In this document: piece after piece, positions 1 to 64,000 of the stretch | Position numbering within the stretch: the stretch's first letter is position 1 | Layout of the letters: each line of letters starts with the position of its first letter | Assembly (NCBI RefSeq): GCF_000004825.1 | Contig: NW_008805074.1 | Span: 248,001-312,000, forward strand | DNA: 64,000 nt | From: Heterostelium album PN500 | Lineage: Eukaryota > Evosea > Eumycetozoa > Acytosteliales > Acytosteliaceae | Direction: 5' to 3' | The notes under the pieces: generated by a model | The model's input: the letters and a program-made list of their open reading frames with translations, nothing else | Told to the model about the DNA's origin: nothing | Database searches by the model: none | Program-made: the position numbers and the translations under genes

Positions 1-2552
1 TATGTTACTATAACATGGAAGAGTAGGACGAATCGATTCAAGATATCGCGAATGCTCTGGATACAGATGTTTCTCTCCACGCTTGGTTGCATCACGCACG
101 AGATTCTGGTAGCGTTCCGTTGCCATTTGTACTTCCTGTCTTGTGTAGTGAGGATAGAACGGTGTCCATTCCTCCCAAGACTTTGGCTTGAGTTCATACT
201 TGCCGGAATCGGTAGGAGTAGGTGGATGAAAGTCGGCCACTCCACTGAGAATACTATCGAATGCACCACCTACTTTTTCAAAGAGCTCGACATGTCGTTG
301 GAATATGTCACCGTGTCTCATACGCCCGGCAACCGCTAGATGATGAATAATCTCAACGCGCACTGCATCCTCAAAGGTCATAGACGCCAAACGAGTACGG
401 TCTGTTACCATTCCAATGACGAGTGAAGTCATATCCTCTGCTACAATGACATTGGCTTTATCTGTGTCCGATTGTTTAACTTGAGAGCTAGATCGATCCA
501 ATGTGTGTTTGGTTATCGTTCCGTCCAGTGTAAACCAAGTCGCCAGTTCACTGCGATCCAGCAGCTGTGCATAGAATTCCACTGGCAACATACAGCTAGC
601 TACATACTGCAGCAGAAAGAAGTCGTTATGAGATAACTCATAGGTGTGTAGATAGGTGTAGGATTGGAGTTTGACGGATTGACCGTTTCTCACCCATAGA
701 CCAGCCTGTATCTGTGCTACCAATACACGCACGCGAATAAGAGGGTCGATCAACATTGACGGTTTGATAATACCGTTGGAAGATGATAGTACAACCGATG
801 GATGCACTCCAAATTTCGATGACATCTGTAGGAGTATCGTAGTGAGTGATCGATGCATCGGTAGATGGAAAGATACTGGCTGTCTGGACAATCGGTAGTC
901 CGGTATGACAATGTCACGCGTACCTTTCTTCCAGACGGCAGTCGGTGAGTAGAATCTACCGATCATATTATAGAGGTTATCTACGTAGATCTGGATGTGT
1001 TGCTGACCGTGAGCAACCTCACGGAAATGTTTACCGAGCGGTGAGAATATACACTTCCTATAGTAATATTCAATGTAGAATCGGTTGTGCCATGTTTCAT
1101 CGTCGTACTCTTGAGAGGTCGACTTTATCGTGATGGCACCCATCTCCTGTGTCAAATACAACGCTCTCTGAAGTAAAAGAATCTGACTTGGATTCTCCAA
1201 CAACCAAAGAAAACTAGATTTATTTCTAATAATACAACTTTTAAGTTTGCTATATTAATACTCCTTTATCATGATTTTAGTTAGTTAATATATTAATAAC
1301 TTACCAAATATCAGATAATGGTCTAAAATATTGTTTATCCTTCATTATCTTTTGTTTGAAATCGATTTGACCATCTACCATTGCTGATTCAAATGTTTTT
1401 AATAAGTTATTAATAATTGGTGTCATATCTATAGATAGATAGTTAGAGAAAGAAAAAGAAACATTTTGAATAATTTATGTTAATGTTTATGATTATGATT
1501 TAGTAAACAAGTTTGTTCATATATAATGCATGACTAACTAACTTACTGTTGGTGGATACAATTTTATAGGCAACGGAATCAACAGAGAATAGTTGGATCG
1601 TTAAATTAAATACAGTGTTTCTTTGATGTTTGATTGTTAGTTTTCTGATGTGTTCGTAATTCTCTGCTAGATAAATTGCTAGATCATCACGCAACTCCAA
1701 ACATATAAAGAGCGATACGATGACACGTTCCAACTGTTCACTTCCCAATGTCATCAACTGTAACAAATTCGAGTATATTCGTCTACGAATTGGTTTGTCA
1801 AAGCGCATCAACACTTCACCTATACACAACGATATCTTGTCTCCAAAGACATCGATCATCTTTCCTATCAAGTCAACCAAACAATCGATAAACTCTTGAT
1901 CTCTATTAAATGAAGATTGACCAATAGTTGTTGTTGTTGTTGTTGCAGATGCAGTTACAGTTGCAGTTGCAGTTACAGTTGTTGTCATATTACTATTATT
2001 ATTGGTAATTACTCCACTACTATTACTCAATGTTAAACCATTATTTAATAATCTAAATTCATTGATTAATAATATAACTATTGATTTACAATGAGCGGGT
2101 AGTTCAATGGAAGTGTTTTTAAGATTGTTTGTTGAACCGTGTCGTTCACAGTTGCCCTCTGGTCGCCAAGCAGATTCGTCGCCACAGTCACAACAACCAC
2201 GTATCGATTGAACCAATCGGTAGCTATGTCCTTTGTGTAGATCCTCACGGAAGCAATCTACACATATTGCGCAGTTGTCATCGACCTGACACTCTCTACA
2301 CTTGTATATGAAACCATCAGAGTTCCACACGTTGTTACAACGTTTTCTTTGACTGGTCTGTGAGTGACACTCCAGCAGTTGACCAAAAGTACAGAGTTCA
2401 CCCGATGACATAACATAACTGAATATATCTAATATTGAATTGGTTGTATAGTCATCGATTAACTCTTTAATGACATTGCAATCATTACATTTGATTCTAT
2501 TTATAACAATCTTTATCTGTTCATTTTCAAAATTTAAATGATTATTTTCCAT
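1..2552 (-). CDS. UBR-box E3 ubiquitin ligase (N-recognin, UBR1/UBR2-like), 3' part outside window
   Basis: Three exons are visible: 2552-1547, 1428-1305 and 1213 down to base 1, where the gene leaves the window still open. Splice donors are GTAAGT and the frame is kept across both introns. Residues about 72-138 form a UBR box: spaced Cys residues, then the CxxC-H-x2-H run (CFREDLHKGH), then CCDCGDESAW and a closing CxxH. In UBR1/UBR2 this box binds N-degrons carrying basic N-terminal residues. Exon 3 has the conserved mid-region of the family, for example SFHLPMHRSLTT, AQIQAGLWVRNG and EIIHHLAVAGRMRHGD. A Ser/Thr-rich insert encoded by a GTT-rich stretch near 1930-2030 sits between the UBR box and the helical core. 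The RING and C-terminal autoinhibitory domains would lie beyond the window. Family assignment is firm; which UBR paralogue it is remains inference. Confidence 0.93.
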
Positions 2553-3625
2553 ATATATATAAATATATAACTATAAATATTAAATATTAATTAAATACAA
2601 AAAAAAAAAAAGACTAATCTAACTTTAATAAACTTTTTCAAAAAATTACTGGATAAAAAGACATCCCATTACAAATATGTAAATAAAAATAGTTTTTTTT
2701 TTGATATTTTTTTAGAAATCACAAATTACCTTTTTAAGTTAATTATATTTTTTATTTATTCAATAAAGTATTACCTTTTATTTTAAATAATAATTTCTTT
2801 TTACCTCATTAAATAATTATCATCAATAATTAATAATGATAAATTATTAATTTTCCCAAATTTTGAATAGAGAAACTAAAACAATAAACAAAACCAATTA
2901 TTATTTTTGAATTTTTTTTTTCTAATTTAGTTTGTTCGCGTTGATATTATTTTATTAATTAAAAAGAGTCTTTTTAATATTAATAAAATTGTATTTTTTC
3001 AGTTCTTTTATGATTTTCCAAAGACCAATTTTGGATGATGGAAAATTTCTTTCAAATTCTTCAAGATTTTTTACAATCCCTCATTAAAACATAAACTGAC
3101 ATTTCAGAAATTCTTTTCGGGAGAGGTTTATCATACACCCAATATTGGATTAGAACTAAATATTTGAAAAAGTTTTATTTATTTCATAGGATCTTTGCTT
3201 TCATCAACAATGGGATTGATTAGATCATTCGTGAATCGAACTATCAACGTGTTAATCAAATTTTGAAAAATAAGTAAAACAAAAAGACAATTTAAGCTAA
3301 ATAGGTAAATAATAACGATTATTCATTAGTTAATGGGCAATTTTATGATTTTAGATGAGCTAAATTTTTGAAGTTTTTTTATTCTAAAATATCTTTGTCA
3401 TCCATTTTAACTATTTGGTTGGTGATGTCTTACTTTGTGGGTCTTAATTTATTTAAATAGAATCTTTGATGTTTTTTACAACTTTTACTCCTACATTTAT
3501 CATGATTGATTACTCTGAAAGGGTGGTTTGCTCCTATCTAGACAAAAATAAAAAAGTTTGATGATCTTGCAAGTATTTAAATCATCTTTTGCATTTGAAT
3601 TGTTAAGTAACAGATAACATAAAAA
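2553..3625. other. Divergent intergenic region, no gene seen
   Basis: About 1.07 kb of AT-rich DNA lies between the divergent starts of the UBR ligase and the secreted-protein gene. I see only A/T homopolymers and scattered stops in all frames, so it presumably carries both promoters. No RNA gene or repeat is recognisable. Confidence 0.6.
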
Positions 3626-4770
3626 ATGACTCACATTAACAATATTTATTTATTGTTTTTAATATTTTGCTACCTAAATGTAACGAAAGGTTTTACTTAC
3701 AGATCGATATCCTAGATTAATAAATACTAATACTTTATTTTATATTATTACTCTTTTTTTTAGTGTTTTAATTGTCAACAACCAAATTATTTTGGATTGT
3801 TTACATATAATGACGATTGGCAGTACACTACTATTGAATTGTCTACTGGAAACACCAACAAATCTCAATCTATTTCATTGGATACCTCTGGTATTGTATT
3901 TTCAATCCTTAATATCAGTGACAATGGTGATAGTGTCCTTTCAATAGTAGCGGATGGCAACATCTTTGCTTTAACTAGTTTTAACTCTCTGGTAAATAGA
4001 TAGATAAAAGATTGATTTCATTATTTATTTTTAATTAACTTTTTTTTATTCTTTTTAAGGATAATCAATTTAAAATATTTAGTAATGTTTCAAATGATAT
4101 CACTTTTGAATTCCAATTTCAACCGGTTTCGTATGATGCCAAAACAAATAAAGCATACTATGTTTCTTTAGTCCAGGTTGCCTATGATGACATTTTATCG
4201 ATCATGGAATTCAACTTTAATACCCATCAAGTTAGTATTTTTGAAGTGAGAGCCACTCTTCAACTTCAAGGTCTGCCAATCGGTGTCTATGATTCCGATT
4301 CCAATATATTCTACTCGTTCGTCGTTGACAAACACCAAATTCAATATATACTGTCGCACTCGATCGCAACTCAGAAAGATCTTGTAAACACACTAAATAT
4401 AACCTTTAACGATGGACCGTCATCGCTTTTCTACCACAATCAATATTTATACCTATGTCAAATGTCTACAGAGACAGGCAATACTTTTATCTATAGATTC
4501 AACACCACAAGTTGGTCACACGAAACCATCTACTCTGGAGCCAACACCTACTTCCTAGGAATGATGCAACCTTTCTACCAAAGTAATAACTATATTGTTA
4601 TTTTCAATCAGAATGAAATACAACAACCTATATCCATAGACTATCTCAATTTAGATAATCTAAATGTTACAACGAGTACCGGTCTGAATAATACTATACC
4701 GAAAGCAAAAGATGGCTATTACTTTGGACAGGCGTATACATCGGAATACAATCATCTCATTCCAGTTTAA
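3626..4770 (+). CDS. Small secreted protein of unknown function
   Basis: Three exons, 3626-3679, 3764-3991 and 4060-4770, give 330 residues. The first exon encodes a signal peptide (MTHINNIYLLFLIFCYLN) and joins in phase 0 to a Cys-containing start of the mature protein (CFNCQQPNYFG). The rest is soluble, rich in Asn, Ser and aromatic residues, with sequons such as NIS and NTT. Repeated beta-rich segments of the kind 'FYSFVVDKHQ' and 'LYLCQMSTETGNTFIYRF' suggest a beta-propeller-like extracellular fold; that is inference from pattern only. There is no C-terminal transmembrane helix, so secretion rather than anchoring is expected. I do not recognise the family. Exon 1 rests on a GTAACG donor chosen because it is the one that keeps the frame. 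Confidence 0.75.
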
Positions 4771-4931
4771 TAAATCAAATTAGACAAGATGTTTGAAAGT
4801 TTTTCGGTTCATCGATAAAAACTAAAAACAACAATCTAGTTATTCTAGATCATACTTTTACAAAATTTTATTCATTATGTTATTTCTTAAAAAAAATTAT
4901 ATAATGTGCAATGACTACTACCACTACTATA

Positions 4932-7900
4932 TTATTTTTGTCCATATCTTTTACTGTTTCTGTTGTTAAATGATAGTGAAGGTGATACTGGTGATAGATA
5001 TGGATAGGTTGGTTGCCAATTGGTTTCGTCATAGGTTTCACACATTGTCGGGAAGGAGAATTGAGATGATGGACTTGGTGATCTGCTGCTTGGGCTGTGA
5101 GGACGACTACTTGTTGTTGTTCTAGTCGGACTGTTCCTTCTTGGTGGTGGTGGTGGTGGTGGTGGTACCGATCCACTGCAGCTGCTCTCGTAGTCGTTGT
5201 TATTATTATTGTTGCTGTTAATGATAGTGTTGCCACTAAAGTAGTTGGTTGATTCTCGAACCATTGGTTCGATTGGGATGAAACGTGGAGTTCTATTTCC
5301 AGATTCATCGCCTTCGGTCTGGTGGTAGGTATTCAATTTACATATTTTATCGACATTGAAAATGTAGGAGGTGAACGATCGTTGTTCGATAGAGAGATGG
5401 CCAACGGTTCTGGTCGACAGCTTTCCAAGCAGATTGCCACTCAATATGATACAGTCTTTGATAAAGTGGTGTGCCTGTAAGAAAAGAACCATTGGAGCCA
5501 AGTATTTTCTGTCATCGTCATCGGCAGTAGGCTGGTCCTCGTCGTCATTGATGTCGTCGTTGCTGCTGCTATTGTTGTTGGTCAGTAGCTGTCCAGCAAA
5601 GCTTGTGTTACCGCTACCAACGCCAGAGTGAGTCGGGTGACTCTGGGTGAAACTGAACAAACGGCACGTCAAGATATCGATAACAGCACTTCTGAGCTGA
5701 TCACAGAAATCGAGTTCGATATTCTGCATGTGGTCAGCCTTCAGATAGAGAGACTCGAGACTGGATTCACTGGCTTTGAACTCTTCAAGCTCAGGACAAT
5801 CCATCATACACGAACGAATACCAGTCCATGCCTCAATATCGAGTTTCCTAAGCGTCTGTGAGCAGATTCTAAGATCTACAATTTGGTGCAAATATATATA
5901 CAACTCTTCTAGTGAGATCAGAGAATCCAGCGTATTCTCCAAGTCTCTCTGGCTCAGATCGGGGCACTCGAAAAGTGATAGGGTTTTGATATTAAAGGCA
6001 TGACTCAACTTGAGTGAACCACTGCATCCCTCCATCGATAGAATAGAAAGCATTGGTGTAATTAATTCGGTTGATTTCAATGATTCACAACTATAAAAAT
6101 TAATTAATAAAATGTTAGCAAATTGTTTGTTTTTTTTTTGTTTTTATTTTTAACTTACCCTTCGATATACAATTCTCTAAGTGTTTTAGATTCGATATGT
6201 ATTGTTTGTAACATTGATAAACATGATAAGCTTAGGTGTGTAATAGTGGATGGTCTGAAATCAAACGTACTGAGTGAACTGTTTCTATAAATGACCAATC
6301 TATTCAGATGGTTATATTGCTCCAATAGCCATTGTAGAGTGAATTCATTGATATTACAACTCATCAATTCTAAATTCTCTAAAAGTTTACAGCTGAAATA
6401 TATATTATCAAAAGTTAATATATTATTAATATTTATAAAAACTGAACAAGATAACAGTTGGGTTAAACTTACTTTGATAAAGATTTAACAGCCCTTTCGA
6501 TGTCTGCTTGATGATGTTCACTGGAATCAGTTTGTTCAGATACGATTCCACTTTCGATTAGTGCTTTGTTTCCGAATTGAGGCAGCAGCGAGAACTTTAA
6601 CGATTTCAATCTTTTTAATGTTGAAATACTATAAAGTGATAGTGGTGATAATGTTATTATTTGTCTTCCAGTTTGTTTTACAAATTCCTATAGGAAATTA
6701 ATAAATAAAATATTTGTTAACATTATAATAAATAATCTAGTCTCTAAACAAAACTTACTTGGTTGGCATGAACATTTGAAACTACTGAAAGTTGTTCAAG
6801 ATTGTTCAATGGGTTCAAAGCAGACTCTATGCCTTTGTCTCCAATTAGAAAGCTGTTGATATTCAATTCGGTGAGTCGCGGACAGTTGGAAGTAATTAAA
6901 TTCAACTGTTCACTATCCAGAGGAATCGAAAGGTCAAGCTGTTTCAGGTTGTGACATTGTGCCAAACCTTCACCAAGACAACGAATGAAATCAACTAAAT
7001 TAACCTTTTCATAACAAATATTTCCACTATTGTCTTTAGTAGTTGTTAATGAATTAATGGGTGATGATGATGACTCGGATATTACTGTCGTTGGTGATTT
7101 AACAATAGATCTACTTTCAAAATGTTGTCTACTATCTAAACTACTACTATTATTATTATTAAATGAATGTATACTGTTATTGTTATTGCTATTTCTACTA
7201 CTATTTCTATTTACATTATTTGTTTGTTTATTGTTGTTATTATTCGTACTGTTATTAATACTATTTGTGCTATTATTATTATTATTGTTAATATTATTTG
7301 GTGAAAGTGAAGTTATTAAAGAAAATGAATGAAGTGCTCTACCATATCCATTCTTAAAGTAAGATATAATTCGATTACCCAGTGGTCTAAATATATGTGG
7401 ACGATTCTCACTGATTGTAACCAAGAGGTTTCTCCAGATTGACAGTTGATTGGAATGTATGATACGAGACCATAGTCTGCAAACAAACAGCAATGGCGTT
7501 GAGAAAGGGTCACAATAACTGAATATCTTTACAATGATCTCAACTGATAGATTCTCGAAAAAACAAACATCATCCCTACTACCATTATTTTTGTTACTAT
7601 ATCTTTTGCTAAATTGAACAGATGCTGAATTGCTAGAGCGATTGGTGGTGGTGGTAGTGGTGGTAGTCAATGGAATATAACCAGAGGTTCCATATTCAAC
7701 CTTTAGTCTTTTATTCAAGTCGTGTAATCCTTCACTGATTTCTATTATTTTTTATTATTCAAATATATAGATAATGAATATCACTAGTTAGTATGATGAT
7801 AGAAATTCGATTCGAATGAATATGAAATAAACATACCTCGTTTGCCCATCCCATTACCATTTAGAGCAATAGCACTATAGATCTCTTTAGTATAGTCCAT
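4932..7900 (-). CDS. F-box/leucine-rich-repeat protein
   Basis: Five exons (7900-7837, 7741-6759, 6687-6473, 6392-6159, 6090-4932) join in frame to give 884 residues. Residues about 82-130 form an F-box (FFENLSVEIIVKIFSYCD followed by an LFVCRLWSRII core), which in this family binds Skp1 of an SCF ubiquitin ligase. After an Asn-rich low-complexity block come irregular leucine-rich repeats (for example LKQLDLSIPL, LTELNINSFL, LEQLSVVSNV, LNRLVIYRNSS and ITHLSLSCLSML), the usual substrate-binding part of FBXL proteins. The C-terminal third is low complexity: an Asp-rich patch, an eight-proline run followed by Arg, and a Ser/Arg/Pro tail. Two ATGs lie near the start; 7900 was chosen because its short exon splices in phase to the next. 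Substrate unknown. Confidence 0.85.
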
Positions 7901-9540
7901 TGTACTCGGTACTATAAGTTTTATTAAGAAAATAAGAAAAATAAATTTCAATTTTATTTTTTTATTCAAAATAAATAAATTAATTTTAATTAAATAATTT
8001 TAATAAAAATAATTAAAAAATAAATAAATAAAAGACTACCTACTGTTGCACTTACTAACTACCTACTGCTGCTACTACTACTATACTAACTACTATACTA
8101 TTCTATACTGTTACAATTGTAATATTTTTTTGTTTGTATATATTATGAATATTATTTATTTTAATTTTTTATTTGATATGTAGACTTGTTTTAATCAAAC
8201 AGATAGTGAGAGAAGAAGAGTCAAACAACAGCCAATTAATTTAAATATAAAATAAAAAAGATATTTTCTTTTCTATTGCTATTCAATTAAACAAAAACAA
8301 AATAAAAAACACAATTATATATTTATATATATATATATATTGAAATTTTAATTTCTTATGATTGATGGTAAATAGTAGTACAACAACAGTTAGATGCTAC
8401 TGTATTGTAATGTGTTTTTTTTTATGTTTGTTTGTAATTATAATAGTTGGCAAGTCGATAAACAACAATTAAAATCAAAACATATAAATATACTATATTA
8501 TTTATTTTTTTATTGCTGTTGTTGTCAATTACAATTTATACTGTAAATCAATTGTTATCTTATCTTATGATTATAATTTAAAACTAATAATATTATCTAT
8601 TGCACAATTTAGTTGTTGTTGTTTGTTATTATTGTTGTTATTTTTATTGTAATATAAATGCTCAATGTTGGTTTTTTTTTTTTAATTGATGTTTGTTTTT
8701 TTTTTGGGTTGTTTGTTTTTCTCTCATTAAAACAAACTTTTTTTTTTGATAATACTGTGTTGAGTAATTTGTTGCTGTTGTTGGTTTTTTTTGTTTTTGT
8801 GTTTATTTGCGACAATTACCCCTTTGAGCAAACAAATTTAAAAAAAAATTATTTTATTTTTGCAATGATTTTTATTTATTTAATTTTTTTTGTCTTGTCT
8901 ATTTTAAAATTTAAAAAAAATAATAAAAATAAAGATGAAGATCAAAATGAAACATTGTACGAAAATACATATGATTAGTTGTTATGTTTTATTTTTTTTC
9001 TTTATATATTTTTGTTTGTACGAAAGTGAGAAGTGAGCGAGTGAGTGTGTTTGTGTTGCCTTGATCTCCTTTAAAAATAAAAACCACATTGATAAATAAT
9101 ATTCATTATTTTATGATTCACACAACTGAACGATACCCATTCGCATAAATAATGAGAAACCAGAATTTCACCAGATGGAAAATATAAAGTTAGAACATAC
9201 ACAAATTCATGATTTATTTATTACATTTAACATTTTAATTAATGTGTTATTGTTTTATTAAAAAGTAGTGTTATTATTCTATTAGTTTTTGTTCAATCTT
9301 TCATTATATTCTAAATGGGTCTTCTCATAAAATATTGATTACCTCTGACATGGATGCAGAACCGAATAAAAGATTTACTGAGCAGAAAACTCTTTAATCT
9401 TAAAATAAACTATTCATATATTATACTAAAACAATCAAGATTTGATATTTTGTTTTATTTTATTTTTATTAATACTTAAATTAATTGTAAAATTTTAAAT
9501 TTAATATATTTCAACTAGATTATTATTATTATTATTATTA
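7901..9540. other. Long intergenic region, no convincing gene
   Basis: About 1.6 kb lies between the F-box gene start and the importin beta stop. It contains dinucleotide AT runs (near 8330), long T-tracts (8670-8760) and CTACTG/CTACTA repeats (8060-8090). A 106-codon open frame at 8658-8978 is almost entirely translated T-tract and is not supported. The region near 7901-8500 is likely the 5' flank of the F-box gene. Confidence 0.55.
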
Positions 9541-11273
9541 TTATTGAGTAAAGATAGATTCGTTGGCCCACTTGGCAACATCTTGACATGAGCTTTGTTG
9601 GAGACCATACTCTATGAGGGACTTTACCAATGATACACGGAGGGTCGGTCTAATCTTATCACCGAGGGTCTGTGCGAGATCACCCAAGAGACCGATGGCA
9701 CCACTGAATACTTGAAGATTACCATGCTCACGCTCCTGGTAAACGAGTGAAATAAAATTGAGTACTGGTGTGACGTAGTTGTAAAATTGATCACCGGCAC
9801 CGCCTGATTTGAGTCCGTGAATGATACCGGTGTAGGCCTGGAAGATGGCTTCACGCAGTGAGTTCAAATAATCTTTATCGTCTAATTGTACAGCGGTGGC
9901 CTGTTCGAGAATTGGCATGACCATTGGCAGGTAGTTGGTAAAGTCACCGCTGATGGCGAGCGCAATGTCACCGATGCAGGTGAGAGCGTTTGGCTTGGCG
10001 TTCATTGAAATCTTAGAGTCTGTCAAGTCTTGGATGACCAATGGGATTAGTTCACGCGCATAGTTTGAAAAGTCTTTGTTGAGGGCACGAGTGAGATCGG
10101 AAACGATACCGATTGAGATGTTGGCGACTTCACCGAGTTCGACGGCACGCAAAGTGAACAACAGGATTGGGAGGAACTGGTCCAAGAATGGCTTGAAATC
10201 GGCCTCGAGTGCCTGGATGATGGCACCGATAGCCATCATTGCCTCTTCGTAAATAATATGGTTCTGGGTCTTGAAGACGTTCATCAATAAATACATCATC
10301 TTTTCGGCGTGTGGTGCAATCTTTTCCTTGATGGTCGATGCAACCGTCTGCAAAGTACTACATAATAGCGATTGGATCTGTGTCTTGTTCTCGGCATCTT
10401 CGGTGTTGAGAACTTCCATGACGAATGTCTTTTCGAAATCCTTGAGAATAAATGTTAAAACCTCTAATATATGATTTGGATCGGCAGACGAGAAGGAGAT
10501 CAGTGAGTTTAGTGCTTCGTAGGCGTTAACACGGAGTGATTCCTGGTCGGCGTCTGGACGAAGAGCGGCAACGTACAAATGTTGCGCCAAGATTGGGAAG
10601 ATTGTGCTCATGTTGTCGAATTGACCGACGGGACCATAGTCAAAGGCGGTGGCGATATTGTGGATACCCCAACAGGCGTGGGCGGCAACCTTTGGTGATT
10701 GATCTTTGGTGGCGTCGAGCAATCCCGACAAGATGCTCTGGAGCAACTCTGAAACACTGTCGATTTGATGGGCACAGATTCTACCGAGTGTCCACGAGGC
10801 GGTGTCTTTAACCATCTCATTTGGATCCTTGAGTTGGTTCAAGATAACGGGGATGACGTCACGCAAGAAACCTTGGAATTCCGATGGTCCCTCGAGAATG
10901 GCACCCAAGGCAACACACGAAGCCTCTCTGAATCTCCAATCTGTCGAGACAATGTTTTGTTTGATATATGGTACGACGTAGTCGATGGCGAGATCCTCGA
11001 CATTGTTTGCAATATATGTGAGACAGGTTGCACCGGCCATACAAACATTCCAGGTATCAGTGTTGTCTTCCTCTTGCTTGGTTAAAGTAGTTAAGATGGT
11101 TGGAACAAACATTGATAGAGCTTTGGCCATAACCTCCTTTGATTGACCTTCGGATTCTTGTGACAAATTGATTTCCTCTTCATTGAGAGATGTCCAAAAC
11201 TCGATTGCTTGCAAAACAACATTTTCATTTTGATCGTTTTGAATAACAGTGACAGTTAACTAAATGATGAATG

Positions 11274-11304
<31 letters not shown>

Positions 11305-12541
11305 GCTAATCATTAAAGGTATAATGAAGAATTTGCTAAACTTACATTATAAATATCACTCATGTATTCCATAATATATTCATAGTACAAGCTTACAATC
11401 TTTACAAGGTTTTCAAATGCAGACTTTCTAATAAGGTGATCTCCTGATGTGCAATTCTCGAATACGACTCTCATGATATGATCTCTTTCTTCCTTCTTGT
11501 CGAAATTGCCTTTGACAAACTCCAATGCATTGCAAAGAGCATCTGTAGCTGCCAACTTAACCATTCCGGATGCATCTCTCATACCATGTACGATTACAGT
11601 CAATACTCTATTTGCATGTGCAGTCATAATTTGTGGATCCTTTTATTATTAATGAAGAAATAGAAAAAGAAGAATAAGAAAAAAAAGAAAGAGTAAATAA
11701 CTATTTTCTTTGAACAACAACTAATTGAAATACATACAATATCCTCACAAATGTAACCGATGGTTTGGAGAGTAGCTTGCTTAATATGCTCATTTGGATT
11801 GGTAATGTTATCAAACAAATGTGGAATCAAGTTCTCCCATTGTTGGCATGGCAACTCGATTAAGGCGATTTTAGCGATAGCTTGAGCAGCTGTATGACGT
11901 GCTTCATATGCTGGTGCTGTAAGAGTGGACAATAACTAAATAAAAATTGAATCAATGTTAATTCAAAAATGTTAATCTATAGATTGATGATGAATGATAG
12001 AACATACATTATTTTTGATTTCATTCTTTCTGTTATCTGCAACAGCAAGCCATTGTTTTGAAGCAATTTCAAATCTAGCTGGATCCTATATTTATAAAAG
12101 TAAGAAATAAATTAATTATTAACTATACTATTTACCTGGCATTATATTATAAAGGTGTGAGTGAAATTTACATTTGAAAAGACGGCATTCTTTAAAACAA
12201 GACCAGCCAATTGACGGATAAATGGTTGACGATCGTTGTTTAATAATTCTTGTGAAAGAGCAATGAGGAATCCACCCTATTAAAATTAATGAATGTTAGT
12301 GAGTCTTTAGAAACAATTATCTTTAGTTTGTTTTTTATTATTTTATTTTTACATACAAAGTCTTTTTGGGCGGCTTGAGACAATGCCTCTTCGGCTCCTC
12401 TTCTAAGTTCTTCACCTAAAAAGATAAAATAATAGAGGTTAGATAAGTTGAGTTGTTGTTGTTGTTGGTGGTTGATCGACGATTGTGATTGGTCTTACTT
12501 GGTGCTTGTTGAGCGTTGGCTAAAATAGTTGCTAAATCCAT
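9541..12541 (-). CDS. kpnb1: Importin subunit beta-1 (karyopherin beta 1)
   Basis: Seven exons (12541-12499, 12415-12357, 12276-12172, 12085-12008, 11935-11738, 11639-11346, 11259-9541) join in phase to give 831 residues, a little shorter than animal importin beta-1 (876). The protein carries classical nuclear-import cargo through the pore, binding importin alpha, RanGTP and FG nucleoporins. The N-terminus has the conserved importin beta pattern (GGFLIALSQELL, then RQLAGLVLKNAV, then a short Asn stretch and W). The rest is a continuous solenoid of HEAT repeats such as DWRFREASCVALGAILEG, DTASWTLGRICAH and VAAHACWGIHNIATAF. The exon 1 ATG sits in a short exon that splices in frame. Nothing suggests inactivity. 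The upstream 1 kb carries only AT-rich sequence. Confidence 0.96.
11277..11303. repeat. (ATT)n trinucleotide microsatellite in an importin beta intron
   Basis: Nine consecutive ATT/TTA units lie inside the last intron of the importin beta gene. Such runs are common in dictyostelid DNA; here the run is non-coding. Confidence 0.85.
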
Positions 12542-13609
12542 TGCAGTTCAAATCTGTGTTACGGTACAACAAACAGGGTATCGTCAAAAGTAGAGTAGAA
12601 CATCATTCATTCATAGCAATTGAATTTATTATAGAGGTAATATGGATTGTAGTAGTTGTCAGTGGTTGAATGGTTCGTCAAATGTAAAGTTTAAGGTAAA
12701 AAAAGTGTTAAAGAAAGTAAAAGTAAAGTTTAGGTAAGTAAGTAAGTAAGTTTGTTTTGTATGTTTGTCGAAAAGTGAGATGAATAAAGTTTATTAGATA
12801 TCTAATAATTTAAAAGAAAAACAAATAACAAAAAAAAAAAAAAAAGGTTGATTGTATTGATTGTATTATTGATTGATTGATACACACTCTATATTATATT
12901 CTATTGTTTTTTTTTTTGTTTTGTTAAAAAATGATGATTTGATGTTGTTGATTAATCCTGTTTGTTTTTTTTTTTTCGAATAACTAATCTAATTAACTAA
13001 CTATTTATTTAATTATTTATCTATTATATGACTGTTGGTCAATGGTTAGACTATCTATCTATGACTTGAAGAAAAAAAAACACTTTAGGCGTCGAGTTTT
13101 TATTTTGTGTTTTTTATTGTGAAATTTGTGTGTTGTTCTACCTCTTTTATTATTAATGAGTTGAATTAAGTACTTAACAAACAAATTATGAAGATAAAAT
13201 TTTTTTTTTTCAATTTTATTGAAAACAAAAGGCGCCATAATAAATAAAAAAAAAATTGCAATTTTTTTGAATTTTGGATTTTTCAAAAATCACCCACCTG
13301 TGTAACGTTATAAAGGTTTGCAATGGTCAAATATTTGTTTGCAACAGCAATGCATTGAAAAAAAAAGAAACAAAGTTTATTTTAATTTTGCATTCTTTGA
13401 AAGATTAGTTTGGTTTGGGTTGTCTCCAATTAATTTTTATCATTTCATTCATTATCATTAAAGAGTCTATACATTCACACAAATCGTTATTAATTATTAT
13501 TATTGTTGTTATTGTTGTTGTTATTTCTAATATTTAAAATTACATATTATAAATATTAGTTTGTTGATTTGGTTTGTTTGTTTGTTGTTTTTGAGTTTTT
13601 CTCTCGGTT
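12542..13609. other. Intergenic region, no gene seen
   Basis: About 1.07 kb between importin beta and the PX-C2 gene. It has A/T homopolymers and a GTAA tetranucleotide run near 12732-12750. A 75-codon minus-strand open frame (13059-13286) is low-complexity Lys/Phe sequence and not credible. It probably carries the importin beta promoter and the PX-C2 terminator. Confidence 0.55.
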
Positions 13610-14738
13610 TCATACTAGAATGAGTGAAAGTAATAGTTCACCACTGCCTTTTGGTTCAAGAGGTAATGAGATGGTGCATGGTGTATAGTTATTCAGTGAA
13701 ATCTTGGTGATGTCTATATTTGCTTGTCCAATGACACCTCCTTCTTCAGTGGAACTACATACTTTAAAGTAAATAACCTTCTTATCTTTAATATTAAACT
13801 GTTGTTTTGTTGTATGAGATACATGAATTAATAATCGTAAAAGTAATAGAATTAAACACAAAGAAATAATACTTACACTTTGTTTATAATTCCACTGTGG
13901 ATAAGGACCTGGTATTGTGTTTGATTTAAAAGCTGGACCAATAAAAGAGTTTGAATTATCTGGTTGTTTATCAATGTCAAATATACAATATGAAACGATG
14001 TCCCACATTGATTTGGTACCCATCTTTATATCTTTGCCTTCTGCCACTGTCATCTCCAATGTTATTTTCTTCTTGCTTACATCCTCCAAAGTAACTTTTT
14101 TATTTACCAATTCTATTGAAAATTAAATGAAACGAAAGAAAAAGAAAAGGAATCAATCAATCAATATCTAAACATAAGCAAAAACAAAACTTGTAAGATA
14201 ACTTACTGTTTGTAAAAATTGGATTCAGAGGATCTAAAAATCTTGCCAGATCAGATGATCTCCTGATGGCCTGCATCGGGTTGGTAATTAGGAAGTTGAG
14301 GAATTCCTGTAGTGTTTTCTTTCTTGCCTCTACCAGATGACTACTGAGTTTATTCAATTTTTTAGGAGGAAATTGAAATTTAATTTGAAAATTATGTACC
14401 ATCTTGTTTTGTTTATAATAACAATTTAGTAAAGTCAGACTTCTATTTAACAATAATCTTCAACTAAATAAACATACCAATTGGTATAATGAAAGAAATT
14501 CTGAAAATCTTCTTGCAATACTATATTCCTCACCATTTTCAACAACTATATCAATAATGTATTCCTATTTTAGGTAGTAGTGGTAGGTATGTAGTGATAA
14601 TAGATGATTAGAAAGATTTGTTTCTTTTTTCTATTAAGTAAATATAGTTACAGTAAACTTTTTTGAATTCTTTTCACGTGTCTCTGCTTTTGGAATAGTG
14701 ATTGCTCTTTTATCTAATGTTGTATATGTAGTTGACAT
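13610..14738 (-). CDS. PX and C2 domain protein
   Basis: Five exons (14738-14652, 14564-14478, 14402-14207, 14112-13877, 13798-13610) give 264 residues. The first half is a phox-homology domain: a beta strand (EYIIDIVVENGEEYSI), the phosphoinositide-contact motif ARRFSEFLSLY, then FPPKK and an ERK-like VEARKKTLQEFLNFL helix. In PX domains the RRF arginine and the later basic residues bind PI3P or related lipids. The second half (about residues 135-264) resembles a C2 domain: ITLEMTVAEGKDI, PQWNYKQS, then VIYFKVCSSTEEGGVIGQANIDITKI and a C-terminal GSGELLLSLILV strand. Together these suggest a peripheral membrane protein of endosomes or plasma membrane. The C2 call is weaker than the PX call. 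The exon 3 acceptor (AACAAG) was chosen because it is the only one keeping the frame. Confidence 0.8.
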
Positions 14739-15014
14739 TCTTTTTTATTTTTGTATTTTCAGCACAATTGTATATTTATTTATTTCACTAATAGGGTAAA
14801 CAAACATTCATTGGCTCAGCACCACCTCATTCTAAATTTAAAACAGAGGTATTGAATTTTTATCAAAATTGAGAATAAAAAAAATGTAAATCAAAAAAAT
14901 TAGATATTTTGATTTAATTGATTGATTGATTTTTTTATTGAGACACAACAGGGTGAAAGGTGATTTTGATGGGTTTGTTTTTTTTGGGGTTTATTTTGTT
15001 TTTTTTTATTGATT

Positions 15015-15139
15015 TTAAAAAATAATCTTTGACAGGTTTATTTTAAAGCCGTTCATGACGCCTACACAATGCAATATTAAATTGGATCTCGTGTCATGAC
15101 AATTGGCTTGTTCTTGACTTAATTGTTTTTTATCATTAA

Positions 15140-15196
<57 letters not shown>

Positions 15197-16327
15197 CTTG
15201 GATAGATGATGTAATGAAATTATGTTGTTGGTTGTCATCGATTTTACTTGTGTTGTCGTTGTTATTAAACATTGGAATACATTTCATTGAAATATCGTTA
15301 TATCCAGGAACTGGTTGTAGATTTTGAAAGTATTGATGATTACACTCCATTACCATTTGTTGCTCACGCTTTTGTCTTAACATATTTTCAATTATTTCAA
15401 ATGTTTTGTTGTTGTTGTTGTTAGCTTGTGACTCTTGTTTATCCAAGTAATCTTCAATCTGCTTGATATCTTGTTTTATCTTTTGTTTCGAGTGATTTAG
15501 TTGTATTATTTGTTGGATGGTATCGGGATGGTCGTTGTTATTATTCTCTTGTATCTTTGAGGTGTGGCAATAGATGAAGATTTGTTTCTCGTAGCCATCA
15601 ATGAGTATTGCCGATTCCACTCCAGAGCTTATCCAATTACACATCTTCTTGTGAAGTGTAGGAATTTGATTTGTAATACCTTGCTCATACGATCTCAGTT
15701 CGATGACAAAATCAGGATGTTGAGTCTGTGGTTGGTTAGGATGCTTCATTGAATCCAATACTAAATTCCATCTTGCTTCGGTCATAAATGATATAGAAGG
15801 TATACTGAATAATAATGATTTTTTGTTAACATTTAATACAGTGCATAGCGCATAGAAAATACTTACTATTTTGTTATTTTTTGTGTACCCAAGTTAAACA
15901 TTGACTTGTCGTCAAATATATTTCCACTAATATGATTTAATTCAACCCATTCCAATAGTTGAGCATTGATTTCAAAGATTTGTCTTTGAATCTCTGGTGA
16001 GTTATCTTTGATCCAGAATACATTATCTTCACATTCGATGAGTAAATGTTCAGTGTATTCTTCGATTTGTTCAATCGGACTTTGCTCCATGTAGATAGAG
16101 GATCTTGGAAGTATACATTGGATATCTAGTGGTGTGGAAATGGGGACATTGATTCTCTTACAGCAGACTTGGTCGGTATCATTTCCTGGAATAGAGGATA
16201 GTTTATTGGTTGTAATGAATTTTTTCATATTGAAGGGATCTATCTTCCAAGGAATGAAAATACTTTGAATATCGACAGCTCTTTTCTCTTCCTCCTCTTC
16301 AACTATGAACTTGATATTGTTTGTCAT
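15015..16327 (-). CDS. Uma2-family (DUF820) PD-(D/E)XK endonuclease-like protein
   Basis: Two exons, 16327-15867 and 15804-15015, give 416 residues. The domain spans the intron: an N-terminal strand region (LEWVELNHISGNIFDD), then FMTEARWN, then PDFVIELRSYEQGI, then KKMCNWISSGVESAILID and KQIFIYC. This order and spacing match bacterial Uma2 proteins, which are common in cyanobacteria, where an eRW motif, a PDFViElrS strand and a Km-eWi-Ga---lIDp segment form a PD-(D/E)XK nuclease fold. The Asp and Glu of PDFVIEL are kept. The following residue pair is Arg-Ser rather than a clear Lys, and Ser replaces Asp in the earlier PD position (YIPSISFM), so catalysis is uncertain. A C-terminal Gln/Asn-rich tail, including about 20 Asn codons at 15140-15195, is host-like. 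The start is the first ATG in the frame. Confidence 0.72.
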
Positions 16328-16960
16328 TATCTTTCTCTTTTTGTTTGGTAGTAGCAATAGAGGTGAAACTGGAAACAAATAATAAATTCAATATGAATAT
16401 AAGAAATTGACATATCACGTGTAGTTAATTATAAATAAATATAATTATTGTTATTCTAGAGATAGAAATAAATTAAATTGTTTGGACTATAATCAACGAT
16501 TCATATATAATTTTATATTTAAAGTCAATTCAGAATTATTTTGATTTTTTTTTATTTTTTTTTTTATTAATATCTAACGGTAAGTTACTTTTTAAGGTAA
16601 CCGATAGTGTAGATAAAAATATTGTTTAACATCTTTTTTTATTTTTCAATTTCAAAAAAATTGAAATTTTGTCTATTTAATTTTATATCTTTAAACTATT
16701 GTTCAACTTGAAACTAAAGTTAGTTAATTTTTATTTTATTTTGAACTTATTTTAAATATATTATTTATTTATTTTATTTTTAAAGATTATCTAAATTTAT
16801 TTTCAAGATTTTTGTATTTTTTTTTGTTTTTTGGATTTTTTCTTGGATCAATAAGATTTCAGAATTCTGACATCAGCTGTTGGAATGGAAACTCTTTGTT
16901 TGGAAAAAAAAATAGTGATGATTCTTAAGAATCTTAAGTTTACTTAATATCTAGAATGTT
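16328..16960. other. Divergent intergenic region
   Basis: Some 630 bp of AT-rich sequence between the start of the Uma2-like gene and the next plus-strand gene. I see no gene, repeat or RNA element beyond T/A tracts. Confidence 0.6.
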
Positions 16961-17732
16961 ATGAGGATCATCGTTTATGAGTTTAAATCAAAAGAAATTA
17001 AAATTTTTCAAGATTTACATTGTGCATTAATAAAAATAATAATAACTAGAATAGCAATGGGAAAGATAGTCATATTAGGTAACAGGGAAAACGGTGATGC
17101 TTTTGTTTTGGATCAACCAGTTCCGTCACCTCTAGACTTATTACTGACAAATGATGAATACATTAAAATATTAAATAGTTTTAATAAATGTTTGAGGTGG
17201 CCTACTTTTAAAATTTCATTTATCTTTCTTGGCTTTATGTTTGCACTAAGTTGTTTAGTATCGATTACAATCAATAGTAAAACAATAAAATCTATCTTAG
17301 TAGTTGTATTTTCTACTCTTGGATCTGTTGGTGTAGTTATTGGTGTAATATTTTATTCAAAAGTATGTTATTTACATATTGAATCTAGGTTAAAAATCTC
17401 TTAAACTAACAATTTATTTTCTTTACAACCAACAAGACAAAGAAACAATTAAAAGATATAGCAAGTTTTTATAGCTCACAATATTCAGATAGAGGGTTAT
17501 CATTTGTATTCTCTGTAAATCAAGAGGAGAAATTACCACAGGTATGTATTAATATAACTATTTTACTCAAACTAAACTATTATAATAGTATCTAACCAAA
17601 AAGATGTTTAAGATAACATGTGAATTTAGTAGTTCATTTACCAAAGACCTTAATAATAATAATAATAATAGTAGGATAGCTCCAATGACCGTTTCATTTG
17701 AATTGAACGACTTGGATAACTCTTATTTGTAA
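16961..17732 (+). CDS. Small two-TM protein, possibly Golgin A7/ERF4-like
   Basis: Exons 16961-17362, 17437-17541 and 17604-17732 join in phase to give 211 residues. Two adjacent hydrophobic helices lie at about residues 88-130 (ISFIFLGFMFALSCLVSI and SILVVVFSTLGSVGVVIGVIF). They are flanked by an N-terminal soluble part containing TNDEYIKILNSFNKCLRW and a C-terminal part with GLSFVFSVNQEEKL. The layout (strand-rich N-terminus, 'eYi-iln-fN' motif, hydrophobic hairpin, C-terminal beta segment) resembles the Golgin A7/ERF4 family of palmitoyltransferase cofactors. The match is by pattern only and the cysteines of that family are not obvious. A second in-frame ATG at 17057 could be the true start. 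An Asn run near the C-terminus is typical of the genome. Confidence 0.6.
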
Positions 17733-17840
17733 TTTATAATATAAAATAAAATAGCTTTTTTTAAACGATTAAATCAGTAATTTAGGAAAGTAATGTATTG
17801 CGTGTGCAAGTAGTTTTTATTACAAAATTTTATTTATAAA

Positions 17841-19515
17841 TTACACTTTAATCTTTTCTTTTGTTGAATAGTTGTGTTTCATTTCTAAACCTAAACCTAA
17901 AAAGAATAGAACTATGCCAAATGCATGGTAGTGCAAGAAGGTATCTTTGAAGAAAAGAAAAGATATAATGATGGTAATGAACTTGCGGAACGACGATATC
18001 ATATTGGCGTAGAACGAATCACTGATTCTCATCAGATGTAGGTATGTGATATTCGCATAGTAACCAAGCAATATGAAAGCCATCAACAACAACAAAATGA
18101 GAATATGGTCTTTAAAGAAGATAATAGATGACTTTAGATCACCTGACATAAATACAATAGGTAGAGACATTATAGTTCCAAAGAAATTTGTAAATAATGA
18201 CTAAATAATTTAAAGTAAGAATATCAATATTAATATTAGTAAAATTGTTTATCTTTATGACTATTACTATTATTATTATTATTATTGAATACTGACCAAC
18301 TCTAATTCAGATTGAAAATCTCTTAATATCTTTTCATAGAGTATCGATTTTACGGATTCAATGAATACATAGCCAACGATTAGTAACAAACCTATCGGCG
18401 AGAACGAAAGTGAAGAAATGGAATCACCAATCGAAAAGAATACCAAACCAGAGGTCATCGCCACCACAGAGAGGTAGTCAACCATGTTGTATGAACGTCT
18501 AAATAAAATGCCACCGATGATCATCACAGGTATCAATTTCGATGATTGAAACATCACCTTTGTTTTATAATTGATAAACCTTAGTGATTCATTTCCCAGT
18601 ATCTTTGTTGATATTAAAACTAATGATAAAAATATATATAATCTAGAAATAAAAAAAAAGTATTATTAGTATTTATCAATATATATGTTGTAAATAGTAT
18701 AGTTGATAATCTATAGTTTACCTTAACTTTCTAAATGATAGCTCTTGTAAGAAATTATAAAATGGATGAGGTTGGTTATTATTATTATTATTGTTAATTT
18801 GTTGTTGTGAATTTAAAGATGGTGAAGAAGATGAAGAAGTCGGTATAATTTGGATGGTTGATTCATCGATCAATCCTTTAATTGAAAATAAGAATGAAAC
18901 AAAGAATTGTGAGAATGAATAGAGTGAAAAGAAGTTGACCTCTTGTTTTTTAAATATAAACTCTTGAAGCAACCCGTAAATAAGATAGAGTGCTATCATA
19001 TAAAATGTTACTTTGTATATCTTTATATAATCATAGTTATTATTATTATTATTATTAGAGTTGTCTGATGATGATAGATCCAATGATATTATATCATTAT
19101 TATTATTATTGTTGTTGTTGTTGTTGTTATTGTTATTGTTGGATGGTGATTGAGATGATAAAGGTGATGATGATAGTAATATCGGACTTTTACGTAGGAA
19201 CTCTGTAATCTTGTTTAGAAACGAATTATTCTGATACTTTTGATATTTATCATCGTCATCGTTATCATTGTTAACTTTGCCATTATTGAAATAGGCAGAA
19301 GCTGACAGAATCGGGGATGACGATGCTGATGTTATATAATTAAATTGTTGTTGTAGATGTTTATTGTTGTTTTTATTATAGTATTTACTATTACTATTAT
19401 CGATTGGTTGTATTAATTGTTGTTGTTGTAGCTCATTGGTAGTATTACTAGATACAGCATTCGGCTGCAAAATATCAATACTTAAGACTGTATCATCACT
19501 ATCGTCATCTTTCAT
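17841..19515 (-). CDS. PAPS/nucleotide-sugar transporter, SLC35B (UAA) family
   Basis: Exons 19515-18722, 18642-18297 and 18200-17841 give 499 residues. The first 165 or so are low-complexity Asn/Ser/Gln/Asp sequence, unusual for a carrier. Then follow about ten hydrophobic helices. Motifs fit SLC35B2/B3, the Golgi transporters of the sulfate donor PAPS: FINYKTKVMFQSSKLIPVMI corresponds to the family's 'lnYpTqvifKscKLIPVMi' segment, followed by the UAA-family helices SVVAMTSGLVFFSIGD, TNFFGTIMSLPIVFMSGDL and SDSFYANMISSFRKFITII. The gene should supply PAPS to Golgi sulfotransferases. Substrate choice within the UAA family is inferred from the KLIPVM motif. The last donor is GTCAGT, less standard but the one that keeps the frame. 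Confidence 0.83.
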
Positions 19516-20873
19516 AGTTATTATTATTATTTTATTTTTTATATCATAAATAACAATCTACTTTTGTTGATTAGATTTTAAAAAAATTAAAAAAATTAAA
19601 AATAAAAATTCTATTTATAAATAAATGAATTATTATTATTATTATATTATTATTATGAATTGCTTAATAAATAATTTATTTATTTGTACAACATGTTTGT
19701 AAAAAACAACTCTCAATGTATTCGTCCAATAAAAAAAAATGAAAACGTAGTGTGACCACATCTATAACCATGACGATTAATAATATGATGATTTGTTTTC
19801 ATATTTTCTCTAAAAGAATTTATAGTTTATATAAATTATAAGATATTACAATTAATTGATTGATATATTTGTTTTGTTAAACAATTTTTTATTTTTTATT
19901 TTTTTTTAACAAAAGGTAACACAAAACATTGATCATATCTTAAATCGGAAACGAACTGAACCATTTATTTCATATCGTCAAGTCAGAAATAACACAAAAA
20001 AAAATCTAGATCTATTAATTCAACGAAATTACTAAAAACGCCTTAATTTGTAAACAAAAATAAAAAATCTAACTGCGAAGAGTGTTGGTGAACAAAAAAA
20101 AAAATTTAAAAAATTTAAAAAATTTTAAAAAAGGTTTACTTAATGTTCAAAATTGTGTTTATTGAAATAACATTGAGAAATCTTTACTTTACAAGTTGAA
20201 ACTGTTAAAAGCTTTTTTAGTTCTAAAATAATATAAATAGACTATTTTTTTGAAAATATATTTATACATTAAAAAATAACTAAAAGAAGTAATAGTTTGT
20301 TAATATAAAAAGTAAATATTATCTTGTAAAAACAAACACAAACTATCTTTATCTATAGATATCAATATTTATTTGTAACTATACATCATCTTATAATGAT
20401 ATTGCAATGAAGTAAAAGAAAGATAGTAATCTATGTTTTGCCCAATGCTGAAAAAAGAATAACACCCCACCACTCACACACACAACCTTAAAAAAATAAA
20501 ATTTTAAAAAAATAAAAGATAATATGACATTAAGACATTTGGATTACAAAAACATTCGTAGACACCAACCTTGTATATGTGAGTTACAATGCTTACAATA
20601 ACAACAACAACAACAACAACACCAGACTTTGAACGCACAAACAACGCTCGCCAGCGAATTCCACAATTTCAATCTTATTAATATCACTGATAATAGCAAA
20701 GTCTTAATTTCAATTCCTTTAAATTTTCAATGTAATATTACAACCATACTTACACACACTACTCTTATTTATTGAAGGAGGTATATCATCAACTTGCGAC
20801 CACCCCCACAAGATTTTTTTTTTGTTTTTGACCCTTAGACTGTTAATTTTTTAATAATCATCATTATTTCAAG
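19516..20873. other. Divergent intergenic region upstream of phospholipase C
   Basis: About 1.36 kb between two divergent starts. It contains an (A/T)-only stretch with TTAAAAAA repeats near 20100-20130, a C/A-rich patch (20463-20490) and a CAA repeat (20599-20622) shortly upstream of the phospholipase gene, as is common in dictyostelid 5' flanks. No gene seen. Confidence 0.6.
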
Positions 20874-23792
20874 ATGGCCGATACTACTTCCGCTGATAAT
20901 ACGATCTATGAAAATGGAATGGTACGTAAACTTTAAATTTTATTGTTTTAAATTATTATTAATTTAATTTACTCTAAAAACTAAACAAACTATTTTTATA
21001 CATTCATTCTATTCATATAATTATATTTATTTATGGATTTATCAAATTTACATCAACTTTCAATAATTATTTCACAGCTTGAATTTCAACAGCATTTCAA
21101 TTTCGATAGTTTAAGAAAGCCATTAGCAGTTGATTCAAAAGGATTGGAAAGTTTGTATTTTATTTATTTCTTTATTATCATTTTTAAAGAAAAAAATTTA
21201 TTAATAGTCAATTTTATCAAAAACTATTATTATAGATGAAGAGCATACCTCGAAAATATTTAATGACTTGGAGAATTTTAAACTTGGAGTTCCAATCACT
21301 CTTATCAATTCCAAGGGAAAAGCTAATACCCAAAAAATAGTTTTCAACTTGAGAAAACATTTGTTACTTTGTTCAAAGAAGAAAAGTAAGTATCTTTATT
21401 AAATGGATTGTTATTGTTAATATTTAATATTAATATATATTTTTTAATTATAAATAGTTCCTTTATCTCAAATCGATGAGATTAGAGTTGGTCAAAAGAC
21501 AAATGTATTCAATAATTACCAATTGAAGGCAGATGTTAATCACAAGATTGATGTTGCCAATTGCAAGTCGTTCTCATTGATGTACACTGGAAAGAGAAAC
21601 ATGAGTAAGTCATTGGATTTCATCTGTGAAACAGAGCAGGAAAGACGTTTGATGGTGTCAGCTTTCTATCACACCATTTGCTCGGCAAAGTCACTCGACA
21701 ATGAAATGGGATTTGTCATGCGTGAGTTCAATTCATTCGGAAAGGATTCACTCAATCGTGATGAAATCAAAAAGTTGTTGGAGAGACTGAACTATACCAC
21801 CTCCAGTGAGATGTTGGCTCGTATGATGGCAATGGTCGATCGTAACGATGACTGTAATCTCGACTTTGTAGAGTTCTCTGATCTCTTGAAATACCTACGT
21901 TCACGTCCAGAGATCAAGATGATCTTTGAGCGTTACTCTTCAGATTCAGCTCAACATCTTACCATCCCACAGATGATCAGATTCTTCAAAGAGGAGCAAC
22001 AAGAGGATTGGAAGGAATCTGACTGTATCGCTTTAATCACCAAGTACAACCATGAAGAGTTGCCACACATTCTCTTTGAACAGTTGGAGGATTACATCGT
22101 CAGTGATTTCAACTCTGCTGCCATTCCAAAGACAAGAACCATCTACCAAGATACAAACAGACCAATCACTGAATACTTTATCAACTCTTCTCATAATACT
22201 TATTTGGCTGGTCATCAACTCAAAGGTGAATCATCTAGTGAAATGTATGTAAAGACATTGAAATCTGGTGTTAGATGTGTTGAACGTAAGTAAAAAAAAA
22301 AAAAAACAAACTTAATAATTTAAATAACTAACAAACTTATTAATAGTTGATGTTTGGGATGGTGCTGATGGTGAACCAATTATTTTCCATGGTAAGACCT
22401 TGACTAGTCAAATCAAGTTTTCACATGTTTGTCAAACTATCAAAACTTGTGCTTTTGAAATCTCTCCATTCCCAGTTATTCTGAGCCTTGAAGTGCATTG
22501 CTCTGTTCCACAACAGATTAGAATGGCTCACCATCTTGTAGAGATCTTTGGAGATATGCTTCCAACACCTTTGGCCGAAGATGCCAAGGTATTCCCAACA
22601 CTTGAACAATTGAAGCACAAGATTCTTTTGAAGGGACATCGTGCTGCTCAAGTTGCAACCACCCCAGGTGAAATCCAAGATATCCTAAATGAGGATGAAG
22701 ATGAACAGGAGGAAGAGTTGGATAGTTCAGCCGGTTCAGTCTCTGCTTCATCGTCATCGTCTGCCGCTTCACCATCGTTGACATCATCAACCAGCAGCAG
22801 TATCCTAAAGTTAGGATCATCTTTAGCCACCTCGTTGAAATTGAAGAAAAAGAAAGACGATGGTGCAAAGAAGAAGCCTGTCAAGGTAAAGATTGCAGAT
22901 GAACTCTCAAGATTGATCTATTTGATCGGTTCAGGATACAAGTCACCGGATTTATCAAAGATGAAATCACCAGCTTACATGCACTCATTGTCAGAGGGTG
23001 CCATTAACAATGTCCTAGGCAGCTATGACTCTGGTAAGGTTGTCAATCTCACACAAACTCACTTTATTCGTGGATATCCAAGAGGTACAAGATTCGATTC
23101 CTCCAATTTCGATCCATGTCCAGGATGGTCTTTGGGAATGCAAATGATTGCACTCAATCATCAGACCAGCTCCGAACCAATCTGGGTCAATGAGGGTATG
23201 TTTGATGACAATGGTAGCTCTGGTTTCGTATTGAAACCACCTGCACTCTGGTTTGAGAGCAACCCATCAATGCAATTCGACCCAACCATTCAAATCAGAC
23301 ATCCAGCATCAAAGTACTCCAAGCTTTGTGTCGAAGTTATCAGTGGTCGTCAACTTCCAAAATATACCAAAACCACTGGTGGTGAAGTAATTGATCCATT
23401 CGTAACTGTTTCAATTCATGGATGCAAATATGATAAAGCAGAATACAAGACTAAAGTTATCGGTATGTTTATTATTAATTATTATTATCTCAATCATTTT
23501 GCTAATTCTTATTATCTTTAAAGATAACAATGGTTTCAATCCATATTGGGGAGAGGAATTTACCTTCCCATTGATTAACAGTCAACTTGCTATGTTGTTG
23601 ATTAGAGTAGACGATAAGGATGCCTTCCACAGACATAATCGTATCGGTCACTACAGTATCAGAGTCGAAAATATCCGTCCTGGTTTCAGAATGATCAAAC
23701 TACGTAATGATGTTGGTGATATCATTCCACTTTGTAATTTATTATTAAGATTTACTTTATTACCAATAAAAAAAAATGATAAAAAGTACTAA
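20874..23792 (+). CDS. plc: Phosphoinositide-specific phospholipase C, delta type
   Basis: Six exons (20874-20921, 21078-21150, 21236-21385, 21458-22285, 22347-23462, 23524-23792) give 827 residues. The order is the delta-type one: PH-like N-terminus, EF hands, X, linker, Y, C2. One EF loop at about residue 215 is canonical ([12 protein letters not shown]). The X domain has [12 protein letters not shown] (catalytic His, about residue 335), VELDVWDG across the exon 4/5 junction with the Ca2+-binding Glu and Asp, FHGKTL (second His) and ILSLEVHC (Glu). An acidic/Ser-rich linker precedes the Y domain ([16 protein letters not shown]), which contains [14 protein letters not shown]2 starts near residue 690 ([13 protein letters not shown]). 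The enzyme cleaves PI(4,5)P2 to IP3 and diacylglycerol in a Ca2+-dependent way. Dictyostelium has one classical PLC of similar length. Confidence 0.96.
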
Positions 23793-23999
23793 ATTTTACT
23801 CAAACCTTAATAACAACAAGAATAAATTAAATTAAATAAAAAAAAACAAAACAATTCTTGTTTAAACAATGTTATTATTATTTTAATAACATAAATTAAT
23901 TAATTAAATAATACCTATTTAATTTACATTTGAAGTATTATATATAAATAAAAGTACTAGTTTTTGTTTTAAAATTTGTTTTTTTTAATTTTTTTAATT

Positions 24000-26165
24000 T
24001 TAGAATACTGGATGACTGAATGTATTTGCAGCGGTAAGGAAACCTTCCTCTTGTTGGATGAATTGATTTGTAATTTGGTTGAGGTGTCTTTCGTCTTCTT
24101 TGAGTCTGTCTTTGGTGACTGAGACTTCAAAGAGTTCTTCCAACATAACGTCAGAGAGGATGGTGATCTTTCCTTGTACTTCACCCCAGAGGTCGGTTTG
24201 CATTGGAATCAAGAAGTAGTTGTAGCATTTCAACATGATGTTCTTGGTGATACGTGACTTGATATCACGGAACAACTTGGCTGCCAACTTGTTGACGATG
24301 GCTTGGGTGTCGGTTTGTTTGTCTTCAGAGAGCGACTTCAAGTCGTCGTTGTTGGCCAACTCCCAATAGATGAGACGAGTAGTGTAGAATTCATCGATAC
24401 ACTTGCTCTTACAGGTCATAACGATCTGGTCGATAAACTTAAAGTACATCTCCTTGATGGAGTGAGTAAAGTATGGATGGTCGTCGATGTTGACAAGCGA
24501 CGAGCTGTTGGCGCTTGACGAATGGTGACTGGAAGAGCTGCTGTGGCTATTCACAGAGATACCACCTGGACGCAAGCTATTGAGAGTGATTGGAGCACTG
24601 TCAAATGTTGGTGAGGAAGCTGCACGACGCAATTGGATACGACGTTTGTTCTCAATCATACGATCGACAATATCAACGAGACGACGCAAGATGTAAATGG
24701 CACGACGGAACAGTTGGTCGACCAATGGTTTCAATGCTTCCTTTGACTTCTTTTGAGCGAGATCACTAGCAGCCCATGCAAGAACAGAGACATTGTTTGG
24801 ACGGTTCGATCCGAGTGATGTAGCAACTTCGTCGGCTGACAATGGTGCCAACTCAACGCTATCAGAGATAGCTTTGAATTCCGATAGAAGACGTTCAAAC
24901 TGTTGACCTCCATAAACCTTTGAGTCAGCGAATTGTACGGATGAAGAATTCAAAATAATTGGACGATGATTTTGATCACGCCAATCACCAGTTTCATCTT
25001 GTGCTTTCTCTTCACTAAGTGTTTGACCGTTCAAAGTTGGATTACCTTCGAGTGTTCCGACAACTAGCTTCTCAATGGATTGGAGGAATTCCATAACATA
25101 GTTGGAAGCGATGATACGGAGTTTACCGGCATTCATATTGTCGAGCTGTCCCTTCAACTTGGAGAGTTGCTCTTCGCTTGACTTGCGGAATGCACGCAAA
25201 CGCTTCAAAACCTCTGGAATTGCCTCTTGATAACGACGCCATGTCAACTCGCTGATTGCATGACGGAACGATGTCAAACCAATGGAACGTTCGAAACGAC
25301 GGTCGTATTGGAGCTGTTCCAACACTTCAGCATCACGATTTTGAAGTTGGAGAATGGCTTCGTTCAATGCCGACTTGTTGGCAGCGGTGGTTGGAAGTGT
25401 CAAGAAGAAAGTGAGGGCATCGGCGTTTGGCTGGGAGAGTGCACGATTCAAATCACGGGCATTTGTGAACGTCTTGAGGAACTCTGAGAATCCAGTGAAA
25501 ACAAAGATGGAACGGTCCAATTTTGGATCGTAACGCTTGGCGCTATCCACCATAGAAACAGAGGGTCCGGACTGTTCGACAAACAACAACATTCTCTGAG
25601 CGGGACGTGCAAAAGTTTGAATGGTTTCCTCATCGGATGCCTCTGGCAAGTTGATGAATTGCATATTCAAACAGTAGCGATATTCAAATTGAATCTTGAT
25701 TGGCACGGTTGACACGACATTTCTGGTGGCGATTTCACGAGCTACCTGGTCGAGAGCTACTTCTTTGTCTACTTCAAAATTCTTGAGGAAACGATCGCGT
25801 TTGAAGAGAATGTGTGGTTGATCGTATGCTGGATTGTTGACGAGATTTATGAGGATTGGACGAAGAGTTGAGGTGATCTCGCCCAATGGATAACCAATAA
25901 AAGTTTGAATCAAAGAGAATTTACCAACGTTGTCTTTTCCAATTACTACAAACTCTGGTACTTCGATCTGTGTATTCAAATCTCTAGCTAAAATCATAAT
26001 CTTATTATAGGATTTATACATTTCACCAAACTTTTGATTATCGAAATTTAAAGGAAATGGAATAACCGTTGAAATTGGTTTAAGACTATATGAATAATAA
26101 TAGTTAGTATTATAATTTATTAGTGTAATTGTTTTCTTTACTTACACTCCAGATTGTCTATCCAT
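24000..26165 (-). CDS. Dynamin-like protein with degenerate GTPase motifs
   Basis: A 20-nt first exon (26165-26146) joins in phase to 26085-24000, giving 701 residues. The N-terminal domain has dynamin layout: PEFVVIGKDNVGKFSLIQT stands where dynamins have G-x4-GKS, then a switch region GEITSTLRP, then MQFINLPEASDEE in place of DLPG, then a FARPAQRMLLFVEQS strand and IFVFTGFSEFL where T(K)LD is expected. The P-loop Ser/Thr is replaced by Phe and the DxxG motif is lost, so GTP hydrolysis is doubtful. The stalk/GED-like C-terminus is helical (KPLVDQLFRRAIYILRRL, then LKEDERHLNQITNQFIQQ). No PH or Pro-rich domain is seen. It is most like the DlpA/DlpB/DlpC and plant ARC5/DRP5B group, where Dictyostelium members act in cytokinesis. 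Paralogue assignment is inference. Confidence 0.8.
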
Positions 26166-26862
26166 GATTGATATCAATGAAAACTATTTTATAATAAATA
26201 AATTTTAGAAATATAGTTTTTTTAAAAAGTAATAATAGATATTTATATTTCTATTTTTTGAAAATTGTTTTGATGGAGAGTAAAAAGACTAAAAATAATA
26301 AATACCTAGATTTTTTATATTTATATTTAAAATTTTGTTATTATTAGTAAGAGAGTGTGGTTGTGGGAGTTATTGAGTTTGGTCAATCAAACAATAATGA
26401 TTATTGGTATTAATTATTAATAATTATACTTTTAAAACAATCATAATTAATCAGACTATTGTTACTAAAATAATCAATCAATCAAAAAAATTCATATGAT
26501 TATTTACTAATAAGATTGTTAGGTGGTGTGGTAGTGGTAGTGGTGGGGGTGTGTAGTATAGAATAATTATCCATCACACAAAAACCCCATCTATTTTTTT
26601 TTTGTTTTTAAAACATTATAATATTTAATGATTTATATCGATGGTGGTGAACCTATATTGATTATGGATATGACATGACATGATAAATTGTATAACAAAA
26701 GATTTGTTGATTTGTTATCTTGAAAAACGAATAAATCGATTCATATGAATCAATTGATTTTAGTCTCTATTCGTTAGGTATTTACCATTTGAAATATAAA
26801 ACAATGATAAGTAAGTACTTACTTTTGAAGGTGTGGTGATTATGATATATGATTATTGATTT

Positions 26863-26905
<43 letters not shown>

Positions 26906-27510
26906 ACGGATTATGATAAATTTGATTTAAAAAATAATCTATTTCTCCATCTTTTGTCGTCAAATAAGTAATCTCTAAACTCTCTCTTTTTTTTTTTTGT
27001 GTGGACACAATCGAAAATAATAATAATTAATAAAAATATCTGATAGCTATAGGTATGTTTGTTTTTGACTAATAGATTTAAGAGAATGATTAATAGATAG
27101 AATGATTGTCATAGCACCTCTGTCTCTGCACTACTAATACTAAATTAAACTAATCTCTATTTTAATAATTTATTTGTCAAATGATCGGATTGTTTTTAAA
27201 ATCAGTTAACTAAATAATGTTTGATTGATTGTTTGATTGACCAAATATACTTATTTGATACTAACTCTAAATACTCTATAAATAGTATAATAATACAACA
27301 AAATAAAACTAAAAAATGATCAAAAAAAATTGGCAATAACTTTTGTATGAAAAAAAGGAGGGGAAAAAAATATCTGATCAGGTACCCATTTTTACAAGAT
27401 GGATTTTTTTTTTTTTTTGAAAATGAATTATTATTTTTTTTTTTTTGAAAGGTTTTAAATTTCGAAAAGAGTGAATTAAAACTTTTATTCGTAATGTTAT
27501 TTCAATTGAT
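26166..27510. other. Intergenic region with GATT tandem repeat
   Basis: About 1.35 kb with no supported gene, lying 5' of the dynamin-like gene and 3' of the protease-like gene. It holds a tetranucleotide repeat (see 26857-26905), G-rich GTGGTAGTGG motifs (26521-26552) and T-tracts. Confidence 0.6.
26857..26905. repeat. (TGAT)n microsatellite
   Basis: Uninterrupted TGAT/GATT tetranucleotide units follow a short degenerate lead-in (TGATTTAT). Not part of any coding frame. Confidence 0.85.
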
Positions 27511-30500
27511 TCATTTCCAAGGTATTGGTTTCATGACAGTATCAGAGTGGATGTTATTCAGTACCCTATATTTTGTAAGTAAATAACGTTTGAGTGCATC
27601 AGCAGTCTTGTGTGAATTGTGGGTAGTCGGTGCCACTCCAAGCCATATAGGATTGTAGAGCAGTCCCATCTCTGGTTTGATAGGTGGATAACTCAGTAGT
27701 AGTTCGATGGTCTGTACGTTCTTACGGATGTTTAACACGGTGATCAGTGTCTCATCGAATTCCTCACCGGTCAACTCTTTGATGCCACCCATCCAGTCAC
27801 GCTTTATATCGTCGTATTGCATCGGAACATCGTAGTTGTACTGTTGAATGTGATTGTGAATGTATCCTCTACACTGCTGGCATGCACGAACCAACAGTTT
27901 GTAAGATTCTCCATCCTTCTTAAAGTAGGAACGTACTATCTTGTCGTAGGCGTGCGATGTCACCGTTGGAATGAACGAAACGAATGTAATGATCTTTTGT
28001 TCGAGTGTAGTGTAACGGTCGAGTATCTTTAAGCGCTTTGGCATCAGTGTAGCACAGACAGGCATCAATGTTTCCATGTTGGCAATGGGATCACTGATTG
28101 ACTCCAAGTCAAAAAGCGGTTTGATTTCACTGTCCAGAAAGAACACCTTACTTTTGTAGCTCTCTGAAAAAACCTCTACTCTATCACGTGACTTTGAAGT
28201 ATAAAAGTTGTTGGCCGTTAGTGCTATTGAGTCGAGATCAACGAGTGGTTTGGTTTGGACAATTTCTGGTTTAGGGAGATTTGGATTGGTTGATAATATT
28301 TCTGGACTTGTTGGTGTGGCGTGTAATGATAATTTAAATTTGGATTTAGGTGGTTGGGTTTGTGAAGAGATTGCAGGTGTACTTGATATCGATACAATAT
28401 GATTGATTTCACTCTCACCAAATGGTTTGAAACCAGTTGTATTATTATTTGTTGTTGTTGTTGTTGCTGTTGTGATATTGTTTGTTGTGGTGTTATTATT
28501 TGTAGTAGCTATTTGTTTAATTGGAAGACTATAGCTTCTATCGTATTCTTTCTTTTTATCAATGATTTGACTTATTATTCGCTTTCGATATTGATCAACG
28601 TTAAACAGAGATACATCTATTTTCTCTAGTTGACAACTCTCTGGTGATGACAAAGAGAGTTGATCGTAGTTCTTAATGATGTGTTCAATCATTGCCAAAA
28701 CATAGAGGCCACAATTAACTGAACAATCGTTTCCACTAGCAACTGCATTGGGGTCGGTGTCGGTTTCCCCATCGTCATTTACTGTCAATGTGTTTGGATG
28801 ATGTCTAAATATAACTCGTTTCGACTGATTCTCTGGGATTAAACGGAAATGGGTCGATATGGAGTCGGGTATCTTTACATAGCCGCCTTTGGCTACATCG
28901 CTGCCAAGAGAGTCGTACGAAACAATGGAGTCACTATTGGATTTACTGTGACCAACCACATAGAGTTTCCAATGTTGAGAACGATCGCTGAATGGAATCA
29001 AGCTGAACATTGTGCGTGGACGATTGAAGTTGTCTTCGCTTATCAATTGGAGATCGAGTGGTCTGTCGGAAAAGGAAAATGTGTCGAAAATAGCTAGCTT
29101 GGCATGATCCCAATCGTGTTTGAAATGATTCGCCAGAAAGAAATTGATACAATTAAACATAATTCGATCACTAATACCTATATTGCTTCTGAATCTATTC
29201 AGCTCGGTCAGGTTCAAAGCAACTGGATCTGTACTCGAATAGATGAATCCAAGTTTCTTGACTGTTGGTATTGATATTGTTGTGGGAATTGGTGATAGTG
29301 CTTGTGGTGTTGAAATCGGTGAAGATATTAAAGATTGTGGTTGTTGTTGTTGCTGCTGCTGTATGTGTGGTTGTGGTTGTTGTATTTGAGGTGATGAAGG
29401 TGGAAAACTATAAAGTTTTTGATTATTATTTCTTATCATGGACGGTGATGATGATGATGATGATGATGATGTTGGTTGTGTATTGTTATTATAATTATTA
29501 TGTTGTTTTGTAGCATATAGGTAATCGACTTGACTAGATAATCGCTGTACTGTATTTATTAGATCTTGAACGGTTGTATTATATCTACTTTCGTTGGTAT
29601 TAATATAACCATTGAATTTCGACTCTAACCAATTCACTTTACCCATAAGGTCATTGAACTGACTACTACTATTAATACTATTTGTAAGCAGTTGTGCTAC
29701 CTTTTGTATTTCACTATTATTATTAATGCCTTGTAAACTATTATTATTCGAATTACTTCCACTATTATTACTATTAATACTACTATTATTTATACTATGT
29801 CCTCCATCCGATAATCTAGATTTCTTTGGTTGTATATTATTATTAAAGTTATTACTTGAATTAAAATTAATATTATTATTTTGATTATTATTGATGTTAT
29901 TATCAACTATATTGTTGATATTACTACCAGTTAAATGAATAATATTTGATTGTTGTATTGGTTGTGGCTGTGTTATTGTTGTATTTAAATTGTTGTTATT
30001 ATTACTGTTATTACTGTTATTATTATTGCTATTGATATTATTATTATTATTATTATTGTTATTGTTGTTGTTGTTGTGTTGAGGATGAGTTTTGAAACAA
30101 TTACATTTATAATTTGAAATGTAAATGGTGAACTTTGGAAAGATAACACCAAGTGCCTTGGTATTTACTAACATCGAAGATTTAGACTTATGATCAAGCT
30201 TTCCATTTGGTTGTTTAACAAGATGTAGGTAATTAAGGAACATATGTATGTCCTCTTCTCTTAGTATAGTATATTTACAAACCATATCACAATACTTTAG
30301 AGCACTTGTTTTCCATCTCAATCCAATTTTTGTTGGGTCATTTAAATTATTACTATTATTGTTATTATTATTATTAGTGTTGTTGTTGTTGTTGTTGGAC
30401 TCATCCGGTAGATATACAGTCTGACGTGTTTTGTATATTGAACCACCAATGAATCGTCTGCCAAAGAAACATTCTATATCGGTACAAACATTTAGAGTCA

Positions 30501-30998
30501 ATCCAAACCTCAAAATAAATTCCTCTAAATAACTATCCTCCGCTACACTCCCAGGACAATCAATCTTTTGTGCCATGTACCCCTCCAATTTTAATAAATC
30601 TTTATATTTAATATTGAACTTTTTAAAAAATAAAAATAAAAATAAAAGTTAGACATAACCACAATAATAGTAAATAAGAATTGATTACATACATTCGCAC
30701 ATGGTGGTTCAGATTTTAATTGTTGATTTTGCTGCTGTTGGTTTGGTAATGTCTTTTTCTGTTGTTGGATATGAAACTTGTGAGTTGAAAGATTGTTTTC
30801 CGTTGTTCCATTTTCATATTCTATGTGATTGTCATCTATTTCTTCATAGTATTGGTCAACATTGTCATCGATCACCTCTTCTTCTCCATCGTTTGTTGCG
30901 AGTAAAGAGTAGTCATAGGTTTCTGTTGATTTTCTTTTATTCCTTTGATGGTTGTTATTATTACTATAATAATGATATGGATGATCTGATGAATTCAT
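27511..30998 (-). CDS. Large Asn-rich protein with Ulp1/SENP-type (C48) cysteine protease domain
   Basis: Two exons, 30998-30693 and 30618-27511, give 1137 residues. After an Asn/Gln-rich N-terminus comes a conserved-looking segment (about 105-280, from LEGYMAQKIDCPGSV), interrupted by poly-Asn blocks. The central domain (about 570-760) has the C48 order: IMFNCINFFLANHF, MFSLIPFSDRSQHWKLYVV (His about 651), SIVSYDSLGSD (Asp about 670) and NDCSVNCGLYVLAMIEHI (Cys about 737). These fit the His-Asp-Cys triad of Ulp1/SENP deconjugases acting on SUMO or NEDD8. The usual oxyanion Gln ahead of the Cys is not evident (Asn/Asp instead). The C-terminal 250 residues are unrecognised, with a CQQCRGYIH motif. 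Activity and substrate are unknown. Confidence 0.75.
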
Positions 30999-31527
30999 AT
31001 GATTAAATAATATCTATCTCTAATTTGAAAATTGAGAGGATATTCATCAATTTTATATAAATAATTAAGAAAATTATAAATTAAAAGATTATAAGGTGTT
31101 TTACTACATAAAAAAAAAAAAAAATTTTTACATCGAAAGTCAATTCTCCAAAATCGGTGAGCTGTGCAACCCAGGAACGACCAATTCCACTATCCATAGA
31201 GCCAAACTTCACCACAAATCTGCTATCCTTTTTTTGCAAAAAAAAACCAATTTTGAGTTTCAATTTTTTTTTTTTTTAAATAAAAAAAGTTAATTAATAT
31301 TAATTTTTTGTAACCCCTATAAATTTTATAAAATTTTCATATAAATTAATTAATTGAACTAACCCAGGGTCCTATTCGATTTTACTAAAGTGATATTTTT
31401 AGATATTAAAATGATCACATGATTATTTTATTTTATTTTTTCATTTATATTTGTTTTGAAAGAAATTTCTTTGTTGTTCAATTGATTTGTTTGTTTAATA
31501 CCAAGAAGAATAATAAATAATAATAAA
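30999..31527. other. Intergenic region with a GC-richer island
   Basis: Between the start of the C48 gene and the B-box gene. Most is A/T homopolymer, but 31135-31250 is a compact, GC-richer block bounded by an A-tract on one side and T-tracts on the other. It has no credible protein frame and I do not recognise it as a known RNA. Confidence 0.5.
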
Positions 31528-33348
31528 ATGAATAACTGTACAGAACATAATAGACTTGAAAATTTAATTTGTTTCGAGTGTAATATAGTTGGTTGTGCCG
31601 ATTGTTTGAATAAGTGGGAGCACAAAGGACATGCTTATCAATCGGTATCTGAGATTCAAAAACTTGGAGGCAACAGTAAGATCCACCAACGAGTTGAGCA
31701 ACTGTGGAAATCTATAAAGTTGTCAACCTACTCATTTGAATCGCTCACCAGAATCACCGATGACATATCGAATCATTTCCGACAGTTGCACGACTACCTC
31801 ATCCTTGAAGAAAGCAAACTAAAGATACCAATCAAAAAGGATCTGGAAAAGATTGGTGTAGACATATCAACTCAAATAAATGAGATGAAATCATTAAGAT
31901 CAATCATAATGCAAATCGAGAAATTAAATAATCAATGTTCTACAACAAACAAGAAAGAAAAAGAAGATACAAAGTCAGAAGAAGAAGAATTTCAAAAGGA
32001 TGGTGATGGAAACAAGGAAGAAACAGCAGCAGAAGAAGAGGAATCAATGTATAGTTATCTTTCAAGACCAAGTATTGATACATCAGATATGGATACACTT
32101 GCCACAATAATCAATCAGTGTGATCAGAGTAGTGAATTTTTCAAGAGTGACGTTTTTAAGAAACCACACAGTTACGGAAATGGATATATTTTAGGTGAAG
32201 AGAATCCAAAGATTGGAAATGATTATTCGGCTATCAACGGCAATGGCGATGAACAGTCGATTTTAAAGTCAATTCAGCAATTTGGAGATAAATATCAATC
32301 GCTAAAGAAAGGAAAATCTCATATCAATAACAACAGTCTTTTGAAATGTAATTTCGCAATAAGAATAGACGCCAAACAAGTAGAGGAAATTCAATATAAT
32401 ATAAAGAAATCTATAGATCTCAAGAGTATATCTATACTTACACTTGGTCAGAATGAATCTTCGTTGCTGTCACTCTCTGACTACAGTTTGAAGCAGGTGG
32501 AGACATTGAGAGGTATCCATACATCTCACTCTGTGGTTGCCGACAGCCGTCTCGAACATATTTATGTTTTCGGTGGTTTCGATATCAATGGCTACCAAAA
32601 GATATTAGCAAAGACTCTGATGGTCAGTCATACAGCCAAAATGGATGGTATCGATGGAGGTGAAGGAATATTGGCTTGCTACGATGGTTTCGATCATATC
32701 TATTTGATTGGTGGTCATAACTATAAAAAACAAAAACTCAAAGACCTCGATAGAATTGATAGATTCAATATTAAATCACAGACCTTCGAGAGATATTCCA
32801 CTATGAATGAATTGATAAAGCCAGTGTTTGTAGTTTACACATTTGCCACTGCCAATGGATATATTTATATGTTAACGATGTCGTATGCAGGACCCTATGG
32901 AATGGTTGATGGCTACGAGATTTGGAGATTCAATCCCATCATTGGTGAGAAACAGCAGACACTTCACATGTCCATAAAGATAGCAGAGGGATTCTCAAAT
33001 GTTTATAATATCTACCGATTGCTGGCGCAACCATTGGTATGCTTTGATCAACAACAAGATACACTCTACGTTTTCATTAAGAAACATACCTTTAAGATTG
33101 ATATCAACAAGAAAACCTATACAAAGCGATACAATGATGATACAATGGATCTTAGCACAGTCTATTCACCTCGTAACATTAAAACGGTTTTCCATCGATT
33201 CAGTTCGACACAATCCAATATATTCGTTTTGGGTGGTAAGACCTATGGTAATCACATTTACTCAATTGAAAAAGATAAGTGGTCATCCATTGAATCGAAA
33301 GATCATTGTCAAAGAGAAATGTGTGGTGCATGTATAGTTTATAGTTAA
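31528..33348 (+). CDS. B-box zinc-finger protein with kelch-like C-terminus
   Basis: A single exon of 606 codons. Residues 1-40 are a B-box zinc finger with Cys/His in family spacing (CTEHNRLENLICFECNIVGC, then CLNKWEHKGH). A helical, probably coiled-coil region follows (about 60-170), then a Glu/Lys-rich acidic stretch (about 145-175). From about residue 330 there are kelch-like blade motifs, such as YVFGGFDINGYQ, YLIGGHNYKKQ and IFVLGGKTYGNH, each close to a hydrophobic strand. This B-box + coiled coil + kelch-like layout recurs in dictyostelid protein families of unknown function. No RING is present, so it is not a canonical TRIM ligase. Confidence 0.85.
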   Translation: MNNCTEHNRLENLICFECNIVGCADCLNKWEHKGHAYQSVSEIQKLGGNSKIHQRVEQLWKSIKLSTYSFESLTRITDDISNHFRQLHDYLILEESKLKIPIKKDLEKIGVDISTQINEMKSLRSIIMQIEKLNNQCSTTNKKEKEDTKSEEEEFQKDGDGNKEETAAEEEESMYSYLSRPSIDTSDMDTLATIINQCDQSSEFFKSDVFKKPHSYGNGYILGEENPKIGNDYSAINGNGDEQSILKSIQQFGDKYQSLKKGKSHINNNSLLKCNFAIRIDAKQVEEIQYNIKKSIDLKSISILTLGQNESSLLSLSDYSLKQVETLRGIHTSHSVVADSRLEHIYVFGGFDINGYQKILAKTLMVSHTAKMDGIDGGEGILACYDGFDHIYLIGGHNYKKQKLKDLDRIDRFNIKSQTFERYSTMNELIKPVFVVYTFATANGYIYMLTMSYAGPYGMVDGYEIWRFNPIIGEKQQTLHMSIKIAEGFSNVYNIYRLLAQPLVCFDQQQDTLYVFIKKHTFKIDINKKTYTKRYNDDTMDLSTVYSPRNIKTVFHRFSSTQSNIFVLGGKTYGNHIYSIEKDKWSSIESKDHCQREMCGACIVYS

Positions 33349-33610
33349 TATTATTAATATTTCAATTTCAAAAAATAATAAGATAAAAAAATTATAAATA
33401 AAATAATAAAAAACCTTTAAACTAAGACCAAGTTATAACTTTTGTAAAAGATATTTATGTAAACATTTGAAAGGATCGTTTTGTAGGTTTATTTTTTTAT
33501 TCTTTTTTTTTTTTTTTTTGAAAATTTATTTTTATTTTTTTTAAAAATTTAAATATTAATTAAAACAAAATCGATTCATTATATAAAGTTTAAACTGTCT
33601 AGTTATCGAT

Positions 33611-34200
33611 ATGAGTGGAAATAGTGATCAAAGTTTTAGAAGAGGTGTTATTCAAGAAGAAGAAGATCTTTCACTTTTAAAGTTCCCAAAAGGTAGATGC
33701 AATTAAATTCAATATATTAGAGTTACACAATGTGGGAAATTGATTACTTATTAAATATTGATACTTTATAGATCTAAAGAATGCAAAGTTTCTTTTAAAT
33801 TCAGAGGTTGCTATTTTGCTTGAGTGTAGAAAGGAATTCGCAACTGAAGGTACAGAGTTTCCTCAGTAAGTATATACTCTTTATATTATAATATTGATAT
33901 CATATATATATATATATATTTAACCTAAATTATTGCAATTATAGAACATTTCATAAAACTTTAGCATATGCAGAGAGATTCAGTAGATATAAGAATAAAG
34001 CATCGATTAAACAAGTTAGAGGTGTTTTGTCGAAACAAGATTTAGACGAATTTGAAGTTGCGTGTCTTGCCAATCTATGTCCTGAAAACTCTGATGAAGC
34101 AAAGAGTTTAATAGTTAGTCTAAAGAGATTCCAAGACACTCAAGACGATACATTACAAGCTATTCTAGATGAACTATCAAATCTTAGAAAGTTTAATTAA
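33611..34200 (+). CDS. rpb4: DNA-directed RNA polymerase II subunit RPB4
   Basis: Three exons (33611-33692, 33772-33865, 33945-34200) give 143 residues, the same size as human POLR2D (142). RPB4 pairs with RPB7 to form the stalk of Pol II. The N-terminus is acidic and followed by LKNAKFLLNSEVAILLECRK. The C-terminal HRDC-like part reads TLAYAERFSRYKN, then FEVACLANLCPENSDEAKSL, then LQAILDELSNLRKF, all diagnostic of the family. All junctions are in phase. It converges on the next gene. Confidence 0.96.
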
Positions 34201-34627
34201 AAAAAAAAAACAAAAAAACACAACAAACCAAAACTAAATAGATAGTATCACAAATACAGATAATCTCAAAAAATGATGTACATATATGACTATTCAAAAA
34301 TAACAACACAACAACGCAACAACAAAGCTTACAATCATCATTTAATATGAATCGAATTTAAATGATAGTTAATAAAGTAAAATATAAATAAGAACAAATA
34401 CCTTTTTTTTTTTTTGTTTTAATATAAAATTTTTTATTTACATCTTTAGAAGATTATACTTTCTTTATCTAAACTATCTATTATTATCTATCTATATTAT
34501 TATAAAGTTGAAATATATAATAATTTAACATGGTGAAATGGTATTTATATCATAAATGTCAGTATTCGTTTGTTTTGTTTTGTTTTATATATATATTTGT
34601 AAATTTGTATTAATTATTGATCAATTA
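34201..34627. other. Convergent intergenic region
   Basis: About 430 bp between the 3' ends of RPB4 and a membrane-protein gene. A/T tracts and AACA repeats only; presumably two 3' UTRs and terminators. Confidence 0.65.
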
Positions 34628-35232
34628 TTATTTTCCAAAGAAACCAGATTTTGGTCTTCCAGTATCTTGACCTGGAGCTTCACCTTGAGATGAGAGCGAC
34701 GATTTCTTTGCACCACGAGCCTCTTCGGCATCACGTTGTGGCATAGCCTCTGGATAGGCAGCGGATTCATTCTTTATCCAACCGAGAACAGCATAGATAC
34801 CACCGGTGATGATACATCCAAGTGCTGGTGCAATGGTGTACACTGTGAAGAATGGTGGTATACAAAACAATATGTAAATGGGACCACGAATCTTGTAGTC
34901 GAAAACCATTGCCAAAAACTTGACTCTCACCAAAATGAATGTGCCAATTTCCAATATCAGCATGAATCCACCCAATGCAATAGAGATTGGTCCAACAATC
35001 CAATGACTAAAGAATATAATTAAAATACCTAAAGCAACCAACACTTTAAACAAAATTTAAAAATTAATATTTAATTCTTTTTGTTTTTCTCTTTACCAAT
35101 CTAAAACTTACGGCAACCAGTTGCAATACCAGCATACTTTCCAGCTTTGATCATTAATTCGGATTTAGGTAAGAAAGAGGAAGCTACTGAGCTTCCTACT
35201 TTTGATCCAACTGCAGAACCTACTGCTTTCAT
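34628..35232 (-). CDS. Small four-TM membrane protein (COPI-associated/TVP15-like by pattern)
   Basis: Exons 35232-35112 and 35043-34628 give 178 residues. A Ser/Gly/Val-rich N-terminus leads into about four hydrophobic helices: LLVALGILIIFFSHWIV, ISIALGGFMLILEIGTFIL, GPIYILFCIPPFFTVYTIAP and ALGCIITGGIYAVLGWI. The pattern of a Glu at the end of TM2, a basic loop with RGPIYI, then two tightly packed helices fits the COPI-associated family that includes Golgi TVP15; Flower/TVP18 proteins are an alternative. The tail is hydrophilic (EEARGAKKSSLSSQGEAP) and ends GFFGK. Golgi or endosomal location is inference. Confidence 0.78.
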
Positions 35233-35689
35233 CTTTTACACAGAAAAATAAAATAAAATACTAGTTATATCTTAAATATTAAATAATGTACAAATATATT
35301 AATAAATTTACAATTAGTTAATATCTATCTTTGTTAGTTTAAGTAAATATAAATAATAATAAATAAATAAACAATCGAATTATTATAATTAAAAACTATT
35401 AATTAAAAATTGTGAAAGTAGTGTGGTGGTGGTGGGTGAACACAACCTCGATTAACTAATTTTTTTATTTTTTTTAATTTATTTTATTACATTTAGTTTA
35501 TTGAAAAAATATATAACCTTATGGTTATACGGAAATTCAACTTTATTATTGTCATTCCTTGAACTTTAAGAGTTTAATACCATTTTAATATTATCGTTCT
35601 CTTTTTGTTGTTCTTTTTAAAAAAATAAAAAAATTTATTTAGTTTATTGTTTATTGTTTATTTTATACAAACTATTCTTTATTTGGGTC
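35233..35689. other. Intergenic region
   Basis: About 460 bp between the TVP15-like gene start and the first beta-helix gene. It carries a GTGGTGGTGGGTG patch (35421-35437) and A/T tracts, with no gene. Confidence 0.6.
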
Positions 35690-37240
35690 TTAGTTGTATC
35701 TTAAATATTTAGATCTGTTATGGTGTCTCTTTTTAAGAATATAGATAAAAAGTACTATGATTAGTAGACCAATGATTGATCCAATGACGATACCAGCGAT
35801 AACTCCTGGTTTCAATTTTGATTTCTTTTCTGGACATATTTCCTCTCCGAAATTACCATGGTATGTACATTTGGTATCGAGTACTGATTGGTTACAATAA
35901 ACAAGCTCGTCACTCGATGTCTTGATGTCGTTCATTGTGACGTTTGAACCTGAACAAAAGATTGGACCACCGTAGGCATTGTCGGTGTTCTTATCGAAAA
36001 CGACACCGTTGATAATAACATTGGTTGTGTCACTCAAATAGAGAGCAGATCCAAAGCCAGCGACTCTACTGGTGCCGTTGATAACAACTCCAAGGGCATT
36101 CTCATCCATTGTACTATTGGTAATAGTGGCACTGGTTGCACTGATCAAATAGATAGCACCACCAGCTTGACCAGCGGTATTCCTTGAGATCGAACTGTTG
36201 TTAACTACCAATGAACCATATCTCTGAGAGATGGCTCCACCCAATAGCGATCCACTATTAGACTCTATCACAGAGTTATTAATAGTCAAGGTTTTGCCAA
36301 TAGATCGGTAATAGATTACAGATGCACCAAAGTTGTCGGTTAAATTGGAACTACCGCCGAATGATAGATCGGATTGGAAGCATTTTACGAAACCACTTTG
36401 AATTGTTTTGTTAACAAAGTCAAGTAAATTGTTTGTGAGTGTTAGAGCTTGGATACCGACATATCTGGTGCTGTTGAAATTCAATAATGAAACGGATGCA
36501 TTGTTTGAATCGATCAATACTCGATCGAGCTGAACATATGCCGCAACGAAATTCATCAAACCATCGAAAGCATTGTTTCTAGTGATCTTGGTGTTACTGA
36601 CGGTCATAAGAATGTACTGACCAAAGATGATCGATGCGTTGGTTGCATTGTTGTTGTTAAAATCAGAGTTGGTAACGGTGACATTGGTAGGCGAACCGTT
36701 GCTCTGAATATAGAGTATACCTCCAGTGGTAGCTTGATTATTAAAACCTACAACACTATCTAGTAAAATAGTGTTGAATGCATAATAATATGAAGTATTG
36801 AGAAATACAACCCCACCGAAAGTACCGTTTAGTTGTGGTAGGACATAACCGGTACCATTTGCAATATTTAGATATTGCAAGGTAAGACTGGTATTTCCAT
36901 AGAGTTGCTCTGAGTCTTGGATGATAAAGAATGCACCTTGGCCAGCCAAGTTAATGGTGGCATAGCTATCTTTGTTTCCTTGGATGGTTACTGTTCTATT
37001 GACAAGCTGGATGTTTGTATTGTTTTGACCGGTAAGTGTGGTATTTCCTAAGCTAAGAAGAACATCGCTCGACTGTGTAGAGGCAAGTGCATTAACGATA
37101 TCAGGACAAGCATTTTCCAAAGTTGCACCACAAGGCAGAACGTAATCAGTAACACTGGAATTTATATATAAAGTTACTGGTTGTGAAGAACACAACTCAA
37201 CAACTAAAAAAACTGTTATAAATAATATATATTTATTCAT
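35690..37240 (-). CDS. Beta-helix cell-surface protein, paralogue 1 of the tandem array
   Basis: Intronless, 516 residues. It has a signal peptide (MNKYILFITVFLVVELCSSQ), then a motif shared by the array (LPCGATLENACPDIVNALAS). A long ectodomain of right-handed parallel beta-helix rungs follows: Asn/Ser/Thr/Gly-rich, with recurrent N-x-A-x-GG-I and 'TNSxFxxN' elements such as SISRNTAGQAGGAIYLISA. Near the C-terminus are four Cys residues in a conserved frame (CSGSNV, VYCNQS, KCTYHGNFGE, CPEKK), one TM helix (GVIAGIVIGSIIGLLIIVLF) and the short tail KKRHHNRSKYLRYN. The topology is type I. Ligand unknown. It is the last of five same-strand genes by transcription direction and lies 313 bp from its neighbour. 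Confidence 0.88.
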   Translation of the reverse strand: MNKYILFITVFLVVELCSSQPVTLYINSSVTDYVLPCGATLENACPDIVNALASTQSSDVLLSLGNTTLTGQNNTNIQLVNRTVTIQGNKDSYATINLAGQGAFFIIQDSEQLYGNTSLTLQYLNIANGTGYVLPQLNGTFGGVVFLNTSYYYAFNTILLDSVVGFNNQATTGGILYIQSNGSPTNVTVTNSDFNNNNATNASIIFGQYILMTVSNTKITRNNAFDGLMNFVAAYVQLDRVLIDSNNASVSLLNFNSTRYVGIQALTLTNNLLDFVNKTIQSGFVKCFQSDLSFGGSSNLTDNFGASVIYYRSIGKTLTINNSVIESNSGSLLGGAISQRYGSLVVNNSSISRNTAGQAGGAIYLISATSATITNSTMDENALGVVINGTSRVAGFGSALYLSDTTNVIINGVVFDKNTDNAYGGPIFCSGSNVTMNDIKTSSDELVYCNQSVLDTKCTYHGNFGEEICPEKKSKLKPGVIAGIVIGSIIGLLIIVLFIYILKKRHHNRSKYLRYN

Positions 37241-37553
37241 TTTAAATAGAAATTAAACAAAATCGATTGTCAATTAATTTGGCACATTTGTAGGAGGTTA
37301 AAAAGCCTTTAACTTTTCACAGGAATTAAATATTTTAAATTCATCCATCACTTAGTTTTTTCCCCATTAATTAATTAATCTTTTTTGATCAACACTAAAT
37401 CATGATATGTCATCTACTTTAGTGATTTTATTTTTTGACTTTTGCATTTTGCGAAAACACACAGAACACAGATGAACATTTAAAATCTTTCCAAACCGTG
37501 CGATATTTTAAATTTTATTTTTGTTTCTTTTAGTTTCGATTTTTATGATAATA

Positions 37554-39086
37554 TTAATAATAACTTTTATATTTGTGATGATTATGATGTCTCTTGTATA
37601 TAATATAGATGAAAACGGTCAAAAGTATGCCACCAGTAACTCCAACGACAACGCCGACGATTATTCTAACATGTGATTTGTCATCATTGGAACCTTTAGA
37701 TTTACACACTCGAAAATTACCAGAGTATGTGCACTTATCTTTGTTGTCTACATCTGGCTCACTGCAAGTAACAATATCATTGGTGTCAGACTCTATGTCA
37801 TTCAATTCGAGATTAGCACCGGAACAATAGATAGCGTTACTCTGCTTGTTAACGGTGGTATTGGTGAAGACTACTCCATTGAATTCCACTGTAGTCTTTG
37901 AATTGCTTATATACAAAATACTTGCTTCTCCGCTGGTACCTACAGAGTTGCCACTGAATGTGCTGTTACCAATGACCAAACCAAGTGCATTCGACAGGTA
38001 GATGGCACCACCAAAGTTTGCTTGATTATTAGAGAATGTACAATTCGAAATGTATGCAATTCCTTGTGCTATATTTAGTGCACCACCAGAGTCTGGAAGA
38101 CGGTTGGAATCAAATAATGTGTTGTGAACACCCAGCTGTCCAATCGAGTAGAATGTTATTGGCGATGCCATACCAACATTGTTTGATAGTTTAGAGTTGA
38201 CGACTATAACATTATTGTTGATGAGAGTAATAAAACCATAGTCTGATATTGAAGGACCAATGCCATTCACTTGATTGTTAACCAATGTAAGGTTTTGAAT
38301 CAATACATTCTCGTTGTTTAGGAATCTTAAAATAGTGGTATTGGCAATATTTGAGCTGATAACCACATTGGATAAACTAACAAAGCTATCATCTGTTGAA
38401 ATAATACTATAGGAGGCTGTGTTTCCATTGATAATACTATTTGTAATCCATAGATTACAAGGTTTGGTTGATGAAGTGGTGGTTAAAATTGCACCTTCCT
38501 CCGAGGCAGTATTATCAGAGAATACAGAATTTGAAATCGTAATATTGGTAACACCCTGAGAATAAACATAGAATACACCTCCATTAGTAGCATTGTTATT
38601 TGATACTATTACACTATCTATTACTATATTGTTTGTTGAATAATGTGTATTTATATAAAAAACACCACCATCGTATGAATTGAAAGAGCTACCGGAACCA
38701 TTTTTAATATTAAGATATTGCAAAGTTAAATTGGATAATCCTCTTTGTTGTTGAGTATCTTGGATAATAATAAATGATCCATTGCTAACTAAATCGATGG
38801 TTGCATAATTATCTTGATTTCCTTGGATTGTTATTGTACAATTGAATAATAATTTTATGTTTGTATTATTTTCACCAGTGTAAATACCGCTTTCCAATTT
38901 TAATAATAGTACAGTACTGTTTGATGATGAAAGTGCACTAACAATATCTGGACAAGCATTATCTAAAGTATCACCACAAGGTAAAGTGTAATTGGTAACA
39001 TTTGAATTGACAAACAAAGTTACTGTTTGTGAAGAACAAATCTTTGAAACAAATAATATAAAAAATATCAAAATATAATTATTCAT
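37554..39086 (-). CDS. Beta-helix cell-surface protein, paralogue 2
   Basis: Intronless, 510 residues, with the architecture of the array: signal peptide ending near KICSSQ, the shared LPCGDTLDNACPDIVSAL motif, beta-helix rungs (for example NCTFSNNQANFGGAIYLSNA), a membrane-proximal Cys cluster (CSGAN, TCSEPDV, CTYSGNFRVC), a TM helix (IIVGVVVGVTGGILLTVFIY) and the basic tail KRHHNHHKYKSYY. It differs from paralogue 1 mainly in the rung region. Gene boundaries are clear: AT-rich spacers of 283-314 bp flank it. Confidence 0.88.
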   Translation of the reverse strand: MNNYILIFFILFVSKICSSQTVTLFVNSNVTNYTLPCGDTLDNACPDIVSALSSSNSTVLLLKLESGIYTGENNTNIKLLFNCTITIQGNQDNYATIDLVSNGSFIIIQDTQQQRGLSNLTLQYLNIKNGSGSSFNSYDGGVFYINTHYSTNNIVIDSVIVSNNNATNGGVFYVYSQGVTNITISNSVFSDNTASEEGAILTTTSSTKPCNLWITNSIINGNTASYSIISTDDSFVSLSNVVISSNIANTTILRFLNNENVLIQNLTLVNNQVNGIGPSISDYGFITLINNNVIVVNSKLSNNVGMASPITFYSIGQLGVHNTLFDSNRLPDSGGALNIAQGIAYISNCTFSNNQANFGGAIYLSNALGLVIGNSTFSGNSVGTSGEASILYISNSKTTVEFNGVVFTNTTVNKQSNAIYCSGANLELNDIESDTNDIVTCSEPDVDNKDKCTYSGNFRVCKSKGSNDDKSHVRIIVGVVVGVTGGILLTVFIYIIYKRHHNHHKYKSYY

Positions 39087-39368
39087 TTTTGTAAACTAAA
39101 CTTTTAAAATAATAACTCTACATTTTGTAAAACATCAATTTTATTGGTTTTATCATTAGTGGATATTCATATATCTAAAAGATTACTTGAAAATTTTGTG
39201 GTTATAAAACAGATATTTATTAAAATCATTATTCTTTTTTTTTGATAACCAAATTTAAGAACAAAAAAATAAAAGAATTCTTTAATAAATTAACAAAAAA
39301 GATATTTTTGATTTACAAGATGAATAAGAATTAAATAAAGGATTCTTTATTGCAAACAATTTTTCTTA

Positions 39369-41021
39369 TCAACTATTTACAATAACATTGTATTTTGCAC
39401 GAATAAATCTTTTCCTAGCAAAATAGATTATGATAATTAAGAGAGTAGCACCTGCTATAGAACCAGTGACAATAGCAGCAATTTCTCCTCCACTAAGTGG
39501 AGTCTTTGTAGGTTCACCACTTGGACATGCACTGACACCATTATAGTTTCCAGAGTAACTGCATCGCTCTACACTTAAACAGGTGATAAGACTCTTGAAA
39601 TCGGTTTCAATATCATTCATGACAACATCGGCACTACCCGTACAATATATTGGCTCTGTGTATTGATTGTAGGTGTTATTGAATAATACAACGTCATTAA
39701 GTTTGATTTTCGTTGGTGGTGTGGCAGAGTTATTGATGTACATGACCGTTCCAATACCATTCTGTCCACTGACAAAGTTTTGTCCAAAAGTAGTACTGTT
39801 GATAATGACTGAACTACCATGTTGATCGTTTAATATGAAAAGTCCACCACCTGAGGTAACAGCTTGATTTCCAACAATGATTACATCACTTAATGTTAGT
39901 GAAGATTGGTATACAGCAATTGCACCACCTTGATCTGCTTGGTTATTGATCATCGTTGAATTCCAGACTGTCAGAGTACCTTGAGTGGAATATATAGCAC
40001 CTCCATTCTTTTTACTAGTATTCGAACTGAAAGTTGTATTTGTGATACCCATTCCACCTTCACCTTTAAACTTGATGGGCGTTCCATTAGTGTTGTTAGC
40101 AAAAATAGAATCTTTAATAGACACAATCACCTGATATAAATTTAAGATGTAACCAGTTGGTTGTTGATTTCCTGTGGTGATTTGGTTGTTACTAACAACC
40201 AGATTTTGAAGAGAGATCATCGATGAACTATCACCATAGAGATCCATGATATATAATGATCCTTGATTCGAATCGATCAATATATTAGCAAGTATGGCTG
40301 TTGTAATGTTGGAGGTGATGATAGTGTTTCCTTTGTTATTAACAAAACTTGAGTTTGTAATCTGTAGTTTGGTGTCGGTTACCTGAGAATAGATAACGGC
40401 ACCATTTCCACTAGCTTTATTGGCAATAAATTCGGCATTGGAAATTACAATAGTTGATGAGAAAGAAGGGTTGGAAGTAGTAGGCAGAGCAGTGTAGACA
40501 ACAGCACCATCGTCAGCATGGTTATTGATGACCGATATATGATCCACTACCAACACTGTATTAGAGTATGATGTATTCATATAAACCACTCCACCCAAAT
40601 GCACATTTCCACTAGAATAACCTGTACCATTTACAATCCTTAAGTATTGTAATGTAAGAGTGGTTGGTCCATTGTATTGCTCTGAATCTTCAATGATAAA
40701 GAATGTACCATTGTAGTTCAATTCTATGTCGGCATAGCTATCTGGATTACCTTGAATTGTCACAGTTCTATTGAGCAGTGAGATATTTGTATTGTTTTTA
40801 CCTGTGAGTGTTGCATCGCCGACACTTAAAAGAACATTGTCTGATTGTGTAGAAGCAAGTGCATTTACAATATCTGGACAAGCATTGTCTGCACTAGCAC
40901 CACAAGGTAGTGTATAATTTACTAAATATGGATTCACAAATAATGTTACTGGTTGTGCTGAACTTGTCTCAACAACTATTGAACAACAAAAGAAAGTTAT
41001 TAACAATATATATCTATTCAT
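39369..41021 (-). CDS. Beta-helix cell-surface protein, paralogue 3 (longest)
   Basis: Intronless, 550 residues from the ATG at 41021. Signal peptide (MNRYILLITFFCCSIVVETS), LPCGASADNACPDIVNAL motif, then a longer ectodomain with extra rungs, including a NKASGNGAVIYSQ type and WNSTMINNQADQGGAIAV. The Cys cluster reads CTGSAD, TCLSVERCSYSGNYNGVSAC. The TM helix (IAAIVTGSIAGATLLIIIIY) is followed by a tail ARKRFIRAKYNVIVNS, which lacks the RHHNHHKYKSY motif of its neighbours. The divergent tail may mean different cytosolic contacts. Confidence 0.87.
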   Translation of the reverse strand: MNRYILLITFFCCSIVVETSSAQPVTLFVNPYLVNYTLPCGASADNACPDIVNALASTQSDNVLLSVGDATLTGKNNTNISLLNRTVTIQGNPDSYADIELNYNGTFFIIEDSEQYNGPTTLTLQYLRIVNGTGYSSGNVHLGGVVYMNTSYSNTVLVVDHISVINNHADDGAVVYTALPTTSNPSFSSTIVISNAEFIANKASGNGAVIYSQVTDTKLQITNSSFVNNKGNTIITSNITTAILANILIDSNQGSLYIMDLYGDSSSMISLQNLVVSNNQITTGNQQPTGYILNLYQVIVSIKDSIFANNTNGTPIKFKGEGGMGITNTTFSSNTSKKNGGAIYSTQGTLTVWNSTMINNQADQGGAIAVYQSSLTLSDVIIVGNQAVTSGGGLFILNDQHGSSVIINSTTFGQNFVSGQNGIGTVMYINNSATPPTKIKLNDVVLFNNTYNQYTEPIYCTGSADVVMNDIETDFKSLITCLSVERCSYSGNYNGVSACPSGEPTKTPLSGGEIAAIVTGSIAGATLLIIIIYFARKRFIRAKYNVIVNS

Positions 41022-41178
41022 TTCGAATAACAATTATTTGACATTTGAAAAATCAAAAAAAAAAAAAACAGAAAAAGTTTAATAAGATTAAGATCTAGAT
41101 ATCAAATTTGGGATAAATCCGAAAAAATAAAAATAAAAATAAAAATATTTTATTTATATACTTTATTTGTTACAATAA

Positions 41179-42684
41179 TTAATTATAACTTTTGTATTTG
41201 TGATGATTGTGATGTCTCTTCTTTAAAATATAAATAACGAGAATTAAAAGTAGTAAACCAGCAATAGAACCGATAATGATACCTGCAATGGCGCCAGAAC
41301 CAAGTCCACTCTTTGCAGGACAAGATGATTCAGCTATATCGTAGTTACCACTGAATTTACATCTCTCTTTTTCACTTACACAAGTGAGTAATTTTTCGTC
41401 AGCCGAGGTAATGTTACTCATTGTAACACTTGAGCTATCACAGTAGACTGGATTGACTGTGTCGTTGTTTAAATTATCCGAAAAGGTTACATCGACTATT
41501 AGTACTTTTGTATCGATGTTGTTGATGTACAATGCACTACCGGTACCGTTGAAACTAACAGCGTTACTTGAAAAGTTGGTGTTGACAATGGTGAGGCCTA
41601 AGGAATCGAAAATATAAACGCCACCACCTGCTAGAAGAGCATAGTTGGATGATATAACAGAGCTAGAGATGGCCAACGTTCCATAGAATACAACGATGGC
41701 ACCACCGAAAACTGGGGCATTGTTTCCATTAATGTGAGTGTTACTAATGAAGAGAGTCATCTTTGAACTGAATGTAATGGGAGTACCGGTGTTATTGGAA
41801 ATTTGGGAGTTATAGAATTGAAGATTGTTTTGTTGTGACAACACGATGGAACTTGTCAATGGAGATGTCGATGGTGACACATAGTTGTTTGTAAGAGTCA
41901 TGTTGTAGACGCTGACATTTCCATTGCTATTGAGTCTAAGCACCGAGTTTCCTCCAACATTCGAATCGACTAAAACATTATTGAATGAAATAGTTCCGTT
42001 CGTTACGAAAATAATTCCATATTCAGCCTGATTTCCAATGATATTCGTGTTTGAAATATTTGTTTGACTATAATTGTCTGTATAGAAAACGGCACCGAAA
42101 TTTGCAGAGTTATTTCTGAATGTTGAGTTGGAAATGGTAATATAAGATGGTTGAGATGTTTTTAGATAAACGACACCACCATAATAAGCATTGTTGTTGG
42201 TAGCAATGACATTGTCAAGTATCAAGATTGAGTTGGAGAAACTGGTACTAATATAGATAACACCACCCATCATTCCATGGAAACCTGAGCCATTGACAAT
42301 ATTTAGATATTGTAATGTTAGACTAACATTACCATTACTTTGTTGATTGTCCAACATTGAAATGAAGTAACTATTGTTGGCCATATTGATGGTAGCATAT
42401 CCATTTTGATTTCCTTGGATCGTAACAGTTATATTTATCAGATTGATAAAGGTGTTGTTTGGACCAGTGTATGTGTAATTTCCCAAATTCAATATTACAT
42501 TGGCGGAACTTGTAGAGTTGAGAGCACTAGCAATATCAGGACAAGCATTGTCTGTAGTATTACCACATGGCATTGTATATTGAACATTGTTTGGGTTTAA
42601 AATAATTGTTTCTGGTTGTGAAGAAACAAGTTTACATAAAAAAATTAAAGATATAAATACTAATGAATAATTAAACTTTTGCAT
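41179..42684 (-). CDS. Beta-helix cell-surface protein, paralogue 4
   Basis: Intronless, 501 residues. Signal peptide (MQKFNYSLVFISLIFLCKLV), MPCGNTTDNACPDIASALNS motif, beta-helix rungs rich in NxS/NxT sequons (STFRNNSANFGAVFYTDN, THINGNNAPVFGGAIVVF), Cys cluster (YCDSS, TCVSEKERCKFSGNYDIAES), TM helix (SGAIAGIIIGSIAGLLLLIL) and tail KKRHHNHHKYKSYN. The spacer to paralogue 3 is only about 157 bp, so the promoter must be compact or shared with the upstream 3' flank. Confidence 0.88.
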   Translation of the reverse strand: MQKFNYSLVFISLIFLCKLVSSQPETIILNPNNVQYTMPCGNTTDNACPDIASALNSTSSANVILNLGNYTYTGPNNTFINLINITVTIQGNQNGYATINMANNSYFISMLDNQQSNGNVSLTLQYLNIVNGSGFHGMMGGVIYISTSFSNSILILDNVIATNNNAYYGGVVYLKTSQPSYITISNSTFRNNSANFGAVFYTDNYSQTNISNTNIIGNQAEYGIIFVTNGTISFNNVLVDSNVGGNSVLRLNSNGNVSVYNMTLTNNYVSPSTSPLTSSIVLSQQNNLQFYNSQISNNTGTPITFSSKMTLFISNTHINGNNAPVFGGAIVVFYGTLAISSSVISSNYALLAGGGVYIFDSLGLTIVNTNFSSNAVSFNGTGSALYINNIDTKVLIVDVTFSDNLNNDTVNPVYCDSSSVTMSNITSADEKLLTCVSEKERCKFSGNYDIAESSCPAKSGLGSGAIAGIIIGSIAGLLLLILVIYILKKRHHNHHKYKSYN

Positions 42685-43432
42685 TTTATAAATAATAAAT
42701 AAATAAATAGATATTAGATATATATGAGACTTTGATTTCGTTTAAACGAAAGATCTTCAAGTTTTTGTTTAAATAGAAAAAAAAAAGAGTAAACTAAGAT
42801 ATTTTAAATGATATTTAAGATAATTTTTATTTAAATAAAATAAAGTATAATAAAAAGATATTCTTTATTAAATATCTGTTAAAAATCTTGATTTTTTACA
42901 TAAAGTTTTTTACTATTTTTCTTTTACGATACCAGACCTTTTTTACAAAAAAAATTTGATGCCCCTTAATCTTAAAGAATAATCTTATGAAGATTATTTT
43001 TACTGTAAAAATTTTGAGAAAAAAAACAAAGAAATTAAAAATAATGTTTAAATGAATGTGTTCTATCGAGAAAAAATAAGTGATTGGCTCATTTCGAATA
43101 AAATAATAAAAAAATAAACTTACCATTTACCTCACAATTGATATAGAACGGTTGACCATTCACCTAGTACATTTTACGAGTGTATCGCAGTTTAGATTCG
43201 GATTGTCGACTGTTCGGATCCCAGGATGGATCATTAATATGCTTCTACCTTGGACTTTTCATATTGTGATCTATCCTTTACATATCTCTTCGTTCTCTAT
43301 TAGTTTTTTTTTTAGCCATAACCCTTTGAAAGGGTTTCAAAAAAATTTTTAAATAATAAAACATGGTAATATAAATTTTGTTGTATCTATTTTATTTTAT
43401 TCGTAACAATAAATTATTATTTTTTTTATGTT
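42685..43432. other. Spacer within the beta-helix array, with a GC-richer island
   Basis: About 750 bp between paralogues 4 and 5. AT-rich apart from 43130-43320, where base composition rises without a credible coding frame. The other spacers of the array are shorter and lack this island, so it may be an inserted fragment or an RNA gene. Confidence 0.5.
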
Positions 43433-44956
43433 TTAATGATAGCTTCTGTACTTGTGATGATTGTGATGTCTCTTATATGCAATGTAAACGATTATAATGA
43501 CAAAAGCAATACCCAAAATGACACCAATAACGATACCAGCAACTTGTCCGTTTGTAAGTCCTTTCTTTTTATGATCATTTGAATCGGCGGGTTCATCCTT
43601 ACACGAATACGCATCACTGGTTCCGCTTACAGTGCATGAATCCTCAGACGCACATGAAAGGAAAGTCTTGGCATTGGTTTTGATGTTGTTAAAAGTTAAT
43701 TTCGACATACTGCAGTAGAAGGGTGTGGTGACATTCGAGGTAGTATTGAAGGTGACATTGGTGAAGATCAAACCGGAGGAAACGCCGCTAGAGTAGACGG
43801 TGCTACCAACTCCATCGTCTCCCACATTGGTATTGTTGAAGAGTGTGTTTGAAACTTTGGCAGAATAACTTCCAGAGAGGTAGAGTGCACCACCATAGTC
43901 ATTAGCAAAATTGTTGGTAAATACAGAGTTGTTCAAGTTGAGAACAGCACCAGAGTCCATGTAGAGAACACCAACGCTGGAACCAATATTCTGGTTGAAT
44001 TTACAATTGTTGATATTCAATAAACGTCCATAGAATAGACTTGAAAGTTTATATTGAATGATACTGCCACCGTTGTTTCCACTAAAGGTAGAGCTGGTGA
44101 TTAAAACATCACTCTCGATACTCTTGATGTGAGAACCACCAGAGTTTCTAAGATTGTTATTAGCGTAGGTCAGTCCGTTGATAGTGGCAGTGTCGGCAAC
44201 ATTTGCAATGGCCATAAGAGTACTGCTGGCAATATTCCCAGACATTGTCACATTATTGAGGTAAAGGCCAGAGAAGATAATGTAGAGGATTCCAGTTTTA
44301 CCTGCAATATTGTTGTTGATGACACTGTTTACGATGGTAAGATTACCTGGGGTCGATGTGTAGTATACAGCACCGGAATTGGTGGCAGTATTATTGTTAA
44401 GCACCGAGTTGGAAATTACAACAGAGGTGGTAGCGCTACTATGACCACTGGTTTGAACATTGAAAACACCTCCATTATTGTTGTTGTTGTTGGTGGCAAT
44501 AACATTGTCCATGACAACATTGGTATAGACATTTGAGATATTGATTGTGACTGCAGCTCCCAAACTATTGGTAACAGTCATATAACTAATTGTCAACATG
44601 GTAGTGGTTGGAACTGGAGTGTCTGCAATAATGATGAAACCAGCTTCACTTTTCATGTCAATGGTAGCCTGTGAATTTGGATTGGCACTCTTGATGGTCA
44701 AAGTAATATTGGACAAAGAGATATCGGTATTGTTTGGACCTGAGTATACTCCACCGGCCAAAAGTAAAACTAAAGAATCGGAATTGTTTGAATTTTTATA
44801 TACAGAAAGGGCAGTCAAGATATCAAGACAAGCATTTTGAGTTGTATCTCCACATGGCATGGAATTGACTTTGTTTCCACTATCTACATATAATTGGGTG
44901 GATAGACAAATTCCAAAAGTAATAAATAAAATATATATTATAAATAATGATTTCAT
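43433..44956 (-). CDS. Beta-helix cell-surface protein, paralogue 5 (first transcribed)
   Basis: Intronless, 507 residues. Signal peptide (MKSLFIIYILFITFGICLST), MPCGDTTQNACLDILTAL motif (Leu for Pro in CPDI), and rungs such as SVLNNNTATNSGAVYYTS and SVFTNNFANDYGGALYLSGS. The Cys cluster is CSMSK, SCASEDSCTVSGTSDAYSC, the TM helix QVAGIVIGVILGIAFVIIIV and the tail YKRHHNHHKYRSYH. It is the most divergent N-terminal half of the five and is separated from paralogue 4 by about 750 bp. Confidence 0.88.
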   Translation of the reverse strand: MKSLFIIYILFITFGICLSTQLYVDSGNKVNSMPCGDTTQNACLDILTALSVYKNSNNSDSLVLLLAGGVYSGPNNTDISLSNITLTIKSANPNSQATIDMKSEAGFIIIADTPVPTTTMLTISYMTVTNSLGAAVTINISNVYTNVVMDNVIATNNNNNNGGVFNVQTSGHSSATTSVVISNSVLNNNTATNSGAVYYTSTPGNLTIVNSVINNNIAGKTGILYIIFSGLYLNNVTMSGNIASSTLMAIANVADTATINGLTYANNNLRNSGGSHIKSIESDVLITSSTFSGNNGGSIIQYKLSSLFYGRLLNINNCKFNQNIGSSVGVLYMDSGAVLNLNNSVFTNNFANDYGGALYLSGSYSAKVSNTLFNNTNVGDDGVGSTVYSSGVSSGLIFTNVTFNTTSNVTTPFYCSMSKLTFNNIKTNAKTFLSCASEDSCTVSGTSDAYSCKDEPADSNDHKKKGLTNGQVAGIVIGVILGIAFVIIIVYIAYKRHHNHHKYRSYH

Positions 44957-45759
44957 TTTATAAATATTATAAGTATATAAAAAATATTAAAAGATTTAAA
45001 GAGATAATAGTTTTTTTTTTTGAACATTGATTTCTTTTTAAATGGCTTGGTTAAAAAAATTTTACAAAAATTAAGATTGTTTAAAAGATTTTTATGGTAA
45101 AATAACAACCTTTTTTGAAGGTTGGTTTTGTGGTTCCTAGATTTTTAAAACTTTTGGTGTTCTTGCCAAGAAAGATGCAAAATTTTGTAAAAACAACAAA
45201 ATCACCATTAATAAAAAAATTGGTTGACTTTTCTTTCAGAGTATAACATCATAAGCTCAGAAATTAAACGGAAAGAAACCAATTAAAGATTTAAACGAAA
45301 GGTTCAATAAAGTTATACCATTTACAAAAACTTTTCGGTATTATAGTAAAGATGTTTAAGAAAAAAATCTTGATTTTTATTAAAAGGTTGGCACTGGACA
45401 AAAAACCGTGGTCACCCAGAGTCCCAAAAAACTTTTTTCAAAAAAAAAAAAAAAAAATAGGTGGCAAACAAATAATAAAATATAGATGATGATGTCACAA
45501 ATCAGATTCGCAAAACTTGAAAAAAATTAATTAATTTATGTTCAAGTTACTTCGTGACACTTTACTCATGAGGTACCTACAAAGAGGGTACCTACAACAG
45601 TGTGCCAGGTTCCGCTGCATGCTTTGATTGTGTGCGTTGGTTATTACAACCGTTTGATCGGTCAGAAATCAAGGAGCCAACTTAAAATTAATCCTGAGGA
45701 TCTCGTAATAAAATGGTGTGTATCACCAAATAATTGTATTTTATTTAAATAAAAATAAT
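44957..45759. other. Intergenic region upstream of the array, with a GC-richer island
   Basis: About 800 bp between paralogue 5 and UTP11. It contains a GC-richer block at 45540-45715 with two GGTACCTACAA repeats about 16 bp apart, not coding. I cannot name it. Confidence 0.5.
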
Positions 45760-46673
45760 TTATTTCTTTCTCTTGAGTTTCCATGTTTCTTTTTTACCAC
45801 CAACTTTAACTTTAATTGGTTTTTCACCTTTATTTTTCTATGAGTAATGAAATATAATATGTTAATATTTTGTTTATGTAATTAATATGAGTTTGGTTTC
45901 ATTTTTATACTTACAATTGATTGTTTTTGATGTTCGAGTTGTCTTTCAGCTTTATAGAGTTCTGCATGACGAATCTTTCTTGCTTCCAATTCTTTGTAAG
46001 AGGTGGTGGTCATTGCCTCGATTTCGGCAGCAGATGGTGCAGTACGAGGATTGAGCACGAGTGAACCTTCTTTCAGTTTTGACAGCTTTGGAATGGTGGA
46101 GGAATTATTAGAGAATGCCTCTGGTATCGTTTCGAAATATTCTACAGCATTGAAATTCTTAACTTCATTCTCGTTGTCTAAAAATATAACTTGATCGGAT
46201 GGTGCTACACCTGCATCTATATATTGCAAAGTAGATTGCAAACGCGCTATCTTTTTCTCCTCCGATATTCTCTTACTCTGTAAATACAATTGATCTTGTT
46301 GTTTGATATCTGCTAAATCACTTTGATCCAATTCACTTTTACTTATTGTATGATGTACTCCTTTCTATAATAATAATAATAGTAATAATGATAAAATATC
46401 AATTAGATTCATAGTCTATTTTATCAACTCGTACAAATATATATAACATACTATAACTTTAGAATTTATCATATTAAATCTAAATTCCTCTGGATTCTTT
46501 AAAGCAGCTTTAAGTTTCAACTTTTTAAGTTGATCTCTCTTTTTATTAAAGTCATCTGCACGTAACTTGTAATCTTTCTTTCTCTCTAGAAATCCATTTG
46601 TAACTGATCTTGGTTGTGGTCTTTCTCTCTTCTCCCTATTTGGAAGAAGATTCTTTACTTTTAATGATGACAT
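45760..46673 (-). CDS. utp11: U3 snoRNA-associated protein 11 (UTP11)
   Basis: Exons 46673-46452, 46364-45915 and 45837-45760 give 249 residues, close to human UTP11 (253). UTP11 is part of the small-subunit processome that matures 18S rRNA in the nucleolus. The conserved N-terminus is visible: KRERPQPRSVTNGFLERKKD, then YKLRADDFNKKRDQLKKLK and KNPEEFRFNMINSKV. The body is basic and helical, ending KVGGKKETWKLKRKK. The start sits in a divergent arrangement with the BCS1-like gene, whose ATG is about 210 bp away. Confidence 0.94.
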
Positions 46674-46884
46674 ATTATTATTATATAAATAAATATGGTT
46701 GTAATGTAACTTTGTTTATTACTTTTTAATCAAAACAAATTAATCGTTCGTTTTTTTTTGGTTTTTTGTTAATTTTTTTAAAATTTGTTTTAAAATTTGT
46801 TTTTTTTTTTTTGCTCAAGTGCGAAAAGGAAGGTATTTAATACTAATGATCATATTAAATTAATATTGCAATAAATATAAAATA

Positions 46885-48366
46885 ATGAGTATCAATAGTG
46901 ATCATGTGATGATTGTAAAATCATCTGCTTTTAAAGATCTTATTAGTTCAATTGTTGGATTTCTAAATAATAAGAATTTATTGTTGGGAATCAAACAGGG
47001 TTTAGGATTTCTTATTGTTAGTGGCACAGTTGGTTTCATTTCAGGTTTATCAAGGGATGCATTTCGACGTGTAAATCAATCGTTTTTCGTTACGGTAACT
47101 ATAGATAGTAAAGACAAGTCATTCGATGCACTTTTGCAATGGCTATCCGGTTGCGAATCAGTAAAGACTGCCACGCAACTCAATGCAGAAACCATCTACA
47201 ATGCCGCTGGAAAGAATCCACGTGTTGTCTTTGCACCATCGTTAGGACGACATCGCATCAGCTATCGTGAGCGTACTATCTTTGTCAACAGAATTCGTGA
47301 TTCCACCTTTGACATGTCTTCCGGTGCACCATTCGAATCGATTGAACTCTCAACTTTTGGAAACGACACATCGATCATCCAACAACTCATCGATGAAGCA
47401 ATGAGACTATCTCTTCAAAAAGATGAAGGTAAAACCGTTGTTTACATCAACAGTGATGGTAATTGGCAACGTTTCGGTAATCCAAGAACCATTAGATCAT
47501 TATCATCCGTTATATTACCAGTAAGTGTTGCAAAAAAAAAAAAAAAAAAAAAGATATAGATTATCTAAAGTGTTGTTATTAAACCTTAAAAAAAAAAAAA
47601 AAAAAAAGAGTACATTGAAAAATAATTTATTAAAAGATATTAAAGAGTTTATAGATAATGAAGATTGGTTTAGAAATAGAGGTATTCCATATAGGAGAGG
47701 ATATTTGTTGTATGGTGCACCCGGTAATGGAAAGTCGTCGTTGGTCAATGCTATTGCTGGTGAATTGTCTTTGGATATTTGTATAGTATCACTTTCAACA
47801 CGTGATATGGATGATAAGCAGATTAATTATTTACTTAATAATGCACCACCCAAGTCGATCTTGTTGATAGAGGATGTCGATGCTGCTTTTTCTGTGCGTG
47901 ACAAGTCTGGTGAGAATGCATTCCAACAGTCAAGTCTGACATTCTCTGGTGTCTTGAATGCACTCGATGGTGTAGCATCGCAAGAAGGACGTATTCTATT
48001 CATGACAACCAACAAGATAGAGCAACTCGACCCAGCACTCATCAGAGACGGTCGTATCGACATGAAAATCCACATAGAAAATGCCACCAGACAACAAGCA
48101 CTCGATCTCTTCTGTCACTTTTATACAATCAAACCAAACCAACCAGAGTTTGAACTTGCCAAACAATTCTCATCAAACATTCCGCACTCAAAACAACTTT
48201 CAATGTCACAAATACAAGTAAGTATTTAAATATTTAAAATATTAATTATATTATTAACAAAAAAAACATTACTTATTATTATTATTATTAGGGATTCTTA
48301 TTACAATATAAAAATTCACCAGAAGATGCAACAAAGAATTCTTTTCAATTTAAAGATTCAGAATAA
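46885..48366 (+). CDS. bcs1: BCS1-type AAA ATPase (mitochondrial chaperone for complex III)
   Basis: Exons 46885-47520, 47609-48217 and 48292-48366 give 439 residues. One N-terminal hydrophobic segment (GIKQGLGFLIVSGTVGFISG) precedes the BCS1-specific domain (FVTVTIDSKDKSFDALLQWL, then FAPSLGRHRISYRERTIFV). The AAA domain follows: RGIPYRRGYLLYGAPGNGKS (Walker A), SILLIEDVDAAF (Walker B, DE replaced by ED as in BCS1), the sensor MTTNKIEQLDPALIRDGRID with the arginine finger region. In mitochondria BCS1 translocates the Rieske Fe-S protein across the inner membrane to finish complex III. The first intron is unusual: it holds two A-tracts of about 20 nt and its acceptor follows directly on an A-tract. 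Confidence 0.93.
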
Positions 48367-48523
48367 ATAAATTTATATTGTCGAAATTTCTCTTATTACT
48401 ACTATATGGTGAACAAAAAATAAAAATATTATGATTAAAATTTTTACAACATCGTGATTCTTTTTTATTTTTTTTAATAACAATTATATTTTTATTGTTT
48501 GTATATTATTGTTTATATAATTG

Positions 48524-50770
48524 ATGTCAGATTCAACAGGTAAATGGAGAGAGGAAATCTCTATTGAAGAAACAAATAGGATTAGGGCATCGCTTGGTCT
48601 TAAACCTTTGAAAGTTGATAATACACCAAAAGAATCTAAACAAACTGCGGCCACTGCCACTAATACTTCAAATAGTAATACAAATGATATTGCTGATACT
48701 ATTAAAAAGTATATTATCTTTAGGTTGCTATTGATTTATTATTAGTATACTTATTAATCTAAATCTATATTATAAAATTTAGATTAAAACAGAAAAGAGA
48801 AGCTACTTCTAGCGTTGGAAAGTCAATTGCTGAACAATTGTTGGAAGATGGTGATAATCAAGATGATGACATATCAACATGGGTACAAAGATCAAGAATA
48901 AAACAACAACAACAACAAAAAGATCAACAGAAACAAACAACCGGTGGAAAATCATCTGATGGTAGATCAAAAAGAAAGTCATCGGGATATTCAGCAGATG
49001 ATTTAGCTGGAATAAAGGTTGCAAATCAACTACAGAGTTTCGATGATGGTGGTGAACATGTATTGGTGTTGAAAGATACCGATGTTTTGAATGATGGTGA
49101 TTCAGAGCTGATCGACGTCCGACTTGCAGAGAAAGAGAAAATCAATCAAAAGTTGGAATCATCAAAGAAGAAATCACAATACGACAAATTCGATGAGTAT
49201 GGTAAGCAACTTGATATTCTATCTCATTATGACGATGATAATGCTATAAAAGAAACTGTAACTATATTTTTTCAAACTTTAATATATCTCTCTCTGTCTA
49301 ACCTATGAACATCTTTCTTTTTTATTTATTTTAGGGATTTATCATTACCAATAAATCTAAAACAGGTGTAGAAGATCTAACCAAAAAAGAAGATATGCAA
49401 GAAGAAATTAGAAATAGATTGAATAGTTACTCTGCATTTGATTTATCAACTGAATGTATGTATATGTTATTACAAATAATCAATATGATTTACTAATTAT
49501 TTAACATTTTTTTTTTTTTTTATATAGCAACTATACAATCATCATTCTATACAAATGAAGAAATGGCAAAGTTTAAGAAACCAACTAGTAAAAAGAAAAA
49601 GAAGAAATCAATGAGATCAAAGAATAAGGATAGCGATGATATCGATATTTTACAACAACTGGATGCAACCACTTCGAGTGATCGTGGTTCACGAAAGTCT
49701 CTTCAAGCAAAGAATGAAATCGAAGAGGAGAACCAACGTGCAAAACGTGAGGCAAACTATCAAAAGGCTGTCGACAAAGCAAGTAACATTGCAAAGCTTA
49801 CTTACTCATCCGATACCTTTGAGGAAGCAGAGGACGAAGAGTTTTACAAGAGTTTGTCAAATGCAAAGAAAGCACCTCTAATACAAAGAAATATAGCTGA
49901 AAAAGGTAATCTATAACAAACAAACAAAAAAACAATCGAATCGATTAACTAACAATTATCTTTATTTATTAAAATTAGTTTTAAATAAGAGTAAAAGAAA
50001 AAGAGAATGCAATGGAAACAAATCAAGATGATAATGATCTATTTATCAGTCCTGTTTCAGAGTTTGTAAGAGGATTAAAGACAGAGGGTGTATTGGCAAA
50101 TTTCAAACCTACATATGTTAAAGAAGAGGATGATTACAATGAGGAAAATCAACCTGTAAAGATCGAGAATCAAGAAGATGTAGAAATGCAAGTCGATAAT
50201 GACCAAGAGGAGGAAGAAGAAGAAGAAGAAGAAGGTTCATATATTGAAAAGAAAGCAGATTATAATGGAAATGGTGTTGAAAAGAACAAAAGTAATTCAG
50301 CAACTGGTGAGGATGGTTCTGTTATTCTACAAGATGAGCCAATGGTGTCTTCGAGTATGTCTGCAGCATTGAAACTACTGATACAAAAGGGTGAGTTAAA
50401 GCCACAGGAGAAATCAAAGAGAAAGTTACAGTCGTTCGATGACTATGAACCGATTATCCAACATAAAGATCAGTTTGGTCGTATCATGAATCGTAAGGAG
50501 GCATTCGTTGCACACTCACAGATATTCCATGGAAAGGCATCCGGTAAGAACAAGCAAGAGAAAATACAGAGAAAGTACAACGAAGAGATGAAACAAAAGA
50601 AGATGAGCTCCACCGATACCCCACTTGGAATGATGCAATCGCTACAAAACTACCAAGAAAAGACACAACAACCTTTCTTGGTTTTGTCTGGTAAATTTAG
50701 TCAAGCCGATGCCCCCAGCTCCATTCATAAATCAAACACTGAACTTTCAGTTAAAAAACAAAAACAATAA
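48524..50770 (+). CDS. sart1: SART1/Snu66, U4/U6.U5 tri-snRNP protein
   Basis: Five exons: 48524-48708, 48783-49257, 49335-49455, 49528-49905 and about 49992-50770, giving 645 residues, shorter than human SART1 (800). The N-terminus has the family signature SIEETNRIRASLGLKPLKVD. Further conserved blocks are DDDISTWVQRSR, the central LAGIKVANQLQSFDDGGEHV then VLKDTDVL, and the C-terminal SPVSEFVRGLKTEGVLA, FDDYEPIIQHKDQFGRIMNR and KEAFVAHSQIFHGKASGKNK. SART1 is needed to recruit the tri-snRNP to the pre-spliceosome. The exon 5 acceptor is ambiguous: AGs before 49992 and 49998 both keep the frame, and neither has a good pyrimidine tract. A Glu-run near residue 465 is low complexity. Confidence 0.93.
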
Positions 50771-50835
50771 ACAAGTTGTTTTGTTAGAATATTAATATAC
50801 ATGCTAAATTATATATGGTAATTTATTTATTGTTG

Positions 50836-51293
50836 TTATCGGATGATAGATGATAGATATGCTAACCAATATTCATATTCTTGTTCCTTAATGTTGTGTT
50901 TGTTTACTGATAGATGTTTGTTGGTGTACTCTATGATTGATTGTTTGTAGTTTATTGGTTTACAAATAAATAGAATGTTGACTAAGATTTCAAATCGGTT
51001 GTCCACAGTACATTGATTCTCTATATATTGTTTCATGTTCCAAACTAACTGGTGAGTAGGTTGATCCAAAATTTGAATAATCTTTACACTTAGTGTAAAA
51101 GATTTCAAAATATAGATATCATGATTGTTGCCAATTTCCATTGTCGGTGTGATATCAATACCATTTTCAATGATTATAGCGAGATTCTCTAAACTCTGTT
51201 GATAGTAACCTGATTGATAGAGTATATCTGCAACTCTATATAGATACTCAAATGTAAAAAGTATTGATGACAATGTACGATTATTTTTACTGC

Positions 51294-51370
<77 letters not shown>

Positions 51371-51588
51371 GATGATGTAGTCAATAGTTGTTTTAATTGA
51401 AAACAATTGTTTATTAGACTATCGGAATCTCTATTTTCAAACGATATCTTTATGTATTGATAGATTTGTTTGCATTGTTCTATTCGTTGATAATCTGATT
51501 CATTTTTATATCTATCATTAACATCACTATTTAACGATATATTGTTGAATGAATCTAATAATGAATCGATACCAATATCAATATTCAT
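50836..51588 (-). CDS. Unrecognised helical protein with poly-Asn tract
   Basis: Single exon, 250 residues from the ATG at 51588. An upstream extension of the frame runs through a 25-A tract and would encode only poly-Phe, so it was not used as start. A run of about 25 Asn codons (51297-51367) sits between two helical halves (YQRIEQCKQIYQYIKISFEN and VADILYQSGYYQQSLENLAI). The second half looks like paired helices of a TPR or similar solenoid. No catalytic motif, signal peptide or TM. Function unknown. It converges on the SART1 gene, 65 bp away. Confidence 0.65.
51297..51367. repeat. (GTT)n trinucleotide repeat coding for poly-Asn
   Basis: More than 20 consecutive GTT units on the plus strand (AAC on the coding minus strand) inside the unrecognised 250-aa gene. 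Confidence 0.9.
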
Positions 51589-52067
51589 TAGAATATTTAT
51601 ATAATGAAAAAAAAAAAAAAAAAAAAAAAAGAAATGATTAAAAGTGAACAATTATTTTTTTTGAGACACACATGTTATATGTGTTTTATTAATATCTTTA
51701 TACTATTAAAAAATAAGAGTGTTCTTATTTATTCCATCTTAAAATAGCTTTGTCTTTATGACTATGAGGTGTAGTTTGATTAATATTTAATAAATGTTAA
51801 TTTAATTAAATTAAATATAAATATGTTTTATTTTGTGATGGTGTTTTGTATTATTATGGTGGGAATTTTGCTGATTTTTGCTAAATTTGTTTGTTTTATA
51901 ATTTGTTTAATTTTTTTGTTTTTTAAGAGAATAAATCATTTGTTCTGCTATTTTTCTTTTAATTAAATATTCAGTGTTAGATCAATGTATCAATAAATGA
52001 ACTTGATATGTATTGTTGCTTGTTTTATAATACCATTAGGTATTTTTATTTTTAGTTTTCCAAAGAT
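51589..52067. other. Intergenic region
   Basis: About 480 bp between the divergent starts of the Asn-rich gene and the small 52068 ORF. It opens with an A25 tract (51607-51632) and is otherwise AT-rich with no gene. Confidence 0.55.
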
Positions 52068-52271
52068 ATGATTGAAAGATCATCTAAGCATTCATGTAAA
52101 TATTTAAAACAAATACTTTTTCCTGACAGCACGATACCAAGCGATGATGAAGTTGCACTCTTGGAATTGGAAAAAGCAATGTTGGAATCCAATGTTTCAA
52201 CACAAGAGCTAGTTCCCAGACAGCATTTATCAAGAAGACAACAGAAAAAAAATAAAAAGGCAGATATTTAA
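52068..52271 (+). CDS. Small basic-tailed ORF, unknown
   Basis: 67 codons, MIERSSKHSCKYLKQILFPD onward, with an amphipathic Glu/Leu-rich middle (ALLELEKAMLESN) and a basic end (RRQQKKNKKADI). Composition and codon use look like real coding sequence rather than translated AT-tract. A possible acceptor (TTTTTATTTTTAG, then TTTTCCAAAGAT in phase) just upstream means this may be the last exon of a longer gene whose first exon I cannot place. No family recognised. Confidence 0.4.
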   Translation: MIERSSKHSCKYLKQILFPDSTIPSDDEVALLELEKAMLESNVSTQELVPRQHLSRRQQKKNKKADI

Positions 52272-52380
52272 ATAAATAAAAGCAACTTTACTTTAGCTAT
52301 AGCTAAACCCTACAATATATCATTGTTTTTAATACAAAAAAATTTATTTATTTATTTATTTTTTTTTGAAATCAGCAAAC

Positions 52381-52492
52381 TCATGATCAGTCAACAAATC
52401 GCAGGTATTGATATTAACCTGCTTGTTCGTGTTTTATATTATATATACATTCTCACACAGGACATGAGAAATAGCCAATAAAATATTATTAT
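52381..52492 (-). repeat. 112-bp dispersed repeat, copy A (retrotransposon 3' end)
   Basis: Matches 54079-54190 over 112 bp with three mismatches that I count. It contains a short hairpin (CAGGT...ACCTG). On the minus strand both copies are followed by an A-tract, as expected for the 3' end of a non-LTR element. Confidence 0.85.
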
Positions 52493-53511
52493 TATTATTG
52501 TTTATAGTTATTATTAATTAATAAGTTGAGTAGTATTCGGATAAAATAGATCGATTAATTTGGTGTAATGGGCGACTGCTCTCTTGACGGTATTTTCCAG
52601 CTTGTAATGGGTACCATCACCAAACATTTTACTGGACAGCGCCTGCCATAACGAATGTACGATAGCAGCAGTAAGGTGGGTGAAGTGGACAGTAGTACGA
52701 ATAGGACCGTCGAACTTGATGCACGAGTGCTTCCAATTGGAAGTCTATAGTTACAGTACTTGTGGTATATATGTTTGATAAAGGAAAGGAACTGTTGTGA
52801 GACTACATTCCTGCATTTGAAGAAGAAGTGCTCATGTGGGTTGCAGAGTTCAGTGAAGGTGTCACCACAGAACTCACAGACATGACCAGTGCGCTTGTGG
52901 TTGATGGGGAAGGTGTGAGAGTACAGCCGGAATATGCTGTTACGTAGCATAGGCGCTTTGACCTTGGGTGCAGGAACTGAGATTGGAGAACCAAAGAGTG
53001 ATCAATCTGGATGGTTAGTTGACCTTCAGTACGGCGGACACGGGGTACTTGTGGTAGAATAGGACAGAATAGATTTCCTTCAGAGTAAGGAGACTACCAT
53101 CATCAGCAAGGATGGGATTGCCCGGTAAGACTCTGGGAAGTGATTGTTTCTAAAATCCATCAAATACGAATGGAACAGTTTGAAGGATGGTGAAGATGTT
53201 GGGTTAGTAAATTTTTTGGCACAATCTAGCATGGATGACCAAGTTTTGAAGTAACTAAATGAGTTGCTTCTACTTAACAACAGGAATCTATTAAAGACCA
53301 TATCTTATAAGCAGCTGAGCGAAGAGATAGATCCCACAAATTCAGACCACCATCATTCCAGGGAAAGCAAGACCTGTCCAAAGACATCAAAGCAGTGAAC
53401 TTTGCTTGGCATCAGGTGCACTGGTGAAGAACCAAGCAATAAGTCTGTTGACAAGCTTTATTTGATCAGGTGTGGGTGGTTCAAGATAGAAGTGATAGAA
53501 GAGCATGGAAA

Positions 53512-53636
53512 GTACATAAGATTTATCTGTAGTTTTCATTTTTTTGATTATCATTCCGCTCGGTAACACTTCCACTCCTAATCTTTGCCTGGTGTGATAT
53601 TCAAAAAAATGAAAACTACAGATAAATCTTATGTAC
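53512..53636. repeat. Perfect 36-bp inverted repeat (fold-back) at the retrotransposon 5' end
   Basis: Arms 53512-53547 and 53601-53636 are exact reverse complements over 36 bp, with a 53-bp spacer. The inner arm and spacer read as continuous retrotransposon coding sequence (RLGVEVLPSG then MIIKKMKTTDK); the outer arm is an inverted copy that ends the element. Confidence 0.92.
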
Positions 53637-53692
53637 ATTTACAAAAATATATATAAATGCGCGCTTTATGGGTATTTCTTTTTAAAAGGATT

Positions 53693-53773
53693 CGACACCT
53701 GCAGGATTCGAACCTGCGCCCCCGAAGGGATTTGATTTCGAGTCAAACGCCGTAACCACTTGGCTAAGGTGTC
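53693..53773 (-). tRNA. tRNA-Ser (anticodon CGA)
   Basis: Minus strand starts GACACCT and ends AGGTGTC plus G discriminator, a 7-bp acceptor stem. A-box region GCCAAGTGGTTA, anticodon stem TTTGA/TCAAA with loop CTCGAAA (anticodon CGA), an extended variable arm (TCCCTTCGGGGG) as in class II Ser tRNAs, and T-arm with GGTTCGAATCC. A TTTT terminator follows about 6 nt after the 3' end. No intron. Confidence 0.96.
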
Positions 53774-54078
53774 TTTTTATTGATGGAAGTTCAATTCCTC
53801 AACTTGTGTCATTTGGGCGATAAATACAAAAAATCCAAAATTTTTTGGAAATTTTGGAGTACTTATGATATAGATCAACTAGTAAATAATTTTGTTTAAC
53901 TAATATTTGTATTCCACACTGTACAAGACATCATCTATATACAGTATACATGTACTAAAACACAAAATATTTTTTACTTAAAATGTGATATGTTTGAAAA
54001 CTGGTTATTTCCAAAAACCCAGCACGTCATATGAATCTTTATGAAACTATTTGAATTTGGGAGTCACGACATTTTTTT
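53774..54078. other. 5' flank of tRNA-Ser
   Basis: About 305 bp of AT-rich DNA between the tRNA-Ser 5' end and the second 112-bp repeat copy. No gene seen. Confidence 0.6.
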
Positions 54079-54190
54079 TCATGATCATTCAACAAATCAC
54101 AGGTATTGATATTAACCTGCTTGTTCATGTTTTATATTATATATACATTCTCACACAGGACATGAGAAATAGCCAATAAAATATTATTAT
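54079..54190 (-). repeat. 112-bp dispersed repeat, copy B
   Basis: Near-identical to 52381-52492, same orientation, bounded on the minus-strand 3' side by an A8 tract (54072-54079). It probably is a severely 5'-truncated second insertion of the same retrotransposon. The next repeat unit begins directly at its other edge. Confidence 0.82.
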
Positions 54191-54370
54191 TAGAAAGTAA
54201 CAAATATATTGGAGTATAGATCTTTGAAAATGATTAGTATTTATAAAAAAAATTGAGACATTTAACTTTTTAAAAAAAAATAAAAAAATTAACAAACAAA
54301 AATTATTTGTGCAATATTTCTGAAGGAACTTCTATCAAGATTCTAAGAATCTATTAATTAAATTTTGCTT

Positions 54371-54935
54371 TTTCAAACTAATAACTAACCATTAATAATG
54401 AGGAGGGGAGTGATAGTGAATATGAAGAAGATGGTTCCAAATTTGGATAGAGGATAGTGTTAATACCTATTAACATCAATTAGTTTGTATAAAATAAAAA
54501 GGTGAGTATAGAGTACAGTGAATGTGCACACTTCATGAGTGAGTTGTATAGAATCAAAATTTAATTAATAGATGAAAGACATTCTACATTATTATAGAGA
54601 TTGGTACAGATACAAAGCGATATTCATTAGTATGATGCATAGTTTATACTGAATCTGCATTTGGATGGTGGTCGGTCATTCAACTCTACCAACAAACTAT
54701 CAAACACAGTATGATACAGATCAAATGTTTAGATGATACAAATCGATATTCAATAGTATTATCTCATATACAAGTGGAATGTGTTGATTCATTCAAACCA
54801 AATAAGTTTATAAATGTATGAGCACGACTGCAATCCATGTTTGGTAAAACAAATTTAAATTTTGTTTGAATCTTCTTCATATTCACTATCACTCATCTCC
54901 TCCTATTAATGGTTTAATTATTAGTTTTGAAATTG
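54371..54935. repeat. Internal inverted repeat with acidic coding-like arms
   Basis: Around 54376-54432 and, inverted, 54876-54935, a segment containing GTGATAGTGAATATGAAGA recurs. Each arm read outward-in encodes an acidic peptide (SDSEYEED followed by Gly-Ser-Lys or Ser-Asn-Lys). This suggests an N-terminal exon copied in opposite directions. Confidence 0.65.
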
Positions 54936-55080
54936 AAAAATTAGCAGATAAAAAGAATGATACAGATCGGTACAATGTTTAGATACAAAGCGATATTCAT
55001 TAGAATTGAACATAGTTTATACTGAATCTGCATGCATTTAGATGTGTGGTCGGTCATTCAACTACCAACAAACTATCAAC
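54599..55080. repeat. Degenerate direct repeat pair
   Basis: About 110 bp at 54599-54715 and about 54955-55080 share GATACAAAGCGATATTCATT, CATAGTTTATACTGAATCTG and GGTCGGTCATTCAACT, in the same orientation, with small indels. Confidence 0.7.
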
Positions 55081-55498
55081 ACACAGCATTATTTCACATT
55101 CAACATGGTATTTACTTAATTAGACTCAATACATATGGATTATCCATATCGGATAATTACAAAAATAGGACACGAATGTCTATTTAAATAAAAGAAAAAT
55201 TATCAAATATAAATTTACTTTTTTTTAAAGTTTCATTGTGTTATGTTGCTTTTACTCAGAGATTTCTATTTTTAAATAACATTATATTTAAATTTATGTT
55301 AATTAATTTTGTTAAAGTTTGATTTTACATTTGATTCAAATACTAAATATTTGTAAATTAATACAATTTTGAATTTATTGATATAACTTTAGGAGTATTG
55401 ATCAAGAATAACCTTTCTTTATACTCTCCTTGTTTTATTTTCGTTTCATCTGTTAAATTACTTTCTAAAAAAACAATATCTTTGTTTATGAAAAATCA

Positions 55499-55777
55499 GT
55501 TAAAAACCTTTACATTTTGAATATGAAGAAGAGTCTAAAAAGTTTTTTTTTGTATTATTTCAGAAAGTAATTCCCTAATCCTTTATTATTCTATTAATAA
55601 TGGTATTGATTTATCATTTAAAAAAAGTATTCATATCCTTTTTTTTTCAATGATTTAAATTGTTTTTTAAAAAAATTTTAAAAATTTTATTTTAAATATA
55701 ATTGTAATCTTTTAAATATACACTCTTCTTATACAAATAATATTTGTGTTCTGTGCTGAGTTTGTTTTTACTTAGTT
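55499..55777. repeat. Repeat segments shared with the second unit
   Basis: 55499-55593 matches 57506-57600 (from TTAAAAACCTTTACATTT to AATCCTTTATT), and 55602-55777 matches 58889-59056 (from TATTGATTTATCAT to GTGCTGAGTTTGTTTT). Same orientation, so the block is split by about 1.3 kb of other sequence in the second unit. Confidence 0.72.
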
Positions 55778-56389
55778 TTTCTTTAGTCTTCAACTGTTGA
55801 AAATTATATTTTATACCAAAACCTTCTTATGCTATTCAGTAATCCAAATCAACTATTCCAAAAATCTTTTATCTTTCTGTTAACATTTGGTATCATTCCT
55901 ATAAATTTAAAAGTACTATAATAAAAAATATTTTAATACTTCATAAATATTGCACAAATTAATTTTATCTTTTATTTTTTTTTTTTAAATAATAAATAAT
56001 TCAATTTTTTTTAATTATTAATCATTTACAAAGATCTATCTTAGAATATATTTCTTACTTTCCATAACAAATAAATATATATCTGTCTGATACTATTGAT
56101 ACATCTGTCCTGTTTCTCAGTTTTTTGCTGTATATCTCCATTGATATTCTTTGACAATCTCTTTAAATATCATGCAAGATATTAAGCAATGAAGTTGTTT
56201 CCAATATTTCTTTATCTATATCATTAGCTTTATAAAAAATTATAATTGTTTTTTTATTTTTTTTTATAAACTAAACATCTTACCAATTCTAACTTATCAT
56301 TATTATGTACAGAATGATTCGGCAAGGTCTTAATAAGAATATCTTGATTGATCAAGATATTTATAGTTAAAAGCTGACTGTTTGAATCG

Positions 56390-57120
56390 GTCATAGAATG
56401 TATAAGGCTGTCCATGCAAGAGTGTACCTGGTGAGACCGTTATCAATGTCAGTTTAGCCGTACATGTGCACTTGAGGAAATCTTCGATGTCTTTCGTAAG
56501 GTTTCATTGGTGTCACATAGTAGTAGTATCGGTTTAAAAACAGTCTTAACAATGGATATGATCATGTGTAACGTGTCTGGAGGAACTTTAGTTGGATCAA
56601 TGTCAAGACTAGGTTCTGCAGCCAAACCAGAGAAGCTCTTCATTTCGACCTTTGGGTTTTTGGCTTTTGACTTTTCTAGCTTATTCTTGACTCTCATTCC
56701 TTCCTTCCAGATAAGTTCTCTCGTACGTGGCTCAAAGAAGTATTTGGTAATATCTATCTTTATAAATGAATATATTATTATTTGATTCTAATTCTTTAAT
56801 TTCCTGATTTAATTTTGAAAGATAATTGTTGTTTCAGTTGAGAGAAAGTTTAGTCACCAAGATAAATAAGAAACATTAGACCATCGTTGGGAGATTTGAG
56901 AACAGGAACAGGCTTATTTATGGATATTGATTGCAGCACACCATTAGTCTATACTGTAATTAGTGTAGAGCATTTTGGATCAAATTGGTTGGTGAATTTT
57001 GCATATTAACAGGCAACCTATTAATAACTATTGGTTGTGTTCTATACTATTTCTCATCTCATTATTGTTTGAGATCAGATCATCAGCAGTAAATTTAGAC
57101 TTTTGAATACAGCAAAAATC
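56390..57120 (-). pseudogene. Gene relic, unknown family
   Basis: Between outward-facing repeat ends, the minus strand carries coding-quality fragments in shifting frames. They are SKFTADDLISNNNEMRNSIE (about 57100-57040), ISINKPVPVLKSPNDGLMF (about 56930-56875), then ITKYFFEPRTRELIWKEGMR through MKSFSGLAAEPSLDIDPTKV (56750-56580), and, after a frameshift near 56490, LKCTCTAKLTLITVSPGTLL then HGQPYTFYDRFKQ. Base composition is clearly higher in GC than the surroundings. No intact frame joins them. I do not recognise the family. Confidence 0.6.
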
Positions 57121-57167
57121 TGTGAAAACGGGGATAGGTTTCAAAATATCAAACAGTATTACATTTA

Positions 57168-59070
57168 TTTGTTATAGAAACTAATAAATATATTCTAAGA
57201 TAGATCTTTGTTAAAGATTAATTATTAGAAAAAAAATGAAACATTTACCATTTTAAAAAAAAATAAAAAAAATAAAAAACAAAAATTAACTGTGCAAAAT
57301 TTCTGAAGTGATAAAATATTTTTTATATATATCAATTTAAATTGATTTAAAAGAAAACAATTAATAGGATGTCCAATAACCTTGTTTGAGGATTACTTGA
57401 TTCAATTTGTTTGGCATTGATTCATATAGTGATTGGCAGTACTCCGGTGTGATTTTGTTTATATATCAAATTTAATTAAGAATGCATTTTAAGTAAAAAA
57501 TATTAGTTAAAAACCTTTACATTTAGAATATGATGAAGAGTCTAAAAGGTTTTTTTTTGTATTATTTCTGAAAGTAATTCCTTAATCCTTTATTTTTCTA
57601 ATACACTTCAGAAAGTCGTACCCCACTTATTTCAGTTTTTACAAATTTGGAAAAATAAAAAATGAAAAAAATTTGAAAAAAATTTGAAAAAAATTTGAAA
57701 AAAAATTTGAAAAAAAATTTCATCACATTAACATCTATTTTGAAATCAAATAATGATCAAAAATGAATGATAATGATAGAAGTAGTTGTAATAATGTATT
57801 AAATGAATTAGATTATATATTAAACATCAATAGTAATAGTAATAATAATAATATTGATTTTGGTTTAGTTAGTAATCAGAATGATGGTAGTGTTGATGAA
57901 GATGATGATTTAGTACCTGATCATATACTTGCAGGTGACTATACAACTTAATATCAAGATGACGATTCATCGGTATTGGATATAGATGTATCGACACTCT
58001 CGTTGCTCACCACAACAAAGATGGTAAACCATACACCTCGCTGAACGACTTGATGTTTGACATCGAACAACATCCACACCATGCACTGAAGATGCCGAAT
58101 GCAATCGATCAAGATTTACAATCATTGCCATCTGGTGTTATTAATACATGTATTTAGTTTTATCTATTCAATTCTATTCTCTTTAGCTATACTAACTAAT
58201 ATTATATTATAGATCTTAGTCAAGCAGAAGAACTTGTAAATTTACATAAGGTTATTGAATCGAATGATTTGATTTTATCAGAGATTGGAGATGTCTTTAA
58301 AGATCATTCGATGACGAACTACAGAATCTAATTAGATTAAAGATATGCCAGAAACTCATATCACTACACAACAACTATCAAGAGCACTATAGTAAATAGA
58401 ATGTTAGACAAAGATTCAATATCAAAAGTTTTTAAAAGATATTGATACCACCTGATCTTATTAGGTAAATATAAATAGGAATTTTAATGAATACTATCTA
58501 TCTGATTAAACTAACAAACTATATCGATTATCATTAGTGGTATTAATAAAGATGATATAAATGAAGATTATATCAATTATATAGAAGCATTAGATGACTT
58601 TATGTCGAGTGAAGCTATGTTTGCTCAAGATATGGCAATTTAAAAAAAAAAAAAAAAATTAAAAAAAAAAAAAAAAATTAAAAAAAAAAATTGTGGGTGG
58701 CCACGCAACTGCCAATTTTTTTTTGTTTTTCAGTGAGGATGAGAATCTTGCTGGGGGTTCAAAATTAACTACGTACGATTACCAAATATAGGTGCTTTAT
58801 TTTCAATTATTTTTATAAAAAACATGCCAACAATGTGTGAGATAGGGGTTTAAATCATTTTTTTAGAAGTACGAGTCCCCGGAGTGATGTTATTGATTTA
58901 TCATTTTAAAAATGTATTGTTATCCTTGTTTTTCAATGATTTAATTGTTTTTTAAAATTTTTTTAAATTTTATTTTAAATATAACTGTAATCTTTTAAAT
59001 ATAAGCTCTTTTTATACAAATAGTATTTGTGTTCAGTGCTGAGTTTGTTTTAGGTTAGAATATATTTATT
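57168..59070. mobile_element. Second, rearranged copy of the inverted-repeat unit
   Basis: The left end at 57168-57312 repeats 54191-54325 in the same orientation. 57506-57600 and 58889-59056 match the interior of the first unit, and the right end stops near TTAGAATATATTT (59056-59070), only a stub of the terminal repeat. Between the interior matches lies a foreign insert with a gene relic. The right end is about 45 bp from the 3' end of tRNA-Asn. Confidence 0.55.
57763..58642 (+). pseudogene. Frameshifted multi-exon gene relic
   Basis: Starts with ATG and 62 good codons (MNDNDRSSCNNVLNELDYIL ... DDDLVPDHILAGDY), then a stop. In another frame 57990-58148 reads CIDTLVAHHNKDGKPYTSLN then DLMFDIEQHPHHALKMPNAI. 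An intron-like GTATTT...TATAG (58149-58212) leads to YLSQAEELVNLHKVIESNDL. A further frameshift gives DDELQNLIRLKICQKLISLH, and a last piece ends EALDDFMSSEAMFAQDMAI. At least two frame breaks make it non-functional as read. Host-type sequence inserted in the repeat unit; family unknown. Confidence 0.62.
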
Positions 59071-59115
59071 TTAATACTTTATGCGCGCAAATTGGGTTAC
59101 TTTATATATAATGCT
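58643..59115. other. Repeat-derived flank of tRNA-Asn
   Basis: Begins with A-tracts (58642-58690), then non-coding sequence, then the repeat block 58889-59056. No gene. Confidence 0.6.
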
Positions 59116-59188
59116 CGCTCCTGGTTGGGATCGAACCAACGACCATTCGGTTAACAGCCGAATGCTCTGCCTACTGAGCCACAGAAGC
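59116..59188 (-). tRNA. tRNA-Asn (anticodon GUU)
   Basis: Minus strand starts GCTTCTG, pairing with CAGGAGC at the 3' end (one G-U), discriminator G. A box TGGCTCAGTAGG, anticodon stem TTCGG/CCGAA with loop CTGTTAA (anticodon GTT), T-arm GGTTCGATCCC. 73 nt, no intron. Confidence 0.96.
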
Positions 59189-59203
59189 TTTTTTGATGTG
59201 GGT

Positions 59204-59295
59204 GTAATGAGAGGAGGTATATACCACTGACGTATGTATGCTTATCGGCATAAGGATTGACCAGATACCTGGTGCCATACCGCACCATCGTCACA
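59204..59295. repeat. 92-bp direct repeat near tRNA-Asn, copy 1
   Basis: Nearly identical to 59400-59491 (differences near positions 211-212 and 271-272 of this kilobase). It begins GTAATGA and contains GGAGGTATATACCACTGAC. It lies 16 bp upstream of the tRNA-Asn 5' end. Confidence 0.88.
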
Positions 59296-59339
59296 CTCGC
59301 CCCTCCTTCAAAGAGATTAGTCTCATATCTCCCGCAGAT

Positions 59340-59396
59340 CCTTTTACGTGCTATTCCACCTACTGGAATCGAACACACGCCCTTAAGGTGTCGCCA
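59340..59396 (-). other. tRNA 3'-half-like remnant between the 92-bp repeats
   Basis: On the minus strand, GTGTGTTCGATTCCAGTAG resembles a tRNA B box (GGTTCGANTCC), but the arms around it do not pair into a T-stem and no anticodon arm is present. It may be the internal promoter relic of a SINE-like element or a decayed tRNA. Confidence 0.35.
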
Positions 59397-59399
59397 AAT

Positions 59400-59491
59400 G
59401 TAATGAACGGAGGTATATACCACTGACGTATGTATGCTTATCGGCATAAGGATTGACCAGATACCTTATGCCATACCGCACCATCGTCACA
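59400..59491. repeat. 92-bp direct repeat near tRNA-Asn, copy 2
   Basis: Second copy, 196 bp from the first. It holds a perfect 9-bp hairpin: GGCATAAGG (59443-59451) and CCTTATGCC (59464-59472). Copy 1 has lost part of the second arm. Confidence 0.88.
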
Positions 59492-59681
59492 GTGGGGAAT
59501 GTCTTTTCATTTTCTTCTTTTATTTTGTAGAATTGTTAAACAATTTCATTGTTTCACATAGAAATAAGTTGGAACTGTTATTACTGTTAAGTTGAGTTGG
59601 AATTTTCTAAATTGGATGTAAAGTATCTTACTATCTTAAAAAAAAAATTTTGTTTTCACAATTTGTTATTTTTTTGTTCTT

Positions 59682-60339
59682 ATGTCATCTATAAACAAAT
59701 ATAGAAAACAAATACATAAATATGATAGCGATCATCCATTCTATAATGATATAAATATTGGTAGACACTTGGGAGGAAAACAAAGATGTATAATGAATGA
59801 TGATCTTATCAAACAAACAATAGATCATGTCAATGCAAATCAAAACGATATCAATGAAATCATGATGATTGATTATGATCTTGAAAATAACAAAAGTACG
59901 ATCAAGTGTGAATTTGGTTTTGTGCAATGGTGTAGAATTTGACTCTATTGCGTCGTTTTCCAATCATTACAACAGTGTGCACAAGAATATGTGCGAGATA
60001 TGCTTACAATCATTCCCTACCTACCGATGGTTAGATTGTCATCTCTTAGAGACACACGACACTCTATTCAATACATTAAAACAAAAAAAAAAGATGGTAA
60101 TAATATTTTTATATTTCATTCAAGAAAATAAACTTACTGTTTTATCAATCACACAGTTTGAATGTTTTGTAGAAGATTGCGAAACTTTTTTCTGGAATGA
60201 GAATGATAGAGTTGAACATCTGATAGATCAGCACAAATTTGAAAAGAATTTCGCTAGCCAATATTCAACAAAACAATCTCATATCTATACCCCTCCAATA
60301 CTCAATATCAATAATATCGATGAAGATATGACAATGTAA
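59682..60339 (+). CDS. znf511: ZNF511-like C2H2 zinc-finger protein, with apparent 1-nt frameshift
   Basis: Exons 59682-60096 and 60157-60339. The first part is an acidic leader (SSINKYRKQIHKYDSDHPFY) ending in KCEFGF. The matching continuation, CNGVEFDSIASFSNHYNSVH, lies in the +1 frame. Dropping one G at 59922 would restore a C-x4-C finger, exactly the ZNF511 layout. The rest matches ZNF511: MCEICLQSFPTYRWLDCHLL, ETHDTLFNTLKQKKKM, then after the intron FECFVEDCETFFWNENDRVE and HLIDQHKFEKNF. Human ZNF511 has the same finger spacing and the WHDSLF/RxDMYQCLVE motif at the splice site. The gene is otherwise intact, so a sequence error is as likely as true inactivation. About 215 aa if continuous. 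Confidence 0.78.
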
Positions 60340-60474
60340 ATAAATTAATTATTTCAACCATTTTTAAAATTGTAAAATCTTTACTGCAACGATATTTTTA
60401 TTAGTTTGCGATGATATAAAGATAAAGTTTGCTCTGCAGAGATCCATTCACTTTGAAAATGTTTACAATTTTAT

Positions 60475-62938
60475 TTAATAATCAACTTTTACAACAAAAA
60501 GATATCTAATTTTTACTTGTGATACATCATAGACAATGTATTCATTATGGGTGCAGCTTGTACTTAAACTACTGGCAACCATTGGTCCACGGAATACTGT
60601 GATGTCTTGATAATCATCAAAAGTTGCAGGTGCTCTCATTCCCAAAGCTTTGGAACTATGGTATCCAAAGGATGCTTGCTCCATATATTTATCATTTGAA
60701 AGGGGTTCTGACTGGCCAAGTGCAACCTCTGACAGAGCTAAAATAGCATATGGATAGTCTTTCATTGTACCACAATATGAAAGCGAGACACTGATCGAGT
60801 CTGCAAAATAAACACCTTTTCCAAAACGAAGTCCTGTTTTTGGAGCTTCCGGTGGACTGATTCTTAATCCCTTACCCAAGATACCAATCCAATTCGGTGC
60901 TCTAGATCCATGCCACAATAAAACTTTGTTTGGATTGTGATCCCATTTCGAATAAGCTTCGCTTTCACCAGTTCTTTCAACTTCGAATATGTTGCAAACA
61001 GAGAATTTCAACATATCAGGCTCAGCAGTTGAGAGTGCTAATTGCTCTAAATAGCTATAGTTGAATGAACCACTTGCAAGAGGTTTCAAATCGGTATTTA
61101 AAGTTGAATAATTTGAATCAAGAGAATTACCTGCCGCTATCGAAATTCTAAAAATTTAATTAGCAAACATGGAAATATCAAAAGGTTTCATTATTAATCT
61201 TACTTTTTTAGATTATTGGCAATTTCAATGTCGGCCATCGTGTCAACCATTTTAATCTTCTCAGTCAACATCTTGATATTATCGATGAGGATTGGTATAC
61301 CATTTCCAAAATCGTGAGGAATCAAAGTGTAGAATCTGTTCGAAGCATCGACAATCTTTGATTTCACTGGACTTTCGCTTTCCAACTCCTCTTGAATCTC
61401 TGTAAGTACAGAGTATGCAGATTTAATTTGTCTTTGACTAATTTTACCCAATGGCATTTTCTCAACACTCAGCTTCATGTGCTTGAGATGAGCTTTAATC
61501 AAATCGAAATTGTAGATAATCTTTAGCAAATCCTGTGTTTCGATTGGCAAGCTGCTTGAATAATTGTTGAATGCTGATTCATCTGGTTCGTTGTTGGCTG
61601 CGTCATTTGATTCAAATGAACTGTCCTCCAACTCGACCATAAAGTATTTGCCTGGTAACTTTGCATATTTACCACGGTCGTCCCACTCATAGCCAGTCTT
61701 ATCTTGGAAGTGAGTCTTAAAGAACTTGATAGCATCTGCAAGTGTAGCGAAAGGATCTACAGCAGTTCCACCAACTGAGGTACCAACTCTTGCCCACTTT
61801 CTGAATACATGATACTTTGAAGCAGAGAGCTTGATCAGTTGTAATTTATAAAGACTGTTCTTTCCAGACACCATATCAGCAAAGATCAAGGTGACATTAT
61901 AGGCAGTGTATCCATATTTGTCGGATTGCTCTACTTGAATAGTGCCCTTGCTATGTGGATAGTCAGAATCAATTGCCAAAAATATTGATCCCTCTACTGG
62001 TGGGAATGCTTTGAAGGCTATTATTGGCGTTGTTGGTGAATCAGCGCTATCATCAGTATTTCCACTCTTATTGTTGTTGTTTGGTGCTACATAGTCTAAA
62101 TATAAAAAGAATTAATATCGAAACTAAATATTCTCTATACATATGTAATTGGTCATTCGTTACCTGTTAACTCTTCATATGGATGTGCGTGAGGGAATGT
62201 ATATTCCGATAAATACTTGGATTTAACATCAGATGGGAATGAGAATCTATATCTCTTAATGCTTGGACCATACCAATCACATTTTGTGTATCTATATATG
62301 ATTATTTAGAAGAGACAATATATTGGTTTCTTTATCAGATTACTTACGAAGTTACCCATCCTCTGCAATAATAGTGATTACCATCATACAAAACCGAGAG
62401 GTTCTTGCAATTTGGACAAGGTCCAACCCTTCCATAGGCCATTCCATCAGCAACAAAATGTAATACCTGGGCAGGTGACAAATTCTCCAGAGTGTAATTG
62501 TGTGAATAGAGCTTCTTGATCTGTGCTGGCTTTAAATCATCGCCAAGTGCATCTTTAATTTTCCAAATATCATTATTATACTAATGAATAAATATATTTT
62601 AGTTATACATGTTACTTATGATAAAGTCTTATTATTGTGGTTACATTTTGTTTCTCGAGTGCATTTTGAATCGGAGTTGTATCTTTTAGAATCTCTCTAA
62701 CTTTGATAAAGTCATCCCATCTTAACATATCGAAATATTTAAGCTGGTTGATGTATTTGACTCTGTCAAACTTATAGCATTGTAAGTGATACCAACTTAC
62801 GTCATACCCGTCGAACGCTCTGCTCTTGGTTTCCAAGCCGATTCTCAAATCATTCAAGGCAATCGGTGCACGGCACTTTTTACAAGTAGATCTATTTGAC
62901 TTTGAATATTCGATTTGTTGTCTTAAGTCTTCCGACAT
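60475..62938 (-). CDS. Poly(ADP-ribose) polymerase, PARP-1-like
   Basis: Exons 62938-62645, 62580-62348, 62291-62164, 62095-61204 and 61147-60475 give 739 residues (human PARP-1 is 1014). Order: one PARP zinc finger (C19, C22, H51, C54), a PADR1/third zinc domain (CPNCKNLSVLYDGNHYYCRG), WGR (YHVFRKWARVGTSVGG), the helical regulatory domain (KMPLGKISQRQIKSAYSVL, RFYTLIPHDFG) and the ADP-ribosyltransferase fold. The catalytic H-Y-E triad is present: LLWHGSRAPNW, GKGVYFADS and HNEYIVYDVSQ. It should be DNA-break activated and nuclear. There is one N-terminal zinc finger rather than two, and no BRCT between PADR1 and WGR. Dictyostelium has several ADPRT genes; which one this is cannot be told. 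Confidence 0.95.
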
Positions 62939-63144
62939 TTCTAGGTTTGAATAAAAATATAATGAAGTAAAATAACAACAATAATGTTGTTGAATAACAA
63001 TAGATCAACTTGATTCATGAATAATTTGGTTTTAATTTGTTTTTACCAAGAAAAAAAAATTTATTGGAAAAAAAAATAAATATCAGTTGATACAATTTGA
63101 TTATATGATTTAAAATGGTTCGAAATTAGAAAGTTGTGATATTA

Positions 63145-63897
63145 TTATATTCTTGTTGATAACCATATTGCAGTTTTTGTACCAATTTTTACCAACTCTG
63201 AGAATGGTTTATAGAGTGGTGCTAGCTCTGCATCATGATCAATACCTATATGCATATGTTCCATTTCATCATCTCTAAATTTTTTGATTACCTGTAATTT
63301 TGAATGATTAGATAAAGTAAACTTTGATTTGTTTGATAAATTTAATTAATTAAATACCTCTTTTAGCTCTGGGTCATTAATTTCATTGTCATTCAGCTGA
63401 CGAAGTTGGTCATTGTAGTGCTCGGCAATAACAGTTTCAACGGCGACCGTAACTGCCATTGCAGCTTCTTTTCCCATCATGGCAGAGACATAACCCAAAC
63501 CGAAACCAGCAACATTCCAAATGGGTGATAAGACCGTGGGTCTAACTCTCTTTTCGTATATAAGTTGGTCAAACTTTGCTTGGTGCTCCTTCTCCTGATC
63601 AGCCATCTCTTTGATCAATGGACCGACAGCAGTGTTTTTCAAAACTGCCAATTGACCGTCGTAGATACGTGATGCACCAAACTCACCAGCATGATCGACT
63701 CTGACTATACGTTCAATAAGCTCTCTTTGCTTTGTCGTTATTTTTTGACCATTATTCTCATTTAAATAACTATTTAGTTTGTCTCTAACGTTATCTTTAT
63801 TGTTGTTATTGATATTTATATTAACATTACTACTGCTACAATAAAGTCTCTTACAAATATTTGTATTTCTGTTAATTAATTTGATTGATGATTTCAT
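63145..63897 (-). CDS. coq7: 5-demethoxyubiquinone hydroxylase COQ7, mitochondrial
   Basis: Exons 63897-63358 and 63291-63145 give 228 residues. The Asn-rich, basic N-terminus (MKSSIKLINRNTNICKRLYC) looks like a mitochondrial presequence. The di-iron ligands of the family are present: Glu in VRVDHAGEFGASRIY, Glu and His in MADQEKEHQAKF, Glu in VAVETVIAEHYNDQL, and Glu plus E-x2-H in FRDDEMEHMHIGIDH. COQ7 hydroxylates demethoxyubiquinone in the penultimate step of ubiquinone synthesis at the inner membrane. The C-terminus (WLSTRI) is usual for the family. Confidence 0.96.
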
Positions 63898-64000
63898 TTT
63901 CTGAATGTTTTCGTATTAGTTTTTTTTTCAAAGTTTGAAAAAAAAAATAAGTTTTCAGAATACTTGATTGCATTAATAACAACAAATAATTAATCATGAT
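63898..64000. other. 5' flank of COQ7
   Basis: About 100 bp of AT-rich sequence to the window end, with no gene start visible. Confidence 0.6.

Follow-up and report, generated by a model that had tools for sequence, protein, structure and literature searches.

How amoebae recognize different bacteria, or one another, is a largely open question. A stretch of 64,000 nucleotides from Heterostelium album PN500 (contig NW_008805074.1, positions 248,001 to 312,000; hereafter, the window) contains five adjacent, related genes whose products have the build of surface proteins. What these proteins might do, and how the row of genes arose, are the questions raised by this locus. An earlier note on this DNA proposed a recognition or adhesion family under diversification, expanded by tandem duplication and comparable in design to the Tgr allorecognition proteins. 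Our analysis indicates that the genes would more likely be uptake receptors, rather than proven self-recognition genes. As a defined family in which a rigid scaffold is combined with a looser face and an uptake signal open to testing, they provide a short list of candidate receptors.

Shared architecture of the array

Genes 1–5 and their products P0001–P0005 are labeled W1–W5, and labels such as C10a or C13f denote relatives on other parts of the genome (Table 1). Most of the architecture described in the earlier note was recovered. All five genes are intact, intronless open reading frames (ORFs) on a single strand, with no in-frame stop in any of them. Each product starts with a hydrophobic segment, in agreement with the claimed signal peptide as judged by hydropathy alone, and carries the PCG-x4-NAC-x-DI motif (N-cap) near its N terminus. 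A single strong hydropathy peak marks one C-terminal transmembrane (TM) segment in all five, and W4 has two additional, borderline internal hydrophobic segments. Four membrane-proximal cysteine columns are invariant in the alignment of the five proteins. The ends are conserved and the middle is variable: mean amino acid identity is 55% in the N-cap and 57% in the tail, versus 37% and then 31% along the helix; the cysteine region and the TM segment have 36% and 42%, respectively.

Table 1. Features of the five-gene array (positions in the window)
Feature	Position	Strand	Description	Evidence
W1 (P0001, 516 aa)	35690..37240	-	predicted type I beta-helix membrane protein	ORF, hydropathy, alignment
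W2 (P0002, 510 aa)	37554..39086	-	architecture as W1	ORF, hydropathy, alignment
W3 (P0003, 550 aa)	39369..41021	-	architecture as W1, one extra rung	Chlam_PMP above cut-off
W4 (P0004, 501 aa)	41179..42684	-	closest relatives on contigs C10, C16	Beta_helix above cut-off
W5 (P0005, 507 aa)	43433..44956	-	closest relative C13:913532 (64%); clade differs from W1-W4	
N-cap motif PCG-x4-NAC-x-DI of W1	37097..37135	-	residues 36-48	
N-cap motif of W2	38943..38981	-	residues 36-48	
N-cap motif of W3	40869..40907	-	residues 39-51	
N-cap motif of W4	42532..42570	-	residues 39-51	
N-cap motif of W5	44819..44857	-	residues 34-46	
Extra 26-aa rung of W3	39852..39929	-	residues 365-390	alignment, rung scoring
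Membrane-proximal Cys region of W1	35834..35956	-	C429, C449, C458, C469; nearly invariant in 21-member family	
Cytoplasmic tail of W1	35693..35734	-	Y-x-x-Y, as YLRY	
Cytoplasmic tail of W2	37557..37595	-	YKSY	
Cytoplasmic tail of W3	39372..39416	-	YNVI, strict YxxPhi	
Cytoplasmic tail of W4	41182..41223	-	YKSY	
Cytoplasmic tail of W5	43436..43474	-	YRSY	

Predicted fold of the ectodomain

The sequence features suggest that the ectodomain folds as a Pmp-like right-handed beta-helix. Pfam, profile, and rung-pattern results all favor the beta-helix rungs described earlier, but W1 matches neither Beta_helix nor Chlam_PMP at E<=1. In the array, W4 alone exceeds the curated cut-off of Beta_helix (PF13229; 30.3 versus 25.9 bits) and W3 alone that of Chlam_PMP (PF02415; 21.0 versus 20.6 bits), with Chlam_PMP matches of W2 and W5 falling below the cut-off. 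At E<=0.01, Beta_helix is found in seven and Chlam_PMP in five of the 21 family members. When a family profile was compared with the PDB, the best match was 9cdu, Rhombotarget A (E 6e-11), and the second was BcAlyPL6 (E 2.8e-6), which, going by its name, we take to be an alginate lyase. The crystallized, N-terminal domain of Rhombotarget A is described as a beta-helix (PMC12643943). This surface protein of the bacterium Acinetobacter baumannii has a predicted Ig-like second domain and is a fold relative only.

Rung patterns were counted 6, 12, 13, 12, and 11 times in W1–W5, compared with shuffle means of 2.0-2.9. The motif FxxN occurs 6-14 times in 16 of 20 members (shuffle means 1.6-4.5), including six times each in W2, W3, and W4; the counts of the other four members, with the shuffle mean in brackets, are W1 2 (2.4), W5 3 (2.0), C13f 3 (2.4), and C22 5 (2.6). 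GGA[ILV] is found once or twice per array protein and 0-3 times per protein among the 20 members. The rungs had been described as varying in number and sequence. They do vary in sequence, but their number is almost fixed, and W3 alone differs, by one extra rung. This rung resembles the preceding rung of W3 (score 44) and is slightly closer to the corresponding rung of W4 (score 50); neither score was reached by any of 500 shuffles.

Origin of the array and the wider family

The array belongs to a family that is scattered over this genome (32.9 Mb, 39 contigs) and numbers at least 21 ORFs, a lower bound, plus one pseudogene. Expansion by tandem duplication had been described as visible, but the array members are not each other's closest relatives. 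W4 is 56-58% identical to copies on C10 and C16 and 34-42% identical to its array neighbors, and W5 pairs with a gene approximately 620 kb away, outside the W1–W4 clade. In the tree, W1–W4 are monophyletic solely when the copies on C10 and C16 are included. The array together with its dispersed sisters as one clade gave AU p values of 0.032 (15 rows) and 0.015 (21 rows), for a group that was named after the tree had been seen. The five array genes alone are also rejected as a clade, trivially, because the sisters of W4 are left out. The 15-row tree was built without C7, C11b, C30, C37, C39, and C28; C28 is included in the 21-row tree and was left out of the first family tree, the test of the five genes alone, and the 20-member motif counts. 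With the nearest relatives of W4 and W5 outside the array, a simple recent tandem expansion is rejected by tree and AU test, and the idea of a recent tandem burst is corrected.

The array members are old, as the codons for shared amino acids are identical at frequencies of 0.37-0.58 outside the signal segment (0.76 within it, on just 49 cells). Gene conversion was considered as the main cause of the conserved ends and rejected: the frequencies are 0.55 in the N-cap and 0.58 in the tail versus 0.37-0.49 elsewhere, a slight excess. Recent duplicates of the family were found elsewhere in the genome. A pattern search of prokaryote genomes and viral contigs returned 75 and 58 pattern stretches, respectively, with no confirmed relative among them. 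No account of a dictyostelid beta-helix surface family was found among the titles listed in literature searches, for which subscription papers were mostly outside the scope, so that the existence of such an account is not excluded; the main text of one article on dictyostelid family expansions (PMC8535579) lacks the terms pectin lyase, tgr, surface, and transmembrane.

Selection and constraint

Selection on the family is purifying. For eight close pairs, the set used for dN/dS, whole-gene omega was 0.11-0.48 in seven; the eighth, a very young pair, had 0.92. Omega was significantly above 1 in none of the pairs or their domains. Synonymous divergence is saturated in W5-C13f (dS 2.7), W4-C10a (2.0), and W4-C16 (2.7), and the domain omegas of C10a-C10b that reached the limit of 20 are based on next to no synonymous change. 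Exposed positions evolve faster than the scaffold when two young pairs are pooled (Fisher p 0.018; p 0.23 for one pair alone), in a test that omits gappy columns (18 codons in C4c/C4d with 4 nonsynonymous and 1 synonymous differences; 8 codons in C10a/b with none changed). Relaxed constraint accounts for this pattern equally well. The young inverted pair C10a/C10b has 25 nonsynonymous (N) and 9 synonymous (S) codon differences, with 20 of the 25 N in codons 235-429. A nonsynonymous hot spot in this region was rejected (20 N:4 S versus 5 N:5 S, Fisher p 0.085, with a split chosen post hoc).

The idea of a family under diversification is thus weakly borne out, as the exposed face is freer but omega is never significantly above 1. 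Uniform purifying selection had been set against that idea; selection is purifying overall, but the scaffold is held more tightly than the exposed face. The broader term, a recognition or adhesion family, fits well with the surface-type beta-helix, many paralogues, recent duplicates, a pseudogene, the freer exposed face, and also the lack of charged residues conserved family-wide.

Cytoplasmic tails

A near-identical RHHNHHKY(K/R)SY tail had been reported for four of the five proteins. It is found in W2, W4, and W5 only; W1 has RHHNRSKYLRY and W3 has RFIRAKYNVI. Across the family the tails are basic and 11-25 residues long, and a broad Yxx[LIFMVY] motif is present in all 20 tailed members, 11 of which have strict YxxPhi. 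In the array, W3 alone is strict and the other four have YxxY, tyrosine not being a canonical Phi residue. The tyrosine is at position 7-13 in 19 of 20 tails and at position 3 in C4b, whose C terminus is altered. All of 14 tail representatives of the 21 ORFs (omitting C10a, C10b, C16, C13f, C4d, C4b, and C7) have the broad motif and nine the strict one, compared with shuffle means of 3.6 and 2.0; neither count was reached in 10000 shuffles, although this is not a clean probability, because the broad motif was defined post hoc, tail boundaries were set by a rule based on hydropathy, and the representatives are related by descent. A separate tail shuffle omitted C4b and C7. Of five ComC-type controls whose TM segment is similar, one has the motif; the five represent approximately three groups of near relatives (ComC_SSD confirmed by Pfam in three; L025 excluded for its split frame). 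C39 additionally contains an acidic dileucine, ESPNLL. C7 has no tail and a C terminus resembling a GPI signal; the tail is therefore not indispensable.

LAMP tails are short and basic with comparable spacing, and the LAMP ectodomain is taken as unrelated. LAMP1 and LAMP2 use YxxPhi as their signal, and signals of this kind are read by AP-1, AP-2, and AP-3 (PMC5297682); four of the five array members differ in having YxxY. To judge by its motif, the tail points to endocytic or endolysosomal sorting rather than to a Tgr-like role, and its tyrosine is a handle to tell uptake receptors from plain adhesins. A search of the 39 contigs with the exact tail DNA pattern gave no match. The tails of W4 and W5 share a 23-base exact DNA match, the sole hint of gene conversion.

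Comparison with known systems

The Trichomonas vaginalis Pmps appear to be the closest in design. By description, these eukaryotic proteins have Pmp-type repeats, a conserved TM segment, and endocytic tails, and expressing one of them raised adhesion (PMC6701047). Their tails carry NPx[YWF] with an acidic cluster, in contrast to the amoeba tails, in which a basic stretch precedes YxxPhi or YxxY, and their signal peptides are not detectable, whereas the amoeba family has a hydrophobic N terminus (PMC6701047). Chlamydial Pmps likewise have beta-helix rungs with FxxN and GGA[ILV] and variable loops on a common scaffold, but are autotransporters (PMC10715098, in part), whereas the amoeba proteins are of the type I TM design with sparser GGA[ILV].

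TgrB1 and TgrC1 share with the array a signal peptide and TM segment, a social-amoeba paralogue family, and a surface recognition design (PMC4931340, in part). The comparison holds for design alone, as the Tgr ectodomain is IPT/TIG and none of the five array proteins matches IPT/TIG at E<=1; this domain is also absent from the eight Pfam families matched by the 21 members at E<=0.01. Extreme polymorphism is described for Tgr in D. discoideum (PMC12324515, in part), whereas the beta-helix family is known here from one genome.

Function and rival explanations

The reading that we favor, with about an even chance of being right, is that the family comprises non-enzymatic, Pmp-like beta-helix receptors with endolysosomal-type sorting tails that bind a ligand for uptake. 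Most of the at least 21 proteins would be single-pass glycoproteins of the surface or endosomes. The beta-helix, with a CG...C cap closing its N-terminal end and a four-cysteine neck joining it to the membrane, would act as a stiff board, and its exposed face could change without breaking the fold. This face may bind a ligand on a particle, cell, or matrix. The basic tail, with a tyrosine sorting signal at its end or within it that is placed as in lysosomal membrane proteins, would allow clathrin adaptors to take receptor and cargo into endosomes or phagosomes. Against a surface uptake receptor, tagged Trichomonas Pmps were located in the ER, Golgi, or lysosomes and not at the surface (PMC6701047, in part). 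A wider proposal, which we regard as doubtful, is a Tgr-independent recognition system: some 20 paralogous beta-helix receptors, constrained in their scaffold but with a face free to change, and in most cases wired to endolysosomal uptake by the tyrosine tail, would form a prey or particle repertoire, or kin receptors cleared by endocytosis.

Allorecognition or kin recognition as in Tgr, with polymorphic ectodomains mediating cell–cell binding between strains, is rather unlikely. The type I surface architecture, the paralogue family, and the freer exposed face are compatible with it, as is the nonsignificant clustering in the C10 pair, but the omega values, the age of the array members, the nearly fixed rung number, and the missing IPT/TIG match argue against it. 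In Polysphondylium pallidum, 110 IPT/TIG proteins have been counted (PMC4931340), so that Tgr-type domains would be abundant there anyway. Structural glycoproteins that line the endolysosome or contractile vacuole like LAMP, with no specific ligand, are an unlikely alternative. Tail length and motif position resemble LAMP, and the ectodomains of 20 members have 10-26 N-x-S/T sequons; sequons are, however, below the shuffle mean in five of the 20 (W5, C13f, C4c, C4d, and C7), so glycosylation is not clearly selected throughout the family, and approximately 20 divergent paralogues would be left unexplained.

Developmental adhesins or matrix anchors acting between cell and substrate or cell and sheath, with the tail as a mere membrane anchor, have precedents in beta-helix adhesins of a yeast (PMC8746771, in part) and those discussed for chlamydiae (PMC10715098), and C7 looks GPI-anchored. 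This reading is unlikely; retention of the tyrosine beyond composition in otherwise dissimilar tails argues against it. Membrane-tethered, pectin-lyase-like enzymes degrading polysaccharides are very improbable, and the helix probably has no enzymatic role, although the fold class and the BcAlyPL6 match would suit one. Across the 21 members, the columns that are invariant or nearly so consist of Met1, Cys, Gly, Asn, Leu, and Phe, with no Asp, Glu, Lys, Arg, or His, which disfavors the enzyme reading. As a reservation, the five array genes taken by themselves have three invariant ectodomain Asp columns (W1 D47, D109, and D161).

Array and family

Five ORFs of 516, 510, 550, 501 and 507 aa (W1-W5, encoding P0001-P0005), all open and intronless, follow one another in head-to-tail order along the - strand of the window at 35690-44956. 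Each begins with an N-terminal hydrophobic segment and a PCG-x4-NAC-x-DI region (N-cap), followed by Asn-/Gly-rich rungs (11-13 pattern matches, six in W1), four membrane-proximal cysteines that are invariant across the five proteins (Cys neck), a single strong C-terminal transmembrane (TM) segment, and a basic tail of 13-15 residues. The earlier note's description of five intronless genes sharing these parts was mostly correct. Compared pairwise, the array members are 29-43% identical. Nine ORFs flanking the array were scanned; five belong to ordinary families (kelch, Utp11, BCS1_N, AAA, and SART-1), and four have no family match. The intergenic DNA upstream of W1 (37241-37553) contains a putative G-box, GTGTTCTGTGTG, which resembles those of dictyostelids.

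The genome (32.9 Mb, 39 contigs) was searched with P0004, P0005, the L013 protein, P0001, and PF13229 as queries, and relatives turned up on 11 further contigs as well as at another site of contig C13. The family comprises at least 21 ORFs, five in the window and 16 elsewhere, plus one pseudogene, all counts being lower bounds.

Coordinates of family copies outside the window and of tRNA genes within it
Feature	Position	Strand	Remarks
tRNA-Ser (CGA)	window 53693-53773	-	
tRNA-Asn (GTT)	window 59116-59188	-	
Family pseudogene (L019, L060, L062)	C4:1907418-1909004 (about)		in-frame stops; beside three other copies
Family member without tail (L069)	C7:1859680-1861110		hydrophobic end, GPI-signal-like by eye
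C10 family pair (L003, L002)	C10:566849-568372 and C10:585243-586766		inverted duplication; 95% identical

Fold

Among the array proteins, P0004 exceeds the Pfam cut-off for Beta_helix and P0003 that for Chlam_PMP; P0001, P0002, and P0005 exceed neither. At E<=0.01, the two models match seven and five of the 21 members, respectively. A profile of the 21 members matched the structures of Rhombotarget A (9cdu, E 6.2e-11), whose crystallised part is described as a beta-helix domain (PMC12643943), and BcAlyPL6 (E 2.8e-6); the three other matches at E<=1 correspond to the TM end. At the sequence level, the predicted beta-helix fold is well supported. An enzymatic function is disfavored, as no charged residue occupies any invariant or nearly invariant column in the 21-member alignment (these columns contain Cys, Gly, Asn, Leu, Phe, or the initial Met), with the reservation that the five array genes alone have three invariant ectodomain Asp columns.

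Cytoplasmic tail

The clearest new feature of the family is a motif at the C-terminal end. With boundaries set from hydropathy, the tails measure 11-25 residues and are net basic, and Y-x-x-[L,I,F,M,V,Y] occurs in all 20 tailed members. The strict YxxPhi form is present in 11 (YNVI, YQQF, YQTL, YSSI, YSNI, YKNM, YLPM, YQPI, YNRL, YSPL, and YKSM), one of which, C39, additionally carries an acidic dileucine. The tyrosine is at position 7-13 in 19/20 tails, though surrounding sequences differ; the exception is position 3 in C4b, where the C-terminus is altered. In a set of 14 ORFs representing the 21, nine carry the strict motif (shuffle mean 2.0) and all 14 the broad motif (3.6), and none of 10000 shuffles reached either count. 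Five proteins of this genome whose TM segment is similar served as controls, and one of them has the motif; three are confirmed ComC_SSD/EGF proteins and two were judged alike by eye. In its TM segment (GLSNGAIAGIVVG type) the family is similar to ComC_SSD/EGF proteins of this genome (L021, L026, L022, L023, and L024), whose tails differ; the likeness may come from common ancestry or from convergence.

YxxPhi and acidic dileucine are described as classical motifs directing AP-dependent endocytosis and sorting to lysosomes, and LAMP1 and LAMP2 use YxxPhi (PMC5297682). Within the array only W3 has strict YxxPhi; W1, W2, W4, and W5 have YxxY, so that a sorting role for these four would rest on homology of position.

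We propose that the beta-helix board binds a ligand and that the tail would bring receptor and cargo into endosomes. The nearest precedent is the Trichomonas Pmps, which resemble the family in repeat type, likewise have a TM segment, and carry NPx[YWF] endocytic tails; as reported there, expressing one Pmp increased adhesion, and tagged Pmps were seen in the ER, Golgi, or lysosomes, not at the plasma membrane (PMC6701047). AlphaFold models of chlamydial Pmps suggest rungs built by FxxN and GGA motifs, with loops on one face able to meet ligands (PMC10715098). Unlike the Tgr proteins, the recognition system of D. discoideum (PMC4931340; PMC12324515), which are listed under IPT/TIG (PMC4931340), the array proteins have no IPT/TIG model match. 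The family is probably one of eukaryotic Pmp-like beta-helix membrane proteins, a kind already known, and its tail yields a specific, cheaply checked prediction.

Selection

Because synonymous sites within the array are saturated (the same amino acid has the same codon in only 37-58% of cells, signal segment excluded), the dN/dS fit was restricted to pairs outside the array-internal comparison, and a pairwise codon model was applied to eight close pairs. Whole-gene omega was 0.92 for C10a-C10b (dS 0.026), indistinguishable from 1, 0.20 for C10a-C16, 0.21 for C10b-C16, 0.48 for C4c-C4d, 0.46 for C4c-C4b, and 0.11-0.15 for three pairs with saturated dS. By domain, C10a-C16 gave 0.08 (N-cap), 0.23 (helix), 0.27 (Cys neck), and 0.10 (TM and tail). 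A few domain values lie above 1 (C4c-C4d N-cap, 1.70; C4c-C4b TM and tail, 2.06; and, in C10a-C10b, three domains that reached the bound), none of them distinguishable from 1 (LRT 0.3-0.8). Of the 25 nonsynonymous codon differences between the two C10 copies, 20 are located in codons 235-429, a non-significant clustering (p 0.085).

With helix columns assigned as exposed or buried from the rest of the family, pN/pS was 1.08 versus 0.43 (C10a-C10b), 0.79 versus 0.06 (C4c-C4d), 0.37 versus 0.18 (C10a-C16), and 0.32 versus 0.22 (C10b-C16); saturated-dS pairs gave 0.47 versus 0.40 (W5-C13f) and 0.45 versus 0.34 (W4-C16). The two young pairs pooled have N:S of 38:13 at exposed and 7:10 at scaffold positions (p 0.018); singly, p was 0.018 for C4c-C4d and 0.23 for C10a-C10b, and C10a-C16 gave p 0.016. 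This pattern of a scaffold under constraint and a looser exposed face would be expected of a binding board and equally of simple relaxed constraint. The interpretation in the earlier note is about half correct. Recognition under diversification, as suggested there, is possible; no omega in the eight pairs was significantly above 1, which gives no demonstration of positive selection.

Origin of the array

Simple tandem expansion, the origin first proposed, does not fit the relationships of W4 and W5. W4 is 56-58% identical to the two C10 copies and C16, versus 34-42% to its array neighbours, and W5 is 64% identical to C13:913532 (C13f). In trees, W1-W4 form a group together with the copies on C10 and C16 (support 98-99.6); W5 joins C13:913532 (support 100) and then the C22 and C4 copies (83-98). 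The AU test mildly rejects a single clade of the array and its dispersed sisters, a group named only after tree inspection (p 0.032 with 15 rows and 0.015 with 21 rows). Taken together, these results make it most likely that the array contains two old lineages and that copies moved between contigs. At 41179-44956 in the window, W4 and W5 are identical over 23 consecutive bases at the tail codons despite only 34% protein identity, a hint of local gene conversion.

Young duplicates are found on C10, where a 3.4-kb inverted stretch of gene and flank is 95% identical and the flanks hold a multi-TM ORF, and on C4, where a second pair is 93% identical. C4b (L016), one of the three copies beside the C4 pseudogene, no longer has the normal C-terminus. 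The C10b copy is adjoined by large ORFs (frames of 1372 and 1397 aa; C10 ~580300-584300 and ~587200-590700; L042, L055, and L051) that combine beta-helix regions with a hydrophobic C-terminal portion, and comparable frames occur on C7, C2, C32, and elsewhere. Near the full-length C39 member, two short, isolated stretches (C39:104868-105080 and C39:114337-114567; L072 and L071) match W5 within residues 312-391.
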